From NCBI RefSeq assembly GCF_014931715.1, contig NZ_CP063164.1, positions 620,001-684,000 on the forward strand: a DNA stretch of 64,000 nt. Reading direction: 5' to 3'. Position numbers and translations under genes: made by a program. Shown in pieces: positions 1-64,000 of this stretch (position 1 is its first letter; each line of letters opens with the position of its first letter). This DNA is from Sulfurovum indicum. GTDB lineage: Bacteria; Campylobacterota; Campylobacteria; Campylobacterales; Sulfurovaceae. The notes under the pieces were generated by a model that saw nothing but the letters and a program-made list of their open reading frames with translations, made no database searches and had not been told where the DNA came from.

Positions 1-103
1 GCTCATAAAGTTACATTGGAACCGAGTCGACCTAAGAGGTCGGCTTGGGAAGCCAGCTATGTTTCAGTAGAGCTTTTACTATTTGGTTTACTAAAGGAAA
101 ACT
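1..103 (+). other. Intergenic leader before atpC with two competing hairpins
   Basis: No convincing reading frame crosses this stretch; an atpD stop could lie at 6-8 (TAA), but too little is visible to call it. Two inverted repeats overlap: CGACCT/AGGTCG (28-33 with 37-42, extendable to 24-46) and GGCTT/AAGCC (42-46 with 50-54). They share bases 42-46, so both cannot form at once. A Shine-Dalgarno AAAGGA (93-98) precedes atpC. In this position the hairpins could tune mRNA stability between subunit genes; that is inference. Confidence 0.4.
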
Positions 104-490
104 ATGGAACTAATGAAGCTTGAAATCGTCACACCAAACGGTGTGATATTCGATAACGATGTTCGTCAGGTAACACTTCCGGGGTCTGAAGGAGAGTTTG
201 GAGTACTTCCTAAACATGCTACCTTGGTCTCACTGCTTGATACCGGTGTAATCGATATCGTAAAAGCTGATGGCAAGGAAGTAGCGGTTGCCATCAACTC
301 CGGTTATGTCAAAGTTGACGAAGAGAAGACAACCTGTATCGTAGACGGTGCTGTTGCACTCTCCGGAGAAGATACAGACCTTGCCAAAGCACTCAATGAG
401 GCAAAAGAACTTCTCAAAAAGGCTGAGTCATCCAACACGGTTATCGCAGCAGCGGTAAGTAAAGTAGAACAGATCGGAAAGTCTCTTTAA
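104..490 (+). CDS. atpC: F1F0 ATP synthase epsilon subunit
   Basis: Encodes the 128-residue epsilon subunit of the F1 sector, which sits on the rotor stalk, couples proton flow to ATP synthesis and damps ATP hydrolysis. The N-terminal beta-sandwich is recognisable (LEIVTPNGVIFDNDV, then LPGSEGEFGVLPKHA near residues 26-40), followed by a helical tail rich in Lys/Glu (KALNEAKELLKKAE). Length is normal for the family. The ATG at 104 has AAAGGA five bases upstream and is preferred to the in-frame ATG at 113. It is the last gene of the atp operon; the Tol genes follow after one base. Confidence 0.95.
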   Translation: MELMKLEIVTPNGVIFDNDVRQVTLPGSEGEFGVLPKHATLVSLLDTGVIDIVKADGKEVAVAINSGYVKVDEEKTTCIVDGAVALSGEDTDLAKALNEAKELLKKAESSNTVIAAAVSKVEQIGKSL

Positions 491-491
491 G

Positions 492-1067
492 TTGGGTTCT
501 CTTCTAGATTATTTCATCAACAGCAGTGCGATCACCATTTTCGTACTGCTGGTGCTTTCACTCTATTTTATAGCTACCTTCTGGATATTCCTTGACCGCT
601 ACTATATTATCTCTGCCCGTATCAATTCGGAAGCGCGTTCTCTTAAGTCACTCTATACAGGTCAGTCAAAATCAGTGGCCGACAACTCACTTATTTTTAC
701 TTATCTATCACGTGTCAATAAACCAAATAAAGCCATTCTTAATGCTGCTGCTTCAGATGCCATTCGTGTCTCAACCAAAGGCTTGACCTGGCTTTCTATC
801 ATTGCATCAACCTCTCCCTTTATCGGTCTTTTTGGAACCGTTATCGGTATTTTGGAAACTTTCTCCAAACTTGGAGCAGAGTCTTCGGCTTCGCTCACAG
901 TAGTTGCGCCAGCTATTTCTGAAGCACTCATTGCAACTGCAGCGGGGATTGCAGTTGCGATCTTTGCCTACAGTTTTCATCTTATTCTGAAACGTAAAGC
1001 CTATGAGCTCTCTTCTCTTCTTGCTTCCCAGTCAGAAGTGATACTCTCTCAAACAACAGAGGAGTAG
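492..1067 (+). CDS. tolQ: TolQ/ExbB-type proton channel protein
   Basis: 191-residue inner-membrane protein of the MotA/TolQ/ExbB family, which with TolR/ExbD uses the proton gradient to energise TolA/TonB. Three hydrophobic segments are visible, about residues 12-34, 98-125 and 137-166. The second and third carry the family pattern (LSIIASTSPFIGLFGTVIGI, then AISEALIATAAGIAVAI). The TTG start lies one base after the atpC stop. The downstream tolR- and tolA-like genes, and tolB/pal further on, favour a TolQ role over a TonB-ExbB role, although the sequence alone does not exclude ExbB. Confidence 0.88.
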   Translation: MGSLLDYFINSSAITIFVLLVLSLYFIATFWIFLDRYYIISARINSEARSLKSLYTGQSKSVADNSLIFTYLSRVNKPNKAILNAAASDAIRVSTKGLTWLSIIASTSPFIGLFGTVIGILETFSKLGAESSASLTVVAPAISEALIATAAGIAVAIFAYSFHLILKRKAYELSSLLASQSEVILSQTTEE

Positions 1068-1070
1068 ACC

Positions 1071-1457
1071 ATGTTTTCATGGGATGACAATCCGGATTTG
1101 AATATCACTCCGCTGGTGGATGTCATGCTGGTACTGATGGCTATATTGATGATCACTGCACCTACCATCACTTTCCAGGAACAGATCGATCTTCCGCAAG
1201 GTTCCAAAACTGTTAAAGTCACAAAGCCAAAAACGCTTACTATACGTATGGATAAAAACCAGAAGATATATATGGGTAAAGAGAAGTACACTCTCGCAAC
1301 GTTCGCAGACGATTTTGTCAACAAGTCTGTTGATTACGACAAGAATACTGAAGTCTATATCCGTGCTGATGAGCGCTTGAAGTACAAAGATGTGATGTAT
1401 CTGCTTAAAAGTGTTAAAGCTGCCGGTTTTGAAAAGGTCTCTCTTATTACGCTATGA
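1071..1457 (+). CDS. tolR: TolR/ExbD-type energy-transducing protein
   Basis: 128-residue partner of the TolQ-like channel. It has a short cytoplasmic N-terminus, one membrane helix (about residues 13-33) and a periplasmic domain. The helix begins with the family motif ITPLVDVMLVLM; Asp17 in it corresponds to the membrane aspartate thought to carry protons. It starts three bases after tolQ and its stop overlaps the next start (ATGA at 1454-1457), so the three genes are probably translationally coupled. Confidence 0.9.
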   Translation: MFSWDDNPDLNITPLVDVMLVLMAILMITAPTITFQEQIDLPQGSKTVKVTKPKTLTIRMDKNQKIYMGKEKYTLATFADDFVNKSVDYDKNTEVYIRADERLKYKDVMYLLKSVKAAGFEKVSLITL

Positions 1458-2230
1458 AGCACAGAATACTGAGGATAGTCTGGGGAGTAGCATCGGTGGG
1501 TATCTACTTCTCAGTGGTAAGCTTGCTTATTTTTTATTTTAATCAGAGGGAGGTACGGGAGAAGAGGCATTATGTCAAAAAAAACGAGCATCGAATACAA
1601 GTAGCGCTTTCATCACCGAAAAAGAGGGTTGTCAGTAAACAAAAGAAACAAACCAAATCCAAAACAGTTCAGAGGCAAAGAAAGAGCACAAAACAAAAAA
1701 AGCATACACAGAAAAAAGTGATCAAAGAGAAGGTTGTCAAAAAGGTTGTAAAGAAAAAAGAGCAGAACCTTAGCAGACCCAAAAAGAGGCCCAAAGATCT
1801 TTTTGCCAATATTAAAACAGAAAAAAGAAAACCGCTTATCCAGGTTAGCAGCAAGCCAGTTTCAAGTAAACCCAAAAAGCAGTTGTTCGAAATAAGGGAA
1901 AAACGCCCAAGTGCGAGTATGCATATCAGTGATTCACTGAAGGTGCAAAAAGAGATGGACAGCGGTGTGGAAGATGCCTATCTTGCAAAGGTGCAGGAGA
2001 TGCTTGAAGGGTGGCCGGCACAAAGTGATTTTGCCGGTGAGAAGGTTAAAGTACATCTTAAAATAAGACCAAGCGGCTATTTTGAATTTGTCATCAAACG
2101 AAAGTCGAACAATCCTGCTTTTAACGAGGCATTGAGTGACTATCTGAAACAGCTGCAGGAGTTTGGCTTCGGTCCTCATAAAGGAAAACGTACTTATCTG
2201 TTCGAAGCAGAATTTATTGCAAAAGATTGA
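1454..2230 (+). CDS. TolA/TonB-like periplasm-spanning protein
   Basis: 258 residues with TolA/TonB architecture. An N-terminal membrane anchor (about 8-29) is followed by a very Lys-rich linker (about 40-135) that could cross the periplasm and then a C-terminal domain (about 170-258). The C-terminal domain carries TonB_C/TolA features (YLAKVQEMLEGWP, then VHLKIRPSGYFEFVIK). It probably passes energy from TolQR to the Pal/TolB end of the envelope complex. The start overlaps the tolR stop. In this window tolB does not follow directly but lies 5.2 kb downstream. TonB is the alternative; context favours TolA. Confidence 0.8.
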   Translation: MKHRILRIVWGVASVGIYFSVVSLLIFYFNQREVREKRHYVKKNEHRIQVALSSPKKRVVSKQKKQTKSKTVQRQRKSTKQKKHTQKKVIKEKVVKKVVKKKEQNLSRPKKRPKDLFANIKTEKRKPLIQVSSKPVSSKPKKQLFEIREKRPSASMHISDSLKVQKEMDSGVEDAYLAKVQEMLEGWPAQSDFAGEKVKVHLKIRPSGYFEFVIKRKSNNPAFNEALSDYLKQLQEFGFGPHKGKRTYLFEAEFIAKD

Positions 2231-2360
2231 GTTGTTTCCCTGCTTTACCATTATTAGTCTGCTGTTTGGTTCTGGCTCTGATGATCATAGAAGTCAAACG
2301 TTTCTTAAGTTTTATAGTATAAAATAACAAAATATGATATATTTTGTCATATTTTCTGCA

Positions 2361-2430
2361 ATAAAGCCAAACCTGTTGCGAGGCAGGGACGGAAAGCCAT
2401 GGGTCTTCCCAAGATCGCCAGGCCGCTCAG
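2361..2430 (+). promoter_or_regulatory. Cyclic-di-GMP-I (GEMM-I) riboswitch aptamer
   Basis: The segment matches the GEMM-I core in order: AAGCCAAACC (2364-2373), a P2 hairpin with a GNRA tetraloop (TGTT-GCGA-GGCA, 2374-2385), GGGACGGAAAGCC (2386-2398), a P3 hairpin GGTCTT-CCC-AAGATC (2402-2416), and the closing GCCAGGCCGCT. By position, G2366, A2393 and C2426 should be the ligand-contacting bases. The usual G-C pair next to the pocket appears flipped to C2367-G2392, and an adjacent P1 pair is A2365-T2427; both look like compensatory changes. The gene for an outer-membrane barrel starts 117 bases downstream. No clear terminator was found in between, so the direction of control is unknown. Confidence 0.85.
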
Positions 2431-2546
2431 AAATCACACATATTTTACAGTTATGCAGCTTAAAAGGCTTCCAGTGTCTTTTTGGAATGCGGGGTGTTCA
2501 AGTATGTATCAGGTAGTAAAACTGACTATACATAAAAGGAGAGAAA
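2431..2546 (+). promoter_or_regulatory. Leader/expression platform after the riboswitch
   Basis: This 116-base leader links the aptamer to the first gene. Weak inverted repeats are present (AGCTT/AGGCT at about 2458-2470 and TTCCA/TGGAA at about 2469-2487), but none is followed by a run of T. The Shine-Dalgarno AAAGGAGAG lies at 2535-2543. Control could be by folding near the ribosome site or by Rho; the sequence does not decide. Confidence 0.35.
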
Positions 2547-3158
2547 ATGAAAAAGGGAGTATTGTCTTTAGTGTCGATTCTGGCACTGAATGGAGTTGTG
2601 TATGCAGGAGGTAATATTGTACTTTCAGAACCAGCAGTGGAAGTACCGGCAGAGGTTTTGACAGGGTTCTATGTAGGTGTAGGCCTTGGACAGGCTGATG
2701 TCGATAACGATACCTCAAGGGAGAACTGGGACAGCAGTACACTCCTGTTCCAGGCAGGTTATCAGTTTAACCCGTATGTAGCTGTTGAAGGACGTTACAG
2801 TTTTGGTTTTAATATGGATTATGATAAAGGCGTTACACTGGGGACATATAATGGCATACCCCTGGATAATGATTTCTCAAGCTGGGGATTGTATCTAAAA
2901 CCGATATATCCGATAGGCAATTTCAATCTTTATGCATTGTTAGGATACGGAGGTCTTCAGCTGAGTGATATCAGAGGCGGGGATGCCTATGAGGATGGTC
3001 TCCAGTGGGGACTGGGTACAAGCTATAGCGTAACAGAACGTATCTCTGTGTTTATGGACTATGTCTCTTTGTATGATGATACAGGATTTGACTATGTAGG
3101 TACATTGGACAGCTGGAATGCCGATACATGGACGATCGGTATCTCGTATAAGTTTTAA
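2547..3158 (+). CDS. Outer-membrane beta-barrel protein, riboswitch-controlled
   Basis: 203 residues with a cleavable signal peptide (MKKGVLSLVSILALNGVVYA-G) and alternating hydrophobic strands (FYVGVGLGQADV, LLFQAGYQFNPYVAVEGRYSF, NLYALLGYGGL, WTIGISYKF). The final residue is Phe, as is usual for barrel proteins inserted by BAM. It belongs to the OmpA-like or OMP_b-brl small-barrel group; no peptidoglycan-binding domain is present. It is the first gene behind the c-di-GMP riboswitch and is followed after 12 bases by a lipoprotein gene. A surface or attachment role is inferred from that control, not shown. Confidence 0.8.
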   Translation: MKKGVLSLVSILALNGVVYAGGNIVLSEPAVEVPAEVLTGFYVGVGLGQADVDNDTSRENWDSSTLLFQAGYQFNPYVAVEGRYSFGFNMDYDKGVTLGTYNGIPLDNDFSSWGLYLKPIYPIGNFNLYALLGYGGLQLSDIRGGDAYEDGLQWGLGTSYSVTERISVFMDYVSLYDDTGFDYVGTLDSWNADTWTIGISYKF

Positions 3159-3170
3159 AAGGAGTTGGAG

Positions 3171-4367
3171 ATGAGAAGAGTATATAGAAAGATAGCATTG
3201 ATCGCACTATCGGGTATGGCAATGACAGCCTTAAGTGGATGTTTGGGAACAGGGGGAAGCACTTCGGAGAGTGGAGCAGGAGATGCATTCGGGTCTGCTT
3301 ATGTGCCGGCTTATCCGACTGAAGCTGATAGCTTTGAAGGAGCAACAGGTGACAACAACATGTCAACTGCATCAACGATAACTGTCGGTGAGCCGTTACA
3401 GGGGCGCAGTATTTTCCCTCAAGGTGACTATGACTGGGTCAAGGTAGAGTTGGAGGCAGGAGTTGTGTATGATTTGTTTACAACAAACCTGAATGAAACT
3501 GGTGATACATATCTTTATCTGTATGATGATAGTGGAAATGAACTGGATAGTGATGATGATCATATAGACTATGATAGTTTTATAGAGTTTAATGCAACAT
3601 ATACAGGAACTTTTTATTTGAAGGTGCGCTCTTACAGTGTTGAAGAGGCCACTTCATATGAGTTAGGGGTTCGTGTACATATAGATGAAGATAATGACGG
3701 ATACTCTGAACCATTTGACTGCAATGATAATAATGATACTATTTATCCCTTTGCAACTGAGATAGCAGGTGACGGTATTGACCAGGACTGTTCCGGTGTA
3801 GATGCAATTGCAAATGGTACACCAGATAATTATGAAGAAGATGATGACTTCAATAGTGCAAAGCCAATGCCGGAAACACAGGGTTCCTATGAGGAAGTAC
3901 AGCACCGTAATGATATATTCAGTCAAATGAGGACACTGCATAATACGTCAGATACAGATTTTTACACAGTGACTATTCCTGCATATTCAGCAGCATATGT
4001 AATTGAATATGCTGGATATATGAGTGGAAACACCTTGAATAGTTATGAGTGGTATGTATATGATGAGAACCACACAGAGATTAATAATGGTACACCAGGG
4101 GTATATGAATTAGTTAGAAATGACAGTAGTAGTGAAAAAACCTATTATATTGAAGTACGGTCAAATGGATCTGATATCGGGTGGTATGCTCCTGCTCTGG
4201 TACATATTGGAGAAGACAGAGACAGAGATGGTTACTATACAATGGATTGGTATGGAGACTGTAATGATGCAAATGCTTCCATTTATCCTGATGCCAATGA
4301 TGATAATGATACCGATGGTATAGATATGAACTGTGACGGTGTTGATGGTTATAATAGCAGTTATTAA
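3171..4367 (+). CDS. Lipoprotein with two PPC-like domains and two MopE calcium-type motifs
   Basis: 398 residues with a lipoprotein signal ending in the lipobox ALSG-C (Cys24). The mature protein alternates two module types. PPC-like beta-sandwich domains lie at about 55-155 (DYDWVKVELEAG, TYLYLYDDSGNEL, TGTFYLKVRSYS) and 215-335. Asp-rich MopE-type motifs lie at about 160-205 (DEDNDGYSEPFDCNDNND, then GIDQDCSGVD) and 345-396 (DRDRDGYY, DCNDANASIYP, GIDMNCDGVD). The motifs resemble calcium-binding loops with paired cysteines. The ATG at 3171 has AAGGAG six bases upstream and is preferred to an upstream in-frame TTG. Likely surface-exposed; function unknown. Confidence 0.8.
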   Translation: MRRVYRKIALIALSGMAMTALSGCLGTGGSTSESGAGDAFGSAYVPAYPTEADSFEGATGDNNMSTASTITVGEPLQGRSIFPQGDYDWVKVELEAGVVYDLFTTNLNETGDTYLYLYDDSGNELDSDDDHIDYDSFIEFNATYTGTFYLKVRSYSVEEATSYELGVRVHIDEDNDGYSEPFDCNDNNDTIYPFATEIAGDGIDQDCSGVDAIANGTPDNYEEDDDFNSAKPMPETQGSYEEVQHRNDIFSQMRTLHNTSDTDFYTVTIPAYSAAYVIEYAGYMSGNTLNSYEWYVYDENHTEINNGTPGVYELVRNDSSSEKTYYIEVRSNGSDIGWYAPALVHIGEDRDRDGYYTMDWYGDCNDANASIYPDANDDNDTDGIDMNCDGVDGYNSSY

Positions 4368-4382
4368 TCTTAAAGGTAGAGG

Positions 4383-4826
4383 TTGAAATATAAAGCTGTC
4401 GTAGTAATCTTGGTTATAGGGGTTGGCGTAGTACTGTACGGTTTGCTGAAGCCAACTTCTCAGGTGGAGAAAAAAGGTAGATATATTCCACAAAATATAA
4501 TGCATGCTGTTTGGCCGACCAATAAAGCGAAGAGTGACATATCGCCGAAAGGGTCCCATGATAGTTACTCTCAAGCACATCAAAGTGATCCAAAAGAAGT
4601 GAAGGGCTCATCTTTAGTAGGGTCAGCAGCAGAACATGTTGAACGAGAAGCACTTTTTGCAACACGAAGAGAGAAGATAGAGGCTCGTAAACAGTATCAA
4701 AAAGAGCGTTATGAGTGGAGAAGAAGACTGAATAAAGTGTTACAGCAGGCAAAAAAAGATGGTGATTACTCAAAATACAATATGATCAAGGAGATGGAAC
4801 CTGACAAGGAATTATTTTTAAAGTAA
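4383..4826 (+). CDS. Small membrane-anchored hypothetical protein
   Basis: 147 residues; not recognised. An N-terminal hydrophobic stretch (KYKAVVVILVIGVGVVLYGL, about 2-21) should anchor it in the inner membrane. The remainder is hydrophilic and rich in Arg/Lys/Glu (about 95-130, EREALFATRREKIEARKQYQ), probably helical or coiled coil. It starts with TTG 15 bases after the lipoprotein gene, so it is probably the third gene of the riboswitch operon. The weak ribosome site and TTG start suggest low expression. Confidence 0.6.
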   Translation: MKYKAVVVILVIGVGVVLYGLLKPTSQVEKKGRYIPQNIMHAVWPTNKAKSDISPKGSHDSYSQAHQSDPKEVKGSSLVGSAAEHVEREALFATRREKIEARKQYQKERYEWRRRLNKVLQQAKKDGDYSKYNMIKEMEPDKELFLK

Positions 4827-5136
4827 AGATTATTTATTAAGACCGTTCAGGGTTTGGTCCTAATTGATAGTTGCGCAAATGATATTGCAATTCAGGAGCT
4901 TTATCAAAACTTTCTTCAAATGAGATAGAGAGCTGTGAGATGGTGAAGCTCCAGTTCTGTATCGGTATAGTCTTTCGTGTTGATCTGCCGGAATATGGTA
5001 CGTTTTGCATAGCTGCAAGACGGTCTTTTTATCCTGTCTGTTCTATTTACACATCAATTACATAAATATATACTATTGTGGAAGAAGGTATTAAAGTGTA
5101 GTCCGTGTTAAAAAAGGACAGCGATGAGGAGTCTTT
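4827..5136 (+). other. Intergenic stretch with a small reverse-strand remnant
   Basis: No plus-strand gene. Its main content is a 57-codon minus-strand frame (4837-5010), described separately. The last 30 bases, including GATGAGGAG, form the ribosome site region of the next gene. No obvious terminator follows the riboswitch operon. Confidence 0.5.
4837..5010 (-). pseudogene. Possible C-terminal transposase remnant
   Basis: A short minus-strand frame of 57 codons runs from ATG (5008-5010) to TAA (4837-4839). Its middle reads TRKTIPIQNWSFTISQLSI, then FEESFDKAPELQYHLRNYQL. The pattern of basic residues, NW, a QL-I core and an aromatic/acidic tail recalls the C-terminus of DDE transposases such as the IS256 group. 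No catalytic part and no flanking inverted repeats were seen, so at most a fragment remains. It could equally be a small orphan gene. Confidence 0.3.
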
Positions 5137-5997
5137 ATGCAAAAAATAGCTATTGTGGGAGCAAGCGGCTTTGTCGGAAGTTATCTGAAAACCGTTTTTC
5201 AAAAAAACAGATATGAGATCGTGGCTTTAAACAGCAGGGAAATGCGTAATGAACCTCTTCAGATAGCGAAGATGATAGAAGGGGCTTCCGTACTGATCAA
5301 CCTTGCCGGTGCTCCTGTTATTCACAGGTGGAGTGAAGCCTATAAAAAAGTACTCTATGAGAGCCGTATAAAAACGACTGCAAAAGTGGTAGAAGCGATA
5401 CGATTGCTGAAGCAGAAACCGAAGATACTCTTCTCAACTTCAGCAGTGGGTATATATGCAACGGGAGGACCCATGAGTGAGTCAAACTATACTTATGGTA
5501 ATAACTTTTTGGCAACGATCTGTAAAGACTGGGAAGCAGAGGCGATGAAGGCCCAGGAGATGACAAGAGTCGTCATATTCCGTTTCGGTATCGTACTCGG
5601 TAAAAATGGCGGAGCCCTTGAAAAAATGCTGCCCTCGTTTAAATTGGGGATTGCAGGGACAATAGGAGACGGCAGTGAAGCTTTCAGTTGGGTGCATATA
5701 AACGATCTTGCCAGAGCCTATCTGTTTGTATTGGATCATACGAACATGGAAGGCGTTTACAATCTTACATCACCTAACCCTGTAACCAACAAGGTCCTCA
5801 CGAAAACTTTGGGAAGGATACTGCACCGGCCGACATTGATCCCTTTGCCTGCATTTGTATTGAAGCTCTTTTTTTCCGAAGGAGCGACAGTTTTGACTGA
5901 AGGACAGAATGTGATCCCTGAGAGATTGATACAGGAGGGATTTTCATTTGAGTTTGAAGAGATTGAGGATGCTTTAAGAGAAGTATTGAATAATTAG
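5137..5997 (+). CDS. TIGR01777-type NAD(P)-dependent epimerase-like protein (YfcH family)
   Basis: 286 residues of the extended short-chain dehydrogenase superfamily. The N-terminal dinucleotide motif is GASGFVGSYL (about 8-17). INLAGAPV follows near 55, and FSTSAVGIYA near 103 is the usual TIGR01777 substrate-loop motif. The FRFGIVLGKNGGALEKMLP motif and the DUF1731-like tail (EGQNVIPERLIQEGFSFEFE) are also present, so the protein is full length. The natural substrate of this family is unknown; sugar-nucleotide or division-related roles have been proposed. Gene context gives no help. Confidence 0.87.
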   Translation: MQKIAIVGASGFVGSYLKTVFQKNRYEIVALNSREMRNEPLQIAKMIEGASVLINLAGAPVIHRWSEAYKKVLYESRIKTTAKVVEAIRLLKQKPKILFSTSAVGIYATGGPMSESNYTYGNNFLATICKDWEAEAMKAQEMTRVVIFRFGIVLGKNGGALEKMLPSFKLGIAGTIGDGSEAFSWVHINDLARAYLFVLDHTNMEGVYNLTSPNPVTNKVLTKTLGRILHRPTLIPLPAFVLKLFFSEGATVLTEGQNVIPERLIQEGFSFEFEEIEDALREVLNN

Positions 5998-6020
5998 AGT
6001 CACTGAAGAAGTCAGTGACT
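5998..6020. terminator. Hairpin between convergent genes
   Basis: A perfect 9-bp inverted repeat AGTCACTGA/TCAGTGACT with a 5-base loop starts directly after the epimerase stop and lies 41 bases beyond the end of the convergent carbonic anhydrase gene. There is no clean T-run on the plus strand; on the minus strand a T6 precedes rather than follows the stem. It may act as a bidirectional end-of-transcript structure. Confidence 0.5.
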
Positions 6021-6060
6021 CAATATTAAAAAACAGAGTTGTTGTCACAAAAGTGTAAGA

Positions 6061-6840
6061 CTACTCTTCTATCAGTCTACCGTTTGTTGGCTGAACAGGT
6101 CTGTTGTTCGGGAAGCCAAAGAGGCTGAAAAATGTATTGATCTGCTCTTTTGAAGCGTTAAGAGGGGTTTTGAATACATGCCACTTGACATTTTCACTGC
6201 ATGGAGGAGTTGTAAGCGATCCCATGAATTTATAGTACTCTTTGTCTTTTGGCATCAAAGCTTTGATCTCATCGGCACTCAGTCCGCATTTTACAGCTTT
6301 CCCTACTTTCAGTGTGGGCAGTTTTTTCCATACTTTGTCCAAAACGGGATTAGCCTCTCCTTCATTGAACATGACTGCAATAACTGCCAGTTTGCCGTCA
6401 TCTGTTGCATGTACAAAGTGTGCTTCTAAAGGAAATGCATCTCCGTTAATATTGTTTTCGCTTGGTACATGGAAGTGAAACTGTTTAAGTTTATATGTAA
6501 CTCCATCGATGTTAAAGAGACTTCCCTTGTCAATATTGATCTGTACAGTATGTCCATTGTTGACAATAGTTGTAGAACCTGCTTTATAGTGAATATCCAA
6601 TGGTTTCAGCTCTGTATCTTTGGTTGGAATGATATTGATAGGGGATTGCTGTTTCCCCTCAGAACACATATGGTATTTTGCATCAAGTTCACTCCAGTGG
6701 CGTGGTCCTGTATTGCCCATATACCCCCAGTGCTTTGTATGCGTTTCATGATGGACGGTCTTTTTGTCATTTGCCTGAATCGTTGTTGTAAGCAGTAATG
6801 CCGAGATTGCTATGGCTGAGCAGGTTAAGTGTTTCTTCAT
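6061..6840 (-). CDS. Periplasmic alpha-type carbonic anhydrase
   Basis: 259 residues with a signal peptide (about 1-23). It interconverts CO2 and bicarbonate with zinc. Zinc ligands are visible as His122 and His124 (QFHFHVPSEN) and His141 (EAHFVHA). His97 (NNGHTVQ) is the likely proton shuttle, and SLTTPPCSE (208-216) supplies the conserved Thr. Cys59 and Cys214 fit the disulfide of bacterial periplasmic enzymes. The mature N-terminus is His-rich. It probably helps supply inorganic carbon or buffer the periplasm in an autotroph. It is transcribed alone, against its neighbours. Confidence 0.95.
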   Translation of the reverse strand: MKKHLTCSAIAISALLLTTTIQANDKKTVHHETHTKHWGYMGNTGPRHWSELDAKYHMCSEGKQQSPINIIPTKDTELKPLDIHYKAGSTTIVNNGHTVQINIDKGSLFNIDGVTYKLKQFHFHVPSENNINGDAFPLEAHFVHATDDGKLAVIAVMFNEGEANPVLDKVWKKLPTLKVGKAVKCGLSADEIKALMPKDKEYYKFMGSLTTPPCSENVKWHVFKTPLNASKEQINTFFSLFGFPNNRPVQPTNGRLIEE

Positions 6841-7447
6841 CTATTCTTCCTTTGTGTAAATGTAGCTTTATTTTAAATTAGTCTGGTTAAATGGTATGTT
6901 AAAAGGCCTCAAAAAGGAACAAAAAGAGGGTATTTTTCATTTTATTGAAAACAAATAGACAAATAGATCATAATATTTGATCTGTTTATTCAATAGAACA
7001 TAGCACAAGAAATATATCTTGCAGCGGAAAGTGTATCTGTACTTCTTTTGTATTCTTTTTGTTTAGATCAGTACATGAGACTTGAAAGAGTATATCAGTA
7101 TTACCTCTTTACTCCTGCAAAACAGTAATTGTGATCTGGATTTATGACAATACTTTTCTGCGGGATTGGAGCGTGACCTCCCTGAAGTCTTTTATCCATT
7201 TTGGATTCTTCTGACTCAGCCGGTATAAAAGGATGAAAGTTTTTGACGACCTGATAAGAAGATTTTCATTAATACTCTTTTGTTACAATTCTCCCACAAT
7301 TAAAAGATATGATTTGAAAGATTTTATCTTCATTTATGGTGGAGCAGGTTATTTCATATTTATTAATGGGGGTTTCAACTCCGCCTTGTTACAATGCATA
7401 GTAAAAATCTAAAATTTTCTTAAATGAGTGAGTGTAAAGGATTATAA
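6841..7447. other. 607-base intergenic region between divergent cah and tolB
   Basis: No gene was supported. It contains the divergent promoters of the carbonic anhydrase and tolB. A dyad AGATCA-N7-TGATCT (6965-6983), extendable with mismatches to about 6954-6990, lies about 125 bases upstream of the anhydrase start and resembles an operator. The region is AT-rich and may mark the right edge of the accessory insert in the Tol-Pal cluster. Confidence 0.5.
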
Positions 7448-8689
7448 TTGCGATATCTTCTATTTGTATTGGTGACACTGAATTTCTTGTCTGCTGTAGA
7501 TGCCACATTGACTATTGAAAAAGATGTAGAACAGCGTACACGTATCGCTCTGGAAGACGGTTCGGCTTTTCCCAATGAGCAGCTTTTCAATATTTTGCTC
7601 TCCGATTTTAAGATCTCCGGGCATTTTCTTGTTGATGAGACTCCCCGAAAGGGGGTATTTGACGGTGGAGTGATTGACCCTGCACTAAAATCCCAGGAGT
7701 ATGTACTCAAATATACGATGAGTCAGACCCAGGGGACAAAGCTCTCAATAAGACTCCTCACAGCATCTGACGGCAAGGAATTTTTTAAAAAGAGTTATGC
7801 TATCTCATCTGCAGCAAAAATGCCTTTTTTGGCACATAAGGCAGTCTCTGATATTAACAAGGTATTGAGATATCCAAGTATCGACTGGATCAACAGATAT
7901 GTTGTCTTTTCCCGTTATCTGACTCCAAAACGCAGCGAAATAGTCTTGGCCGACTATACTTTCACTTATGAAAAAACGATAATTCGTGGTGGACTGAACC
8001 TCTTTCCGAAGTGGGCAGACAGGAACCAGAGAAGCTTTTACTATACCTCATACAGGGGATTGATACCGACACTTTACCGGTTGAATATTTATAATGGTGC
8101 CAGGTCCAAAGTAGCCTCATCGGAAGGAATGATGGTCTGTTCGGACGTCAGTATGGATGGAAGAAGACTCCTGCTTACTATGGCACCTCAGGGACAACCT
8201 GATATTTACGAACTCAATCTGGCAACAGGAGAAAAAACCAAGATTACACATTTCAATGGCATTGATGTAAATGGAAAGTATGTTGATGATGAGGGCCGAA
8301 TGGTCTTTGTCTCCAACCGTTTGGGATATGCCAATATCTTTATGAAAGATATTAGAGGTTCTGCTGTTTCCCAGGTAGTTTACCACGGACGCAACAACAA
8401 TGCCTGTGATGCTTACGGAGAGAAGATTGTCTATACAAGCCGGGAGAGCAGCAGTGCATTCGGGCATAATACATTCAATCTATACTTGACGTCAACGAAC
8501 AGTACAGTTACAAGACCCCTTACTACAACAGGAAGTAACCAATTCCCCCGCTTTTCATCGGATGGTTCTGTAATACTCTACATCAAACAGACAGAAAGCG
8601 GATCTTCGGTGGGATATATCAATCTTCAAAGTAAACAGAGCCTGCTCTTTCCGATAAACGGAAGAAAGATTCAGGCAATTGACTGGTAA
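7448..8689 (+). CDS. tolB: TolB periplasmic beta-propeller
   Basis: 413 residues with a short signal sequence (RYLLFVLVTLNFLSAVDA). TolB binds Pal and is part of the machine that constricts the outer membrane at division. The N-terminal alpha/beta domain is followed by WD40-like PD repeats: FPKWADRNQRSFYYTSYR, CSDVSMDGRRLLLTMAPQG, VSNRLGYANIFM, FPRFSSDGSVILYI. The start is TTG at 7448. It heads a run with pal, the cpoB-like gene and an L,D-transpeptidase, but is separated from tolQRA by the accessory insert. Confidence 0.92.
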   Translation: MRYLLFVLVTLNFLSAVDATLTIEKDVEQRTRIALEDGSAFPNEQLFNILLSDFKISGHFLVDETPRKGVFDGGVIDPALKSQEYVLKYTMSQTQGTKLSIRLLTASDGKEFFKKSYAISSAAKMPFLAHKAVSDINKVLRYPSIDWINRYVVFSRYLTPKRSEIVLADYTFTYEKTIIRGGLNLFPKWADRNQRSFYYTSYRGLIPTLYRLNIYNGARSKVASSEGMMVCSDVSMDGRRLLLTMAPQGQPDIYELNLATGEKTKITHFNGIDVNGKYVDDEGRMVFVSNRLGYANIFMKDIRGSAVSQVVYHGRNNNACDAYGEKIVYTSRESSSAFGHNTFNLYLTSTNSTVTRPLTTTGSNQFPRFSSDGSVILYIKQTESGSSVGYINLQSKQSLLFPINGRKIQAIDW

Positions 8690-8710
8690 TTGCATAAAAA
8701 AGGAAAAGAG

Positions 8711-9208
8711 ATGATCAATAAAACAGTTATAGGCGCAGCAACTCTTGCACTTCTGCTTTTGAGCGGTTGTGGACAACCTGTTCCGGGGCTTGGCGGAAGT
8801 GGAAATATTTATGATACCGATACGGTGAGTATCGATGAGAGCCGATATGGCAGTACAGTACGAAACAGCAGCAGTGATGGTTTCCAGAGCCTCTATTTTG
8901 AGTTTGATTCTTACAGTATCACAGCCAGTATGGAGAATACTATTGCGAAGAATGCCTCTGTTGCACAAAAAGAAGCTGGACGAAAGATAAAGATAGAAGG
9001 TAACTGTGATGAGTTCGGGACGGATGAATATAACTATGCATTGGGACTGAAGCGTGCCAAGGCGGTCAAAGATTCTCTCTTGATGCAGGGAGTTCCGGCT
9101 TCGAGGATGGTACTTGTCAGTTACGGAGAGAGCAACCCTGCATGCAGCGAACCTACTGATGCGTGTTATGCACAGAACAGAAGAGTTGATCTTCGTCTGG
9201 CGAAGTAA
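8711..9208 (+). CDS. pal: Peptidoglycan-associated lipoprotein Pal
   Basis: 165 residues. The lipobox LLSG-C places the lipid on Cys20; the mature protein tethers the outer membrane to peptidoglycan. The OmpA-like domain (about 60-165) has the peptidoglycan-binding features EGNCDEFGTDEYNYALGLKR and NRRVDLRLAK, with the conserved Asp and Arg. The ATG at 8711 has AAAGGAAAAG upstream and gives a proper lipoprotein signal, so it is preferred to the TTG at 8690. One extra cysteine pair near the C-terminus (NPACSEPTDACYA) may form a disulfide. Confidence 0.95.
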   Translation: MINKTVIGAATLALLLLSGCGQPVPGLGGSGNIYDTDTVSIDESRYGSTVRNSSSDGFQSLYFEFDSYSITASMENTIAKNASVAQKEAGRKIKIEGNCDEFGTDEYNYALGLKRAKAVKDSLLMQGVPASRMVLVSYGESNPACSEPTDACYAQNRRVDLRLAK

Positions 9209-9211
9209 AAT

Positions 9212-9982
9212 ATGATGCATATAAAAAGATCTCTTCTGCCTGCTCTTCTGGTATTGTTAAGCGGTTTGGTACATGCAGATGATCTTGCGATACAGAACCG
9301 CAACAATATTATTGCATTGCAGCGTGTTGTCATGGAACAGAATGAACGGATAGACGGGCTGACCTCTCTTATTGAAGGCTTGAGTGCATCTGTGGCTGAA
9401 TTGAAAATGGCAAAGCGAAAGGGGATATCTTCAGCAGAAGAGAACAATATAACCTTGAAGCTTATCCGGGATCTTGGGAAAATGATCGATGAGATCAATA
9501 GGAGCTATGTAAGCAAAACAGAGCTTAAGCGTATTTTGGATGGAGAAAAAGCGGCTCTTTCCAAAGAAAAGAAAAAAAGTGTGAAGAAGCAACAGCGGGC
9601 CGAGAATGAACTGGAACGGACAGCTCCGGCAAAACTTTATAGTGAAGGGGTCAGACTTTTTGTCAAAAAACGCTATGAAGAGGCCGCAAAACGTTTTATA
9701 CTTACTTCATCAAAGGGATATAAGCCGGCAGCTTCCAATTATTATCTCGGGGAGATCGCCTACTATACCAGAAAGTATCAAGATGCGATCTTCTACTACA
9801 AAAAGAGTGCCAGCCTGTATGATCGGGCAAGCTATATGGATGTACTGCTTCTGCATACGGCTGTCTCACTCGACAAGACCGGGGAGAAAGAGCAGGCAAA
9901 AGTCTTTTATAACAATGTTATTGATAACTATCCCGATAAAAAATCCTCTGCCATTGCCAAAGAGAAACTGAAAAGGATATAG
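9212..9982 (+). CDS. CpoB/YbgF-like periplasmic TPR protein
   Basis: 256 residues with a signal peptide (about 1-19). An N-terminal coiled coil (about 30-120; NRNNIIALQRVVMEQNERI) precedes a Lys-rich linker and a C-terminal TPR block (about 135-256; YSEGVRLFVKKRYEEAAKRF, YYLGEIAYYTRKYQDAIFYY). This is the CpoB arrangement. CpoB links Tol-Pal constriction with peptidoglycan synthesis. It starts three bases after pal, matching the standard tolB-pal-cpoB order. Confidence 0.85.
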   Translation: MMHIKRSLLPALLVLLSGLVHADDLAIQNRNNIIALQRVVMEQNERIDGLTSLIEGLSASVAELKMAKRKGISSAEENNITLKLIRDLGKMIDEINRSYVSKTELKRILDGEKAALSKEKKKSVKKQQRAENELERTAPAKLYSEGVRLFVKKRYEEAAKRFILTSSKGYKPAASNYYLGEIAYYTRKYQDAIFYYKKSASLYDRASYMDVLLLHTAVSLDKTGEKEQAKVFYNNVIDNYPDKKSSAIAKEKLKRI

Positions 9983-10582
9983 ATGCTGCATTGTCTACGT
10001 TCTTTGCCCTGGTTGCTCCTGTTGCCCCTCTTTTTATTGGCAGAGGTAGAGTATGATCCGGATGCGCCTCCTGTACCGCTTAAACATGAAGTGGTACCTG
10101 TGTCCAAAACACTTTTTCAGGTCATTCATCTTCAAAGCGGGAAAGAACGGCTGGTTGACCTGAGCGGGAAGGACTTTATTTTGGTTTCGGTACGGGAAGA
10201 GGGAAGTGACGGACGTTTTTATGCAGTAGACAGAGATGGTACGGTGTGGTGGAGCGGGGCAGTCACTTCGGGTGCCCCTCAATTCAGAAGTCCTTCAGGG
10301 GTTTTTAGCATTATCCAGAAGAAGCGTCACCATATGTCGACACTCTACCCTGATGAGAGCGGAGTGAACAATATGGATTATATGATGAAGTTTACAAAGG
10401 GAGGGCATGCCTTGCATAAAGGAAGTGTTGACTGGATGTCGCATGGATGTATCCATGTTGATCCCAAAGATGTTCCGGTCATCTACAAGTGGTCACGGTA
10501 CGGTATGCCGGTTGTGATCACCCGACATAGCTATATGCCTTTTGCCAAAGAGGATCTCAGACGTATCTACCTGGATAGATAA
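9983..10582 (+). CDS. L,D-transpeptidase (YkuD fold) with signal peptide
   Basis: 199 residues; the signal peptide is followed by a single YkuD domain. The catalytic signature is HKGSVDWMSHGCIHV (about 149-163), containing the active Cys and His. The enzyme would make or modify 3-3 peptidoglycan crosslinks or link lipoprotein to the wall in the periplasm. Its start abuts the cpoB stop. Grouping with Tol-Pal suggests wall remodelling coupled to envelope constriction, which is inference. Confidence 0.9.
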   Translation: MLHCLRSLPWLLLLPLFLLAEVEYDPDAPPVPLKHEVVPVSKTLFQVIHLQSGKERLVDLSGKDFILVSVREEGSDGRFYAVDRDGTVWWSGAVTSGAPQFRSPSGVFSIIQKKRHHMSTLYPDESGVNNMDYMMKFTKGGHALHKGSVDWMSHGCIHVDPKDVPVIYKWSRYGMPVVITRHSYMPFAKEDLRRIYLDR

Positions 10583-10596
10583 GCAATGGAAAATGC

Positions 10597-11364
10597 TCAG
10601 GAGGAAAGATCAACCGCTTTTTTATAGGCTTTCTCTACAGCTTCCATACAACTTGCCCGAACCCTGCCTTTCTCCAAAGTACTGTATCCGGCAGCAGTAG
10701 TGCCACCTGGGGACATAACACTGTCTTTCAGCAAGGCAGGATGCATTTCCTGAATGAGTTTACCAAATCCGGCAAAGAGCCCCCGCATTACCAGCATAGC
10801 ATCTTCCCGTTTAAGTCCCTGATTGACCGCACCGTCTGCAAGTGCTTCTGCTATAAGTGCAAGATAGGCAGGGCCTGAACCTGCCAATGCCGTTGCAATA
10901 TCGATCTCTTTTTCGCTCTCCAGCCATAAAACACTGCCTGCACTGCGCATAAGCACTTCAGCCTCTTCTCTATGCTCTGCATCACCTGTAAGGGTTGTCA
11001 TGGAAGCACCTGCTGACGCAGCCAGGTTCGGCATTGCTCTTACCACTGCTTTGCTTTTGATCTTTTTCTTAAGTTTCTCAACAGGTACGCCTGCAAGTAC
11101 AGAGAGAAGCAGTTTGGCTTTTCCTTTCAGCTGTTTTGCGACACTTTCCAGATTCCCCGGCTTTACACACAGCAGGATAGTCTTGTCTGTAATATCAAAA
11201 TCATCCAGAGGGAATTTCTCTACCTTTTTTCCCAGTGCTGCCTCAAAAGCATCAAGTCTTTCCATATTGCGTCCGACCACTTCGATATTGTATTTGCCTT
11301 TAAGCCCCTGGGCAATACTCTTAGCCATGTTTCCGTTACCAATAAATGTGATGGTTTGCATCAA
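10597..11364 (-). CDS. proC: Pyrroline-5-carboxylate reductase
   Basis: 255 residues; the last step of proline synthesis, NAD(P)H reduction of pyrroline-5-carboxylate. The N-terminal nucleotide-binding motif FIGNGNMAKSIAQGL and the family signature (LAGSGPAYLALIAEALADGAVNQGL, then MSPGGTTAAGYSTLE) are clear. It faces proA divergently across about 135 bases, so both proline genes probably share a control region. Confidence 0.95.
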   Translation of the reverse strand: MMQTITFIGNGNMAKSIAQGLKGKYNIEVVGRNMERLDAFEAALGKKVEKFPLDDFDITDKTILLCVKPGNLESVAKQLKGKAKLLLSVLAGVPVEKLKKKIKSKAVVRAMPNLAASAGASMTTLTGDAEHREEAEVLMRSAGSVLWLESEKEIDIATALAGSGPAYLALIAEALADGAVNQGLKREDAMLVMRGLFAGFGKLIQEMHPALLKDSVMSPGGTTAAGYSTLEKGRVRASCMEAVEKAYKKAVDLSS

Positions 11365-11464
11365 TGCCTCACTTTGATTTTGAATTAAAGTGATTATAGC
11401 ATAAATGCATTTATGCTGATTGGTTATAGGTAATCATCTCTTCATCCAAGTGAAATATATTTGG

Positions 11465-11470
11465 TATAAT
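11465..11470 (+). promoter_or_regulatory. -10 box upstream of proA
   Basis: TATAAT preceded by GG, 30 bases before the proA start. No good -35 is seen, which is usual for Campylobacterota sigma-70 promoters. Confidence 0.6.
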
Positions 11471-11499
11471 ACGGCAACTATTTTATGAGGATATGTTTC

Positions 11500-12735
11500 A
11501 TGGAAGTATTTTTACAAGAGGCGAAAGCATCTAGCAGAGTATTGGCGCAGCTGAACGGTGCTCAAAAGAACCGTGTACTGCGGGAAATGGCCAAAGCACT
11601 GCGTATGCAAAGCAGAGAGATCCTTAATGCAAATGCGCTTGATATGGCTGATGCGGACAAGAATGACCTGACTCCTGCACTGAAAGAGAGGTTGTTTCTG
11701 GATGAAACACGTATCGAAGCAATGGCAGTAGCGATCGAGGAGATCGCTGCATTAAAAGATCCTGTCGGACGTGTACTGGACGGATGGTTGACTGAGGACG
11801 GACTCAAGATTGAGAAGGTTTCCATTCCTATAGGTGTGATCGGAATCATATATGAGTCAAGACCAAATGTCACCTCAGATGCAGCAGCACTCTCTTTTAA
11901 AAGTTCCAATGTGTGCGTACTCAAAGGAGGAAAGGAGGCACAGCATTCCAATGTGGCTATTGCAAAAGTATTGCAAAGTGTACTTAAAGCAAATGGTCTG
12001 CCCCAGGCGCTTATTTCACTTCTTCCGGATGCATCACGTGAGGGTGTTTCCAAGTTGATAAAGATGGATCGATATGTAGATCTTATTGTACCGCGTGGTG
12101 GGGAAGGGCTTATTCGGTATGTTAGTGAGAATGCGACCGTACCGGTAGTCAAACACGATAAAGGACAGTGTCATACCTATATTGATGCAGATGCAAATAT
12201 TGAGAATGCCATTGCTATTGCACTCAATGCCAAAGTACAGCGTCCCGGAGTCTGTAATGCTATGGAGACACTGCTTGTGGACAGGGTGATAGCAGAAGAA
12301 GTGCTGCCTCAGCTGAAAGAGGTATTTGACAGTGCTCATACACAACTCAAAGGGTGTGATGAAACACGTAAAAGTATTGATGTAGAGAGAGCAACGGAGC
12401 AAGATTATGACACGGAGTATCTTGCAAATATTTTGAATATCCGTGTGGTTGATGGTGTCGAAGGAGCAATCGATCATATCCTCCGTTTTGGATCGGGACA
12501 CTCTGAAGCGATCATTACAGAGAACATTACAACAGCAGAGAGGTTTCTTAATGCTATTGATGCTGCGGCAGTCTATGTCAATGCCTCAACACGTTTCACG
12601 GATGGCGGTGCATTCGGATTTGGGGCTGAGGTAGGTATCAGTACCAACAAGCTGCATGCAAGAGGGCCTATGGGGATTGAAGGCTTGACGACCTACAAAT
12701 TCAAGATTTACGGAAGTGGGCAGATACGGCAATAA
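11500..12735 (+). CDS. proA: Gamma-glutamyl phosphate reductase
   Basis: 411 residues. It reduces gamma-glutamyl phosphate to glutamate semialdehyde with NADPH for proline synthesis. Family motifs are clear: IGVIGIIYESRPNVT, LKGGKEAQHSN, and the catalytic region KVQRPGVCNAMETLLV with the active cysteine. FTDGGAFGFGAEVGISTNKLHARGP is near the C-terminus. The ATG at 11500 has TGAGGA nine bases upstream and is preferred to the ATG at 11485. proB is not in the window. Confidence 0.95.
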   Translation: MEVFLQEAKASSRVLAQLNGAQKNRVLREMAKALRMQSREILNANALDMADADKNDLTPALKERLFLDETRIEAMAVAIEEIAALKDPVGRVLDGWLTEDGLKIEKVSIPIGVIGIIYESRPNVTSDAAALSFKSSNVCVLKGGKEAQHSNVAIAKVLQSVLKANGLPQALISLLPDASREGVSKLIKMDRYVDLIVPRGGEGLIRYVSENATVPVVKHDKGQCHTYIDADANIENAIAIALNAKVQRPGVCNAMETLLVDRVIAEEVLPQLKEVFDSAHTQLKGCDETRKSIDVERATEQDYDTEYLANILNIRVVDGVEGAIDHILRFGSGHSEAIITENITTAERFLNAIDAAAVYVNASTRFTDGGAFGFGAEVGISTNKLHARGPMGIEGLTTYKFKIYGSGQIRQ

Positions 12736-12757
12736 TAGTTCATTAAGTTTGCTTAGA

Positions 12758-12763
12758 TAGAAT
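12758..12763 (+). promoter_or_regulatory. Candidate -10 box for slyD
   Basis: TAGAAT, 30 bases upstream of the slyD start, with the ribosome site TAGGAAAAA following. slyD probably has its own promoter. Confidence 0.35.
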
Positions 12764-12792
12764 GTCACAAATCTAAATATTAGGAAAAATAC

Positions 12793-13305
12793 ATGGCAAT
12801 TGAAAAAGAAAACAGTGTAGTAGGAATTGAGTACGAAGTAAAAGAAGCGGGTACTACAGAGATCGTAGACTCCAACAAAGGTGCACAGCCACTTGAGTTC
12901 GTAATGGGCAAAGGACAGATCATTCCCGGTCTTGAGAATGCATTGGTAGGCATGAATGAAGGCGAGAGTGCCGATATTCTTGTAAAAGCTGCAGATGCAT
13001 ACGGTGAGGTGAATCCTGAAGCAGTACAGGTACTTCCGATCGAGCAGTTCGAGGGTGTGGATCTTCAGGAAGGTATGACACTTTACGGACAGGGTGAAAA
13101 TGGACAAACTGTTCAGGTTGTTGTAAAATCGTTCAATGACAAAGAAGTGACGATCGATTTTAACCACCCTTTGGCGGGGAAAGACCTAATGTTCTCTGTT
13201 ACAGTTCTCTCTTCAAGAGAAGCAACAGCAGATGAAGCTGCAACCGGTCAGGTCGGTGGCGGCCATGGAAGTGAAAGCTGCGGTTCAGGGTGCGGCTGTC
13301 ACTAA
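12793..13305 (+). CDS. slyD: SlyD-like FKBP peptidyl-prolyl isomerase
   Basis: 170 residues of the SlyD type: an FKBP domain split by an insert-in-flap chaperone domain. Visible motifs are YEVKEAGTTEIVDSNKGAQPLEFVMGKG, IPGLENALVGMNEGE, DAYGEVNP and VTIDFNHPLAGKDLMFSV. The C-terminal tail is short but metal-binding in character, with three Cys and two His in the last 14 residues (GHGSESCGSGCGCH). In other bacteria SlyD feeds nickel to hydrogenase; that is plausible here but unproven. Confidence 0.92.
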   Translation: MAIEKENSVVGIEYEVKEAGTTEIVDSNKGAQPLEFVMGKGQIIPGLENALVGMNEGESADILVKAADAYGEVNPEAVQVLPIEQFEGVDLQEGMTLYGQGENGQTVQVVVKSFNDKEVTIDFNHPLAGKDLMFSVTVLSSREATADEAATGQVGGGHGSESCGSGCGCH

Positions 13306-13317
13306 TTCTTTTTTTCT

Positions 13318-13337
13318 CCCCTTCATGCCGGAAGGGG
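13318..13337 (+). terminator. Hairpin after slyD
   Basis: CCCCTTC/GAAGGGG forms a 7-bp stem with a 6-base loop, 12 bases after the slyD stop. A T-run (13309-13315) lies before rather than after the stem, so it is not a textbook Rho-independent site; it could also protect the 3' end. Confidence 0.5.
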
Positions 13338-13463
13338 AAAGTTATTCTCACCTTTCTTCCTTTTTTACCATCAGTATAATATATTGAAACGTGACTATTA
13401 TAGGTTTTGTGTTAAGATAGAGTATATTGAACTGGAACTATCGTGCGCAGAGGGGAGAAAAAG

Positions 13464-14780
13464 ATGAAAGAAGTAGAGAAGTTTTTTGATATCAATATGG
13501 TCCTGATGACGATCTACTCTGCTCTTGAACAAGTAAGAGAAGAGGAAAAAATAGAGCTGGTCTATGATATTGATTCGACGATCCCCAAAGAGTTGCGTGG
13601 TGATGCAGCATCCGTTACCCATATTCTAACACAGCTTCTGATGTTTGTATTTCAAAATACACACAAACATGAAGTGATACTCTCTTTATATGCCCCCAAA
13701 GATTTTCTCTACGAAGAGTTCATCACTTTTGCCATAGATAATACTGGCATTAGCCGGGAAAAGGCTCTTAGTTTTTTTGATGCACGTCTGAAACCGTTGC
13801 TGGATAGACTTGATGCAACAGCTTCCTATGCAGAAGAGACTGAACGGATCTCTATCTCTGTCCCGTTTAAACTGCAAGATCTTGGGAACAGACGTTATTA
13901 CCGTCTGCCGGATATTGGAATGCTTGGGAAGAATGTATTGCTTATTTGCAAAAGCAAAATCATTTCAGAAAGTCTTCAGAAAATGTTCAAATATTTCCTT
14001 TACGAAGTTGATGTAGGTGCGCAAGCATATAAAGAAAGAGGCAGCAACCTGGCACACTATGATCTTTTTGTATTGGAAGATTCTTTGTTGACCGAAGGTA
14101 TAGAGGAACTGGTACAGAAGGTGCAACAAAAGCATGACCTCAAGTTGGTGATCCTTCAGGATGCCGATAATGCGAAAGTAATGAACAAGAAATATCTTTC
14201 TGCATATCTTGTCAAGCCTGTGATGCAAGAGAGTATCTATGAATTGATCATCTCGCTTTTTGAAGAGGATGTCAAAGAGAGAAAGATCAAAAGAGAACCG
14301 GAAAAACCGATTATCAATATGGAAAAATATATCATAGATGCTTTTAAAAAGAGTGAAGAGGCTTATGTGAGTATGGAGAAGGTCAAATCTGAGTTGAAAC
14401 CCAGTGTGCTTTCTCCTGCCAGGAAGCAAGATACGGTCCAGGTGTTGAATGTTGCAGCAGGTGAGAAGAAGATGAAAAAAGCAGGCGTTGATTATGCAAA
14501 AGAGCTTGAAAAATTTATAGAGACGTTCGATCACTCTGATGTCTACTTCAGAGATATTGCAAAAAGCAAAGCGGCATGGCAGATCAAGGAGTTTGCGATC
14601 GATCTGGAGAAAAATGCCAACCTTATCGGAGCTGAGCGTATTGCACAGCTTGCAGAAAAGATCAGCCTGCTTTTTGTCTATGACAATCTGGATATGCTCC
14701 CTGTCTATACCGGTAAATACCATGTGGAATTGACAAAACTGCTGAGTGAGATCAGAAGTTATCTGAAGAAACGAAAGTAA
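13464..14780 (+). CDS. Degenerate hybrid-kinase-like protein (ATPase + receiver + HPt remnants)
   Basis: 438 residues; no named family recognised. Three signalling folds can be read in order. Residues about 38-136 resemble a HATPase_c domain: LRGDAASVTHILTQLLMFVF matches the N-box layout with Phe replacing the key Asn, and IDNTGIS (91-97) is a G1 box. Residues 155-265 look like a receiver: YDLFVLED has Glu205/Asp206 at the phosphorylation point and Lys251-Pro is kept. Residues 345-435 resemble an HPt helix bundle (LEKNANLIGAERIAQLA) without the phospho-histidine. There is no dimerisation/His domain. The ATG at 13464 follows AGGGGAG. It is probably a non-catalytic scaffold or decoy; that is inference. 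Confidence 0.65.
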   Translation: MKEVEKFFDINMVLMTIYSALEQVREEEKIELVYDIDSTIPKELRGDAASVTHILTQLLMFVFQNTHKHEVILSLYAPKDFLYEEFITFAIDNTGISREKALSFFDARLKPLLDRLDATASYAEETERISISVPFKLQDLGNRRYYRLPDIGMLGKNVLLICKSKIISESLQKMFKYFLYEVDVGAQAYKERGSNLAHYDLFVLEDSLLTEGIEELVQKVQQKHDLKLVILQDADNAKVMNKKYLSAYLVKPVMQESIYELIISLFEEDVKERKIKREPEKPIINMEKYIIDAFKKSEEAYVSMEKVKSELKPSVLSPARKQDTVQVLNVAAGEKKMKKAGVDYAKELEKFIETFDHSDVYFRDIAKSKAAWQIKEFAIDLEKNANLIGAERIAQLAEKISLLFVYDNLDMLPVYTGKYHVELTKLLSEIRSYLKKRK

Positions 14781-14837
14781 CGGCTTTAGGAGTATGTCAA
14801 TTTGACATATTTCTGTTGTTCAGTTGAAAAATTGGAC

Positions 14838-14843
14838 TATAAT
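14838..14843 (+). promoter_or_regulatory. -10 box positioned for leaderless transcription
   Basis: TATAAT ends five bases before the ATG at 14849. A start six to seven bases after the box would fall on or next to the A of the ATG. No ribosome site is visible between the box and the start codon. Confidence 0.5.
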
Positions 14844-14848
14844 CTTTT

Positions 14849-15343
14849 ATGCAGATCTATACAGACACCCAAATATATTCTATTGGAATACTCTTTCTTT
14901 TTTCTATTCTCTTGCTATGGAGAATTGTGTATTTCTTTGCCTTATCCCCATCCAAACGTTACTTGAAGCGGTACAGAACGGTCAAAAAACTTAAAAAACT
15001 TACCTGGAGTGAATTTGAGTATCTATCTAAACTGCTTTTTGAGGAAGAGGGATGGAAGGTGACAGAAAATGCCGGAAAGGGTGCAGATGGCGGTGTCGAT
15101 CTCTGGATGAAAAAGTGGCGTATGTCCGCAATCGTACAATGTAAAAAGTATGAAGATGCCAGAGTGACCATTAAAGTGATCAGAGAGATGTATGGACTTA
15201 TGTATGAATATAAAGTCGATAAAGCATTTATTGTTACTACCAGTGAATTTACCAAAGAGTGCTATAGGTTCGTTGAAGACAAGAAGATAGAACTGATCAA
15301 TGGAGAGGGTGTGGTGAAAAGGATCTCACAGCTGATAAAATAA
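14849..15343 (+). CDS. Membrane-anchored Mrr-like restriction endonuclease domain protein
   Basis: 164 residues. An N-terminal hydrophobic segment (about 9-31, SIGILFLFSILLLWRIVYFF) is followed by a PD-(D/E)XK nuclease-like domain of the Mrr type. Visible features are LTWSEFEYLSKLLFEEEGW (helix with the conserved Glu), GKGADGGVDLWM (catalytic Asp) and AIVQCKKYEDARV (Q-x-K core). AFIVTTSEFTKECYRF completes the pattern. The family cleaves (often modified) DNA; a membrane-anchored form could act on incoming DNA. No methylase is nearby. Confidence 0.8.
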   Translation: MQIYTDTQIYSIGILFLFSILLLWRIVYFFALSPSKRYLKRYRTVKKLKKLTWSEFEYLSKLLFEEEGWKVTENAGKGADGGVDLWMKKWRMSAIVQCKKYEDARVTIKVIREMYGLMYEYKVDKAFIVTTSEFTKECYRFVEDKKIELINGEGVVKRISQLIK

Positions 15344-15350
15344 CCGGCAA

Positions 15351-15518
15351 TCACTCCTCATAAGGTTCAAAATCTTCTTTTGAAACACCACAGTCCGGGC
15401 ATTCCCAGTCTTCAGGAAGTTCTTTGAATGGTGTCCCCGGAGGAATACCGCTGTCGGGATCCCCAATTGCGGGATCATAGATATATTCACATACTGTACA
15501 GATATATTTTTGTTCCAT
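15351..15518 (-). CDS. Rubredoxin
   Basis: A 55-residue gene. It contains two CxxC knuckles, [12 protein letters not shown] (Cys7, Cys10) and [14 protein letters not shown] (about Cys40, Cys43), that bind one iron, with the conserved linker [20 protein letters not shown] between them. Length and motifs are those of a complete one-electron carrier rubredoxin. The ribosome site AGGGAGA precedes the ATG. In microaerophiles rubredoxin often serves oxygen or peroxide detoxification; the partner is not evident here. Confidence 0.95.
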
Positions 15519-15633
15519 CTTATCTCCCTTCTGGTATCGGATTTATTTAAAAATGGTAAAATGTCTAAACTAATTTTACTAAAGCTACTGTGCAATATCT
15601 GTGCAGTCACGCTTTGAAACAAAGGACTTCAAT

Positions 15634-16575
15634 ATGTCAATCAAGTGTGCATTTTTATTTCCCGGACAAGGTTCCCAGGCAGTAGGTATGGGAGAGGATT
15701 TTTTTAACAATTCAGAGATCGCAAAACAGATGATCACAGATGCAAGTGAACGAACGGGTATCGATTTTGAGACATTGCTTTTTAAAGAGAATGATCAACT
15801 TGAGAAGACAGAGTTCACGCAACCTGCTATTTTGCTTGTCTCATCGATCGCGCATAAGCTTTTTGAGAACGAAATGCCAATTAAACCAGTGTTCGCACTG
15901 GGGCACTCTTTGGGTGAATTCTCGGCACTTACGGCCGTAGGTGCGATCGATCCGCTTGATGCGGTCGAGCTGGTTAATCTGCGTGGCAAGCTGATGGCGC
16001 AGGCATGTGAAGGTCAGGATGTCGGAATGCTGGTCTCATTGGGGTTGGATGACAAGACCGTAGAGAATATCTGTGAAGAACAGAGAGAAGCAGGGTTGCA
16101 GGTATGGCCGGTAAACTATAATGCCGAAGGACAGATCGTGATCGCCGGTATTAAACCGGATCTGCAAAAACTGGAACCTGTTCTAAAAGAGGCAAAAGCC
16201 AGAAGGGCAATGCTGCTCAATATGTCGGTAGCTTCCCACTGTCCTCTGTTGGAGAGTGCGACTGTACCGTTATCTGAAAAACTTAAAGAAGTACTTAGGG
16301 ATGAGTTTACAGCACCGGTGATCTCCAATGTGACAGCTGAAAAGTACTCTACAAAAGAAGAAGCACTGGAACTGTTGCCCAAACAGCTGGTCTCTCCTGT
16401 CCTCTATAAACAGTCTATAGCAAAATTTGATGAAGAGGTGGACTGTTATGTTGAATTCGGTCACGGCGGTGTGCTCAAAGGGCTGAACAGAAAAGCGACC
16501 AAGAAACCACATTTTGTGGTTTCAGATATGCAGTCTCTGGCAAATGCATTGGAAGAGATAGGCAAACTAAGCTAA
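15634..16575 (+). CDS. fabD: Malonyl-CoA:ACP transacylase
   Basis: 313 residues. It loads malonate onto acyl carrier protein for fatty-acid synthesis. The N-terminal FPGQGSQ motif, the nucleophile motif ALGHSLGEFSAL (active Ser) and a downstream VASHCPLL (active His) are all present; length is normal. The ATG at 15634 follows AAAGGA, and the GTG at 15601 would add an unlikely N-terminus. A TAAAAT box lies at 15557-15562. It begins a long co-directional run to pyrH. Confidence 0.95.
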   Translation: MSIKCAFLFPGQGSQAVGMGEDFFNNSEIAKQMITDASERTGIDFETLLFKENDQLEKTEFTQPAILLVSSIAHKLFENEMPIKPVFALGHSLGEFSALTAVGAIDPLDAVELVNLRGKLMAQACEGQDVGMLVSLGLDDKTVENICEEQREAGLQVWPVNYNAEGQIVIAGIKPDLQKLEPVLKEAKARRAMLLNMSVASHCPLLESATVPLSEKLKEVLRDEFTAPVISNVTAEKYSTKEEALELLPKQLVSPVLYKQSIAKFDEEVDCYVEFGHGGVLKGLNRKATKKPHFVVSDMQSLANALEEIGKLS

Positions 16576-16620
16576 ATTACTGCACTTGGATGTGTGCGGA
16601 ACAGATAAACTAGGATTGAA

Positions 16621-17319
16621 ATGAAAATAGCTATTATGGGTGCAATGCCCGAAGAGATCGAACCTTTGATCGGCCAGCTCGAGAATGTAAGTTCTTCGTT
16701 ATATGCGTCAAATACCTATTATGAGGGAATATATAAAGGGAAAGAGGTAGTTGTTGCCTATTCAAAGATCGGAAAGGTCTTTGCTGCATTGACTGCCACG
16801 ATACTTATCGAAAAATTTGATTGTGATATTCTGCTTTTTTCCGGGGTTGCAGGTGCAATCTCAGAAGAGCTCAAGATCGGTGATCTTATTATTGCAGAAG
16901 GCCTTTGTCAGCACGATCTTGATATAACTGCTTTTGGCCATCCCTACGGATATGTACCGGAGGGAGAGGTTTGTGTCAAAACCGATAAGCATTTACGTCA
17001 GATTGCTAAAACAGTTGCAGAAAAAAAAGGGATTACTCTTAAAGAGGGGGTCATTGCAACCGGTGATCAGTTCGTTGCAGACCCTGAGAGAAAAAAGTGG
17101 ATCGGAGAGACATTCAAAGCAGATGCACTTGAGATGGAGGGTGCCAGTGTGGCAGTGGTCTGTGATGCATTGAATGTACCGTGCTTTATTCTGCGTGCCA
17201 TCTCAGACAGCGCAGATATGGATGCGAGTTTCAACTTCGATGAATTCCTTGAGAGTTCAGCAAAAGTTTCAGCAGGCTTTATCCTCTCTATGGTAGAGGA
17301 AATTGAAGATATTTCATAA
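16621..17319 (+). CDS. mtnN: MTA/SAH nucleosidase (also futalosine pathway)
   Basis: 232 residues of the Pfs family. It hydrolyses methylthioadenosine and S-adenosylhomocysteine; in Campylobacterota the same enzyme type also cleaves aminodeoxyfutalosine for menaquinone synthesis. Motifs: IMGAMPEEIEPL at the N-terminus, FSGVAGAISEELKIGDLIIA, ATGDQFVADPE, and the catalytic ALEMEGASVAVVC and RAISDSAD with Glu and Asp. Complete length. Confidence 0.94.
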   Translation: MKIAIMGAMPEEIEPLIGQLENVSSSLYASNTYYEGIYKGKEVVVAYSKIGKVFAALTATILIEKFDCDILLFSGVAGAISEELKIGDLIIAEGLCQHDLDITAFGHPYGYVPEGEVCVKTDKHLRQIAKTVAEKKGITLKEGVIATGDQFVADPERKKWIGETFKADALEMEGASVAVVCDALNVPCFILRAISDSADMDASFNFDEFLESSAKVSAGFILSMVEEIEDIS

Positions 17320-17368
17320 GAGATGTATTGATGCGGGTGTATAGTCACGCGCCGAAAAAGAGAGAATT

Positions 17369-18181
17369 GTGGAAGATAGAAGACGAGAAGAGACAAACAG
17401 TATTCCAATGAGCCGAAAACTCCTCAAGGTCATAGGCAAGACCAATGTAGAGTTCAGGCTTATCGGTGAAGGAGATAAAGTTCTGGTAGGACTGAGCGGA
17501 GGAAAGGATTCTCTGGCTTTGGTTCATGCACTCAAACATATTCAAAGACATGCACCGTTCAATTTCGAGTTTGAAGCCTGTACGATCAAGTACGGTATGC
17601 CGGATGAGCACTATGACTATCTGGCAGCACACTGTAAAGAGTATGGTATCAAACATACGGTGTACGATACCAATATTTATGAGATCTCTCACGATACCAT
17701 AAGGGAAAATTCTTCATTCTGTTCATACTTTTCACGTATGCGGCGTGGGGCACTCTACAGTTTTGCCCAGGAAGGTGGATTTACCAAAGTGGCATTGGGG
17801 CATCATTTTGATGATGCAGTGGAGAGTTTCTTCATGAATATGTTCTACAACGGAACACTTAGAAGCCTTGCACCTATTTATAAAACGGGTAAAGGTTTTC
17901 ATCTGATCCGTCCACTCATCCAGGTGAGAGAAAGACAACTGAGGGATTTTGCTACCGAGAACAACCTGCAGGTTATTGGTGATGAAGCCTGTCCTGCTAT
18001 GCTGAAAGATGTCAAGATGCCTCATGCCAGAGCCTCTACCAAAGCATGGTTGGCCCAAATGGAAAAAGAGAATAAAGAGATGTTCAAGATGATCAAAGCG
18101 TCCTTCAAGCATATCCATGACGATACGTTCCTGGATCCCAAACGCTGGGAGAGGGATGATATTGTAATGAGTAATGAGTAA
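17369..18181 (+). CDS. TtcA-family tRNA thiolation-like PP-loop protein
   Basis: 270 residues. The ATP pyrophosphatase loop is GLSGGKDSLALVHAL (about 42-56), and GHHFDDAVESFFMNM matches the TtcA/TilS family. TtcA makes 2-thiocytidine-32 in tRNA using an iron-sulfur cluster. The usual CxxC before the RRG motif is here CSYFSRMRRG, so one cysteine is lost; another Cys is kept at GDEACPAML. The function may therefore differ. The start is uncertain: GTG at 17369 or ATG at 17408. The C-terminus (MSNE) is encoded by a 7-bp tandem repeat. Confidence 0.82.
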   Translation: MEDRRREETNSIPMSRKLLKVIGKTNVEFRLIGEGDKVLVGLSGGKDSLALVHALKHIQRHAPFNFEFEACTIKYGMPDEHYDYLAAHCKEYGIKHTVYDTNIYEISHDTIRENSSFCSYFSRMRRGALYSFAQEGGFTKVALGHHFDDAVESFFMNMFYNGTLRSLAPIYKTGKGFHLIRPLIQVRERQLRDFATENNLQVIGDEACPAMLKDVKMPHARASTKAWLAQMEKENKEMFKMIKASFKHIHDDTFLDPKRWERDDIVMSNE

Positions 18182-18191
18182 TGAGTAATGA
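18165..18191 (+). repeat. TAATGAG heptamer tandem repeat at a stop/start junction
   Basis: Three full copies of TAATGAG plus TAATGA. The array supplies the last codons and TAA stop of the TtcA-like gene and the ATG of the next gene (stop 18179-18181, start 18181). Several overlapping ATG and TAA triplets result, and short frames started at the inner ATGs stop within the array. Confidence 0.9.
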
Positions 18192-19146
18192 AAAACAGAC
18201 TGTTTTAAAAGCCGGAAGAATAGATAAAATACTCTCTGATACTTTGGATATCAGCCGTAACCAGATTGAAAAACTTATTAAAGAAGGGCTTGTATCTGTT
18301 AATGGCAGAACTGTGAGAAAAACCAGTTTCAAAGTGGAAGAGGGTGATGAGATAGCCTACGTGTTCAAAAAGGCTGAAAAGCGTGAGCCTGTAGAGGTTG
18401 ATTTTGATGTTGAAGTCCTCTATGAGGATGAATATCTTCTGGTGATCAACAAGCCTTCGGGGCTTGTCGTACATCCGGCTCCTTCGGTGAAGGAGCCGAC
18501 ACTGGTTGACTGGCTGGTCCAAAAGGGTATTTCTCTCTCCACCATTTCCGGAGAAGAGCGTCACGGGATCGTACACCGTATCGACAAAGAGACGACAGGC
18601 GCTTTGGTGGTTGCCAAAGACAACAGGGTGCATATGAAACTCAGTGAACAGTTGCAGGAGAAGAGTATGGGACGCTATTATCTTGCATTGATCGATCATC
18701 CGCTGAAAGATGATGTCACTGTGGACAAACCTATAGGACGTAATCCGAAGAACCGTTTGAAAATGGATGTCGTACCACACGGGAAAGAGGCAAAAACAGC
18801 TTTTAAAAAGCTTTTGGCATCACAGTATGATATTGAGCTGGTCTCTGCCAAACTCTTTACCGGACGTACCCATCAGATACGGGTACATCTGAACACACTG
18901 GGACGCCATATACTGGGAGATGATTTATATGGCTTTAAGAGCAAAAGAGATAAAATTCCAAGAGTTTATCTGCATGCCTATCTGCTCTATCTGACTCATC
19001 CTGTGACGGGGAAACAGATGGAGTTTGTTGCCCCGCTTTTTGACGATATGCAAACCTATCTGACAAAATATTTTGAAGAAGACGAGATCGAAAAGAAGCT
19101 TGATCCGAAGTGTTTGAAAGAGGGGTTTCAGGTTTTAGGTGTGTAA
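18181..19146 (+). CDS. RluA/RluD-family 23S rRNA pseudouridine synthase
   Basis: 321 residues. An N-terminal S4 RNA-binding domain (about 8-65; RIDKILSDTLDISRNQIEKLIKEGLVSVNG) is followed by the catalytic domain. The active Asp lies in HGIVHRIDKETTGALVVAK, and TGRTHQIRVHL is the second family motif. It isomerises uridines in rRNA; the S4 domain and length favour the RluD type. The start codon shares one base with the stop of the preceding gene. Confidence 0.9.
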   Translation: MSNEKQTVLKAGRIDKILSDTLDISRNQIEKLIKEGLVSVNGRTVRKTSFKVEEGDEIAYVFKKAEKREPVEVDFDVEVLYEDEYLLVINKPSGLVVHPAPSVKEPTLVDWLVQKGISLSTISGEERHGIVHRIDKETTGALVVAKDNRVHMKLSEQLQEKSMGRYYLALIDHPLKDDVTVDKPIGRNPKNRLKMDVVPHGKEAKTAFKKLLASQYDIELVSAKLFTGRTHQIRVHLNTLGRHILGDDLYGFKSKRDKIPRVYLHAYLLYLTHPVTGKQMEFVAPLFDDMQTYLTKYFEEDEIEKKLDPKCLKEGFQVLGV

Positions 19147-19170
19147 GAAATTTCCAATAAGCAGGAAGCT

Positions 19171-20352
19171 ATGCCTCACATTAAAGTCAAACCGTTCGAT
19201 ACCGCCATTGTTGAAGAAAAAATCCCACAAAGCAGTCTATTGACATTCCGTGCAACAGCACTTAACCGGGGTGATGAACTTTGGGGGGTGGAAGTGGAAG
19301 GAAAAGAGTTCCTGCTTCAGGTCAAACCTGCTGGGAGCAATGTACTTATCAAGTATGACAAAGTAACCAGGCCGCTAAGGGTCAACCTGCTTAAAGAAGC
19401 ATTGGCACAGGTGGCAAAAGAGCTTGAGCTTGAGATCATCGCATCCAATATTGCACAGCATAAAGAGACACTGTTTGCCTCTGCATATGAGAAGAAGATA
19501 GAGGATTTTGAAAATATTGCTTTCCCTAAAGAAAAGGTCTCTGTTGAGGTAGGGTTTGGATCAGGGAGACATTTGCTCTACCAGGCGAAGAAAAACCCGG
19601 ATACACTTTTTATAGGACTTGAGATCCATACACCGTCAGCACAGCAGGTACTTAAACAGATCGAACTGCAGGGCCTGGAGAATATCTGGGTGGTCAACTA
19701 TGATGCAAGGCTTTTTCTGGAGATGCTTCCCTCCAATCTTCTGGATCAGATCTTTGTGCATTTCCCTGTACCATGGGACAAAAAGCCGCACCGGCGTGTG
19801 ATCAGTCCCAGTTTTCTCAATGAATCCATGCGAGTTCTTCATAAGGAAGGGCGGCTGGAACTTCGTACAGACAGTAATAACTACTTCTGGTATGCACTGG
19901 AGACTTTCTTTGCTGCTCCCAAAATAGAGCTGGAGGTACGTAAAAATGAAGCACTGGAGGTCACCAGCAAATATGAAGCACGCTGGCTCAGGCAGGAGAA
20001 AGACATTTATGACGTTTACGTAACATCTAAAGAGATGTCAGCACCCAGAGAAGTCCTGATTGACTTTAACTTTAACAATGTAAAATACAGCAAAGGGGTT
20101 GAAACATGTCTGCCTGCAAAAACATTGGTATTTGAAGACTATTTCGTACATATTGAACGTCTCTACAGGATCGGTGGAAGCAAGATGCTTATCAAGTGCT
20201 CATTCGGCAGTTTTGATCGGCCTGAACATAAGTATATTTTGCTTGAAGAGGAAGGATGCCGGTACTTTGTCTCTCCACCGGTTAAGACCAGTGTAAACCA
20301 CAAAGCCCATCAAAAAATAACGGAGTTGCTCAATAATGTCAAATGTAATTAG
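19171..20352 (+). CDS. trmB: tRNA (guanine-46-N7)-methyltransferase, long form
   Basis: 393 residues, far longer than the roughly 240 of E. coli TrmB. The methyltransferase core is central (about 125-280): VEVGFGSGRHLLYQAKKNPDTLFIGLEIH binds SAM, and IFVHFPVPWDKKPHRRVISPSFLNE is the TrmB signature. An N-terminal extension of about 120 residues and a C-terminal one of about 110 are typical of the Campylobacterota form; their role is unknown. The 3' end overlaps ftsE by 17 bases. Confidence 0.92.
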   Translation: MPHIKVKPFDTAIVEEKIPQSSLLTFRATALNRGDELWGVEVEGKEFLLQVKPAGSNVLIKYDKVTRPLRVNLLKEALAQVAKELELEIIASNIAQHKETLFASAYEKKIEDFENIAFPKEKVSVEVGFGSGRHLLYQAKKNPDTLFIGLEIHTPSAQQVLKQIELQGLENIWVVNYDARLFLEMLPSNLLDQIFVHFPVPWDKKPHRRVISPSFLNESMRVLHKEGRLELRTDSNNYFWYALETFFAAPKIELEVRKNEALEVTSKYEARWLRQEKDIYDVYVTSKEMSAPREVLIDFNFNNVKYSKGVETCLPAKTLVFEDYFVHIERLYRIGGSKMLIKCSFGSFDRPEHKYILLEEEGCRYFVSPPVKTSVNHKAHQKITELLNNVKCN

Positions 20353-21010
20353 TGCGAAGAATCTGACTTTGGCGTATGACAATGGTAGAAAAGAGATCAT
20401 TAAAAATGCAAACTTCAGTATTGGAAAAGGGGATTTTGTTTTTATCACAGGTCCCAGCGGTTCAGGTAAATCGACATTGTTGAAGGCACTTTACGGACAG
20501 ATCAGACCAAAAGAGGGAAGTCTGGTGGTAGGAGGGGTTGATCTTGCCAGCGTCAAGGCACGCAAACTGCAGGAGCTGCGTACCCACCTGGGGATCATTT
20601 TTCAGGACTATAAGCTTATTAATGAATGGACTGTAGCAAAGAATGTTGTACTTCCGCTGATGATCGCAGGATACTCTATCGATGTGCAGAACACCCAGGC
20701 ACACAGACTGCTTAAACATGTAAAGTTGGCTGAGCATGCCGAGAAGTTCCCTTTGGAACTAAGCGGTGGTGAACAACAGCGTGTAGGAGTAGCCAGAGCT
20801 TTGGCGAAGAACCCGGTGGTTATTCTGGCTGATGAACCTACAGGGAATCTTGATGATTACTCTTCCAATGTGATCTGGGATCTGATGGAGAATGCCTGTC
20901 AGCAGCTTGAGACTACTGTACTGGTGGTTACACACAAGATCCCGACGATCTTCTCACTGCCGTATCGTCACTTTATTATCGAGAGCAAGGGTGTGTATGA
21001 AGTTCATTAA
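20336..21010 (+). CDS. ftsE: Cell-division ABC transporter ATPase FtsE
   Basis: 224 residues of the FtsE/LolD class. It has a Walker [10 protein letters not shown] (about 42-50), signature [16 protein letters not shown], Walker [12 protein letters not shown] and the switch His in VVTHK. FtsE hydrolyses ATP at the divisome to drive FtsX, which activates peptidoglycan hydrolases through EnvC. The overlap with ftsX and the envC-like gene next in line make the FtsE assignment firm. Confidence 0.92.
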
Positions 21011-21812
21011 AAATCATTTGATGTTTATTTTGCCATTGATGGCAATACTGCTTGGGATCGAGTTCTATCTTGTGTTTGACCGTACGACAGACTCGTATGA
21101 GAAAGGACTTAAAGAGGGATATACGATGCTTGTTGTAACCCAAAAACCTGTGGAGCTCTCCAGGCTTAAAGCCCTTAATGAACACATTGCCGGCTCTGAG
21201 GCGATCAAACGGGAGAATATCGTTTCGGAAGTAGCCCAGGGGGTCAGCAAAGAGAGTAAAAAAGAGATTCTTGCGCTGCTTCCGTATTTTTATAATGTCG
21301 GCTTGGACAGTTATCTGGGTACAAAAGAGATCGAAAAGATAAAAAATGACCTTGAAAAAGATCCGAATATAAAGCGTGTTGAGACTTTTGGCAGCAGTTA
21401 CAGTTCGGCCTACAGGCTCTTTTCCTTCATCAAGTTCCTTTTGAAGGTCTTTATCGGCTTTATGGGAGTCGTCAGCCTTTTCCTCATAATCAAGCAGATG
21501 GAGATCTGGAAGTATGCACATAAAGAGCGTATGCAGGTGATGGAGATATTCGGTGCACCGCTGATGCTGCGTTCAGGGGTACTCTTTAAAATAGCAATTT
21601 TTGATGCGTTTATTGCGACACTTTTTACTTCAGCGATCTTCTTTTATGTAAAATTTGTCTGGGCAGCACAAAGCGGTATCGATCTGATGATGCAAAAACA
21701 GGATGAGCTTTTCAGGTTGACCGATATGGCTATTTTACTTGCGGCAGCCCTTTTACTTGTGATTATTGCAGTCTACAGTGTTGTTTTCAGTTCCAGGGGA
21801 GTACAGGAGTGA
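20997..21812 (+). CDS. ftsX: Cell-division ABC transporter permease FtsX
   Basis: 271 residues, with a membrane helix near the N-terminus (about 5-22, LMFILPLMAILLGIEFYLVF), a periplasmic loop (about 23-135) and three further helices (about 140-165, 198-220, 240-262). This is the FtsX layout: the loop contacts EnvC. The ATG at 20997 overlaps the ftsE end by 14 bases; longer upstream frames would duplicate ftsE coding. It overlaps the envC-like start by 4 bases. Confidence 0.88.
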   Translation: MKFIKNHLMFILPLMAILLGIEFYLVFDRTTDSYEKGLKEGYTMLVVTQKPVELSRLKALNEHIAGSEAIKRENIVSEVAQGVSKESKKEILALLPYFYNVGLDSYLGTKEIEKIKNDLEKDPNIKRVETFGSSYSSAYRLFSFIKFLLKVFIGFMGVVSLFLIIKQMEIWKYAHKERMQVMEIFGAPLMLRSGVLFKIAIFDAFIATLFTSAIFFYVKFVWAAQSGIDLMMQKQDELFRLTDMAILLAAALLLVIIAVYSVVFSSRGVQE

Positions 21813-23179
21813 GAGCACTGATCCTCTATCTTTTTCTTGCTGCTTCACTGGTCTGCGGAGCCAGTTCAACTACCAAAAAGATCTCTGTTTCCAAAAAGCA
21901 TTTGAGCAAGGTTCAGAAAGAACAGAAACAGGCATCACGCCGCCTTGACAAGATCGCTAAAGATATCAAGGCAGCTGAAAAGGAGATCACCTATCTGGAA
22001 AAGAAAATAGATCTGCTTGCCAAAGACCAGAATGTCACAGAAGCTTCCTATCATCGTTTGAAAAAGGAGTTGAAGTATTCTGAAAATGAGTTGGCAAGGA
22101 CAGGTCGGGAGCTTGAAAAGAAGCGCAAACAGTTCATCTCTCTGCTCTCTGAACGTTTTTCAGTGATCTTTGCAATGGAGAAGGCGCATGAGCCGACAAA
22201 GAAGTCGATTATTGACCAGGAGGTTTATCGGGTCTACAAAGTACAGAATACCAAGATGCTTGCAGCGTTGAAAAAAGAGATCAGTATACTGAAGAAGAAG
22301 AAAGAGGATACAAAGTATCGGCGCAACAAGACCAGGAATCAGCTTGCACGTATCATCAAAAAGCGTGAAAGCTATGCACAGAAGAAGAAGCAGAAAGAGA
22401 AACTGCTAAAAAAACTTGAGGCAGATGAGGAGAAATATACTGCAAAACTCCAGAAGATTGTTGATAAACAGAATGCTTTGCGTACAACATTGGCAAAGCT
22501 GAACATTTTACACAAGAAGGAGGTTGAAGAGGCACGCAAGAGAGCGGCTGCACGTAAAGAGGCATTGCGTTTGGAGAAAGAGCGTAAGCGAAAACTCAGG
22601 CTTGCCAAAGCCAAGGCGAAAGAGAAAGAACGAAAGGCACTGGAAGCGCTTAAGCGTGCCAAGACAGAAGAGGCACGCAAGAGAGCGCGTATGGCAGCAA
22701 AAGAGGCGGAATCGGAGAGAAAAAAGATTGCCAAAGAGAGCCAGAAAGTGCGTAATATCAACTCCTCTTACAAAAAAGAGGCAGTTTACCGCTACCGGGG
22801 AGGAAAGACGATCTCTCCGATCGCAGGAGCGAGGGTGATCAAGAAGTTCGGTACCTATGTCGACCCCATCTACAAGATTAAAATATTTAATGAGTCGATT
22901 ACACTTCAGGCGCCGTCATCCCCTGCCAAAGTAAAGAATGTACTCAATGGAAAGGTTGTTTTTGCGGGTAAATCCAGTATGCTTGGGAAAGTGGTTGTGG
23001 TCGCACATAGCGGCAAAATGCATACAGTTTATGCCGGTCTTTCCAAGATCGCACCAACCATCCGTGTCGGCACGAAGATCAGAAAAGGGTATGTGGTCGG
23101 AAAAGTAAAAAGCAAGCTGGTATTCCAGGCGACCAAGAATTCAAAGCATATCAATCCGCTTAAACTCATTCGTATTTAA
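21809..23179 (+). CDS. EnvC-like murein hydrolase activator with degenerate LytM domain
   Basis: 456 residues. A signal peptide (about 1-18) is followed by a very long charged coiled coil (about 25-320, rich in Lys/Glu/Arg) and a C-terminal M23/LytM fold (about 330-456). Metal-binding residues of active LytM enzymes are missing: the HxH site reads HTVYAGLSKI where YAHLS is usual, and the first motif reads GTYVDPIY. As in EnvC, it should activate amidases rather than cut the wall itself. The ftsE-ftsX-envC order and the two amidases at 28885-30882 fit this. Confidence 0.88.
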   Translation: MRALILYLFLAASLVCGASSTTKKISVSKKHLSKVQKEQKQASRRLDKIAKDIKAAEKEITYLEKKIDLLAKDQNVTEASYHRLKKELKYSENELARTGRELEKKRKQFISLLSERFSVIFAMEKAHEPTKKSIIDQEVYRVYKVQNTKMLAALKKEISILKKKKEDTKYRRNKTRNQLARIIKKRESYAQKKKQKEKLLKKLEADEEKYTAKLQKIVDKQNALRTTLAKLNILHKKEVEEARKRAAARKEALRLEKERKRKLRLAKAKAKEKERKALEALKRAKTEEARKRARMAAKEAESERKKIAKESQKVRNINSSYKKEAVYRYRGGKTISPIAGARVIKKFGTYVDPIYKIKIFNESITLQAPSSPAKVKNVLNGKVVFAGKSSMLGKVVVVAHSGKMHTVYAGLSKIAPTIRVGTKIRKGYVVGKVKSKLVFQATKNSKHINPLKLIRI

Positions 23180-23224
23180 GTGTAATAACTGCGCTCCTTA
23201 AACCCCTCCTAACCAATATTTGGG

Positions 23225-23964
<740 letters not shown>

Positions 23965-24159
23965 CCGGTCAAAGAGGTTTGTTTTACAACCCTCCGGCAT
24001 AATGCAAATGATGAAAAGTATAAAGCGTAAGATAACTTTTCTCGTTGGCGGCTTTGAAACCGGAGCGGTTGCATAAAAACGAGTATCATTCGCGATATCA
24101 CAGGCAAGTTTTTCAGAAATGAGTGATCTGTCAAAGAATTTTAAAATGAAGGAATAAAA

Positions 24160-24366
24160 ATGAGAACCGAACAATTAACTGCAAAAGCACTTGAGAAAGT
24201 GGACTATGATAAATATCTCTTGGCAAATGCCGTAGGAAAAAGAGCAGAAGAGATCGCAGGCGGCGCCAAGCCGCTTATAGATGTGGACCCTAAAATGGTG
24301 AAGCACACTGACATTGCTCTGCAGGAGATCGCAGAAGGCAAGCTTATAGTAAGTCTTGAGGGATAA
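24160..24366 (+). CDS. rpoZ: RNA polymerase omega subunit
   Basis: 68 residues. It stabilises the beta-prime subunit and mediates ppGpp binding in many bacteria. Features are RTEQLTAKALEKVDYDKYLLANAVGKRAEEIA and KHTDIALQEIAEGKL. The gene directly precedes spoT by six bases, the common rpoZ-spoT pair joining the ppGpp maker with a polymerase subunit. The 195 bases upstream hold no gene. Confidence 0.93.
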   Translation: MRTEQLTAKALEKVDYDKYLLANAVGKRAEEIAGGAKPLIDVDPKMVKHTDIALQEIAEGKLIVSLEG

Positions 24367-24372
24367 CTCCTT

Positions 24373-26526
24373 TTGGATGCGTTTCTCGCTAAAGTTAAAG
24401 AGATACATACGATAGAAGAGGCGACAGCCCTTCTGTGGGAACAACTTCCCTCTCCTTCTTCCCAGACCACCAAAGCGCTTGATGTCGCTATGACCGCTCA
24501 TGACGGACAAAAGCGAAAAAGCGGTGAACCCTATATCGTACATCCCATTCTTGTTGCCGTGATCACTGCCTCCATCTCCGCTGATGAGACAATGGTGCAG
24601 GCAGCACTGCTGCATGATGTGGTGGAAGATACGGATATTGATCTTGAAGATCTTGAACATGAGTTTGGCGAGGATGTGACCCATATGGTTGAAGGACTCA
24701 CCAAGATCGTGGAGATAAGGGATGAAGAACTGGCCCCGTCCGGTTCTGATGACAGGCTTATCTCTTCGGCATTGACTTTCCGTAAGATGCTTATCGCATC
24801 GATTAAAGATATACGTGTTTTGGTCATTAAACTTTGTGACAGGCTGCATAATATGCTTACTTTGGATGCCCTGCCGCTCCATAAACAAAAACGTATTGCT
24901 GAAGAGACACTGGTGGTGTACTCGCCGATCGCCCATAGACTGGGAATATCACGCTTGAAAAATCATCTGGAAGATCTGAGTTTTTACTATATCTACCCCG
25001 ATGATTATGCCAAGATTGATACCTATATCAAAGCCAATGCACAGAATCTTCAGTTCAAACTGAATGCTTTTATTCAGAAAGTCAGGACACTGATGGAGAA
25101 GAACGGCTTTGAGGGCATGCATTTTGAGATCATAGGACGGGTGAAGCATTACTACTCCATCTATCTCAAAATGCACCGCAAAGGAGTGAGTATTGAAGAG
25201 GTACTTGATCTGCTGGCGATCCGTATTATTGTCAATGAACCGCTGGAGTGCTACAAAGTACTTGGATTGATGCATCTGAACTTTACACCGCTGATCTCAC
25301 GTTTCAAGGACTATATAGCTGTTCCCAAAGAGAACGGCTATAAAACCATCCATACGACACTCTTCAATGAAGAGGGAATAGTGGAGGCACAGATACGTAC
25401 TGCACAAATGCACCGTCTGGCTGAATACGGAGTTGCTGCACACTGGAAATACAAAGAGGGAAGCAACAGTGTCAATCTCCAGTGGCTGGAGAGTCTTTCT
25501 TATCAGAATGAATCGGTCGAAGAGTTCTATGAATTGGCAAAGAGTGACCTTTTTTCTGAAGATATTACGGTGTTCTCTCCCAAAGGGGATTATTATACGC
25601 TTCCCAAAGGGTCGGTTGTACTTGATTTTGCCTATGCCATTCACTCGGAAGTAGGTGCCAATGCCACAGGTGCACTGGTCAACAAACAGAAATCCTCTCT
25701 GCTTACGGTACTGAAGAATGGTGACATCGTCAGGATCATTAAAGATGATATGCCGCATCTTCACTGTTCCTGGCAGGATGCTGTGAAAACATCCAAGGCC
25801 AAAGAGGGAATACGAAGCCACTGTCGTGCAAGGCTTAAAGAGACAGATACCTTCTCTGCCTATAATATTCTCGCGACACTTTTTGACCAAAGTGTTGATG
25901 CTATAAAAAGACGTATAGAAGCTATGGGACTTGCAGAATCGATTCATAAACTTCCTACACAACTGGATTTTTTCAAAGAGACCATCCGTAAACTTGCAGT
26001 CTACATCGGTGCGAAAGAGGTACGTTTCTGGGAGCTTCTGAAAAAAGGTTACAAGAAGCCTCAACCCAAAAAGATCGAGCATTTTAAGTTTTTTACCAAC
26101 AAGCCGTTGGACGGTGTAGAGTTTGATTATTGCTGTCATCCGAAAGTTGGGGACAAAATTGTTGCATTTTATAAGGACAGTAAGGCTATTATACATCATA
26201 AATTGTGCAAGAAAGCCTATGCGAAAATTCTCAATGCAGAACCGATGATCTTTGTAAGCTGGAGCGGCACTAAACTCTCCCGCTACAGGCTTATTATAAG
26301 CTTGCAGAACCAAAAAGGCGTATTGGCGGATCTGCTTGCCAGACTCTCTTCGCTGGATATGAATGTCATCAGTATCGAACTGGGTATTAAAAATTCAGAG
26401 AGTGCTGAGTATTGCCGGATTGAAGTTGAAAGTGCCGAATCAAGAAAGAGTGTACTGGAAGAGAAGATCGCACAACAGTTCAAACTGATCGAGATGATCA
26501 GTCTGGATGATGCATATAACAAATAA
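24373..26526 (+). CDS. spoT: Bifunctional (p)ppGpp synthetase/hydrolase
   Basis: 717 residues of the Rel/SpoT family. Domains in order: HD hydrolase (about 35-180; HDGQKRKSGEPYIVHP, LLHDVVEDTD with the metal His-Asp), synthetase (about 235-350; RFKDYIAVPKENGYKTIHTTL, EAQIRTAQMH), TGS (about 395-455; ITVFSPKGDYYTLPKGSVVLDFAYAIH) and ACT (about 640-715; LADLLARLSSLDMNVISIELG). Both catalytic halves look intact. Start is TTG at 24373. It is the sole stringent-response enzyme seen here. Confidence 0.95.
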   Translation: MDAFLAKVKEIHTIEEATALLWEQLPSPSSQTTKALDVAMTAHDGQKRKSGEPYIVHPILVAVITASISADETMVQAALLHDVVEDTDIDLEDLEHEFGEDVTHMVEGLTKIVEIRDEELAPSGSDDRLISSALTFRKMLIASIKDIRVLVIKLCDRLHNMLTLDALPLHKQKRIAEETLVVYSPIAHRLGISRLKNHLEDLSFYYIYPDDYAKIDTYIKANAQNLQFKLNAFIQKVRTLMEKNGFEGMHFEIIGRVKHYYSIYLKMHRKGVSIEEVLDLLAIRIIVNEPLECYKVLGLMHLNFTPLISRFKDYIAVPKENGYKTIHTTLFNEEGIVEAQIRTAQMHRLAEYGVAAHWKYKEGSNSVNLQWLESLSYQNESVEEFYELAKSDLFSEDITVFSPKGDYYTLPKGSVVLDFAYAIHSEVGANATGALVNKQKSSLLTVLKNGDIVRIIKDDMPHLHCSWQDAVKTSKAKEGIRSHCRARLKETDTFSAYNILATLFDQSVDAIKRRIEAMGLAESIHKLPTQLDFFKETIRKLAVYIGAKEVRFWELLKKGYKKPQPKKIEHFKFFTNKPLDGVEFDYCCHPKVGDKIVAFYKDSKAIIHHKLCKKAYAKILNAEPMIFVSWSGTKLSRYRLIISLQNQKGVLADLLARLSSLDMNVISIELGIKNSESAEYCRIEVESAESRKSVLEEKIAQQFKLIEMISLDDAYNK

Positions 26527-26571
26527 GTAATGTCATTCTGAAACTGTTCTGAATGAGGAAGAAAGGAAAAA

Positions 26572-27777
26572 ATGTCAGTTAATCAAGCGTTAGAAGAGAT
26601 CCGTAGGGGAACGGCCGAGATCATCGATATGGAACGTATCGAAACATTGGTGAAAAAGTTTTACGAAACAGGGGAGACCTATACGGTCAAAGCAGGATTT
26701 GATCCTACCGGAGCCGATCTGCATCTTGGACATACCGTACTGCTTCAGAAGCTGCGTATCTTCCAAAAACATGGAGGACGGGTACAGCTGCTCATCGGTG
26801 ACTTTACTGCCATGATCGGTGATCCTACAGGAAAGAGTGAGACACGTAAAGTACTTGACAGGACTACGATTCTTGAAAATGCACAAACCTATCAGGACCA
26901 GGTTTTCAATATTCTTGACAAGAGCAGGACAGATGTGGTCTTCAACTCGACATGGCTTGAAGCACTGGGAGCTTCAGGTATGGTCTCTTTGACAACAACC
27001 TTCAATGTGGCGCGTATGCTTGAGCGTGATGACTTTGAAAAACGCTACAAAGCCGGGAAAAGCATCTCTATTTCCGAATTTATATATCCATTGCTTCAGG
27101 GATACGATTCCGTTGAGCTTCAGAGTGATATAGAGATTGGCGGGACAGACCAGAAATTCAATCTGCTGATGGGGCGGTTTTTGCAGCGTGCCTATGAAAT
27201 AGGCAAGGAACAGGCAGTACTGATGATGCCTATCCTTGAAGGCCTTGACGGTGTTCAGAAAATGAGCAAGTCACTGAACAACTATATTGGTATCACGGAA
27301 GTGCCTAAAGAGATCTATGCAAAAACACTCTCTATTTCTGATGAGTTGATGTGGCGTTACTATGAACTGCTGAGTGAAAAGTCTCTTGAAGAGATCGCAC
27401 AGATGAAAGAAGATGTAAAAACAGGGAAACTTCATCCCAAAGCTGCCAAAGAAAATCTTGCTCTTGAGCTGGTGACACGTTTTTATGATGAGGAAGCGGC
27501 AAAGGCTGCCAAAGAGGAGTTTGATAATGTATTCAAGGCCAATAAACTTCCCGATGATATACCTGAAGTAGAAGTAGAAGAGGGTATCTGGATCTGTAAG
27601 GCATTGGTAGATGCGGGGATAGAGCCTTCGACTTCACAGGCACGTAGGGACATTAAACAAGGTGCGGTACGTATTGATCAGGAGAAGGTAGGTGACGAGA
27701 AGCTCAATCTGGATACCGGAGAGTATATTTTACAGGTTGGAAAACGAAAATTTGCAAAAGTGAAGGTTGGAGTATGA
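26572..27777 (+). CDS. tyrS: Tyrosyl-tRNA synthetase
   Basis: 401 residues, class I synthetase charging tRNA-Tyr. The HIGH box reads HLGHT (about 51-55), the KMSKS loop is QKMSKSLNNYIG (about 230), and an S4 RNA-binding domain closes the C-terminus (about 335-400; STSQARRDIKQGAVRIDQ). This is the TyrRS-2 (TyrZ-like) length class. The stop overlaps the next gene by four bases. Confidence 0.95.
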   Translation: MSVNQALEEIRRGTAEIIDMERIETLVKKFYETGETYTVKAGFDPTGADLHLGHTVLLQKLRIFQKHGGRVQLLIGDFTAMIGDPTGKSETRKVLDRTTILENAQTYQDQVFNILDKSRTDVVFNSTWLEALGASGMVSLTTTFNVARMLERDDFEKRYKAGKSISISEFIYPLLQGYDSVELQSDIEIGGTDQKFNLLMGRFLQRAYEIGKEQAVLMMPILEGLDGVQKMSKSLNNYIGITEVPKEIYAKTLSISDELMWRYYELLSEKSLEEIAQMKEDVKTGKLHPKAAKENLALELVTRFYDEEAAKAAKEEFDNVFKANKLPDDIPEVEVEEGIWICKALVDAGIEPSTSQARRDIKQGAVRIDQEKVGDEKLNLDTGEYILQVGKRKFAKVKVGV

Positions 27778-28883
27778 CATTTAAACCATTAAAGATCGGA
27801 AAATATACGATAGAAAAGCCGATCATACAGGGAGGTATGGGAGTAGGTATCTCTTGGGACCAGCTGGCAGGCTCTGTTTCCAAAGAGGGAGGGCTTGGTG
27901 TAGTCTCTGCAGTAGGTACAGGTGTGTACAAAAACAGAGCCTATCTGGATGAGGCAGAAATGGCGGGGAGAGAACACAGACCGCTTGAAGCGATCAACTT
28001 CTACTCTTACAGGGCATTAAAACATATTTTTGACAATGCCAGAGAGATCTGTGGTGACAGACCGCTTGCAGCAAATATCCTTTATGCTCAAAGTGAGTAT
28101 GACAGAGTGGTTCAGGATGCCTGTAAAGCCGGTGCCAATATTATTATTACCGGAGCTGGACTTCCTCTTACAATGCCTGAAGCAGCAAAAGACTATCCTG
28201 ATGTAGCACTGGTACCTATTGTCTCTACGGCAAAAGCGTTGCGTATTCTCTGTAGACGATGGAAAAAAACACATGACAGACTACCTGATGCAGTGATTGT
28301 CGAGGGACCGCTCAGCGGAGGACATCAGGGATTCAAATATGAAGAGTGCTTCATGCCGGAGAACCAGCTTGAAGCGATCTTGCCACCTGTAGTGGAAGAG
28401 GCGAAGAACTGGGGTGATATTCCGGTTATTGCTGCCGGTGGAGTGTGGGATCATAACGACATTATACGGATGATGGAACTTGGTGCCAGAGGTGTACAGC
28501 TTGGTACACGTTTTATCGGTACTGTGGAGTGTGATGCTTCAGATGTGATGAAGAATATCATTATCAATGCTACAGAAGATGACATTAAACTCTTCAAGTC
28601 ACCGGTAGGATACCCTGCACGCGGTGTTAAAACAGAGTTGCACAAACGTATAGAAGAGGGAACAGCTCCGAAAGTAGCGTGTATTTCGAACTGTGTAACA
28701 CCGTGTCATCGCGGAGAAGAGGCAAAGATAGTAGGTTACTGTATCGCAGACAGGCTTACTGATGCCTATGACGGGATCGCAGAGACAGGGCTCTTTTTTA
28801 CAGGAGCCAACGGCTACCGTCTTAAAGAGATTATAACGGTTAAAGAGCTGATGGATAAACTGATGAACGGAGAAGAGAAGTAG
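27774..28883 (+). CDS. Nitronate monooxygenase/FabK-like FMN protein
   Basis: 369 residues, a TIM-barrel flavoprotein of the 2-nitropropane dioxygenase group. Features: IIQGGMGVGISWDQLAGSVSKEGGLGVVSAVG at the N-terminus, the FMN-phosphate region PVIAAGGVWDHNDI and ARGVQLGTRFIGT, and HGG-like PLSGGHQGF. The group includes nitronate monooxygenases and FabK enoyl reductases. A C-terminal Cys cluster (ACISNCVTPC) recalls an iron-sulfur or metal site. The substrate is not predictable from sequence. Confidence 0.82.
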   Translation: MTFKPLKIGKYTIEKPIIQGGMGVGISWDQLAGSVSKEGGLGVVSAVGTGVYKNRAYLDEAEMAGREHRPLEAINFYSYRALKHIFDNAREICGDRPLAANILYAQSEYDRVVQDACKAGANIIITGAGLPLTMPEAAKDYPDVALVPIVSTAKALRILCRRWKKTHDRLPDAVIVEGPLSGGHQGFKYEECFMPENQLEAILPPVVEEAKNWGDIPVIAAGGVWDHNDIIRMMELGARGVQLGTRFIGTVECDASDVMKNIIINATEDDIKLFKSPVGYPARGVKTELHKRIEEGTAPKVACISNCVTPCHRGEEAKIVGYCIADRLTDAYDGIAETGLFFTGANGYRLKEIITVKELMDKLMNGEEK

Positions 28884-28884
28884 C

Positions 28885-30111
28885 GTGAGAGGTTTGGTTC
28901 TTCTTTTTCTATGGTTCTGCAGCACAGTAATGCTCTTTGCTTCTGTAACGATCCTGGAGAAAGTCGAGATCAAAAAAGAGGAGCTGCGTCTCCATTTTAA
29001 CAAAGGTTATAATAAAAGCGATATTCATCACTTCAGTCTGAAGAATCCCTATCGTGAAGTCTTTGATATACCGGATGTCCGTCTAAAAAACAGCCGGGTA
29101 GGGAAATATCTTCGTACATCACGCTGTCACTCTATCCGTATCTCCCAGTATAAACGCAATACGGTCCGTATCGTAATGGAAACGGAACGGGCATATGGAT
29201 GTACACCGTACCGTCCGCTGTTTGCCTACAACTCCTATCATATCCCGCTTCCGCCATTCAAGGTAAGTAAAAAACATTACAAAGCCAAAAAGTCTTCAAA
29301 ACCGAAAACAGTGGTGAAAAAAACGTATGGGAAAAAGAAATGGAGCTCTAAAAAAGCTGTGAAACCAAAACCCTATGTGATTGATACTTCCAAAAATATC
29401 TATCAAAAAGGGAGTGGAGAACTGATTGTGATAGATGCAGGGCATGGCGGGCACGATACAGGAGCGATTGCCGGAAGAAAGCGAGAGAAGGACCTGGTAC
29501 TTCAGATCGCAAAGCGTTTGGAAAAACAGTTGAAAAAGCGTGGATACAGGGTCTATATGACACGACGAACAGACAAGTTCCTCAAATTGCCACAGCGTAC
29601 CCGAATTGCGGACCGTAAAGATGCAAAGGTATTTATTTCTATTCATGCAAACTCTGTTCCGAAGCGTAAACGGAACAAGATACATGGAGTCGAGACTTTT
29701 TTCCTTCAAAAGACCAGAGATGCCAAGTCCCAGCGTATTGCCGCACGTGAGAACAAGGCGGTACTGAAGGGTGCAGGCAGCTCTTTGAGTAAAAAGGTGA
29801 TCATCGATTCTGTACTTAACGGACCGAAGATTATTGAATCGAACAAACTGGCCATTGATGTTCAGCGCCGTATGATGGCAAATCTAAGAGCCCATTACAG
29901 AGGAGTAAGAGACGGTGGTGTAAGACATGCACCATTCTGGGTACTGGTAGGAGCCAGCCGACCTTCTATTCTGATAGAGGTAGGGTATATCTCACATCCA
30001 AAGGAGCGCAAGCGTCTTTTTACATCCCGCTATCAGGAACTTATTGCAAAAGGGATCGCAGAAGGGGTACAGAACTACCTCAATAACCGAAAAAGAGAGA
30101 TTGAACTTTAG
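28885..30111 (+). CDS. N-acetylmuramoyl-L-alanine amidase with AMIN domain
   Basis: 408 residues. A signal peptide (about 1-19) precedes an AMIN-like domain (about 20-115) that targets septal wall, a basic linker (about 125-170) and an Amidase_3 domain (about 178-403). Zinc-site motifs are VIDAGHGGHDTGA, VFISIHANS and ILIEVGYISHPKE. It would cleave stem peptides from glycan strands during cell separation and is the likely client of the EnvC-like activator. GTG start, one base after the preceding stop. Confidence 0.93.
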   Translation: MRGLVLLFLWFCSTVMLFASVTILEKVEIKKEELRLHFNKGYNKSDIHHFSLKNPYREVFDIPDVRLKNSRVGKYLRTSRCHSIRISQYKRNTVRIVMETERAYGCTPYRPLFAYNSYHIPLPPFKVSKKHYKAKKSSKPKTVVKKTYGKKKWSSKKAVKPKPYVIDTSKNIYQKGSGELIVIDAGHGGHDTGAIAGRKREKDLVLQIAKRLEKQLKKRGYRVYMTRRTDKFLKLPQRTRIADRKDAKVFISIHANSVPKRKRNKIHGVETFFLQKTRDAKSQRIAARENKAVLKGAGSSLSKKVIIDSVLNGPKIIESNKLAIDVQRRMMANLRAHYRGVRDGGVRHAPFWVLVGASRPSILIEVGYISHPKERKRLFTSRYQELIAKGIAEGVQNYLNNRKREIEL

Positions 30112-30882
30112 ATGAAGTCTCTAAAATACCTTTTATCAATATTTGGGCTTTTAATACTGACTGCCTGTATGGGACCGGACCGTTCTTCCCGGCTTGTAGT
30201 GGTCGATGCAGGACACGGAGGACACGACTGTGGTGCACAGTGTGAAGGAAAACAGGAAAAGGACCTGGTACTTCAGCTGGTACATAAATTGCGAAACGAG
30301 TTCAGAAGTGAAGGGTACCAGGTCTATATGACAAGAGGAAGTGACCGCTTTTTGACATTGGGACAGCGTACACAGATTGCCGATAAAAAAGATGCTGATG
30401 TCTTCATCTCCATTCATGCCAATGCCATTGCAGATAAGAGCCGTTTTGAAATAGTAGAGGGAATTGAGACCTACTTCCTTCAAAAGACAAGGGATGAGAA
30501 GTCTCAGCGTATTGCAGCAAGAGAGAATGCTGCAGTACTGCAGGGTGCGGACGAACTGAGCAGGAGTGTGATTATCGATGCGGTACTCAACGGTCCTAAG
30601 ATCGTAGAGTCCAATAAACTGGCTATAGATGTCCAAAAGAACATTATGGCAAGAGTGAAGTCAAGATATTCTGATGTAAAGAACGGTGGTGTCCGTCCTG
30701 CCCCGTTCTATGTACTTGTCGGTGCAAGCCGCCCTTCCATTCTTGTAGAAGTAGGATACATTACCAATTCCAAGGAAAGAGAGAGGCTTTTTACTTCTGA
30801 CTATCAGGAACGCATTGCAGAGGGGATCGTTAAAGGTGTGAACCGTTATTTGGATAATCGGGAAAAGGAACTTGGAATTTAA
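30112..30882 (+). CDS. Lipoprotein N-acetylmuramoyl-L-alanine amidase (tandem paralogue)
   Basis: 256 residues, directly adjacent to the previous amidase and clearly its paralogue: VVDAGHGGHDCGAQ, YFLQKTRDEKSQRIAARENA and PKIVESNKLAIDVQ closely match. It has no AMIN domain. Instead a lipobox (LLILTA-C, Cys19) anchors it to a membrane. The zinc residues and EVGYITNSKE are kept, so it should be active. An adjacent duplication with a change in targeting is the simplest reading. Confidence 0.92.
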   Translation: MKSLKYLLSIFGLLILTACMGPDRSSRLVVVDAGHGGHDCGAQCEGKQEKDLVLQLVHKLRNEFRSEGYQVYMTRGSDRFLTLGQRTQIADKKDADVFISIHANAIADKSRFEIVEGIETYFLQKTRDEKSQRIAARENAAVLQGADELSRSVIIDAVLNGPKIVESNKLAIDVQKNIMARVKSRYSDVKNGGVRPAPFYVLVGASRPSILVEVGYITNSKERERLFTSDYQERIAEGIVKGVNRYLDNREKELGI

Positions 30883-30925
30883 CCCGGAATATGCTGCAAA
30901 GTATAAGCAGTAGGTTAAGAAAGCA

Positions 30926-30956
30926 AGGCAGGTACGCTATGTACCATTTGCTGCCT
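30926..30956. terminator. Hairpin between convergent amidase and ppa genes
   Basis: AGGCAG/CTGCCT with an inner GTAC/GTAC pairing forms a long interrupted stem 43 bases after the amidase stop and 5 bases beyond the ppa stop. It likely ends transcription in one or both directions. No long T-run was seen. Confidence 0.5.
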
Positions 30957-30961
30957 GCGAC

Positions 30962-31480
30962 TTATTTGTAGTTCTTGATCGCTTTCTCAAGGATCTCTGC
31001 TGCAGCGGCTTTGTCTTTGAACCCGCTTACTTTTACCCATTTGTTAGGCTCAAGCATTTTGTATGTTTCAAAGAAGTTCTTGATACGGTTGAGTGTATGC
31101 TCAGGTACATCTGCAAGGTCCTGGATCTTTGCATAGGTAGGATCGATCTTTTCTGTTGGTACTGCAAGCAGTTTCTCGTCTCCGCCAGACTCATCTTCTG
31201 TCATTAACACACCGACAAGTCTGCATTTGATGTATGAACCTGCCTGAAGCGGATAATCGCAGAGTACGAGTACATCTGCGGGGTCACCGTCATCAGAAAG
31301 TGTGTTTGCAACAAATCCGTAGTTTGCAGGGTAGTGCATTGCTGAGTATAGTACTCTGTCTACCTCCACAGCACCCGAATCTTTATCGATCTCATATTTG
31401 ATGTTCGAGTTAAGCGGTACTTCGATGATTGCTTTGACTGCATCGGGACATTCACCCGGTCCGATTTTAGTAATATCCAT
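30962..31480 (-). CDS. ppa: Inorganic pyrophosphatase, soluble family I
   Basis: 172 residues. It hydrolyses pyrophosphate to drive biosynthesis. The catalytic pattern is DGDPADVLVLCDYPL with the metal-binding Asp residues, plus KYEIDKDSGAVEVDR and HYPANYGFV. The length fits the bacterial hexameric enzyme. Single gene between two convergent/divergent neighbours. Confidence 0.95.
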   Translation of the reverse strand: MDITKIGPGECPDAVKAIIEVPLNSNIKYEIDKDSGAVEVDRVLYSAMHYPANYGFVANTLSDDGDPADVLVLCDYPLQAGSYIKCRLVGVLMTEDESGGDEKLLAVPTEKIDPTYAKIQDLADVPEHTLNRIKNFFETYKMLEPNKWVKVSGFKDKAAAAEILEKAIKNYK

Positions 31481-31605
31481 AAGATATCTCCTTGCATTGA
31501 AGATCGTAGATCCTCAGAAATTTTGTTAGCAGATAGTAGCATAAAATTCATAAATACTTCATCAAGCTTTGCTATGATATGTAAAATAATATAGGAGTAT
31601 AAGAA

Positions 31606-32118
31606 ATGAAAAAACTGATTATAGGGTTGGCATGCGTTTTATTGAGCGCATCGGCTGTTGAAATTGGAAAGGTACCTGTAGAGGTAAATATTGGAGGCAG
31701 AGATGGGGGAAAAACAGATGGTACAGTCTGGAATTCATCCATGTTGAAAGGGAAGGTATACGTTCTTTTTTATGTAGATCCTGATGAAAAGGATCTGAAC
31801 AAGGCATTGACACAGGCATTGAAAAAGCGTCACTTCAGCAGAACAAAATACGGTTCTGTTGCTGTAGTGAATCTTGCTGCAACATGGAAACCCAATATGA
31901 TCATCGAGGCATTGTTGAAAAAGAAACAGAAGGAGTTTCCCGACACTCTCTATGTCAAGGACAAAAACAAAGTATTGGTTAAGCAGTGGGGGCTTGCTGA
32001 TGACAATTCAGACATTTTAGTGCTTGATAAAAAAGGAAAGCTTATCTATAAAAAGTATGGAAAACTCTCTTCGGATGAAATAAAAGAGGTTCTTGCTTTG
32101 ATTGAAAAGAATTTGTAG
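31606..32118 (+). CDS. YtfJ-like periplasmic thioredoxin-fold protein
   Basis: 170 residues with a signal peptide (about 1-17). A thioredoxin-like fold is suggested by GKVYVLFYVDPDEKDLN and LVLDKKGKLIYKKYGKLS, as in the YtfJ family. No CxxC is present, so it is not a disulfide exchanger. The function of YtfJ proteins is unknown. Confidence 0.75.
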   Translation: MKKLIIGLACVLLSASAVEIGKVPVEVNIGGRDGGKTDGTVWNSSMLKGKVYVLFYVDPDEKDLNKALTQALKKRHFSRTKYGSVAVVNLAATWKPNMIIEALLKKKQKEFPDTLYVKDKNKVLVKQWGLADDNSDILVLDKKGKLIYKKYGKLSSDEIKEVLALIEKNL

Positions 32119-32133
32119 GTTTCTGGAAACAGG

Positions 32134-33321
32134 TTAGAGATACTTTTTCCTGAACCAAAGGTAATAGATCGCTGCAGCTATAAAACCGATACCGAGCAGA
32201 AAGGTGATCTCTTCCAGCGTAAGACCCCATTTTGAGGTATAGCCGATAAAGAGTGCCGTAATAATATTGGAGAGCATAAAGAACATGTCATTATAAGAGA
32301 TAACACGTCCCATGAAGTCCTTTTCTGTCTCTTCCTGGAGCATCAGATAAGTCTGTGACCAGAGTGTGGAAGTGAAGAACCCTACACCAAAGAGCGCCAC
32401 CAGAGCCCAATAGAAGTCAAACTGTACCTGGCTCCAGACAATGATGGCAGCTCCTTCAAGTATGAAAAAGTAGTGCAGGTTTTGCGTATTGATCCATCTC
32501 CCGATGAAAAATGGACCGATCATCAGAGCTGTTGCCCGTATCGCATTGATCCACCCGATGGCAAGGGGAACAGCAATAAGTTCTTTGTACTGAAAGTCTG
32601 CAAGAAGGGTAACCAGAGCATCGAAGCTGGTCAGACCAAGTGATGCATGGAGAAAGATAAGGTGCAGGATCTTTTGATTGCCTTTTAGATAGGCAAAACC
32701 GCTCTTGAGCATTTGAATATGAGTCTGCTTAGGTTCATGTATCTCCAGGTCGAGCTTCAAACCCAAAAGAATAAAGAGTGCAATAGTATACAGAAAAGCA
32801 TCAATAAGAAATGCAGTATCGTATCCGAGATAATAGGTGACTACTCCGCCTGCTGCCATTCCCGCCGCATATGTGAAGGACCAGATGATTGAATGGATCT
32901 CGTTGGTGTTTTTGAGCATATCTCCCTCAATTATTTTAGGAAAAAGTGACATTTCGGCAGAAAAAAGCATAGAGCTGGCAGCAGAGCGTATAAATATAAG
33001 CAGCAGTAAGATCCAGATCAGAGAGATGGAGTTGATCAGTGTAAAGCTTGTGGTCATTGCAATCTCAATGATCAAAAGGGTGGTCATAAGTCTTTTAAAA
33101 GGGATACGATCGATAACAATACCGATGATCGGAGCCAGTACTACTGCAGGAAGCATTGCAGTTGCAGCTGTGATAGCGATGAGAACAGCATCTGCTTTGA
33201 ACTCCACCAGCATTGAGAAGATTGCGACCTGTGAAAACCAGGTACCGAAGTAGGAGATAAGTTGTATAAGTGAGAGTCTGGCAATGACAGGATGTTGAAG
33301 GGTACGTATATAACGGGACAT
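32134..33321 (-). CDS. Major facilitator superfamily transporter
   Basis: 395 residues with about 12 membrane helices. The loop between helices 2 and 3 (IGIVIDRIPFKRLM) matches the MFS motif A region. The overall pattern resembles the MFS_3/EntS exporter group. Substrate unknown; drug or siderophore export is only a family-level guess. It overlaps the next gene upstream by one base, so the two are co-transcribed. Confidence 0.82.
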   Translation of the reverse strand: MSRYIRTLQHPVIARLSLIQLISYFGTWFSQVAIFSMLVEFKADAVLIAITAATAMLPAVVLAPIIGIVIDRIPFKRLMTTLLIIEIAMTTSFTLINSISLIWILLLLIFIRSAASSMLFSAEMSLFPKIIEGDMLKNTNEIHSIIWSFTYAAGMAAGGVVTYYLGYDTAFLIDAFLYTIALFILLGLKLDLEIHEPKQTHIQMLKSGFAYLKGNQKILHLIFLHASLGLTSFDALVTLLADFQYKELIAVPLAIGWINAIRATALMIGPFFIGRWINTQNLHYFFILEGAAIIVWSQVQFDFYWALVALFGVGFFTSTLWSQTYLMLQEETEKDFMGRVISYNDMFFMLSNIITALFIGYTSKWGLTLEEITFLLGIGFIAAAIYYLWFRKKYL

Positions 33322-34067
33322 TATTCATCAGTAAGGGAGTAGGGGATCTCTCTGCATTCAAGCAGGGCAGTGTAACGTTTAAATGTTGTCTGTGCAAGTG
33401 CTTTGTCCCGTGAGGCGACAGAAAGAGTGACTCTCCACCCCTCATCATGCAGTTTTGGAAGAGAGGAGACCTCTATCTCTTTTGGCATCTGTTCCATAAG
33501 CTCGATGAACTCATTTTCTCTGCAGTGTGCTGTCAGTGTATAGCGATAGAACGGGTTCGCGAAGGGGAGGATATCTTCAACTATCTTTTCTACCATCGGG
33601 TGACTCATTTCGGGAAAACCGGGCATAAAAAAGAAACGCTTATCCAGAGCAAATGCAGGCATTTGGTTGACAGGATTCTTCAGAAGAGTAGCATTTTTGG
33701 GAAGTTGTGCCATCTTGACAGGATGAGGGTAGGCTCGCTCTTTTAAAGTCTCTTCGATGATTTTTTTGGCCTGCGGGTGTTCATAGAGCTTTCCGTCACG
33801 CAGTGCTATGGCGGCACATTTTCTTGTATGATCGTCCGGTGTCGAACCGATACCCCCAAAACTGAAGAGTACGGGATTTGGTTGAGAAGCAATGAACTTG
33901 ATGGTTTGAACAATGAGAGCAGGGTCATCTTCGATGATGAAGGAACCTGAGAGTTTATGCCCTTTTTTTGCAAGGGTGCTGCTTACAAAGTCAAAATGTT
34001 TGTCTTCTCTTCTTCGGTTGAGTATTTCGGTTCCGATGATGAGGGTAAAGAAATGTGGTTCAGACAT
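33321..34067 (-). CDS. Molybdopterin-binding (MoCF/CinA-N-like) protein
   Basis: 248 residues. The N-terminal MoCF_biosynth fold shows LIIGTEILNRRREDKHF, FSFGGIGSTPDDHTRKCAAIAL and FFMPGFPEM, as in CinA N-terminal domains. The ATG at 34067 (MSEPHFF) is preferred to an upstream TTG. It is followed directly by the MFS gene, so a small operon is likely. A role in molybdenum cofactor use or nucleotide-type cofactor repair is possible but not shown. Confidence 0.8.
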   Translation of the reverse strand: MSEPHFFTLIIGTEILNRRREDKHFDFVSSTLAKKGHKLSGSFIIEDDPALIVQTIKFIASQPNPVLFSFGGIGSTPDDHTRKCAAIALRDGKLYEHPQAKKIIEETLKERAYPHPVKMAQLPKNATLLKNPVNQMPAFALDKRFFFMPGFPEMSHPMVEKIVEDILPFANPFYRYTLTAHCRENEFIELMEQMPKEIEVSSLPKLHDEGWRVTLSVASRDKALAQTTFKRYTALLECREIPYSLTDE

Positions 34068-34124
34068 GATCTGGCTTCTCCTGCTTGGAAGCGTCAACCC
34101 GGATCTGCAACCCCTATGGTATTT

Positions 34125-34172
34125 CAGAGTCCCTTTGGATGCAAAAATTGTTTTAAAGTTTTAGGGACTCTG
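34125..34172 (-). promoter_or_regulatory. Inverted repeat in the leader of the MoCF-like gene
   Basis: Perfect 10-bp arms CAGAGTCCCT/AGGGACTCTG enclose a 28-base AT-rich loop. The repeat lies about 58 bases upstream of the start codon and downstream of a minus-strand TATAAT at 34193-34198, so it should be in the 5' leader. It may also serve as the end signal of rpoD transcription. Confidence 0.45.
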
Positions 34173-34192
34173 AAGCAAGGCCGGTATGACAT

Positions 34193-34198
34193 ATTATA
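34193..34198 (-). promoter_or_regulatory. Minus-strand -10 box for the MoCF-like/MFS operon
   Basis: TATAAT on the minus strand, about 13 bases after the rpoD stop. A transcript starting just below it would have a leader of roughly 120 bases containing the inverted repeat. Confidence 0.45.
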
Positions 34199-34210
34199 GA
34201 ATGAAAAGAA

Positions 34211-36064
34211 CTACTCTTCGATATAGTTTTTAAGTTTACGTCCGACTTTTGGATGTTTGAGTTTCTTTATTGCGGAAGATTCGATCTGTCGGACCCTCTC
34301 ACGTGTGACATTGAGCTCTTTACCAATCTCCTCAAGCGTTCTGTCACTCTCATCTTCCAAAAGACCGAAACGCATACGTATAACCGCTTTTTCTCTCTCG
34401 TTGAGTTGGTCAAGTACCTCGTCTATCTGGTTGTTAAGGTCATCTTTGAGTACGACGTCTGTCGGACTGAGTGTTGTCTTGTCTTCGATGAAATCCCCGA
34501 ATCTACCGTCATCCTCATCCCCTACAGGGGTTTCAAGAGAGACTGGTTCTTTGGTGATCTTGATAACATTCTTGACCTTATCTACAGAGAGCCCTACCTC
34601 TTTGGCAATAGTGTCCAGATCAGGTTCCTTTCCTGTCTCCTGAAGGTACTTTCTGATGATCTTGTTGATACGGTTGATCGTTTCGATCATATGGATCGGG
34701 ATACGGATGGTCCGTGCCTGATCAGCGATGGCTCTTGAGATAGCCTGACGGATCCACCATGTCGCATAAGTGGAGAACTTGTACCCTTTCTCATATTCGA
34801 ATTTGTCGACTGCTTTCATCAGACCGATATTCCCCTCCTGGATAAGGTCAAGGAAGGGCAGACCGCGGTTGGTATAACGTTTGGCAATAGAGACCACCAG
34901 TCTGAGGTTGGATTTTGCCATTCGTGTTTTTGCTTTCTCGCTTTTGGCCTTACCCTGCCGGATCTGGTTGAGGATCTCCTGCAGTTTCTCCTCACTAAGA
35001 TCGAATCCGCCTTTGCTTGCCTCTCTTGTCTCGAAGAGTTTCTTGATCTCGACATAGGTGCTGACCATAGTGGTTTCAGGAACAGCATCGATGATATCCT
35101 CTTTATCCATATTAATGATATTGTCGAGGATCTTCTGGTGATTTTCTCTGAGCGTATCATTGAAAAGCGGGAGTTTGTACTCCAGACGTTTGAGTTCTTT
35201 GTCGAAACTGTCATCGCTCTTGAGCGCAGTTTCCATCGCTTTGACCAGTTCATTGATGAGCTTGGAAGTCGGTCCAAGGTCAAGCAGTGCTGCTTTGAGC
35301 TGTTCTTTTTTGAAGGCGATCTTTAAACGCTCATGGATAACCTTGACCGGATCTGTCTCGTTCTCAAGAACATCATCCAGTCCTTCTCGTGCCTTCATCC
35401 ACTCTTTCTTGGCTTTTTCAAGGCGTTTGAAGCTTTCAACGACATGTTTGACACGTTTATCGTTTTTTGGTGTTTCCAGTGTATCTTCTTCACTTTCCGT
35501 CTCTTCCGTTTCTTCTTTGTCGTTGTCGCCTTTTTCATCTTCAAAACTTTTAAAAAGTTCTTTTACACGTCGTTCGCGGTTAAGCAGAGGCTCTTTGTAG
35601 TTGAGAATATAGTCGATCAGGTAAGGAACCGAACAGATCGCATCAATGATGATCTCTTCACCCTCTTCGATCTGCTTGCTCAGTTCGACCTCTTCTTCCT
35701 TGGTCAAAAGCGGGATCTTCCCCATTTCTCGCAGATACATACGTACAGGAGAGTCTGAACGACTCCACTCAAGAAGCTCTTTTTCCTTATGAAGATCAAA
35801 CTCGTCCTCTATCTCACCTTCAGCACCCCTTTTGCGTGCATCTTCTCTGCGTTTGGTCTCTTTATCTGTCAGCTGTTTGGCATATTCTGAAGCAGAAACA
35901 ATCTTTACCTTTGCATCTTCTGCCAGTTTGTGGATCTTCTTTGCCTGGGCGGCAGTAGGGGCTTTGTTGAACTCTTTGGAGATGTTCTCAAAGGTAACCA
36001 CATCCCCCTTTTTCTTGGAGTTGAATAGTGCTTCTATATTTTTCATACTGTCTTTTACTGCCAT
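34211..36064 (-). CDS. rpoD: Primary sigma factor RpoD
   Basis: 617 residues. Region 1.1 is at the N-terminus, region 1.2 at [20 protein letters not shown], and a non-conserved insert (about 165-330) contains a very acidic stretch (about 174-196). The core regions are intact: [60 protein letters not shown], and region 4 [19 protein letters not shown]. It directs the bulk of transcription at boxes such as TATAATCGCG. A minus-strand -10 lies upstream at 36126-36131. Confidence 0.96.
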
Positions 36065-36125
36065 TAAAACCCTTTAGATGCTTTGATGTTTAGGAGGAAA
36101 TCTCTTTAAGAGATAATTAAGGTGG

Positions 36126-36131
36126 ATTATA
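36126..36131 (-). promoter_or_regulatory. -10 box for rpoD
   Basis: Minus-strand GGTATAATCC, about 62 bases upstream of the rpoD start. It faces the leuD promoter back to back. Confidence 0.55.
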
Positions 36132-36184
36132 CCGAAATTTTCTTTGTTCTGGGTGTAAAATTTGTTAATTTCCATTTTTTTGGC

Positions 36185-36190
36185 TATAAT
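36185..36190 (+). promoter_or_regulatory. -10 box for leuD
   Basis: GGCTATAATCGCGAAAATTT, 45 bases upstream of the leuD start, shares the extended GCGAAA tail with the pyrH box. Confidence 0.65.
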
Positions 36191-36234
36191 CGCGAAAATT
36201 TTTAACGGGGAGATCCCGGATCAAAGGATGAACT

Positions 36235-36729
36235 TTGCAAGGAAAAGTTTGGAAATTCGGTGATAATATTGATACAGACCTTATTATCGCTGCACGTTAT
36301 CTCAATACCAGTGAGCCATCGGAACTGGCGAAACATGTCATGGAAGATGCAGATCCTGAATTTGTATCAAAAATGAGTGAAGGGGACATTATTGTTGCAG
36401 GTGAGAACTTTGGATGCGGTTCAAGCCGTGAGCATGCACCGATTGCATTGAAAGCTGCAGGGATCAATGCTGTCATCGCACAGTCATTCGCACGTATATT
36501 CTATAGAAATGCATTTAATATGGGACTGCCTATTTTTGAGCTCAAAGAGGCAAATGAGATCAATGAGGGTGACACTGTACGTATCGATATGGATGCAGGT
36601 GAGGTTATTAATGTTACACAGGCGAAAACCTATAAGTTCACACCTATCCCGGAATTCATGCAGGAACTGGTTGACGCAGGCGGACTTATCAATTTTGCCA
36701 AAAAAGAACTTGAAGCAGGAGCAAAATGA
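36235..36729 (+). CDS. leuD: 3-isopropylmalate dehydratase small subunit
   Basis: 164 residues. It combines with LeuC to isomerise isopropylmalate in leucine synthesis. Motifs: [37 protein letters not shown] and [16 protein letters not shown]. The start is TTG; an out-of-frame ATG five bases earlier would stop after 11 codons. The stop overlaps leuB (ATGA). leuC is not in the window. Confidence 0.94.
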
Positions 36730-37796
36730 TGAAAAGTTACAGAATCGGTGTTATTAAAGGGGACGGGATCGGTCCGGAGATCGTTGATGAAGCACTGAAA
36801 GTACTGGATGCCGTTTCAGTTACACAGGGATTCAATCTCAAATATGATGAGATGCTTCTGGGTGGCGCTGCTATTGATGAGACAGGTGTACCTCTTCCTG
36901 ACGAGACCATTCAGGGGGTCAAGAAGTGTGATGCCGTACTTTTTGGGGCTATAGGTGGGCCAAAGTGGGACAATCTGGAGCGTCATTTGCGTCCTGAGAC
37001 AGGACTTCTCGGACTGCGTAAGGAAATGGGAACCTTTGCAAACCTCAGACCCGCAATGGTCTATGATGAACTGGTCAATGCTTCCAGCCTGAAGCCCGAA
37101 GTGATCCAGGGGGTAGATATTATGGTTGTCCGTGAGTTGACAGGGGGGATCTATTTCGGTCAGCCAAGAGAGCTTCAGGAGGAGAAAGCGTACAATACGA
37201 TGGTCTATACCAAAGAAGAGGTAAGACGTATTGCGATAGTTGCATTTGATATCGCTATGAAGCGTAACAAACGTATCTGTTCTGTCGATAAAGCGAATGT
37301 ACTTGAAGTCAGTCAGTTCTGGAGAGAGATTGTAGAAGAGGTTGCCAAAGACTACCCTGAAGTGGAATTGAGCCATATGTATGTGGACAATGCAGCAATG
37401 CAGCTGATCCGTGATCCTAAGCAGTTTGATGTGATATTGACAGGAAATATCTTTGGAGATATCCTCTCAGATGCGGCAAGTATGCTCAGTGGCTCCATCG
37501 GACTTCTTCCAAGTGCCAGTACCGGTAAAGGGGTTGGACTTTTTGAACCGATCCATGGTTCGGCACCGGATATTGCAGGGCAGGGTATCGCCAATCCGTT
37601 AGCGACCATCTCCAGTGCGAGTATGATGCTGCGTTATGCACTGGGTGAAACGGAAGCAGCAGAGAGAATAGATGAAGCGATTAAAAAAGCACTCGCAGAA
37701 GGATACAGAACCGGTGATATCGGTGATTACGATGCTAAAGAGATTGTCAGCTGTGCCGAGATGGGAAGCATTATCGCTGACTATGCAAGTCGATAA
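36726..37796 (+). CDS. leuB: 3-isopropylmalate dehydrogenase
   Basis: 356 residues. It oxidises and decarboxylates isopropylmalate with NAD. Motifs: [43 protein letters not shown], and VMYVDNA-type [12 protein letters not shown] with the NAD signature [25 protein letters not shown]. Translationally coupled to leuD. Confidence 0.95.
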
Positions 37797-37904
37797 ATTT
37801 AGTGAAGCATTAATACGAAGAGTTGAATATGCGGTGCACTGACTCCGCTTTTTACTGACATACAGGTGTGTAGATACACTGAAAAATGAACAATAGGGTA
37901 CCAA

Positions 37905-38741
37905 ATGGAAACCAAAGCGCGTGTACTGATCGACTGTCATGATGCCAAGGGGTTGGTCTATAAGATCTCCAGGGTTTTTTATGACAGAGATCTGAATATA
38001 GACTCAAACCGTGAATTTGTTGACAAAGAGAATGAGAAGTTCTTTATGCGTACTGTGGTGACCGGAAAATTTGAGATCAATGAGCTCGATGCTGCACTTA
38101 GAGAAGTGGCACCTAAAGAGGCACACATCAGAGTGATCGTACCCAAAGATAAAAAGGTGGTCATCCTGGCAACCAAAGAGTCGCATGCACTGGGTGACAT
38201 TCTCATACGTCATGCGGCAGGAGAGCTTGGTGCGACCATTGAGTGTGTTATTGCCAACCATGAGACACTGCGCGATCTGGTCGGGCGTTTCGATATTCCT
38301 TTCTTTTATGTACCTGCTGAAGGGCTAAGCAGAGAAGCACATGAAGCCAAAGTAATGGAGAAGATCAATAAACACGACTTTGACTATATAGTACTGGCTA
38401 AATATATGCGTATTTTAACCCCGTCATTTGTTGCTGCCTATCCACAGCAGATCATTAACATCCACCACTCCTTCCTCCCTGCATTCATTGGTGCGAATCC
38501 GTATAAACAGGCATATGAGAGAGGTGTGAAAATCATTGGAGCAACGGCACATTTTGTGACAGATGATCTTGATGAAGGACCGATCATTGCACAGGATGTC
38601 ATTCCTGTCAATCACCGTTTTGACTGGAAGGACATGCAGCGTGCAGGACGTGATGTAGAGAAGGTCGTGCTTTCCCGTGCTTTGAACCTGGTATTGAACG
38701 ACCGTGTTTTTGTCAATGGCAATAAAACGATAGTCTTTTAA
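37905..38741 (+). CDS. purU: Formyltetrahydrofolate deformylase
   Basis: 278 residues. An N-terminal ACT domain (about 5-80; VLIDCHDAKGLVYKISRVFYD) is joined to a formyltransferase-fold catalytic domain. The signature is NIHHSFLPAFIGANPYKQAYERGVKIIGATAHFV with the catalytic Asn/His and later Asp. It releases formate from 10-formyl-THF to balance one-carbon pools. A start at 37905 follows GGTACCAA, a weak ribosome site. Confidence 0.93.
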   Translation: METKARVLIDCHDAKGLVYKISRVFYDRDLNIDSNREFVDKENEKFFMRTVVTGKFEINELDAALREVAPKEAHIRVIVPKDKKVVILATKESHALGDILIRHAAGELGATIECVIANHETLRDLVGRFDIPFFYVPAEGLSREAHEAKVMEKINKHDFDYIVLAKYMRILTPSFVAAYPQQIINIHHSFLPAFIGANPYKQAYERGVKIIGATAHFVTDDLDEGPIIAQDVIPVNHRFDWKDMQRAGRDVEKVVLSRALNLVLNDRVFVNGNKTIVF

Positions 38742-38751
38742 TGGGTTCATA

Positions 38752-39246
38752 ATGTTTAATATCGTATTAGTAGAGCCTCAAATTCCTCAAAACACCGGTA
38801 CTATCGGACGTCTCTGTGTGAACCTTGGTGCAACACTGCACCTTGTCAAACCGCTTGGGTTTGATATTGATGACAAAGCGGTCAAACGGGCAGGGCTTGA
38901 CTACTGGAGACTGCTTGATCTTGTCGTTTGGGAGAGCTTTGATGACTTCCTGAATGCCCATCCGATCGATGAGCATACCTACATGGCAACTACCAAAACA
39001 GACAATCTATACTTCAATGCACCTTTTAAAAAAGGGGATTACATCCTTTTTGGTTCAGAGACAAAAGGGATCGATGAACGTGTACTGCTTGAGCATCCCC
39101 GGCAGTGCATTACTATTCCTATGGGACCACAAGGCAGAAGTCTCAACCTTGGTGTCAGTGTCGGTGTGGTACTTTATGATGCAGTACGCCAGAACTATGA
39201 AGGCTTTGAGAAGATTACGATCCCCAACAGCCTAAAGGAGGGATAA
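38752..39246 (+). CDS. trmL: tRNA (cytidine/uridine-34-2'-O)-methyltransferase TrmL
   Basis: 164 residues of the SPOUT family with a trefoil knot. Motifs: LVEPQIPQNTGTIGRLCVNLGATLHLVKPLGF, FGSETKGID and PMGPQGRSLNLGVSVGVVLYD. It methylates the wobble ribose of certain leucine tRNAs. Starts 10 bases after purU and shares its last base with the next small gene. Confidence 0.93.
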   Translation: MFNIVLVEPQIPQNTGTIGRLCVNLGATLHLVKPLGFDIDDKAVKRAGLDYWRLLDLVVWESFDDFLNAHPIDEHTYMATTKTDNLYFNAPFKKGDYILFGSETKGIDERVLLEHPRQCITIPMGPQGRSLNLGVSVGVVLYDAVRQNYEGFEKITIPNSLKEG

Positions 39247-39416
39247 TGTCTTTTGGTGACATTCTCTATATCATCGTAGCTTTTCTTTTTTCATACATGA
39301 CCTTTGTGATCATAAGAAATAACTTTCGTTCCAAATTTGATGAGGAGCAGAGACGAAAAGACCTTGTAGACGACTATGAAGATGACTATATATCAGACAA
39401 GGCAAAAAAAGAGTAA
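39246..39416 (+). CDS. Small single-pass membrane protein
   Basis: 56 codons. It reads M-S-F-G-D then a hydrophobic helix (ILYIIVAFLFSYMTFVII, about 6-23), followed by a basic then acidic tail (KDLVDDYEDDYISDKAKKE). The ATG overlaps the trmL stop (TAATG), a sign of translational coupling and of a real gene. No family recognised. A -10 box for glyS lies beyond it. Confidence 0.7.
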   Translation: MSFGDILYIIVAFLFSYMTFVIIRNNFRSKFDEEQRRKDLVDDYEDDYISDKAKKE

Positions 39417-39609
39417 TCTCCTGCCGGTCTCACTGCTTCCCGCGGCATACGTATAAACTTACATACAGACCCATCTGTCGGGCAAACCTCAGGATGATGT
39501 TTCAAGCAAGCATAGGAACGGGGCTTAAGGATCAAACGACTAACCACCCATTTACCAACATTTGGCTAAAATACAGCCTATTATTTCATATCCATAGGAC
39601 AAATCTGTT

Positions 39610-41658
39610 ATGACACAACCGCTACTGATAGAGATAGGGGTAGAAGAGCTGCCTGCTGTTCCGCTGCTTAAAATTGTAAAGAATATCGAATCTTCATGGA
39701 AAAAGATCCTTGAAGCGTATAAGTTGAATTCTGACTTCACATTCATTTATACCCCACGAAGACTGGTCCTGATGCATGAGGCTATGCCGCTGAAGCAGGA
39801 AGACAGTACCATTGAACTGATGGGGCCTCCAGTCGGTGTTGCCATAAAGGATGGAGAACCTACACAGGCAGGTCTGGGCTTTGCAAGAAAGTGTGGTGTA
39901 GACTTTTCTGAACTGGGACGGGCACCAAAAGGTAATATGGAAGTACTCTATTTTAAAAAAGAGGAGAAGGGTGCAGAGACTGCTTCATTGCTGCAGGAGA
40001 TGCTGGAGAAATGGATCAATGCCATGGCATTTGGAAAAATGATGCGCTGGGGGAGCAGAAGTGATGAATTTATCCGTCCTGTCAGATGGCTTCAGGTACG
40101 TCTGGGTGAGACTTCTGTACCGGTGCAGCTTTTTGGAGTAGTATCCGGCACCAGAACCTATGTGCACCGTATGGTTACCCATGATGCGGTGGAGGTACCG
40201 GCTATTGAGGAGTATTCACGTATTTTGAAAGAGGGCGCAGTGATGCTGGAGCCTAAAGATAGGGAGGCATTGATCCTTACTGAATTTGATGCACTTGAGG
40301 AGCAGTATGATATTGTTATCGAAAGAGATAACACATTATTGGCAGAAGTAGTTGCGATTACTGAAAATCCAAAAGCACTGATAGGAAGTTTTGATGAACT
40401 CTTTTTGGAACTGCCGCCCGAAGTGATCATTACATCGATGAAAGAGCACCAGCGCTACTTTCCAGTTTTCAATAACGGCAAGATCACCAATAAGTTCGTG
40501 GTAGTGAGCAATGCTTATACGGATGACTACAGCAAAGTGATCGCGGGAAATGAACGTGTACTCAAACCAAGACTTTCTGACGGACTCTTTTTCTACCGTA
40601 ATGACCTTAAAAGAGGATTGAGCACAGAGGGGCTTGAAAAGGTACAGTTCATTGACGGGCTGGGAACTCTGGCAGACAAGATCAAACGTGAAAAGAATAT
40701 TGCCATCCGGCTTTTGGCTCTTTATATGGATCAACTTGAAGCAGAGACCGGTAAAAGTACGGCTGAACTTGAAAAGCTGATGGATCGGGCTGTAGAACTT
40801 TCAAAAGCAGACCTGATGAGTGAGATGGTGTATGAATTTACGGAACTTCAGGGACTTATGGGGTACTATTATGCCAAAGCACTGGGTGAAGACCCGCTGG
40901 TATATAATGCGATAAAAGAACAGTATATGCCCGTAGGTGAGGGGGCGGAACTTCCCTCTTCCCTCTTCTCCTCCATCGTAGCGATGAGTATTAAGCTTGA
41001 TACGCTTCTGGGGCTCTTTTCGGTTGGAAAGATACCAACAGGTTCCAAAGATCCGTTTGCGCTCAGACGTGCAGTGAACGGGATCGTGCGTATTGTGACA
41101 AATTATGATGTCGCGTTCAATATTGATGATGTGATAGAGTTGCTCAAAGGTGACTATACCCAGTTTGATACAGAGGTACTCAAAGAGTTCATCATCGAGC
41201 GTATCAATAAATCACTCGATGCCAATCCGTCAGTGATCGCGGCTGTACTGGCAAGTGGAGAGAGAGATATCAATGAGATCGCAAAAAAGGTAGCAGCATT
41301 AAATGATATTGTTTCCTCAGATACATTTAAAGAGCAGTTCTCTACCTTTAAACGAGTGGCGAATATCTCCAAAGATATTGATCTTGAAGGTGATCTGAGT
41401 ATTGATATTTCACTTTTTAAAGAGGATGCGGAAGTAACACTCTATACTGCCTATGAGAAAGTGGCTAACCAGAACTTTCCTGATTACAAGACCAAACTGG
41501 AAGCACTTTTCGGTCTCAAGCGAGAGCTGGATGCATACTTTGATGATGTATTGGTTAATAGTGAAAATGAAGCATTGAAGAAGAACAGACTGCATACCAT
41601 CGGTTCGATCTATAAGACTTTCAGGGATATTGCAGATATCAAAGAGATCACGATATAA
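39610..41658 (+). CDS. glyS: Glycyl-tRNA synthetase beta subunit
   Basis: 682 residues, the tRNA-binding subunit of the bacterial alpha2beta2 enzyme. Motifs: LLIEIGVEELPA at the N-terminus, YTPRRLVL, MRWGSRSDEFIRPVRW, ALIGSFDELFLELPPEVIITSMKEHQRYFPV, and an anticodon-binding DALR-like tail (NENEALKKNRL-type SENEALKKNRLHTIGSI). glyQ is not adjacent. A TAAAAT box lies near 39567. Confidence 0.95.
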   Translation: MTQPLLIEIGVEELPAVPLLKIVKNIESSWKKILEAYKLNSDFTFIYTPRRLVLMHEAMPLKQEDSTIELMGPPVGVAIKDGEPTQAGLGFARKCGVDFSELGRAPKGNMEVLYFKKEEKGAETASLLQEMLEKWINAMAFGKMMRWGSRSDEFIRPVRWLQVRLGETSVPVQLFGVVSGTRTYVHRMVTHDAVEVPAIEEYSRILKEGAVMLEPKDREALILTEFDALEEQYDIVIERDNTLLAEVVAITENPKALIGSFDELFLELPPEVIITSMKEHQRYFPVFNNGKITNKFVVVSNAYTDDYSKVIAGNERVLKPRLSDGLFFYRNDLKRGLSTEGLEKVQFIDGLGTLADKIKREKNIAIRLLALYMDQLEAETGKSTAELEKLMDRAVELSKADLMSEMVYEFTELQGLMGYYYAKALGEDPLVYNAIKEQYMPVGEGAELPSSLFSSIVAMSIKLDTLLGLFSVGKIPTGSKDPFALRRAVNGIVRIVTNYDVAFNIDDVIELLKGDYTQFDTEVLKEFIIERINKSLDANPSVIAAVLASGERDINEIAKKVAALNDIVSSDTFKEQFSTFKRVANISKDIDLEGDLSIDISLFKEDAEVTLYTAYEKVANQNFPDYKTKLEALFGLKRELDAYFDDVLVNSENEALKKNRLHTIGSIYKTFRDIADIKEITI

Positions 41659-41671
41659 ACACTTTGGGCTT

Positions 41672-43810
41672 TTACAGCTCTGTGATCACCCTGTTCCTTC
41701 CTTCGTTTTTAGCCTTGTAGAGTGCATTGTCTGCACGTTTAAGAACATCTTCAATTTTTGTATCGGTATCAGTTTGCAGAGCCGATACTCCTATGCTGAC
41801 AGTCAGTTTTATCGTATACCCCTCAAGAACTATCTCTTCTGAGGCAATGATTTTGCAAAGTCTTTGCGCATATTCGGCAGCTGTATTGATATCTGTTTCG
41901 GGAAGCAGTATGATAAATTCTTCTCCGCCAAAACGGAAAATATGGTCGAGACTGCGCATATGTTTTTTACAGACAGTAACAAGTTTTTGCAGTACAATAT
42001 CGCCATTGGCATGACCATAGTTGTCATTAATGCTTTTAAAATAATCTGCATCAATAATAAGAAGAGACAATGGCCTGCTGTTATGCTTTGAGCGAAGCAG
42101 TTCATAGTTGCTTATATCTTCGAACTTTCGTCTGTTGAGTGCGCCTGTAAGCGGATCGTAAAAGGCTATGTTCTCGAGATTCTCCGCCTTTTGCTGGTGT
42201 GCATGGATCTTGATCTCCTGTCTGTCACTTTTGAGCAGTTCGATCCTAAGGGCTTCATAGGCATCCTGAAGAAGTCCGAATTCATCTTTTGTGTGTTTCC
42301 GGAAAAAGTGGATATTCCTCTCTCCTTTTGAGAGAGCGATAAGCAGGTCGCTGAGTTTCTTGATGGGATCGTAGATGCTTTTTTCAAGTAAAAGAATAAA
42401 GTAGGTAAAAAGAATACCAAGCAGAACCAATACCCCTATCCACAGAAGAGGTACTGTAGTGAATGCTTCCGTTTTTCTGCGTGTATACTCCTGTATATGT
42501 TTGACCTCTCTATCGATAAATACTTTAAAAAGCTCAATACTCTCTGTCATGGTTTTAAACCACTCTTTGCTTGCAATGCCTGCCTCTCTGCCTTCGATGA
42601 TCTGTTTAATGATCGCTTCTGTATATTGCCGGGAGAGTTGGGCAGGCTCTTTATTAAGAAGTGAGAAAAATTCCTTTTTCTGGATTTCGTCGGCCTGTTG
42701 CAGAAAAACTTTTCGAAAGAACTTCTCCTGCTCGTCAAGTGTGATGAATTCTCTTTTGAACCATGTCTGTTTTGGTTTTTGAAGCAGTATTGTACCGATA
42801 GCACGTTTCAGACCCATCTGTTCTTTCTGATAGAGCAGTGAAGCAAGTGAGATTAAAGAGGAACGAAGCATTTTGTCCGCAACGTTTTTTGAAAGATGCT
42901 CTTCCTGATTCAAAAGCTGGTGGATCATAAGAGTATAGGTATTGAGGATGTGATGTATGCTGCACTTGTTTTGATCTGTGTTCTGACGGCACTTTTTGAT
43001 ACGGCTGTATTGAGTATCTATATTTTGAATCAGTTTTCTATACTTTTGGGGAGAATAGAGTTCTTTGATCTGCCCGGTATACTTCTCATAATATTGTTGG
43101 ACAAGGTGCTGTTGTGTAATGAGATCATTTTTTAAATTGCTATTTCTTTTAAAACTGTAGGCAATACTCAATCCACGTTCGAGCTGAAGAGCATTGGTCA
43201 GCCTGTTCATGCTTATGAAGGTCTGACTGCTGTTGTAGACTTTTCTGTTTGCCAGATAGTCATCATAGTGCTCTTTTATCATACTGAACACAAGTATTAG
43301 AATTACAAAGATCGGAATGGATGTAAGTGCCCAAAGCCGCATGCGTATTGTAATATGCCGGGAGAGTTTGTGAATGAGTTTCTGAAATAGTGATCTTTTC
43401 TTATGTAATGTTTCACTGTGTATATATTTGGTATATTTCAAGTCTTCTTTAATAATGTGGTTGACAAGCCAGTCAGCCAGAAACTGGTAGATGTTAAGTG
43501 CAGTCTCATGTGAATCTGCAGAGAAGAACTGCTCTTTAAGCTTTGGAAGTTTGTTTTGAAATTCCCTGTGAAGACGGATATGCTCTTCCAGTTCAGGAAA
43601 CCGATGTTTTTTCATCAAAACTTCTTCACGTGCAAAATGGGTGGTAACATACTGGTCAAGCCAGTCGAAAATCTCTTTGAGTATCTGGGGACTTTCGTGG
43701 TTTCTGATGGCTTCCAAAAGGGTATTTATTATAGAGATAAGTTCTTTATGGTCTTCATCAATTGCAGCTACACCGACACTTAAGCTCTCATCCCATTCAA
43801 ATGTGTGCAT
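41672..43810 (-). CDS. Hemerythrin-NIT-GGDEF diguanylate cyclase
   Basis: 712 residues. Residues 1-130 are a bacteriohemerythrin with the di-iron ligands His21, His58-x3-Glu62, His77-x3-His81 and His118-x4-Asp123. Membrane helices lie at about 159-177 and 453-475. Between them, a periplasmic part (about 190-440) resembles the NIT nitrate/nitrite-sensing domain (NRLTNALQLERGLSIAYSF). The C-terminal GGDEF domain (about 545-710) has an intact GGEEF active site near 627 and an inhibitory RSLD site five residues before it. It should make c-di-GMP in response to oxygen inside and nitrate outside; the inputs are inferred from domains. Confidence 0.88.
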   Translation of the reverse strand: MHTFEWDESLSVGVAAIDEDHKELISIINTLLEAIRNHESPQILKEIFDWLDQYVTTHFAREEVLMKKHRFPELEEHIRLHREFQNKLPKLKEQFFSADSHETALNIYQFLADWLVNHIIKEDLKYTKYIHSETLHKKRSLFQKLIHKLSRHITIRMRLWALTSIPIFVILILVFSMIKEHYDDYLANRKVYNSSQTFISMNRLTNALQLERGLSIAYSFKRNSNLKNDLITQQHLVQQYYEKYTGQIKELYSPQKYRKLIQNIDTQYSRIKKCRQNTDQNKCSIHHILNTYTLMIHQLLNQEEHLSKNVADKMLRSSLISLASLLYQKEQMGLKRAIGTILLQKPKQTWFKREFITLDEQEKFFRKVFLQQADEIQKKEFFSLLNKEPAQLSRQYTEAIIKQIIEGREAGIASKEWFKTMTESIELFKVFIDREVKHIQEYTRRKTEAFTTVPLLWIGVLVLLGILFTYFILLLEKSIYDPIKKLSDLLIALSKGERNIHFFRKHTKDEFGLLQDAYEALRIELLKSDRQEIKIHAHQQKAENLENIAFYDPLTGALNRRKFEDISNYELLRSKHNSRPLSLLIIDADYFKSINDNYGHANGDIVLQKLVTVCKKHMRSLDHIFRFGGEEFIILLPETDINTAAEYAQRLCKIIASEEIVLEGYTIKLTVSIGVSALQTDTDTKIEDVLKRADNALYKAKNEGRNRVITEL

Positions 43811-44118
43811 GATTGAAAAACTCCGCTTTTGAATAGATCCTGTATAATATAAGATCCTACAGTATAGTATACAAATATCATTAAATTATCTGTATCATAA
43901 TAAAATAAAATAGAATTTTACCGGAAGTTTAGACAAACATGATGGAAGGTTCTGATTTTGAAAGAATACAGGAATGGAGAGGAAAGAGAAGATTGGCAGG
44001 CATATATGAAAAAAACAGACTCTGTACTTAGCCCTTATTGGTTATAATCACGGGAAAACACACTTTACCGGTTCTTTATAAGCCAGAGGAGTTTAGTGTA
44101 TTATCAGATGGAGATCAC
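43811..44118. other. 308-base divergent intergenic region
   Basis: Upstream of both the cyclase gene and the MnmC-like gene. It is AT-rich with TATAAT-like hexamers in both directions (for example 43842-43850). A 30-codon plus-strand frame from 43939 is too short and featureless to support. Confidence 0.45.
44043..44048 (+). promoter_or_regulatory. -10 box for the MnmC-like gene
   Basis: GGTTATAATCACGG, about 70 bases upstream of the chosen start at 44119. Confidence 0.5.
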
Positions 44119-45249
44119 ATGTATGATACGATTGTTGTTGGTGCAGGGATTGCAGGGTGCTGTACGGCTCTTGCTTTGCATCAAAAGGGACAGAAGGTTC
44201 TGCTGGTCGACCGCAGCGGTACGGCTGCTGCCGGCGGTTCCGGTGCTGCAGGAGCATTTGTCTCTCCCAAGATCGGCAAGGGAGGTCCGCTTCAGGCTTT
44301 GACAAATGAGGCTTTTACATTTGCCAAAGAGTTCTACCTTGAATATTTTCCTGACTACTTCCATCAGACTGGTGTGATCCGCATTCCCAAAGATGATGAA
44401 GATGCCCGGAAATTCCATATCTATGAAGCATTCAACTTTTCAAAGTATCGTTGGGTTACCAAAGATGAATTGCTGTCACTGGGTATTGATGATGCAGCGG
44501 AGAGTTTTCTTTTTCCTGAGGCAGGTGTATGTGATGCACCGGAGCTTTGTAATGCCATTCTTGAGCATGTGCTTTTTAGACAGTTTGATGTTGCTCAACT
44601 GAAATATCATGATGACTGCTGGACTCTTTTCAGTGCTCAGGGCTCAATACTGAACGCTCAGAGCATCGTTCTCTCAACAGGATACCAGAACGATCTTTTT
44701 GATATGCGATATATGGGTGTAAAGGGTACCTGGGGTTCGCGCGGGGACTACTGTACCAAATCAAAACTGGAGGTCAGTATGCACAAAAGCATCTCTGTCT
44801 CTGCCAATATCAATGGTATTGTAAAACTTGGCGCAACACATGTCAAGGTCAAAGATCCCTGTATGGTTTGTGACGGAAAACCGCTGCAGAGTCTGGAAGA
44901 GAAAGCTTCTTGGATGGTAGATACAAGTGACTTTAAGCTCAAAGAGACCTTTTGCGGGATGCGTTCAGGCTCCAAAGACTACTTTCCGCTTGTAGGAAAA
45001 GTGATAGATGTACATTTTATGTTTGAGAGCTGTCCGGCTATTGTAAGAGGTGCAAAGCCGGAGATAAAACATAGGGATCATCTATATATACTCAACGGTC
45101 TTGGCGGTCGGGGTTTTGTCTTTGCACCGTTGATGGCGAAGTGGCTGAGTGAGTTGATCGTTGAGGGCAAAGAGATGGATAAAAGAGTTGATCCGGACCG
45201 GTTATTTTTGAAATGGGCGAGGAAGCTGAAGGCGGAGCCTTCAGCTTAG
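44119..45249 (+). CDS. FAD-dependent oxidoreductase, MnmC C-domain-like
   Basis: 376 residues of the D-amino-acid-oxidase/MnmC fold. The N-terminal FAD motif is VVGAGIAGCCTALALHQKGQ, followed by GSGAAGAFVSPKIGKGGPLQ, which matches the MnmC2 GASGN-QGALYP region. GLGGRGFVFAPLMAKWLSEL closes the FAD site. MnmC2 removes the carboxymethyl group from wobble uridine of tRNA; the separate methyltransferase half is absent. The start at 44119 gives the FAD motif next to the N-terminus; an in-frame start at 44038 would add 27 residues. Confidence 0.8.
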   Translation: MYDTIVVGAGIAGCCTALALHQKGQKVLLVDRSGTAAAGGSGAAGAFVSPKIGKGGPLQALTNEAFTFAKEFYLEYFPDYFHQTGVIRIPKDDEDARKFHIYEAFNFSKYRWVTKDELLSLGIDDAAESFLFPEAGVCDAPELCNAILEHVLFRQFDVAQLKYHDDCWTLFSAQGSILNAQSIVLSTGYQNDLFDMRYMGVKGTWGSRGDYCTKSKLEVSMHKSISVSANINGIVKLGATHVKVKDPCMVCDGKPLQSLEEKASWMVDTSDFKLKETFCGMRSGSKDYFPLVGKVIDVHFMFESCPAIVRGAKPEIKHRDHLYILNGLGGRGFVFAPLMAKWLSELIVEGKEMDKRVDPDRLFLKWARKLKAEPSA

Positions 45250-45277
45250 TGAAGAGTGAAGAGAGAATAGTGAATAG
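45247..45277 (+). repeat. Degenerate TAGTGAA heptamer repeat at a stop codon
   Basis: TAGTGAA, GAGTGAA, GAGAGAA, TAGTGAA then TAG, all in 7-bp register. The first unit contains the stop codon of the MnmC-like gene (45247-45249). Copies differ by one to three bases. Confidence 0.75.
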
Positions 45278-45283
45278 TTTTGG

Positions 45284-45306
45284 AAAGCTTTGCAGAGCAA
45301 AGCCTT
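45284..45306 (+). terminator. Rho-independent terminator of the MnmC-like gene
   Basis: AAAGCTTTGC-AGA-GCAAAGCCTT forms a 10-bp stem with one G-T-type mismatch and a 3-base loop, immediately followed by TTTTAATTTTT. This is a good intrinsic terminator; its T-run runs into the heptamer array. Confidence 0.75.
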
Positions 45307-45357
45307 TTAATTTTTAATTTTTAATTTTTAATTTTTAATTTTTAATTTTTAATTTTT
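45305..45357 (+). repeat. TTTTTAA heptamer array
   Basis: Six perfect tandem TTTTTAA units (45311-45352) with partial units at both ends. It overlaps the 3' end of the minus-strand gene stopping at 45335, whose last codons (KLKIKN, then TAA) are the repeat read in the other direction. Confidence 0.95.
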
Positions 45358-46114
45358 CACTTCCACTGTTCCATTTCTCCCATAAAGGCTGTTCTGTAAT
45401 ATGCGGAAATCCATCCAGGATCTCCTGAGGTTGGAATTTCGGTTTATAGGCAAAGGCTTTGCACCCTTCAACCCAGTAACCAAGATAGATGTAGGGAAGT
45501 TCCAGAATACCAGCCAGTTTGATCTGGTAGAGGAGGGAATAGGTTCCGAGTGAAAGATGTGCATAATCGGGGTCATAGAAGAAGTAGATGGCACTGATGC
45601 CGTCATCAAGGATATCAATGAGGTCTACACCGATCAGTTTGCCATCGATGATATAGAGTACCTCTTTACCAAAGTCATGTGCTCCATCTACAAAATTCTC
45701 ATGGTACTCTCTTTGCGAAATATTTCGGTGTGACCAACCGTCTTTTTCATGTTTATAGGCATGGTATTTGTTATAGAGATCAAGATGTGCCTGGGTCAGT
45801 GTTGGCTTTTGGACAATGATCTGGGTCTGTTCATTACGTCTGATCGTTTTTCTCTGCGATTTGCTGAATTTGTAGTTCTCCACATCGATACGGATGCTTT
45901 TGCATTCGTCACATCCATTACAGACAGGGTGGAAGAAGTACTTTCCAAAGCGTCTCCATCCTCTGGCAATGACGGCAGTCGCAAAGGTCCTGGAAGCATT
46001 TTGGACATACTTGTAATGCATGCGAACACTGCGTTCAGGCAGATAGGCACACTCATAATCGAGCATGGAAAAGTCTGTAGAGGGAGGGTTCAGCAGATCC
46101 AAGTCTTCATTCAT
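45335..46114 (-). CDS. bpt: Leucyl/arginyl-tRNA-protein transferase (N-end rule)
   Basis: 259 residues of the Bpt/Ate family, which adds Leu or Arg to the N-terminus of proteins with acidic first residues and so marks them for ClpAP degradation. Motifs: CAYLPERSVRMHYKYVQN, ARGWRRFGKYFFHPVCNGCDECKSIRIDV with the conserved cysteines, and SLGTYSLLYQIKLA, YIYLGYWVEGCKAFAYK. The final six residues come from the heptamer array. The enzyme core looks complete. Confidence 0.9.
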   Translation of the reverse strand: MNEDLDLLNPPSTDFSMLDYECAYLPERSVRMHYKYVQNASRTFATAVIARGWRRFGKYFFHPVCNGCDECKSIRIDVENYKFSKSQRKTIRRNEQTQIIVQKPTLTQAHLDLYNKYHAYKHEKDGWSHRNISQREYHENFVDGAHDFGKEVLYIIDGKLIGVDLIDILDDGISAIYFFYDPDYAHLSLGTYSLLYQIKLAGILELPYIYLGYWVEGCKAFAYKPKFQPQEILDGFPHITEQPLWEKWNSGSEKLKIKN

Positions 46115-46308
46115 GATACTCCCCCTTTGATATAGTCGGCTGCATGAGCCTGCTGCCGAAGCAAATTCAGTGTTAGTGTAGTAATACGGGATTTACTCAT
46201 TTTGCGTTCTGTTGATATTTGGGTTTAACAGTTTTAATTCTTTATTCATCATCGCGATTATACAGAAAATATTGTAAAATTGCTATATTTTTCCTTTCAG
46301 GAGTACAG

Positions 46309-47016
46309 GTGTTTCTTTATCAGCCTACATCGGGATACTGTTATAACAGTGATTCTATCTTTCTTTATGATTTTATTTCAGAGTTCCGACCTAAAGGGAA
46401 ACTGCTTGATGTAGGATGCGGGGTTGGAATCATTTCACTGCTGTTAACACGTGATTTTAAGATAGAGACAAGTATTATAGATAAACAGGAGAAGATGCTT
46501 GCCTATGCCAGACACAATTTTGCACTTAACGGTCTTGACGTTACTCCTTACCTGGGAGATTTTACATCGTTGCAGACAGAAGAGCGGTTTGACTTTATTG
46601 TCTCAAACCCTCCCTTCTATGACCCCCGTGTGACCCAAAGTGAAGATACACATCTGAATATTGCACGGTATGCGCACCATCTGCCAATGGAATTGTTCAT
46701 CAGGCGGGTGAAGACATTTCTCAAGCCGAAGGGATGGTTCATTTTTTGTTATGATGCCAAACAGATAGATCTGTTGATGCAGTATCTGAAAGAGTACGGT
46801 ATCAACCCGGAGAAGATACAGTTTGTCCATTCCAAAATAGACAGGGAGTCAAAGCTGGTGATGATCGCAGCGCGGAACAACTCCAAAACGATGACACAGG
46901 TTTTGCCGCCTTTTGTAGTGTTCGATGAGAAGAGCAACTATCTGCCTAAGGCAGCAGAGGTATTTAAAAGGGCGAATACCCACAGTATCAAAGGGGAACT
47001 TTTTAGTGAGGAGTAG
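46309..47016 (+). CDS. TrmN6-like tRNA adenine-N6 methyltransferase
   Basis: 235 residues. SAM-binding motif LLDVGCGVGIISLLL and the N6-adenine catalytic motif SNPPFYDP are clear. The N-terminal YQPTSGYCYNSDSIFL matches the TrmN6 group (QPKxGYRFNxDSxLL type), which methylates adenine-37 of tRNA-Val. The GTG at 46309 has AGGAG five bases upstream; a longer frame from 46219 lacks a ribosome site. Confidence 0.85.
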   Translation: MFLYQPTSGYCYNSDSIFLYDFISEFRPKGKLLDVGCGVGIISLLLTRDFKIETSIIDKQEKMLAYARHNFALNGLDVTPYLGDFTSLQTEERFDFIVSNPPFYDPRVTQSEDTHLNIARYAHHLPMELFIRRVKTFLKPKGWFIFCYDAKQIDLLMQYLKEYGINPEKIQFVHSKIDRESKLVMIAARNNSKTMTQVLPPFVVFDEKSNYLPKAAEVFKRANTHSIKGELFSEE

Positions 47017-47086
47017 TGTTGCTTTACAGCAAGCGAAGTGTGAAGCGTTTTGGTATGCTGTGCTTGGCAAAGCTTTTATTGTTGTA

Positions 47087-47351
47087 GGGCACCTCTAATA
47101 ACCCCATACGCCCATAATGGGTTTTGCAGATGTGAGATTTTGCAAGAGGCTTTCAAGTCCTAGCCAAAGCTAAGACGATGGAAGCATCTTGTGAAAGATC
47201 GCGTCTGCAAAGCCCACCCTTTGGGCAATGCCGGCTTTGCCCTATGCGGCGTTACACTTTTTCGACTTAGCTACGGCTAGGTCTGTAAAGTGTGCCTTGC
47301 CTAGAACAAAGCCGGCAATGTTATGAGCATATGGGGTTACTAGAGGTGCCC
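47087..47351 (+). mobile_element. MITE, copy 1 (265 bp)
   Basis: No coding capacity is supported. The ends are inverted repeats of 22 bp with one mismatch (GGGCACCTCTAATAACCCC at the left). Direct repeats TGTA (47083-47086 and 47352-47355) flank it, as expected of a 4-bp target duplication. Inside, arms 47118-47154/47180-47216 (28 of 37 bases paired) and 47229-47239/47307-47317 make two large hairpins. The copy at 59778 differs at only six positions. The transposase that moves it is not in the window. Confidence 0.93.
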
Positions 47352-47372
47352 TGTAGTGAAAAAAGGAACAGA

Positions 47373-47753
47373 ATGCAAAATGCACTGATGGAAAAAGAAG
47401 GGTACAGTTACAAGTTTGATTCCTCTGCCTGTGAAGAGTGTGGAGGGCACTGCTGTACGGGGGAGAGCGGATACATTTGGACAAAGTATGATGAGATCAT
47501 CAACATGGCAGCCTTTGTTAACCTTTCAGTGGAAGAATTTGCTACAATGTATCTGAAAAAAGTAAAACATCGCTACTCTCTTGTTGAAAAGCAGCTGGCA
47601 CCTGACAATTTTGCCTGTATCTTTTTCGATGAAGAGAAAAAACGGTGCACAATCTATCCGGTACGGCCTCTACAGTGTCGTACCTTCCCCTTCTGGGAAC
47701 AGTTTAGAAATGATGAAGATGAGGTAAGAAAAGAGTGTCCTGGTATCGTATAG
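47373..47753 (+). CDS. YkgJ-family cysteine-cluster protein
   Basis: 126 residues. Cysteine motifs ACEECGGHCCTG (residues about 18-29), CIFFDEEKKRCTIYPVRPLQCRTFPFW and a last Cys near the end match the YkgJ/CxxCxxCC zinc- or iron-chelating family. Function of the family is unsettled. The ATG at 47373 has AAAAGGAAC upstream and lies 21 bases beyond the MITE, so that element probably changed its promoter region. The gene overlaps the next by 19 bases. Confidence 0.85.
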   Translation: MQNALMEKEGYSYKFDSSACEECGGHCCTGESGYIWTKYDEIINMAAFVNLSVEEFATMYLKKVKHRYSLVEKQLAPDNFACIFFDEEKKRCTIYPVRPLQCRTFPFWEQFRNDEDEVRKECPGIV

Positions 47754-48991
47754 TCCTGATATTTGTTACTGTTTTTGTTGTCAGTGCAAGTATGGTTCAG
47801 GCCAAAGAACTGCGTATGATCAGTGAAGATGAGCTGATCATGAGAGGGCTGCTCTATACGGAGTATAAAGCCTATGAGAACAGTCGTCAGGTTTTTGGAA
47901 AACTTTATGATATGACTGATGAAAAAGAGTATCTCTTCAGAGAGATGGCTTCTGCACTGCTTGGCAGAACACATATTCCGGAGAGTATTGCAAGGTTGAA
48001 ACGCTTTGACAAGGAACATCCGGATATGCTGGAGGTCAAACGTCTGCTTATTCCTCTCTATCTTACCAACCAGCAGATCAATGAGGCTAAAAATGAAGCC
48101 GCATACCTTATAGAGCGTTCCGGTAAAGCGGCTGATCTTGATCTGGCATCCAACCCCTATCTCTATTCCGGTGAGTTTAAAAAGGCTGTTGCACTTTTGC
48201 AGCGTGCCTATGAGACATCTTTCAATGAGGAAATTTTGTTGCGGATGGTGACTATTATGGATGAGTATACTGCTGAACGCAAAAGGGCAATACAGCTTCT
48301 GGAGACACACAGACGTATGAATGCAGTAAACAGCAATGCAGTCTATTTCAAGCTTTTGGCACTTTATGTGAAAGAGAATGATGTGGATGGTGTGCTTGCT
48401 GTTTATTTGGCACTCTACGAGAATGAGAAGAGTGAAGAGTACCTGGACAAGATCATCAAAGCCTATGCTTTCAAAGGCGATATTGATGGCGCCATTGCAT
48501 TTTTGGAAAAGAATCAGGCAGGACTGAAGACGCTTTATCAACTCTATAAAACGAAAAAAATCTTCTCCAAGGCATTGAAGCTGGCACAGAAACTATACAA
48601 AGAAGAGAACGATCCGAAATGGTTGGCTGAAATGGGGATCTTGTACTATGAACAGGCCAAAGATAAAAATGACAAGGCAATGATCGATAAAGTTGTCAAA
48701 ACATTTGACAAAGCGATCTCTTTGGGGGTAGATGACAGTATTTATCTGAACTATTACGGATACACGCTGATCGATAAAGATATTGATATTCAAAAAGGGA
48801 TGAAGATCCTTAAAAATGCACTTGAACAGCAGCCGGACAATAGCTATTATCTTGATTCGCTTGCCTGGGGATACTATAAAGAGAAAGAGTGTGGTAAAGC
48901 ATATGAACTGATGCAGCGGGTTGTTGAACAGGAAGGTTTAAAAGAGCCTGAGATCGTTGAGCATTGGAAGATGATACAAAAGTGCAAGTAG
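47735..48991 (+). CDS. Periplasmic TPR-repeat protein
   Basis: 418 residues; signal peptide (about 1-24, ending VQA-KE). The remainder is built of TPR/SEL-like helical repeats (for example RGLLYTEYKAYENSRQVFGKLYD and the C-terminal YYLDSLAWGYYKEKECGKAYEL). It probably forms a scaffold in the periplasm; partner unknown. GTG start. The stop is directly followed by a heptamer array. Confidence 0.75.
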   Translation: MSWYRIVLIFVTVFVVSASMVQAKELRMISEDELIMRGLLYTEYKAYENSRQVFGKLYDMTDEKEYLFREMASALLGRTHIPESIARLKRFDKEHPDMLEVKRLLIPLYLTNQQINEAKNEAAYLIERSGKAADLDLASNPYLYSGEFKKAVALLQRAYETSFNEEILLRMVTIMDEYTAERKRAIQLLETHRRMNAVNSNAVYFKLLALYVKENDVDGVLAVYLALYENEKSEEYLDKIIKAYAFKGDIDGAIAFLEKNQAGLKTLYQLYKTKKIFSKALKLAQKLYKEENDPKWLAEMGILYYEQAKDKNDKAMIDKVVKTFDKAISLGVDDSIYLNYYGYTLIDKDIDIQKGMKILKNALEQQPDNSYYLDSLAWGYYKEKECGKAYELMQRVVEQEGLKEPEIVEHWKMIQKCK

Positions 48992-48992
48992 A

Positions 48993-49020
48993 GCGTTCAG
49001 CGTTCAGCGTTCAGCGTTAA
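48993..49020 (+). repeat. GCGTTCA heptamer array
   Basis: Three perfect GCGTTCA units and a fourth GCGTTAA, starting one base after the TPR gene stop and ending just before the trpC -10 box (49023-49028). Confidence 0.93.
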
Positions 49021-49022
49021 GG

Positions 49023-49028
49023 TATAAT
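49023..49028 (+). promoter_or_regulatory. -10 box for trpC
   Basis: GGTATAATGCGG; the -35 region falls inside the heptamer array, so a change in repeat number would alter promoter spacing. Confidence 0.6.
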
Positions 49029-49057
49029 GCGGTAAAAATTTTTAAAGAGAAGAGATC

Positions 49058-49876
49058 ATGGCTCAGATTTTAGATGAAATTATCAAAAAGACCAGAGAGG
49101 ATCTGGAGAAGCGTAAGGTAGATTACCCGGTAGAGTGGCTGGGGCGTTCACTGGCATTCAATCCTTTTGTACCAAAAGATGTACAGTCTGCCCTGCGTGC
49201 AACACCTGACAATCCGTACCGTATTATTGCAGAGGTTAAAAAAGCAAGTCCGAGTAAAGGGGTGATACGTGAAGACTTTGACCCTGTAGCGATCGCACAG
49301 GCTTATGAGAAAGGTGGAGCAGACTCTCTCTCCATTCTGACAGAACCACATTTTTTTCAGGGAGACAAAGAGTACCTTGGGATGGTACGCCGTTATGTAG
49401 CTATCCCTCTGCTTCGAAAAGATTTTATTATTGACAAGTATCAGATCGTTGAAGCATTGGCATTCGGAGCAGACTACATTCTGCTCATTGCCAAAGCACT
49501 TTCGCGCAAAGAGCTGAAAGAACTTTATGAGTATGCTCTGCATTTGGGCCTGGAAGTACTTGTAGAGATCCATGACAGGACAGACCTCATTAAAGCTATG
49601 TTTGCAGGAGCAACCATTGTCGGTATCAACCATAGAGATCTTGAAACTTTTGAAATGGATATGCGTTTGACAGAAAAGCTTATTCCGCTTATCCCAAATA
49701 ACAAGATCATTGTAGCTGAAAGCGGCATCAATGATCATGAAACAGTTGTAGAGATATCAAAAATGGGAGCGGATGCATTCCTTGTAGGTGAACACTTTAT
49801 GAGGCAGGATGATATCACTGCGGCGATCAGAGAAGTGAAATTCGGTCCTTTGGCAGACTCAGATACCGAAAAATAA
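49058..49876 (+). CDS. trpC: Indole-3-glycerol phosphate synthase
   Basis: 272 residues, TIM barrel of tryptophan synthesis. Motifs: [19 protein letters not shown] with the catalytic Lys, [60 protein letters not shown] and [12 protein letters not shown]. Not part of a trp operon here. Confidence 0.95.
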
Positions 49877-49886
49877 TATTGCGTAG

Positions 49887-49916
49887 GAGACTGTGCTCCT
49901 GCAGCACTGTTTTTTA
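49887..49916 (+). terminator. Terminator after trpC
   Basis: GTGCT/AGCAC stem (extended outward across one T-T mismatch by a C-G pair) with a short loop, followed by a run of T (TTTTTTATC), 13 bases after the stop. Confidence 0.65.
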
Positions 49917-49960
49917 TCTTTGAAATGAGTTGGTGCCGTCAGGGAACAATACACTGAGAT

Positions 49961-50404
49961 CTAGCTCAAGAGTTTTTTGACCACCTGGTTAATACGTCCA
50001 CCGTCAGCACGGTTTCCTACTTTTGCTTTTCCTGCACCCATCACTTTACCCATATCTTGCATACTCTGGGCACCTGTTTGGTTGATAACATCTTTTAAAA
50101 TAGTTTCAAGTTCTTCATCACTGAGCGGTTCAGGCAGGTAGTTTTTGACGATGGCAAGTTCAGCCTCTTCTTTCTCCACCAAGTCCTCTCGCCCTGCATC
50201 TGCAAACTGTCTCTTGGCATCTTCACGCTGTTTGGCATATTTCATTAAAACTGCTTCAATATCACTGTCGCTGAGTTCACGTCTTTCATCGACTTCGATC
50301 TGTTTGATGGCGGCCTGCAGATTTCTAAGCGTATCTCTTTTTGCTTTCTCTTTGGTCCGCATGGCTTCCTTGATGTCATTTTTGATTCTCTCTTTTAAAC
50401 CCAT
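49961..50404 (-). CDS. YqeY/GatB C-domain-like protein
   Basis: 147 residues. The family resembles the tRNA-binding tail of the amidotransferase GatB. Motifs: RDTLRNLQAAIKQIEVDERRELSD, VLMKYAKQREDAKRQF and MGKVMGAGKAKVGNRADGGRINQVVKKLL. Its exact role is unknown. It shares a tiny divergent promoter region with the gene at 50450. Confidence 0.85.
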   Translation of the reverse strand: MGLKERIKNDIKEAMRTKEKAKRDTLRNLQAAIKQIEVDERRELSDSDIEAVLMKYAKQREDAKRQFADAGREDLVEKEEAELAIVKNYLPEPLSDEELETILKDVINQTGAQSMQDMGKVMGAGKAKVGNRADGGRINQVVKKLLS

Positions 50405-50430
50405 ATTTCATCCTTTTATAATTTAATACG

Positions 50431-50443
50431 ATTATACTATAAT
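50431..50443. promoter_or_regulatory. Back-to-back divergent -10 boxes
   Basis: ATTATA-C-TATAAT: a minus-strand TATAAT (50431-50436) for the YqeY-like gene and a plus-strand TATAAT (50438-50443) for the 50450 gene are one base apart. RNA polymerase could hardly occupy both at once. The plus-strand box predicts transcription starting at about the ATG. Confidence 0.55.
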
Positions 50444-50449
50444 CATACT

Positions 50450-50725
50450 ATGAAAATAAGAATACAAGACAAAGAGTTCGATACCAAAGAGATCACACAG
50501 CTCTATCCTGCAGCGGTAGTAAAAACAGGGTATAAAGATGAAACGACACAGGTAAGTCTTGAATGGCTTGAGGTAGAGTCAAAAGGGAAGGTTGAAGTGG
50601 TAGGTTTTGCTATTTTTGTGCATCTTGGTGAAGAGAAACAGCACAGTTTCATCTTCAGTACAAGGGAAGAAATGGATGAAGAGGCAGGGCGAATTGCCAG
50701 ACAGATACAGAGCAGCCGAGCCTAA
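50450..50725 (+). CDS. Small hypothetical protein, probably leaderless
   Basis: 91 residues; family not recognised. It has no signal peptide or membrane helix and looks like a small alpha/beta protein (RIQDKEFDTKEITQLYPAAV, VEVVGFAIFVHLGEEK). No ribosome site precedes the ATG, which is six bases after a TATAAT. Confidence 0.65.
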   Translation: MKIRIQDKEFDTKEITQLYPAAVVKTGYKDETTQVSLEWLEVESKGKVEVVGFAIFVHLGEEKQHSFIFSTREEMDEEAGRIARQIQSSRA

Positions 50726-50778
50726 AAAACGTATTTTGTACAAAAGCGGTTTTTTTTGAAAAGTTCAGCTTCACGCCG

Positions 50779-50798
50779 GGTGTGCATTCATGCACACC
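50779..50798. terminator. Hairpin between convergent genes
   Basis: GGTGTGCA-TTCA-TGCACACC, a perfect 8-bp stem with a 4-base loop, lies between the 50450 gene and msrB, which converge on it. A T8 run (50747-50754) lies upstream of the stem. Confidence 0.55.
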
Positions 50799-50803
50799 AA
50801 ATG

Positions 50804-51205
50804 TTACTGTTCTTTCTCTTTAAAATCAAGAGAAGCAGAGTTGATGCAGTATCTTAGGTAGGTTGGAGCAGGACCGTCCGGAAAGACGTGTCCAAGGTGT
50901 GATCCGCAGGCAGAACATCTTACTTCGACTCTGGTCATACCATGAGAGTGGTCCTCTATCTCTTCGATGACATCATCACAGATCGGCTTGAAGTAGCTTG
51001 GCCATCCTGTACCGGAATCAAACTTGCTCTCTGAAGAGAAGAGGGGGGTCTGACAGCATTTACAGCTGTAGACCCCTTCGGCCTTGTGATCCCAGAACTC
51101 ATTTTGGAAAGGCGGTTCCGTACCGTGGTTCAGACAGACATTATATTCAAGCGGTGTTAATTCTTTTTGCAGCTTTTCTCTATCCAGTTCTATTTTATAG
51201 CCCAT
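50804..51205 (-). CDS. msrB: Peptide methionine-R-sulfoxide reductase
   Basis: 133 residues. It repairs oxidised methionine. The zinc site is formed by CKCC (CxxC layout) and CSACGSH; the catalytic Cys is in [22 protein letters not shown], a substrate-binding motif, is intact. Complete length. Confidence 0.95.
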
Positions 51206-51298
51206 AATGATCCTTTGATTGTTTTTGGTATCATAGCCAAATTTCTTTGGCTTTAAGGTTGATTATCCTATTATTCGACATAAACTTTTGGAGTATAT

Positions 51299-51943
51299 AT
51301 GACAACGTTTCAACTTTTCCTACTTATTATTGCAGGAGGTGTTTTTTACCTCTTTTTCAAACAACTTTTTTCAGGAAGCTACCCTAAACGCGGTGTGGAT
51401 TTTGAAGCCAAGTTGCCTGATGAGCAGATAGGTGGTATCAACCGTCCGGACAAAACTTTTTCCAAAACGCAACAGCCGGTATCCCGTATTGAGCAGCTTA
51501 TCCAAATGACAGATGAAGCCATAGAAAAAGGTGATCTTCTTGAGGCCAGAAAAGCTGTACAGAGCGCACTGATCATTGATGAGAACAATATTGAAGCACT
51601 TCGAAGAGAGGGATATCTCTATTTGGAAGACAGAGAGTATGAAGAAGCCAAAAAGGTTTATGAAAAGATCCTCTCTTTGGATCCGGATGATGATATTGCA
51701 CATGACTCTCTTGCCAATGTATTGCATAAGCTTGGAGAGGATGGGACTGCGCAGATACATCATAGAAAAGCGATAGAGCTTGATCCGGAGTATGCACCGC
51801 ACTATTTCAATTATGCCAATACACTGTATGATATCGGACTGAAGGATGATGCATTGGTTAATTATAAAAAAGCGTATGAACTGGATAATACAATAGACGA
51901 AGCGAAAAAAATAATAGATGAACTGGAGGGGAGAAATGAGTAG
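51299..51943 (+). CDS. Membrane-anchored TPR protein
   Basis: 214 residues. An N-terminal helix (about 3-20, FQLFLLIIAGGVFYLFF) anchors it; three to four TPR units follow (about 75-205; ALIIDENNIEALRREGYLYL, ILSLDPDDDIAHDSLANVL, YAPHYFNYANTLYDIGLKDDALVNY). Role unknown; probably a protein-interaction platform. It overlaps the small Cys-rich gene by eight bases. Confidence 0.78.
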   Translation: MTTFQLFLLIIAGGVFYLFFKQLFSGSYPKRGVDFEAKLPDEQIGGINRPDKTFSKTQQPVSRIEQLIQMTDEAIEKGDLLEARKAVQSALIIDENNIEALRREGYLYLEDREYEEAKKVYEKILSLDPDDDIAHDSLANVLHKLGEDGTAQIHHRKAIELDPEYAPHYFNYANTLYDIGLKDDALVNYKKAYELDNTIDEAKKIIDELEGRNE

Positions 51944-52166
51944 TAATGCCTGTTTTGTAACTCAGGTGGCAACAAAAGAGATATTGCTTCGTGTGACCAA
52001 TGTCTGCGGTGAATGTTATGCTGACCTTCATGAGGGAGATACGATCCACTATGATATGCAAAACTACCGATTCCTCTGTAACTGCTGTCAGGAAAAGCTG
52101 TGTTCAATGATGAACGAAGAGTGTGAAATCGTGCATGATGAAGCGGAGCCGAGTCTCTTTTGCTAA
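51936..52166 (+). CDS. Small cysteine-rich protein
   Basis: 76 residues with eight cysteines, including the knuckles NVCGECYADL and FLCNCCQEKLC, so probably a zinc-ribbon or metal-binding fold. The ATG at 51936 follows GGGGAGA and overlaps the TPR stop, so the pair is translationally coupled. Family not recognised. Confidence 0.72.
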   Translation: MSSNACFVTQVATKEILLRVTNVCGECYADLHEGDTIHYDMQNYRFLCNCCQEKLCSMMNEECEIVHDEAEPSLFC

Positions 52167-52262
52167 AAGGAAAAGTGTTTTAGCAAGTGAATGGTTTTGG
52201 TATGCTTTAAAAAGAAAAAGCGTAATGACATGTAACTTTTCCAAAGTTTTTTGAGAAGGTGA

Positions 52263-52289
52263 AGTGTACTGAAAAGCGTGCTGTACACT
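52263..52289. terminator. Weak hairpin between convergent genes
   Basis: AGTGTAC/GTACACT (7 bp) with a 13-base loop; it overlaps the pdxA stop codon. No T-run. Confidence 0.35.
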
Positions 52290-53226
52290 ACACGCCCACA
52301 ATATATTGAATCGCATTGAAGTAACTCAAGTGATTCAGTTTTGCTCTCTTGTAGGCAATATCAAATGCCGTACCGTGATCGACAGAAGTACGCAGGATCG
52401 GTAGATTCAGACTGATGTTGATCCCTTCATCGAAGTAGAGTGCCTTCAGCGGTGCCAGTCCCTGGTCATGGTACATGGCAATATAGTGGGTGTAGTATTT
52501 TCTTGTGTTAGGGGTAAAGGCAACATCGGGTACCATGGGACCTTCAAACGGAGCATTGAGCGCTGAGCATTGAGTGCTGAGAAATTGATTGGCATTGTTA
52601 ATTGCTTGAGTGATCATCTTCTCTTCATCGCCGAGTACACCGTCATCTCCTGCATGTGGGTTAAGTCCGAGTACTGCAACGCTTGTTGCGGGTTTGGCGG
52701 TATGGTAAAAGTCTATCAAAAACTGTGTCAGCTTCTCTTCGTCAATGCTGCCGGCTACCTCTTTTAGCGGAATATGCTCAGTGTAAAGAGCTACATACAT
52801 TTTGGGGCAGCCGAGCATCATGATGGCATCGCACTTAAAAAAATCGCGTAAGGCATCGGTGTGTCCTTTGTAGTGTACGCCGGCAAGTTCCCATGCTTTT
52901 TTGTGAATGGGCAGGGTGCAGATGGCATCGACCTTTTTTGCTTTTGCCATCTGTACGGCTTTGAGGAATGAAGCATAGGCATATGCCCCGCTTTCTTTGG
53001 TGACTTTGCCTGGTTTGATCTCAAAGGAGGGAGCAATCTCTTCTACTGTTCTAAAGTGATTTGGTACAGGGATATTTAGTTTTTCAGCTGCCTGTTCAAG
53101 CATGATGCTGTCGATACAGTAGATAGGTTCTGCTATTTGGGAAACCTTTTTATGGTTTTCCAATGCGAGTTGGATACCGATACCGTTGAGGTCTCCAATG
53201 CTGATGGCTACTTTTTGTTTTTCCAT
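52288..53226 (-). CDS. pdxA: 4-hydroxythreonine-4-phosphate dehydrogenase
   Basis: 312 residues. It oxidises hydroxythreonine phosphate in DXP-dependent vitamin B6 synthesis. Motifs: SIGDLNGIGIQLALE, LPIHKKAWELAGVHYKGHTDAL (metal His), VLGLNPHAGDDG and MYHDQGLAPLKALYFDEGINISLNLP. A heptamer-like repeat (52551-52581) encodes a loop (FLSTQCSALNA) between conserved parts. pdxJ is upstream on the same strand. Confidence 0.94.
   Translation of the reverse strand: MEKQKVAISIGDLNGIGIQLALENHKKVSQIAEPIYCIDSIMLEQAAEKLNIPVPNHFRTVEEIAPSFEIKPGKVTKESGAYAYASFLKAVQMAKAKKVDAICTLPIHKKAWELAGVHYKGHTDALRDFFKCDAIMMLGCPKMYVALYTEHIPLKEVAGSIDEEKLTQFLIDFYHTAKPATSVAVLGLNPHAGDDGVLGDEEKMITQAINNANQFLSTQCSALNAPFEGPMVPDVAFTPNTRKYYTHYIAMYHDQGLAPLKALYFDEGINISLNLPILRTSVDHGTAFDIAYKRAKLNHLSYFNAIQYIVGV
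52551..52581 (-). repeat. Imperfect heptamer array inside pdxA
   Basis: Plus-strand units GAGCATT, GAGCGCT, GAGCATT, GAGTGCT in 7-bp register. On the coding strand they read as AGCACTC/AATGCTC/AGCGCTC/AATGCTC, close to the AGCGTTC unit found after the TPR gene. It stays in frame and forms a loop of PdxA. Confidence 0.75.
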
Positions 53227-53264
53227 AACACAACCTTTGTTTTCAGTATAATGGTTTTATGTTC

Positions 53265-53335
53265 ATTTCTTTTTTCTTTGTTCATGCAGTAAAGAAAAAA
53301 AGAAACGAACCAAAGAAAAAAGAAAATGCGAAGAA
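53265..53335. repeat. Imperfect inverted repeat between pdxJ and pdxA
   Basis: Arms of about 20 bases (CATTTC...TTTCTTTGTTC and its near reverse complement GAACCAAAG...GAAAATG) flank a loop of about 25 bases rich in A. It lies in the 218-base gap of the pdxJ-pdxA pair and might terminate or process their transcript. Confidence 0.4.
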
Positions 53336-53444
53336 CTGATACGTTGTCAAAAAGCTGCCTGTAGCAGGAAACTTCTTAGGACAATTTGCGTTTTGAGCAA
53401 AATTCTTGATAGTTTAAGTTTAACTGTGAAATTGTCACTTGACA

Positions 53445-54227
53445 CTATCGTATCAACAGTGCTTTCATATCTACAATCGCCTGTTCCAGTCCTGTATAGA
53501 CAGAGCGTGCAATGATGCTTTGTCCTATGTTGAGTTCTTCGATGGTCTCTATCTCTACAATGGCTTTGACATTTTGCATATTGAGTCCGTGACCTGCGGC
53601 GACTCTCAAACCAAGTTCCATAGCGTCACAGCTGAGCAGACGGAGGTTACGCAGTTCATCATCGAGCATCTGTTTCAGTATTTTGCGTGAGAGTTCAAGT
53701 TCTTTGATCGAGTGGTGTGTTTTGGCAAGGTTGGAGTAGAGCATTGCATGAATGTTGGCATACCTGCCTGTATGGAACTCGATCCACTCAACACCAAGAT
53801 CAATGGAGGCTCTGACAGCATCCAGGGCAGGATCGATAAAAAGAGAGACCTCTATCTCCTCTTTCTGTAAACGTCTGATCGCCTCTTTGAGTCTGGACTG
53901 CTCTCCTGTTACCGCAAGGCCGCCTTCAGTGGTAACCTCTTCACGTTTTTCAGGTACCAGTGTAACGCGATGGGGTCTTAGTTCGCAGGCAATATCGATC
54001 ATGGCCGGTGCGATAGCACACTCAAGGTTCACAGGAAGGGCAGAGAGTTCAATGATGCTTTTGGCATCGGAGTCCTGCATATGCCGTCTGTCCTCACGCA
54101 GATGAATGGTGATCTGGTCCGCCCCGGCACGTTTACATATGCCAAGTGCATCGAGGGGATCGGGATCGGCTACTTTTCTGGCTTCTCTTAAAACAGCAAT
54201 ATGGTCGATGTTTACACCCAACAACAT
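53445..54227 (-). CDS. pdxJ: Pyridoxine 5'-phosphate synthase
   Basis: 260 residues. It condenses the PdxA product with deoxyxylulose phosphate. Motifs: LGVNIDHIAVLREARK, GADQITIHLREDRRHM, LVPEKREEVTTEGGL, and FIDPALDAVRASIDLGVEWIEFHTGRYA. ATG at 54227 follows AAGGAAG. With pdxA it covers the two late B6 steps. Confidence 0.95.
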   Translation of the reverse strand: MLLGVNIDHIAVLREARKVADPDPLDALGICKRAGADQITIHLREDRRHMQDSDAKSIIELSALPVNLECAIAPAMIDIACELRPHRVTLVPEKREEVTTEGGLAVTGEQSRLKEAIRRLQKEEIEVSLFIDPALDAVRASIDLGVEWIEFHTGRYANIHAMLYSNLAKTHHSIKELELSRKILKQMLDDELRNLRLLSCDAMELGLRVAAGHGLNMQNVKAIVEIETIEELNIGQSIIARSVYTGLEQAIVDMKALLIR

Positions 54228-54256
54228 GAAACTTCCTTGCATTTTTGATAAGTCTG

Positions 54257-54262
54257 ATTATA
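54257..54262 (-). promoter_or_regulatory. Minus-strand -10 box for pdxJ
   Basis: GCTATAATCAGAC on the minus strand, 30 bases upstream of the pdxJ start; the divergent thioredoxin-fold gene has its own TATAAT at 54288-54293. Confidence 0.5.
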
Positions 54263-54287
54263 GCAAAAGTTTTTAAGATAGGATTTG

Positions 54288-54293
54288 TATAAT
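54288..54293 (+). promoter_or_regulatory. -10 box for the thioredoxin-fold gene
   Basis: TATAAT, 29 bases before the ATG at 54322, with AAGGAG between them. Confidence 0.5.
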
Positions 54294-54321
54294 CACCAAA
54301 TCACCACTTAAAGGAGTGCAA

Positions 54322-54666
54322 ATGTCGGAAAAAAAGCCGCTTCCGGTCAGTCGATATGCCGATATCAAACACAATATCGGAAATGGACACCCTACCATTT
54401 TGGCATTTGGCATGAGCCACTGTTACAGTTGTCTTGCTATGTCTAAAGTATTTGCCCAGATTCTGGAAGAGCATCCGGAGTATCAGATCTATGCTGTTGA
54501 CGGACAGAAAGAACGGATCATAAGCCGTGATATCTACAAACTCAAAGAGATGCCGACACAGATCTTTTTTGATGCTGAAGGCAATGAGATATTTCGGCAT
54601 ACAGGGGCATATAAAAAGCCTGTACTTGAGATCATTATGAAGAAATACGGCTTTATGCAGTGTTAG
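54322..54666 (+). CDS. Cytoplasmic thioredoxin-fold protein with CYSC site
   Basis: 114 residues without a signal peptide. The redox site is SHCYSCLAMSKVF (CxxC), followed by IYAVDGQKE and a cis-Pro region KEMPTQIFFDAEGNEIFRHTGAY. It is a thioredoxin-like reductant or transfer protein; target unknown. ATG at 54322 follows AAGGAG. Confidence 0.82.
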   Translation: MSEKKPLPVSRYADIKHNIGNGHPTILAFGMSHCYSCLAMSKVFAQILEEHPEYQIYAVDGQKERIISRDIYKLKEMPTQIFFDAEGNEIFRHTGAYKKPVLEIIMKKYGFMQC

Positions 54667-54690
54667 AGATGACCTTAACCAACATTATGG

Positions 54691-54696
54691 TAAAAT
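54691..54696 (+). promoter_or_regulatory. -10 box for argG
   Basis: GGTAAAATCGCGACAA, 34 bases before argG, again with the CGCG tail seen at pyrH and leuD. Confidence 0.5.
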
Positions 54697-54729
54697 CGCG
54701 ACAATATTATTTTTTAACAAGGCTGAAAC

Positions 54730-56064
54730 ATGGCAAAAAGAAAGATCAAAAAGGCTGTACTGGCTTATTCGGGTGGGCTTGATACAAGTATTATCCTTAA
54801 GTGGCTGCAAGATGAATACGAATGTGAAGTGGTGACTTTTACCGCCGACCTTGGACAGGGTGAAGAGGTAGAACCTGCACGTCAAAAAGCGTTGGATATG
54901 GGGATCAAACCTGAGAACATCTTCATCTTGGATCTTAGAGAAGAGTTCGTAAAAGATTTCGTCTTCCCAATGTTCAGAGCCAATGCGATCTATGAAGGAG
55001 AGTATCTTTTGGGTACTTCCATCGCCAGACCGCTCATTGCCAAAAAACAGATAGAGATCGCAAAAGAGACAGGGGCTGATGCGGTCAGTCACGGGGCGAC
55101 AGGAAAAGGAAATGACCAGGTACGTTTTGAGCTTGGTTATCTTGCACTTGATCCCGATATTGCGGTGATCGCACCATGGAGAGAGTGGGACCTTAACTCC
55201 AGAACAAAGCTGCTTGAGTATGCAAAGAACCATGGTATCGACATTGACGGTAAAGGTAAACCGAAGCCTTACTCGATGGATGCGAACCTGCTTCACATCT
55301 CTTATGAGGGTGAGTGGCTGGAGAATCCGTACAATGAGCCGGAAGAGGATATGTGGCTCTGGTCTGTCTCTCCGGAGGAAGCACCGGATGAGCCTGAATA
55401 CATTACTATCACCTACAAAGAGGGAGATCCTGTGGCGATCAACGGTGAAGAGATGACTCCGGCCACGATCCTTGAGAGCCTCAACACATATGGAAAGAAA
55501 CACGGGATCGGACGCATTGATATTGTTGAGAACCGTATGGTCGGCATGAAAGCACGCGGGTGTTACGAGACACCGGGCGGAACCATTATGCTTAAAGCAC
55601 ACCGTGCTATCGAGTCGATCACGCTTGACAGAGAAGAGGCACATGCCAAAGATGAGATGATGCCAAAATATGCCAAACTGATCTATAATGGTCTTTGGTG
55701 GTCTCCTGAACGCAGGATGATGCAGGCGGCCATAGATGCGACACAGGAACAGGTAAACGGTGAGGTCAGGCTCAAGCTTTACAAAGGGAATGTAATGGTT
55801 GTAGGACGTAAGTCTGAGAATTCCCTCTACTCTGAAGAGCACTCAACTTTCGAAGCAGATGAGGTTTATAACCAGAAAGATGCAGAAGGGTTTATTCGTC
55901 TCAATGCACTGCGTTTTATCATCGAAGGGAAAAAACAGCCGGAGCGTATTGCAACACTGGTAGGTGACTATGATGAGGTAGAGGTGTGCCATATTGAGAC
56001 AGGTTCAACAACCATCTGTCAAAAAGTAAAACAGTTCTTTAAAAAGCTTATTGGTAAAGGTTAA
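54730..56064 (+). CDS. argG: Argininosuccinate synthase
   Basis: 444 residues. It joins citrulline and aspartate with ATP in arginine synthesis. Motifs: [15 protein letters not shown] (PP-loop), [35 protein letters not shown] and [12 protein letters not shown]. Full length of the long bacterial form. argH is not adjacent. Confidence 0.95.
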
Positions 56065-56102
56065 GTGATCAAGGGACTGCAACTTATGCGGTACTGATCA
56101 CT
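56064..56102. terminator. Hairpin ending argG and the convergent membrane gene
   Basis: AGTGATCA/TGATCACT perfect 8-bp arms with a 23-base loop; it spans the argG stop and the stop of the convergent gene. Confidence 0.45.
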
Positions 56103-56613
56103 CCAGGACTTCTTTCATCTCTTTCAATATTTTGGAAGGGATGAACCTTAAAAAATCTTCCCGAAATAGAATGCTCGGAATAAACTCCAAAAAGAGATAG
56201 GCAATCCACAACATCGGATAGAATATATAGTATTCATACTTGAAAGAGTTGAATGTATAACGTTCTTTGAACCACTGTGTTGCACTTTTAAGATGGTGGT
56301 AAAAAAGAAGTACCTGCATGGCAAAGATGGAACCCCAGACAAAATAGGTCATGCCTGTTATCAGGAGAGCTCCTTCTATGCCGTATATACCCATCACTGC
56401 AGCTAAAAAAACAGCGCCATAGATTGCAAAAGAGCCAAAACCTATGGTAGCGAAGATCACCAGTGCAGAAAAAATGAAGAGCAGTGCACCACTGAGATAG
56501 AAAAGCTCCAAAAAGCTTTTCTGCTCTTCAAAGGTAGGGCTGAAATAGGCACCTGCCAGGATAATGCCAAAGAGTGCGAGAATGGTTAAAATCAGATAAC
56601 TGTACTCTTTCAT
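56098..56613 (-). CDS. Hypothetical polytopic membrane protein
   Basis: 171 residues with about four to five hydrophobic helices (about 5-24, 35-60, 62-88, 90-110, 128-150). No motif recognised. Separated by 32 bases from the upstream peptidase gene on the same strand, so it may be its operon partner. Confidence 0.65.
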   Translation of the reverse strand: MKEYSYLILTILALFGIILAGAYFSPTFEEQKSFLELFYLSGALLFIFSALVIFATIGFGSFAIYGAVFLAAVMGIYGIEGALLITGMTYFVWGSIFAMQVLLFYHHLKSATQWFKERYTFNSFKYEYYIFYPMLWIAYLFLEFIPSILFREDFLRFIPSKILKEMKEVLE

Positions 56614-56645
56614 ATCTCTCCTCTATAGGTACGTATTTACGTACG

Positions 56646-58595
56646 CTATGCGATTTCGTATAGTTTTATAAGGCTCTCTACCTCAGGTTTGCGGCCCAGC
56701 CACTCCCGGTAAAGTTCACTCATCTCTTTGGCTCCGCCGTTGGCAAGAATGATCTCTTTGTATCCCTTGGCACGCTCTTTGTTAAAACCTTCCTGCTCAT
56801 CGAGACACTCAAAGAAAGCATCGGCACTGAGTACCTCTGCCCACTTGTAAGAGTAATACCCTGCAGCATATCCGCCTGCAAAGATATGGGAGAAGCCATG
56901 CTGGAACTTGTTATAGCTCGGCGGTTTGAGCAGAGCAGTCTTCTCTCTGATCTTGTCAAGGAGTGCCTGGACCTCTTCACCCTGATAGAGCTTTTGATGC
57001 AGCTTGAAGTCAAAAAGCGAGAACTCAACCTGACGCAGAATACCAAGAGCGGCCTGAAAGTTCTTTGTCTCTTTGATCTTTGCCATAAGTTCTTCAGAGA
57101 TGGGCTCCCCAGTTTCATAATGGAAACCAAAGCGTTTGAGAATAGCAGCTTCGTAGGCAAAATTCTCAAGGAACTGGGAAGGGAACTCCACTACATCCCA
57201 GGCAACACCGTTGATACCGGAGATCGAACGCTCCTTGCATTTTCCAAAAAGGTGATGGATGGCATGTCCCATTTCATGAAAAAGAGTGACGACATCATCA
57301 TGGCGCAGTAAAGAAGGGGTGGTTTCGGAAGCAGGTGCAAAGTTGCATACGACAAAGGCTGATGCAAGATGTTTTTTCCCCTCACTGTCGATGAAGTGTG
57401 TCTCCCAGTCAGCCATCCATGCGCCGCCACGTTTCTCTTTACGTGCTTCAAGGTCGAAGTAGATACGTCCTGAGAGCCTCCCCTCTTCGTATATGTCAAA
57501 AGGTTTGACGCACATATGCCATGTCGGAACATCTGCGGGCCTGAACTCTACACCAAAAAGTTCCGAAACGACATCGAGCAGTCCCTGAAGTACTTTTTGC
57601 TGTTCGAAGTAGGGCTTTGTCATGGTGTCATCAAAATCGAATTTCTCTTTTTTGAGTTTTTCGGAGTAGTAGGCAATATCATATCCGGCAAGCTCTTCGA
57701 TACCGTCACACTCTCTGGCAAAAGTTTTGAGCTCCTCAAGTTCCTCTCTGGCTTGCGGCAGCGCTGCATCGGCGAGTATATCAAGAAACTCCAGTACCTC
57801 TTCCTGGTTTGCGGCATCCCTTGTCTCGAGTGCATACTGAGCATAGTTCTCAAAGCCGAGTATTTTTGCTTTTTCCTGTTTCAGTGCAAGGATCCTGTCG
57901 ATCACCTCTGCATTTTCGGGAGCTCTGGTGCTGTAAGCTTTGGAGAGAGCTTCTCTGTATCTGCGGTTGGGGCCATAGGTCATATAGGCAAGGTAGCTTG
58001 GGATCTGGAGGGTGAACCTATAGACCGTTTTGCCGTCGATCTCTGTTCTGGCAGCTTCAATATCTGTTTGGGGCATGCCTTTGACATCTTTTTCATCTTC
58101 AATGATCAGTTCATAGGCATTGGTTGCATTGAGCAGGTTCTGTGAGAAAGCGTTGGAGAGTTCGGAGAGTTGAAGGGAGATCTCTTCAAGCCGTTTTTTC
58201 TCTTTTTCGGGCAGATCGATCCCGGAGAGTCTAAAGTCCCTTACATCATATTTGACAACAGTCTGCTGCTGGGGATCATCTGTTCGTATCTGCTCGATTT
58301 TTCTGAATAGAGGAACATTCTGTGCCATCTCCGAACTGAATTTGGAGAGCAGAGGAAGTGATGCTTCATATGCTTTTTGTGTCTCTTCGGAGTTCATGAC
58401 CGAGTTAAGATGGGAGAGAGGAGTAAAAAAGAGATTTAACTCCTCATCGAGATCCTGAAGCGGTTTGAGTATACTGCCATATCCGGTTTCACTCGTTTTT
58501 GTGATCTCATCGATCTTTTTGCGCTGTGCATTGAGAAGCGTTTCGAGTTGCTGGGGAAAAGTGTCTAAGTTCTCTAGTTGAAAGGTTTGAAACAT
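56646..58595 (-). CDS. M3-family oligopeptidase (PrlC/OpdA-like)
   Basis: 649 residues. The zinc motif HEMGHAIHH (residues about 450-458) is the M3 signature HExxH; the later GVAWDVVEFPSQFLENF carries the third ligand Glu. It degrades short peptides, including leaders, in the cytoplasm. Related to PrlC and thimet oligopeptidases; length is normal for the group. Confidence 0.92.
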   Translation of the reverse strand: MFQTFQLENLDTFPQQLETLLNAQRKKIDEITKTSETGYGSILKPLQDLDEELNLFFTPLSHLNSVMNSEETQKAYEASLPLLSKFSSEMAQNVPLFRKIEQIRTDDPQQQTVVKYDVRDFRLSGIDLPEKEKKRLEEISLQLSELSNAFSQNLLNATNAYELIIEDEKDVKGMPQTDIEAARTEIDGKTVYRFTLQIPSYLAYMTYGPNRRYREALSKAYSTRAPENAEVIDRILALKQEKAKILGFENYAQYALETRDAANQEEVLEFLDILADAALPQAREELEELKTFARECDGIEELAGYDIAYYSEKLKKEKFDFDDTMTKPYFEQQKVLQGLLDVVSELFGVEFRPADVPTWHMCVKPFDIYEEGRLSGRIYFDLEARKEKRGGAWMADWETHFIDSEGKKHLASAFVVCNFAPASETTPSLLRHDDVVTLFHEMGHAIHHLFGKCKERSISGINGVAWDVVEFPSQFLENFAYEAAILKRFGFHYETGEPISEELMAKIKETKNFQAALGILRQVEFSLFDFKLHQKLYQGEEVQALLDKIREKTALLKPPSYNKFQHGFSHIFAGGYAAGYYSYKWAEVLSADAFFECLDEQEGFNKERAKGYKEIILANGGAKEMSELYREWLGRKPEVESLIKLYEIA

Positions 58596-58770
58596 GTTGC
58601 TTTATCCATTTAGAAATTAATTTGTGTGATTGTAGCACATCGACTGTTAAGGGTACCTCTAGCAGCATGTTATCTCTGTACAGTACTGTCGGATGTGCCC
58701 TTAGTATTAATAAACTTTAGCTAAAATATTAATAATTTTAACAAGTATAACCCTAAAGGATAGTGAAAAT
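58596..58770. other. Divergent region with a 50-bp MITE-like remnant
   Basis: Upstream of the peptidase and rplI. Bases 58651-58700 begin GGGTACCTCTAG and end GGATGTGCCC, resembling the MITE ends. A TAAAAT box for rplI lies near 58722. Confidence 0.45.
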
Positions 58771-59214
58771 ATGAAAGTACTATTGATCAAAGATGTTAAA
58801 TCACTGGGAAAAGCCGGAGAGATCAAGGAAGTAAAAGACGGATACGGACAGAATTTTCTGATCAACAAAGGACTGGCCAAACTTGCAACTCCAGAGGTGG
58901 TGGAGAACTGGAAAGCAGAACAGGCACGTAAGGAACAGGAACTCAAAGAGGAACTTGCACGTCTTGAGGCGGAGAAGAAAGAGCTGGAAGAAGCAACGAT
59001 CAAAATTGAGAAACAGGCAGCACCGGTCGGGATCAAAGGTTCTGTAGGCAATGCTGACATTGCGGCAGCAGTCAGGGAACAGCTTGGGATTGAGCTTGAT
59101 AAAAAGCACATTAACCTTAAAAAAGCGCTCAAGTCCACCGGTATTCATGAAGTCGATGCCAAGTTGGGACATGGCATTCATGCAATGTTGAAAGTAGAAG
59201 TAGTAGGTGTCTGA
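58771..59214 (+). CDS. rplI: Ribosomal protein L9
   Basis: 147 residues of the 50S subunit. The N-terminal RNA-binding domain [36 protein letters not shown] and the connecting helix (about 45-78) are clear. It heads rplI-hslV and shares one base with hslV. Confidence 0.96.
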
Positions 59215-59744
59215 TGTTTGAAGCAACTACGATACTGGGTTACAAAGCTGACGGGAAAGCTGTTATCGGCGGTGACGGACAGGTCACATTCGGTGATACG
59301 GTACTTAAGAGCAATGCGACAAAGATACGTACTTTGTATGAAGGCAAGATACTGGCAGGATTCGCAGGCAGTACGGCAGACGCTTTTAATCTGTTCGATA
59401 TGTTCGAGGGATTTTTGAATGAGAAGAGAGGAGACCTTTTCAAATCAGTGATCGCCTTTTCCAAAGCATGGCGGAAAGACAAGCATCTGCGTCAGCTTGA
59501 GGCGATGATGATCGTTCTGAACAAAGAGCATATTTTCATCCTTTCCGGAACCGGTGATGTGGTAGAACCACAGGATGGCAGGATCGCTGCCATTGGAAGC
59601 GGCGGAAATTATGCGATATCGGCGGCAAGGGCATTGGATAAGCATGCAAACCTTGAACCACGAGATCTGGTAGAGGAGTCTTTGCAGATCGCCGGAGAGT
59701 TGTGTATCTATACCAATACGAATATAAAAATACTGGAATTGTAA
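59214..59744 (+). CDS. hslV: HslV protease subunit
   Basis: 176 residues. Proteasome-like peptidase; with HslU it degrades misfolded and regulatory proteins. The catalytic Thr is in the N-terminal [10 protein letters not shown] and is preceded by MFEA, so four residues must be cut off to expose it. Other motifs: [48 protein letters not shown]. The start shares a base with rplI. hslU would normally be next but is separated by a MITE. Confidence 0.94.
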
Positions 59745-59777
59745 ATCGGTTTGTGGTAGCAAAAGTTTTTTAGTAAA

Positions 59778-60042
59778 GGGCACTTCTAATAACCCCATAC
59801 GCCCATAATGGGTTTTGCAGATGTGAGATTTTGCAAGAGGCTTTCAAGTCCTGGCCAAAGCCAAGACGATGGAAGCCTCTTGTGAAAGATCGCGTCTGCA
59901 AAGCCCACCCTTTGGGCAATGCCGGCTTTGCTCTATGCGGCGTTACACTTTTTCGACTTAGCTACGGCTAGGTCTGTAAAGTGTGCCTTGCCTAGAACAA
60001 AGCCGGCAATGTTATGAGCATATGGGGTTATTAGAGGTGCCC
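59778..60042 (+). mobile_element. MITE, copy 2 (265 bp)
   Basis: The same element as at 47087, with six base differences over 265. It is flanked by TAAA direct repeats (59774-59777 and 60043-60046). Inserted between hslV and hslU, it places two stable hairpins in a gap that would otherwise be about 140 bases. It keeps the 22-bp inverted ends with one mismatch. Confidence 0.93.
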
Positions 60043-60152
60043 TAAAGAAAAAAGAAAGGCTGATTTACTGATATCTCATCATAACTCTTTTCTGTAAAAC
60101 AGTGGGAGGAGTGGTATGAAGGCCTTGAATAACAGAATTATAGGAGAAATGT

Positions 60153-61481
60153 TTGGATAATTTAACACCAAAAGAGATCGTGTCGCACCTTGACAAGTAT
60201 GTGATCGGACAGCATGATGCCAAAAAAACAATCGCTGTAGCGCTGCGCAACCGTTACAGACGTATGCAGCTTACCCCCCAGATGCAGCAGGATGTCACTC
60301 CTAAGAACATTCTGATGATCGGAAGTACCGGTGTAGGTAAAACAGAGATCGCACGCCGTCTGGCAAAAATGATGCAGCTGCCTTTCATAAAAGTTGAAGC
60401 GAGCAAATATACGGAAGTGGGCTTTGTCGGACGTGATGTAGAATCGATGATCCGTGATCTGGCGGTTACAGCAATGAACATTGTACGTGAGTCGGAGAAT
60501 GAGAAGAACAAAGAGAAGATCGCCAACTATATTGAGAATAAGATCATTGAAAAACTCCTTCCGCCTCTTCCTGCCGGTGCCAGTGAACAGAAGCAGGCAG
60601 AGTACGATGCATCTTTTGCCAGAATGCAGGAGAAGTTTGCCAAAGGAGAACTGGATCATCTCAAGGTCAAGGTAAACATCCCAAATAAAGCGGACTTTCC
60701 TGAAGAGGGGCTTCCTCCGCAAATGATACAGGTACAGGAGTCCATCGTCAAAGTACTTGGCGGTATGGGAAAAAAGGGACCTGAAAAAGAGGTAACTGTT
60801 GCAGAGGCCAGGAAGATCCTGGAACAGGAAGCAAGTGAAGTGCTTCTGGATGAGGAACAGCTTAAAGAACTGGCCAGAGAAAAGGTAGAGAAAGGCGGTA
60901 TCGTTTTCCTTGATGAAGTAGACAAAATCGCTGTGGCAGCAGGTTCCCATAACAGACAGGATCCAAGCAAAGAGGGAGTACAGAGAGATCTGCTTCCTAT
61001 CGTTGAAGGATCAACGGTCAATACCAAACTTGGAATGATCAGAACGGATCATATTCTTTTTATTGCAGCAGGGGCATTTCACCTGAGCAAGCCGAGTGAC
61101 TTGATTCCTGAACTTCAGGGACGTTTTCCTCTGAGGGTGGAGCTTGAGAGTCTTAATGAAGAGACACTGTACCGTATCTTGACAGAGCCCAAAAACTCAC
61201 TCGTTAAACAGTATCAGGCACTTTTGGCAGTAGAGGGTGTAGACCTGGTATTTGAAGAGGAGGCACTCCGTGCCATTGCACACTATTCTCTGCTTGCCAA
61301 CGAAAAAACGGAAGACATAGGAGCCAGACGTCTGCATACAGTCATGGAAAAAATCATCGAAGAGATCAGTTTTGAAGCTGATATGCATAATGGAGAAACG
61401 ATCAGGATTACCAAGGCTATGGTCGATGAGAAGATAGGCAGTGTTGTCGAAGATGAGGATATGACACGTTATATATTATAG
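60153..61481 (+). CDS. hslU: HslU ATPase subunit
   Basis: 442 residues. AAA+ unfoldase of HslUV. Motifs: LTPKEIVSHLDKYVIGQHDAKKTIAVALRNR, Walker A GSTGVGKTEIARRLA, GFVGRDVESMIRDL, Walker B GIVFLDEVDKIA, and IPELQGRFPLRVEL. Start TTG at 60153 follows AGGAGA; an ATG four bases upstream starts a three-codon out-of-frame reading. Confidence 0.95.
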   Translation: MDNLTPKEIVSHLDKYVIGQHDAKKTIAVALRNRYRRMQLTPQMQQDVTPKNILMIGSTGVGKTEIARRLAKMMQLPFIKVEASKYTEVGFVGRDVESMIRDLAVTAMNIVRESENEKNKEKIANYIENKIIEKLLPPLPAGASEQKQAEYDASFARMQEKFAKGELDHLKVKVNIPNKADFPEEGLPPQMIQVQESIVKVLGGMGKKGPEKEVTVAEARKILEQEASEVLLDEEQLKELAREKVEKGGIVFLDEVDKIAVAAGSHNRQDPSKEGVQRDLLPIVEGSTVNTKLGMIRTDHILFIAAGAFHLSKPSDLIPELQGRFPLRVELESLNEETLYRILTEPKNSLVKQYQALLAVEGVDLVFEEEALRAIAHYSLLANEKTEDIGARRLHTVMEKIIEEISFEADMHNGETIRITKAMVDEKIGSVVEDEDMTRYIL

Positions 61482-61514
61482 TGAAAATGATGGAGATGGG
61501 AGTAATGGAGAAAA

Positions 61515-62417
61515 ATGTTTAATCAGGGAAAAGAAGATACCAGGGCAGGATTTGTGGCAGTAGTTGGACGACCCAATGCAGGGAAGAGTACGCTGCTTAA
61601 TTATATTGTAGGTGAGAAACTTGCCATGGTCTCAAAAAAAGCGCAAGCCACACGTAAGCGTATGAATATCATTGTGATGCATAAAAATGCACAGATCATC
61701 TTTGTGGATACACCCGGCATCCATGAGAAAGAGCGTCTGCTTAACCAGTTCATGCTGGATGAAGCGCTCAAAGCGATGGGAGACAGTGACCTGATCATTT
61801 TTTTGGCACCTGTGACGGACAAGCTGACAGAGTATGAAAAGTTTCTGGCACTCAATGAGGCCAAGGGGACCAAACATATGATAGTGCTGACCAAGATCGA
61901 CCATGTAAAACAGGGGGATATTCTAAAGAAGCTTGGAGAGTATCAGAAGTATCAGGATAAATTTGAAGCGATTATTCCCTTCTCTGTAAATAAAAAGGTA
62001 GGAAAGGAGCAGCTGCTTGATGAGATCACCAGGCATTTGCCTGAATCTCCCTGGCTATTTGATCCGGAGATCCTGACCACTGACAATATCCGTGATATCT
62101 ACAAGGAGTTGATACGTGAATCGATCTTTGAAAACATGAGTGATGAAATCCCTTATGAAAGCGATGTGATCATCGATAAGATCTATGAGGAGGATCATAT
62201 AGACAAAGTCTATGCAACGATCGTAGTGGAGAAGGAGACCCAAAAAGGTATGATCGTAGGGCAGAAAGGTGCGGGGATCAAGCGTGTCGGAAAGCTTGCA
62301 CGTGAACAGATGGAGCGTTTCGCCGGCAAGAAGATATTTCTTGATCTTCATGTCTCTGTTAAAAAAGGCTGGAGCAAAAATAGAGAAAGCCTGGAAGAAT
62401 TTGGTTATATTGTATAA
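61515..62417 (+). CDS. era: GTPase Era
   Basis: 300 residues. It binds 16S rRNA and aids 30S assembly. GTPase motifs: GRPNAGKST, DTPGIHE, LTKIDHV. The C-terminal KH domain contains GMIVGQKGAGIKRVGKLAREQME. Complete; same operon direction as hslU. Confidence 0.95.
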   Translation: MFNQGKEDTRAGFVAVVGRPNAGKSTLLNYIVGEKLAMVSKKAQATRKRMNIIVMHKNAQIIFVDTPGIHEKERLLNQFMLDEALKAMGDSDLIIFLAPVTDKLTEYEKFLALNEAKGTKHMIVLTKIDHVKQGDILKKLGEYQKYQDKFEAIIPFSVNKKVGKEQLLDEITRHLPESPWLFDPEILTTDNIRDIYKELIRESIFENMSDEIPYESDVIIDKIYEEDHIDKVYATIVVEKETQKGMIVGQKGAGIKRVGKLAREQMERFAGKKIFLDLHVSVKKGWSKNRESLEEFGYIV

Positions 62418-62482
62418 AGATATTGATTGCAAAAAAGTTGATCTAAACCCTTTGGGTCAAATAGTTGACAATTAAGAATAGT

Positions 62483-62488
62483 TATAAT
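62483..62488 (+). promoter_or_regulatory. Candidate -10 box for the PilM/PilN-like gene
   Basis: TATAAT preceded by TTGACA at 62465-62470, but the 12-base gap is too short for a standard -35/-10 pair. The surrounding stretch is strongly AT-rich. Confidence 0.4.
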
Positions 62489-62561
62489 TTTTTTACTATA
62501 TTGTAAGATAGTTTTAATATTATAACATATATAATTGGTCAACAAAGAAGGAAGTTTAGAG

Positions 62562-64000
62562 ATGTTTTTGAAAAAGAATGGACTACCAGAATCAAAGTCG
62601 GCTATAAAGAATTTTGTTACGCTGAACGCATATACGGGGAAGAACTACATATTCAAAGGGGACAAGTTCCAGCCTTTGAAAAAACTGACCTATAATACCG
62701 CAAATTTTATCACCTCATATCTGAGTAATAAAGATTTTATTACCACCACAATAAGTGTGAGTCGAAGTATCCCTGAAGAGGATCTTCAAGATATTCTTGA
62801 GATCAAAGCCTATGAAGAGTTGGGATTGGATCAGGCACAAGAGTATATCATCTCTTCTATAGAAGCTGAAAGCAGCAATGAAGAGAGAGAATTCCATCTC
62901 TTTGTCGCGGAATCGGAAGTACTCAACCAGCTTTATCTGCCCATCAAAGAGGAAACGAAATATCTGGATCTTATTGTACCGGTTCCTCTTTTATATAAAG
63001 TCCTTTATGAAAAAGAGATCCTGAATGACAGTGGAACACACTGTTTTGTATACTTTACAAAGTATGATGCCTTCATCTGTTTTTACAAGAATGGCGAGTA
63101 TATTTATTCAAAGTCTATAGAGTTCTCTCTGGAACAGATCTACGAGAAGTTTTGTGAAATAGAGGGCGAGCAGGTCGATAAAAGTGAATTCTTTTCTATT
63201 TTGGAGACAGAGGGACTGAAAGCGACAGACAGTAAATACCAGCAGAACTTCATGAAAATTTTCGGTGAAGTCTTTATTACGATCAATGACATAATTATCT
63301 ATACAAAAAGAGCCTTTCAGCTTGAAACTGTTGACCATATGTATATCGGCAGCGCACAGGGACCGATTGTAGGGATAGATGAATACAGTCATAACTATCT
63401 TGGACTTCCTTCTGCAGATTTCAATTTTGATTACAATGTCAATAATGAAGAGTGGTATACTGATCAGCTTCAATACTTGATGCTGCTGACTTCAATGGAG
63501 TATATCGAAGACGAAAGCATCGTATTGAATCTCACAGTCTTCCCCAGACCGCCGGCATTTGTCAAGAGGGCAAGCGGTCAGTTCATTATTGCGACCTTCG
63601 CCGCTATTTCGATTGGGCTTGCGTATCCGCTTTATCACCTGATGAGTTCCTATGCAAATGATGCAAAGACATTTGCATTAAGTAAACAAAATGAGGTCTT
63701 GACAGCAGAGACAAACAAATATAAAAAGATCCTGAGTGAGAAAAAAAAGCAGATCAGTCAACTTGATAAAGAGTTGGCACGTCTGGCCAAACTCTATAGT
63801 GAAAAAACAAAAACACTGCAGTCTGTCTACAAGGAGAAAGTCGATTATCATCTTAAATCTGAACTTTTTTATACGATAGCCGAAGAGCTGAACAGATTTA
63901 ATGTACATGTTGACAGGATCTTTACCAAGGAAGATACCATCTGGATGTCGCTTGTCAGTTCTGATGACAGGAAGCTTACGGAGTTGATCAAGTATATCTC
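62562..64000 (+). CDS. PilM/PilN-like assembly protein (cut by the window end)
   Basis: An open frame of at least 479 residues from ATG 62562 (AAGGAAG upstream) to the window end. The N-terminal part (about 1-330) has no clear catalytic motif and could be a PilM-type actin-like fold. A membrane helix (about 335-357, FIIATFAAISIGLAYPLY) follows, then a coiled coil (about 370-430). The last visible part (about 440-479) resembles the PilN alpha/beta domain. Such fusions occur in type IV pilus/transformation systems; a Cts-type role in DNA uptake is possible. Not confirmed. Confidence 0.6.
   Translation, partial: MFLKKNGLPESKSAIKNFVTLNAYTGKNYIFKGDKFQPLKKLTYNTANFITSYLSNKDFITTTISVSRSIPEEDLQDILEIKAYEELGLDQAQEYIISSIEAESSNEEREFHLFVAESEVLNQLYLPIKEETKYLDLIVPVPLLYKVLYEKEILNDSGTHCFVYFTKYDAFICFYKNGEYIYSKSIEFSLEQIYEKFCEIEGEQVDKSEFFSILETEGLKATDSKYQQNFMKIFGEVFITINDIIIYTKRAFQLETVDHMYIGSAQGPIVGIDEYSHNYLGLPSADFNFDYNVNNEEWYTDQLQYLMLLTSMEYIEDESIVLNLTVFPRPPAFVKRASGQFIIATFAAISIGLAYPLYHLMSSYANDAKTFALSKQNEVLTAETNKYKKILSEKKKQISQLDKELARLAKLYSEKTKTLQSVYKEKVDYHLKSELFYTIAEELNRFNVHVDRIFTKEDTIWMSLVSSDDRKLTELIKYI

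Follow-up and report, generated by a model that had tools for sequence, protein, structure and literature searches.

In c-di-GMP-I riboswitches (GEMM-I, Rfam family RF01051), the bases that contact the ligand are G20, A47 and C92 in the numbering of the Vibrio cholerae Vc2 aptamer (PMC4744006, PMC3764141), and an inter-helix pair, C44-G83, has also been described in Vc2 (PMC3764141). Another V. cholerae riboswitch, Vc1, is an ON-switch without apparent terminator or anti-Shine-Dalgarno sequence (PMC4744006). An A at position 20 characterizes the cGAMP-selective aptamers (GEMM-Ib), which control surface genes in Geobacter, and the A20G change turns a cGAMP aptamer into a c-di-GMP aptamer; Geobacter sulfurreducens has 17 GEMM-I riboswitches per genome (PMC6456294). 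Rfam also holds a variant family, RF03167 (c-di-GMP-I-GGC); we read GGC, from the Rfam consensus, as positions 20, 47 and 92.

Here we analysed a 64 kb stretch of the Sulfurovum indicum genome (the window), which contains an RNA element of this already well known riboswitch class and adds one further example to it. The element resembles the RF01051 members Vc2 and Vc1 in its fold, its G20/A47/C92 contacts, its C44-G83 pair, its GNRA tetraloop and its surface-gene target, but pair 21-46 is C-G where Vc2 has G-C, and P3 is shorter and the loop region different from those of RF01051 examples. With RF03167 it shares the top model score, a similar 5' junction (AAAG) and a short P3, whereas it lacks G47, the one contact position at which the RF03167 consensus differs. 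The cGAMP riboswitches of Geobacter share this fold, also act on surface genes and likewise occur in many copies per genome, but they carry A20, whereas the window aptamer and its relatives have G20.

A c-di-GMP-I aptamer in the leader of a surface-protein operon

When all 4227 Rfam families were searched, positions 2357-2431 of the plus strand matched RF03167 with 60.0 bits (E = 1.2e-11, curated cut-off 59), and a whole-genome scan gave RF01051 at the same place with 52.0 bits (E = 2.3e-9, curated cut-off 35). This is the sole match to an Rfam RNA family within the window. Our own family model, R1, built from 58 relatives among which is the window sequence itself, gives the aptamer 77.8 bits; a weak second R1 match at 39310-39381 (E = 0.19) is at chance level and was rejected.

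A first-pass annotation had placed a c-di-GMP-I riboswitch on this strand, with core, tetraloop and P3 in order, and had proposed a covariance-model search with RF01051 as a check. The class, the strand and the order of the elements were right, the GNRA tetraloop being GCGA at 2378-2381, and the RF01051 score lies well above its cut-off. The contact residues are indeed those of RF01051, although the top-scoring Rfam family is the GGC variant. The extent given there, 2361-2546, has to be revised at both ends, since P1 starts slightly upstream, at 2355, and 2432-2546 is leader outside the aptamer. From its sequence, we consider it very probable that 2357-2431 is a genuine, intact class-I c-di-GMP riboswitch in the 5' leader of an operon for surface proteins, a judgement that covers its identity and not its switching mode. 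The aptamer would be expected to bind c-di-GMP and to close P1 on binding, and c-di-GMP would control expression of the operon. The features of the locus are collected in Table 1.

Table 1. Features of the riboswitch locus, in window coordinates
Feature	Position	Strand	Basis
Sigma-70-like promoter candidate (TTTATA, 16 nt, TATGAT)	2311..2338	+	Consensus scan, 9/12 matches; chance level ~1 per region
Predicted anti-start strand, overlaps 5' P1 arm	2347..2359	+	Pairs with 2538-2550 in minimum-energy fold, core pairs 0.86-0.99
5' arm of P1 (UCUG), pairs with CAGA 2428-2431	2355..2358	+	Sequence; orthologous leaders
c-di-GMP-I riboswitch aptamer, model-matched extent	2357..2431	+	RF03167, RF01051, family model R1
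G20 equivalent, selects c-di-GMP over cGAMP	2366	+	G in 58/58 relatives; A20G effect in PMC6456294
First pair of P2-side stem, C2367-G2392 (Vc2 21-46, swapped relative to Vc2)	2367..2392	+	55 CG / 3 GC / 0 broken
P2 hairpin, GCGA tetraloop 2378-2381	2372..2387	+	Compensatory changes at all pairs, 97.9% of cells paired
A47 equivalent, stacks between ligand bases	2393	+	A in 58/58; G here in RF03167 consensus
P3 stem	2396..2423	+	98.1% of cells paired
C92 equivalent, Watson-Crick partner of one ligand G	2426	+	C in 57/58
3' arm of P1 (CAGA)	2428..2431	+	Sequence; conserved in orthologous leaders
Predicted partner of 3' P1 arm and C92 (2423-2433) in ligand-free RNA	2479..2492	+	Minimum-energy fold, pair probability ~0.45-0.64
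Shine-Dalgarno AAGGAG 2536-2541 and start codon ATG 2547-2549	2536..2549	+	Sequence
Outer-membrane beta-barrel protein, 203 aa	2547..3158	+	PF13505, E = 3.1e-19
Lipoprotein (LSGC lipobox), PPC domain and MopE-type metal-binding motifs	3171..4367	+	PF04151, PF11617; MopE structure match
147-aa ORF, probable third gene of operon	4383..4826	+	ORF

Covariation of the helices

Over 58 aligned aptamers, 92.5% of cells are paired and 17 of the 21 pairs show changes on both sides, against a mean of 9.6 for shuffled alignments; sliding the alignment register collapses the score. P1 is the weakest helix (58% of cells paired), and five leaders of orthologous barrel genes (L204, L200, L201, L186 and L191) keep its UCUG/CAG(A) arms. 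The invariant residues C2390, in P2, and G2417, in the P3 bulge, match the C44-G83 pair of Vc2. The RNA has the features of an RF01051 member, with a GNRA tetraloop on P2, the inter-helix pair and helices supported by covariation.

Two compensatory swaps at the ligand pocket had been proposed from the single sequence. That of C2367-G2392 was confirmed, with 55 C-G and 3 G-C among the 58 aptamers and none unpaired. As a novelty the 21-46 swap was rejected, an exact-pattern match finding it in more than 100 stretches from many phyla (among them Desulfobacterota, Methylomonas, Marinobacter and Vibrio). The other proposed pair, A2365-T2427, was wrong and was rejected from the alignment: its columns are mostly A/C and T/C, and U2427 pairs instead with A2360. 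This pair (Vc2 14-93), which adjoins P1, is G-C in 34, U-A in 4, G-U in 3, A-U in 1 and U-G in 1 of the 58 aptamers.

The ligand and the nature of the aptamer

In the pocket, G2366, A2393 and C2426 correspond to G20, A47 and C92, and 71 of 72 related aptamers carry this same triad, GAC. Since an A at position 20 gives selectivity for cGAMP and A20G reverts it (PMC6456294), G2366 points to c-di-GMP. A GEMM-Ib riboswitch selective for 3',3'-cGAMP would have an identical fold, and aptamers of that kind control surface genes in Geobacter, but we hold it to be very improbable here because position 20 is G in the window and in all 58 relatives. A little less remote, but still improbable, is membership of the c-di-GMP-I-GGC class, with a different or altered ligand being sensed. 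It would agree with RF03167 having the highest score and with the short P3 scaffold of these aptamers, which suits that model better; however, the RF03167 cut-off is cleared by only 1 bit, that of RF01051 by 17 bits, and since the RF03167 consensus has G at position 47 where the window has A2393, as do all 58 relatives, the window RNA lacks the change after which the variant is named. For this reason, the GGC label suggested by the best Rfam match was rejected. Finally, a decayed or chance structure would account for a C-C mismatch (2359/2428) that appears when P1 is set in the Rfam register. This is exceedingly unlikely: P1 is clean in the UCUG/CAGA register, the pocket residues are all intact, orthologues share the position of the element, and the match reaches E = 1.2e-11 over the entire Rfam library. 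We retain an ordinary, intact c-di-GMP-I aptamer.

Across Campylobacterota, many aptamers with A47 also pass the gathering score of RF03167, whose model over-collects ordinary c-di-GMP-I aptamers. Best-match labels from Rfam in this phylum should thus be checked at position 47.

The operon and its relatives

The barrel and lipoprotein genes predicted downstream in the first-pass annotation were both recovered in domain searches (PF13505; PF04151 and PF11617). Its description of a calcium-motif lipoprotein fits loosely: the lipoprotein bears MopE-type motifs, a family whose annotation is copper- or metal-binding. For the 147-aa ORF, the domain search returned no significant family. Homologous barrel genes are preceded by a c-di-GMP-I aptamer in seven other genomes, in two of which (L186, L204) a homologue of the lipoprotein gene follows the barrel gene; this recurrent placement speaks for the riboswitch assignment. 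The 55 first genes after related aptamers include eight barrels, a number that is partly due to barrel loci having been sought; others encode carboxypeptidase-regulatory-like domains, PilJ sensors, outer-membrane efflux proteins and Ig-like or lectin-like domains. The result also yields a short list of candidate adhesion genes.

A predicted translational switch

Transcription from the candidate promoter would begin about 10 nt upstream of P1. Between this candidate and P1 lies a perfect 9-base inverted repeat, AAAATATGA ... TCATATTTT (window 2328-2355), which is possibly an operator and whose 3' arm doubles as the predicted anti-start strand. No intrinsic terminator was found in the leader between the aptamer and the barrel gene, and a terminator-like site of any kind is present in only 10 of 73 leaders.

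In the minimum-energy fold, the 5' arm of P1 (2347-2359) is predicted to pair, in the absence of ligand, with the ribosome-binding and start region (2538-2550), which would bury the AUG, while the 3' arm and C92 would pair with 2479-2492. The first duplex has an energy of -10.1 kcal/mol, and 0.2% of shuffles are as good, several segments having been tested and the p-value being uncorrected for multiple tests. The predicted probability that the AUG is unpaired is 0.05 in the free RNA and 0.31 with the aptamer and P1 formed. In the energy model, the aptamer-plus-P1 state lies about 4 kcal/mol above the free ensemble, and switching would therefore depend on ligand energy; binding of the ligand could pay this cost. 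On c-di-GMP binding the two arms of P1 would pair with each other and free the AUG, so that the surface proteins would be expressed more strongly at high c-di-GMP, in the sessile state.

A translational ON-switch of this kind is the most likely mode at the barrel leader, with a probability that we judge to be about even. It is not established, because anti-start pairing at p<=0.05 is only slightly enriched (8 of 54 leaders; a control segment lying upstream gave 3 of 54) and is not clearly common to the orthologous barrel leaders. A functional aptamer that acts without sequestering the start codon, for example through RNA stability, Rho-dependent termination or as an OFF-switch, has somewhat short of an even chance. 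Orthologous leaders can be as short as 30-56 nt and have neither a terminator nor a shared anti-start strand, and the ON-switch Vc1 works with no apparent terminator or anti-Shine-Dalgarno sequence (PMC4744006). Against this, the start codon is predicted to be strongly paired to the 5' P1 arm both in the barrel leader and at a second locus of the same genome, L012, with prepilin-like genes. At this prepilin-like locus, the anti-start logic of the ON-switch appears to be the same and stronger than in the barrel leader, with a predicted duplex of up to -19.7 kcal/mol (0 of 2000 shuffles as good) and an AUG unpaired probability of 0.02.

A family-wide anti-Shine-Dalgarno segment was rejected, as no segment favoured its own start region over others. 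Among 64 leaders, no consistent change in Shine-Dalgarno accessibility was observed when the aptamer core was forced without P1.

c-di-GMP-I riboswitches in the genome and in Campylobacterota

The genome (2.21 Mb, one contig) contains four c-di-GMP-I aptamers, that of the window included. Two form a tandem pair at 356375-356584, ahead of a LamG-type surface protein and a lipoprotein, and a single one at 501014-501088 lies ahead of the gene for a 1235-aa protein, after which come ORFs whose N-termini are prepilin-like. At this last locus (L012 6440-6599, minus strand), 10-12 bases or so of the 5' P1 arm are complementary to the start codon region. Both tandem aptamers (L011 2385-2594) have C at Vc2 positions 24 and 43 where A and A would be usual, and L194 and L193 show this double change or one close to it (CC, CU), which suggests a coupled non-canonical contact.

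Of 175 genomes from the family of the host, 106 have RF01051 matches, as many as 21 in one genome. In the class sample, RF01051 was found in 24 of 298 genomes and RF03167 in 42 of 397, a frequency of c-di-GMP-I riboswitches of about 8-11%. As judged from these matches, c-di-GMP-I riboswitches are unexpectedly abundant in the host's family. The remark in the first-pass annotation that the class had not been described as common in Campylobacterota agrees with the open literature that we searched, but understates the abundance in this family. In that literature we found no paper linking c-di-GMP riboswitches to either Epsilonproteobacteria or Sulfurovum, and none linking Sulfurimonas to GEMM riboswitches. 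Direct RNA-level control of surface proteins by c-di-GMP would operate in a deep-branching, largely environmental group, for which we found none described.

We tentatively propose, with more doubt than confidence, that an enlarged repertoire of c-di-GMP-I riboswitches, reaching about 20 copies in a genome, is a main route by which c-di-GMP signalling in Sulfurovum and its relatives acts on adhesin, pilus and outer-membrane genes, and that some of these RNAs are simple translational ON-switches in which the 5' arm of P1 itself serves as the anti-start strand. The abundance in the host's family and this possible design of the P1 arm are both worth following.

On the side of c-di-GMP metabolism, the genome has 16 GGDEF and 10 EAL matches, a wealth of c-di-GMP enzymes that also speaks for the riboswitch assignment, and one GGDEF protein is encoded inside the window. 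In that protein (41672-43810, minus strand) the GGDEF domain was confirmed and the N-terminus is hemerythrin-like by eye; it is possibly an oxygen-linked diguanylate cyclase. Elsewhere, at L048 1243-1599 (G319), two aptamers on opposite strands are arranged back to back, separated by about 150 bases, and apparently serve divergent genes.
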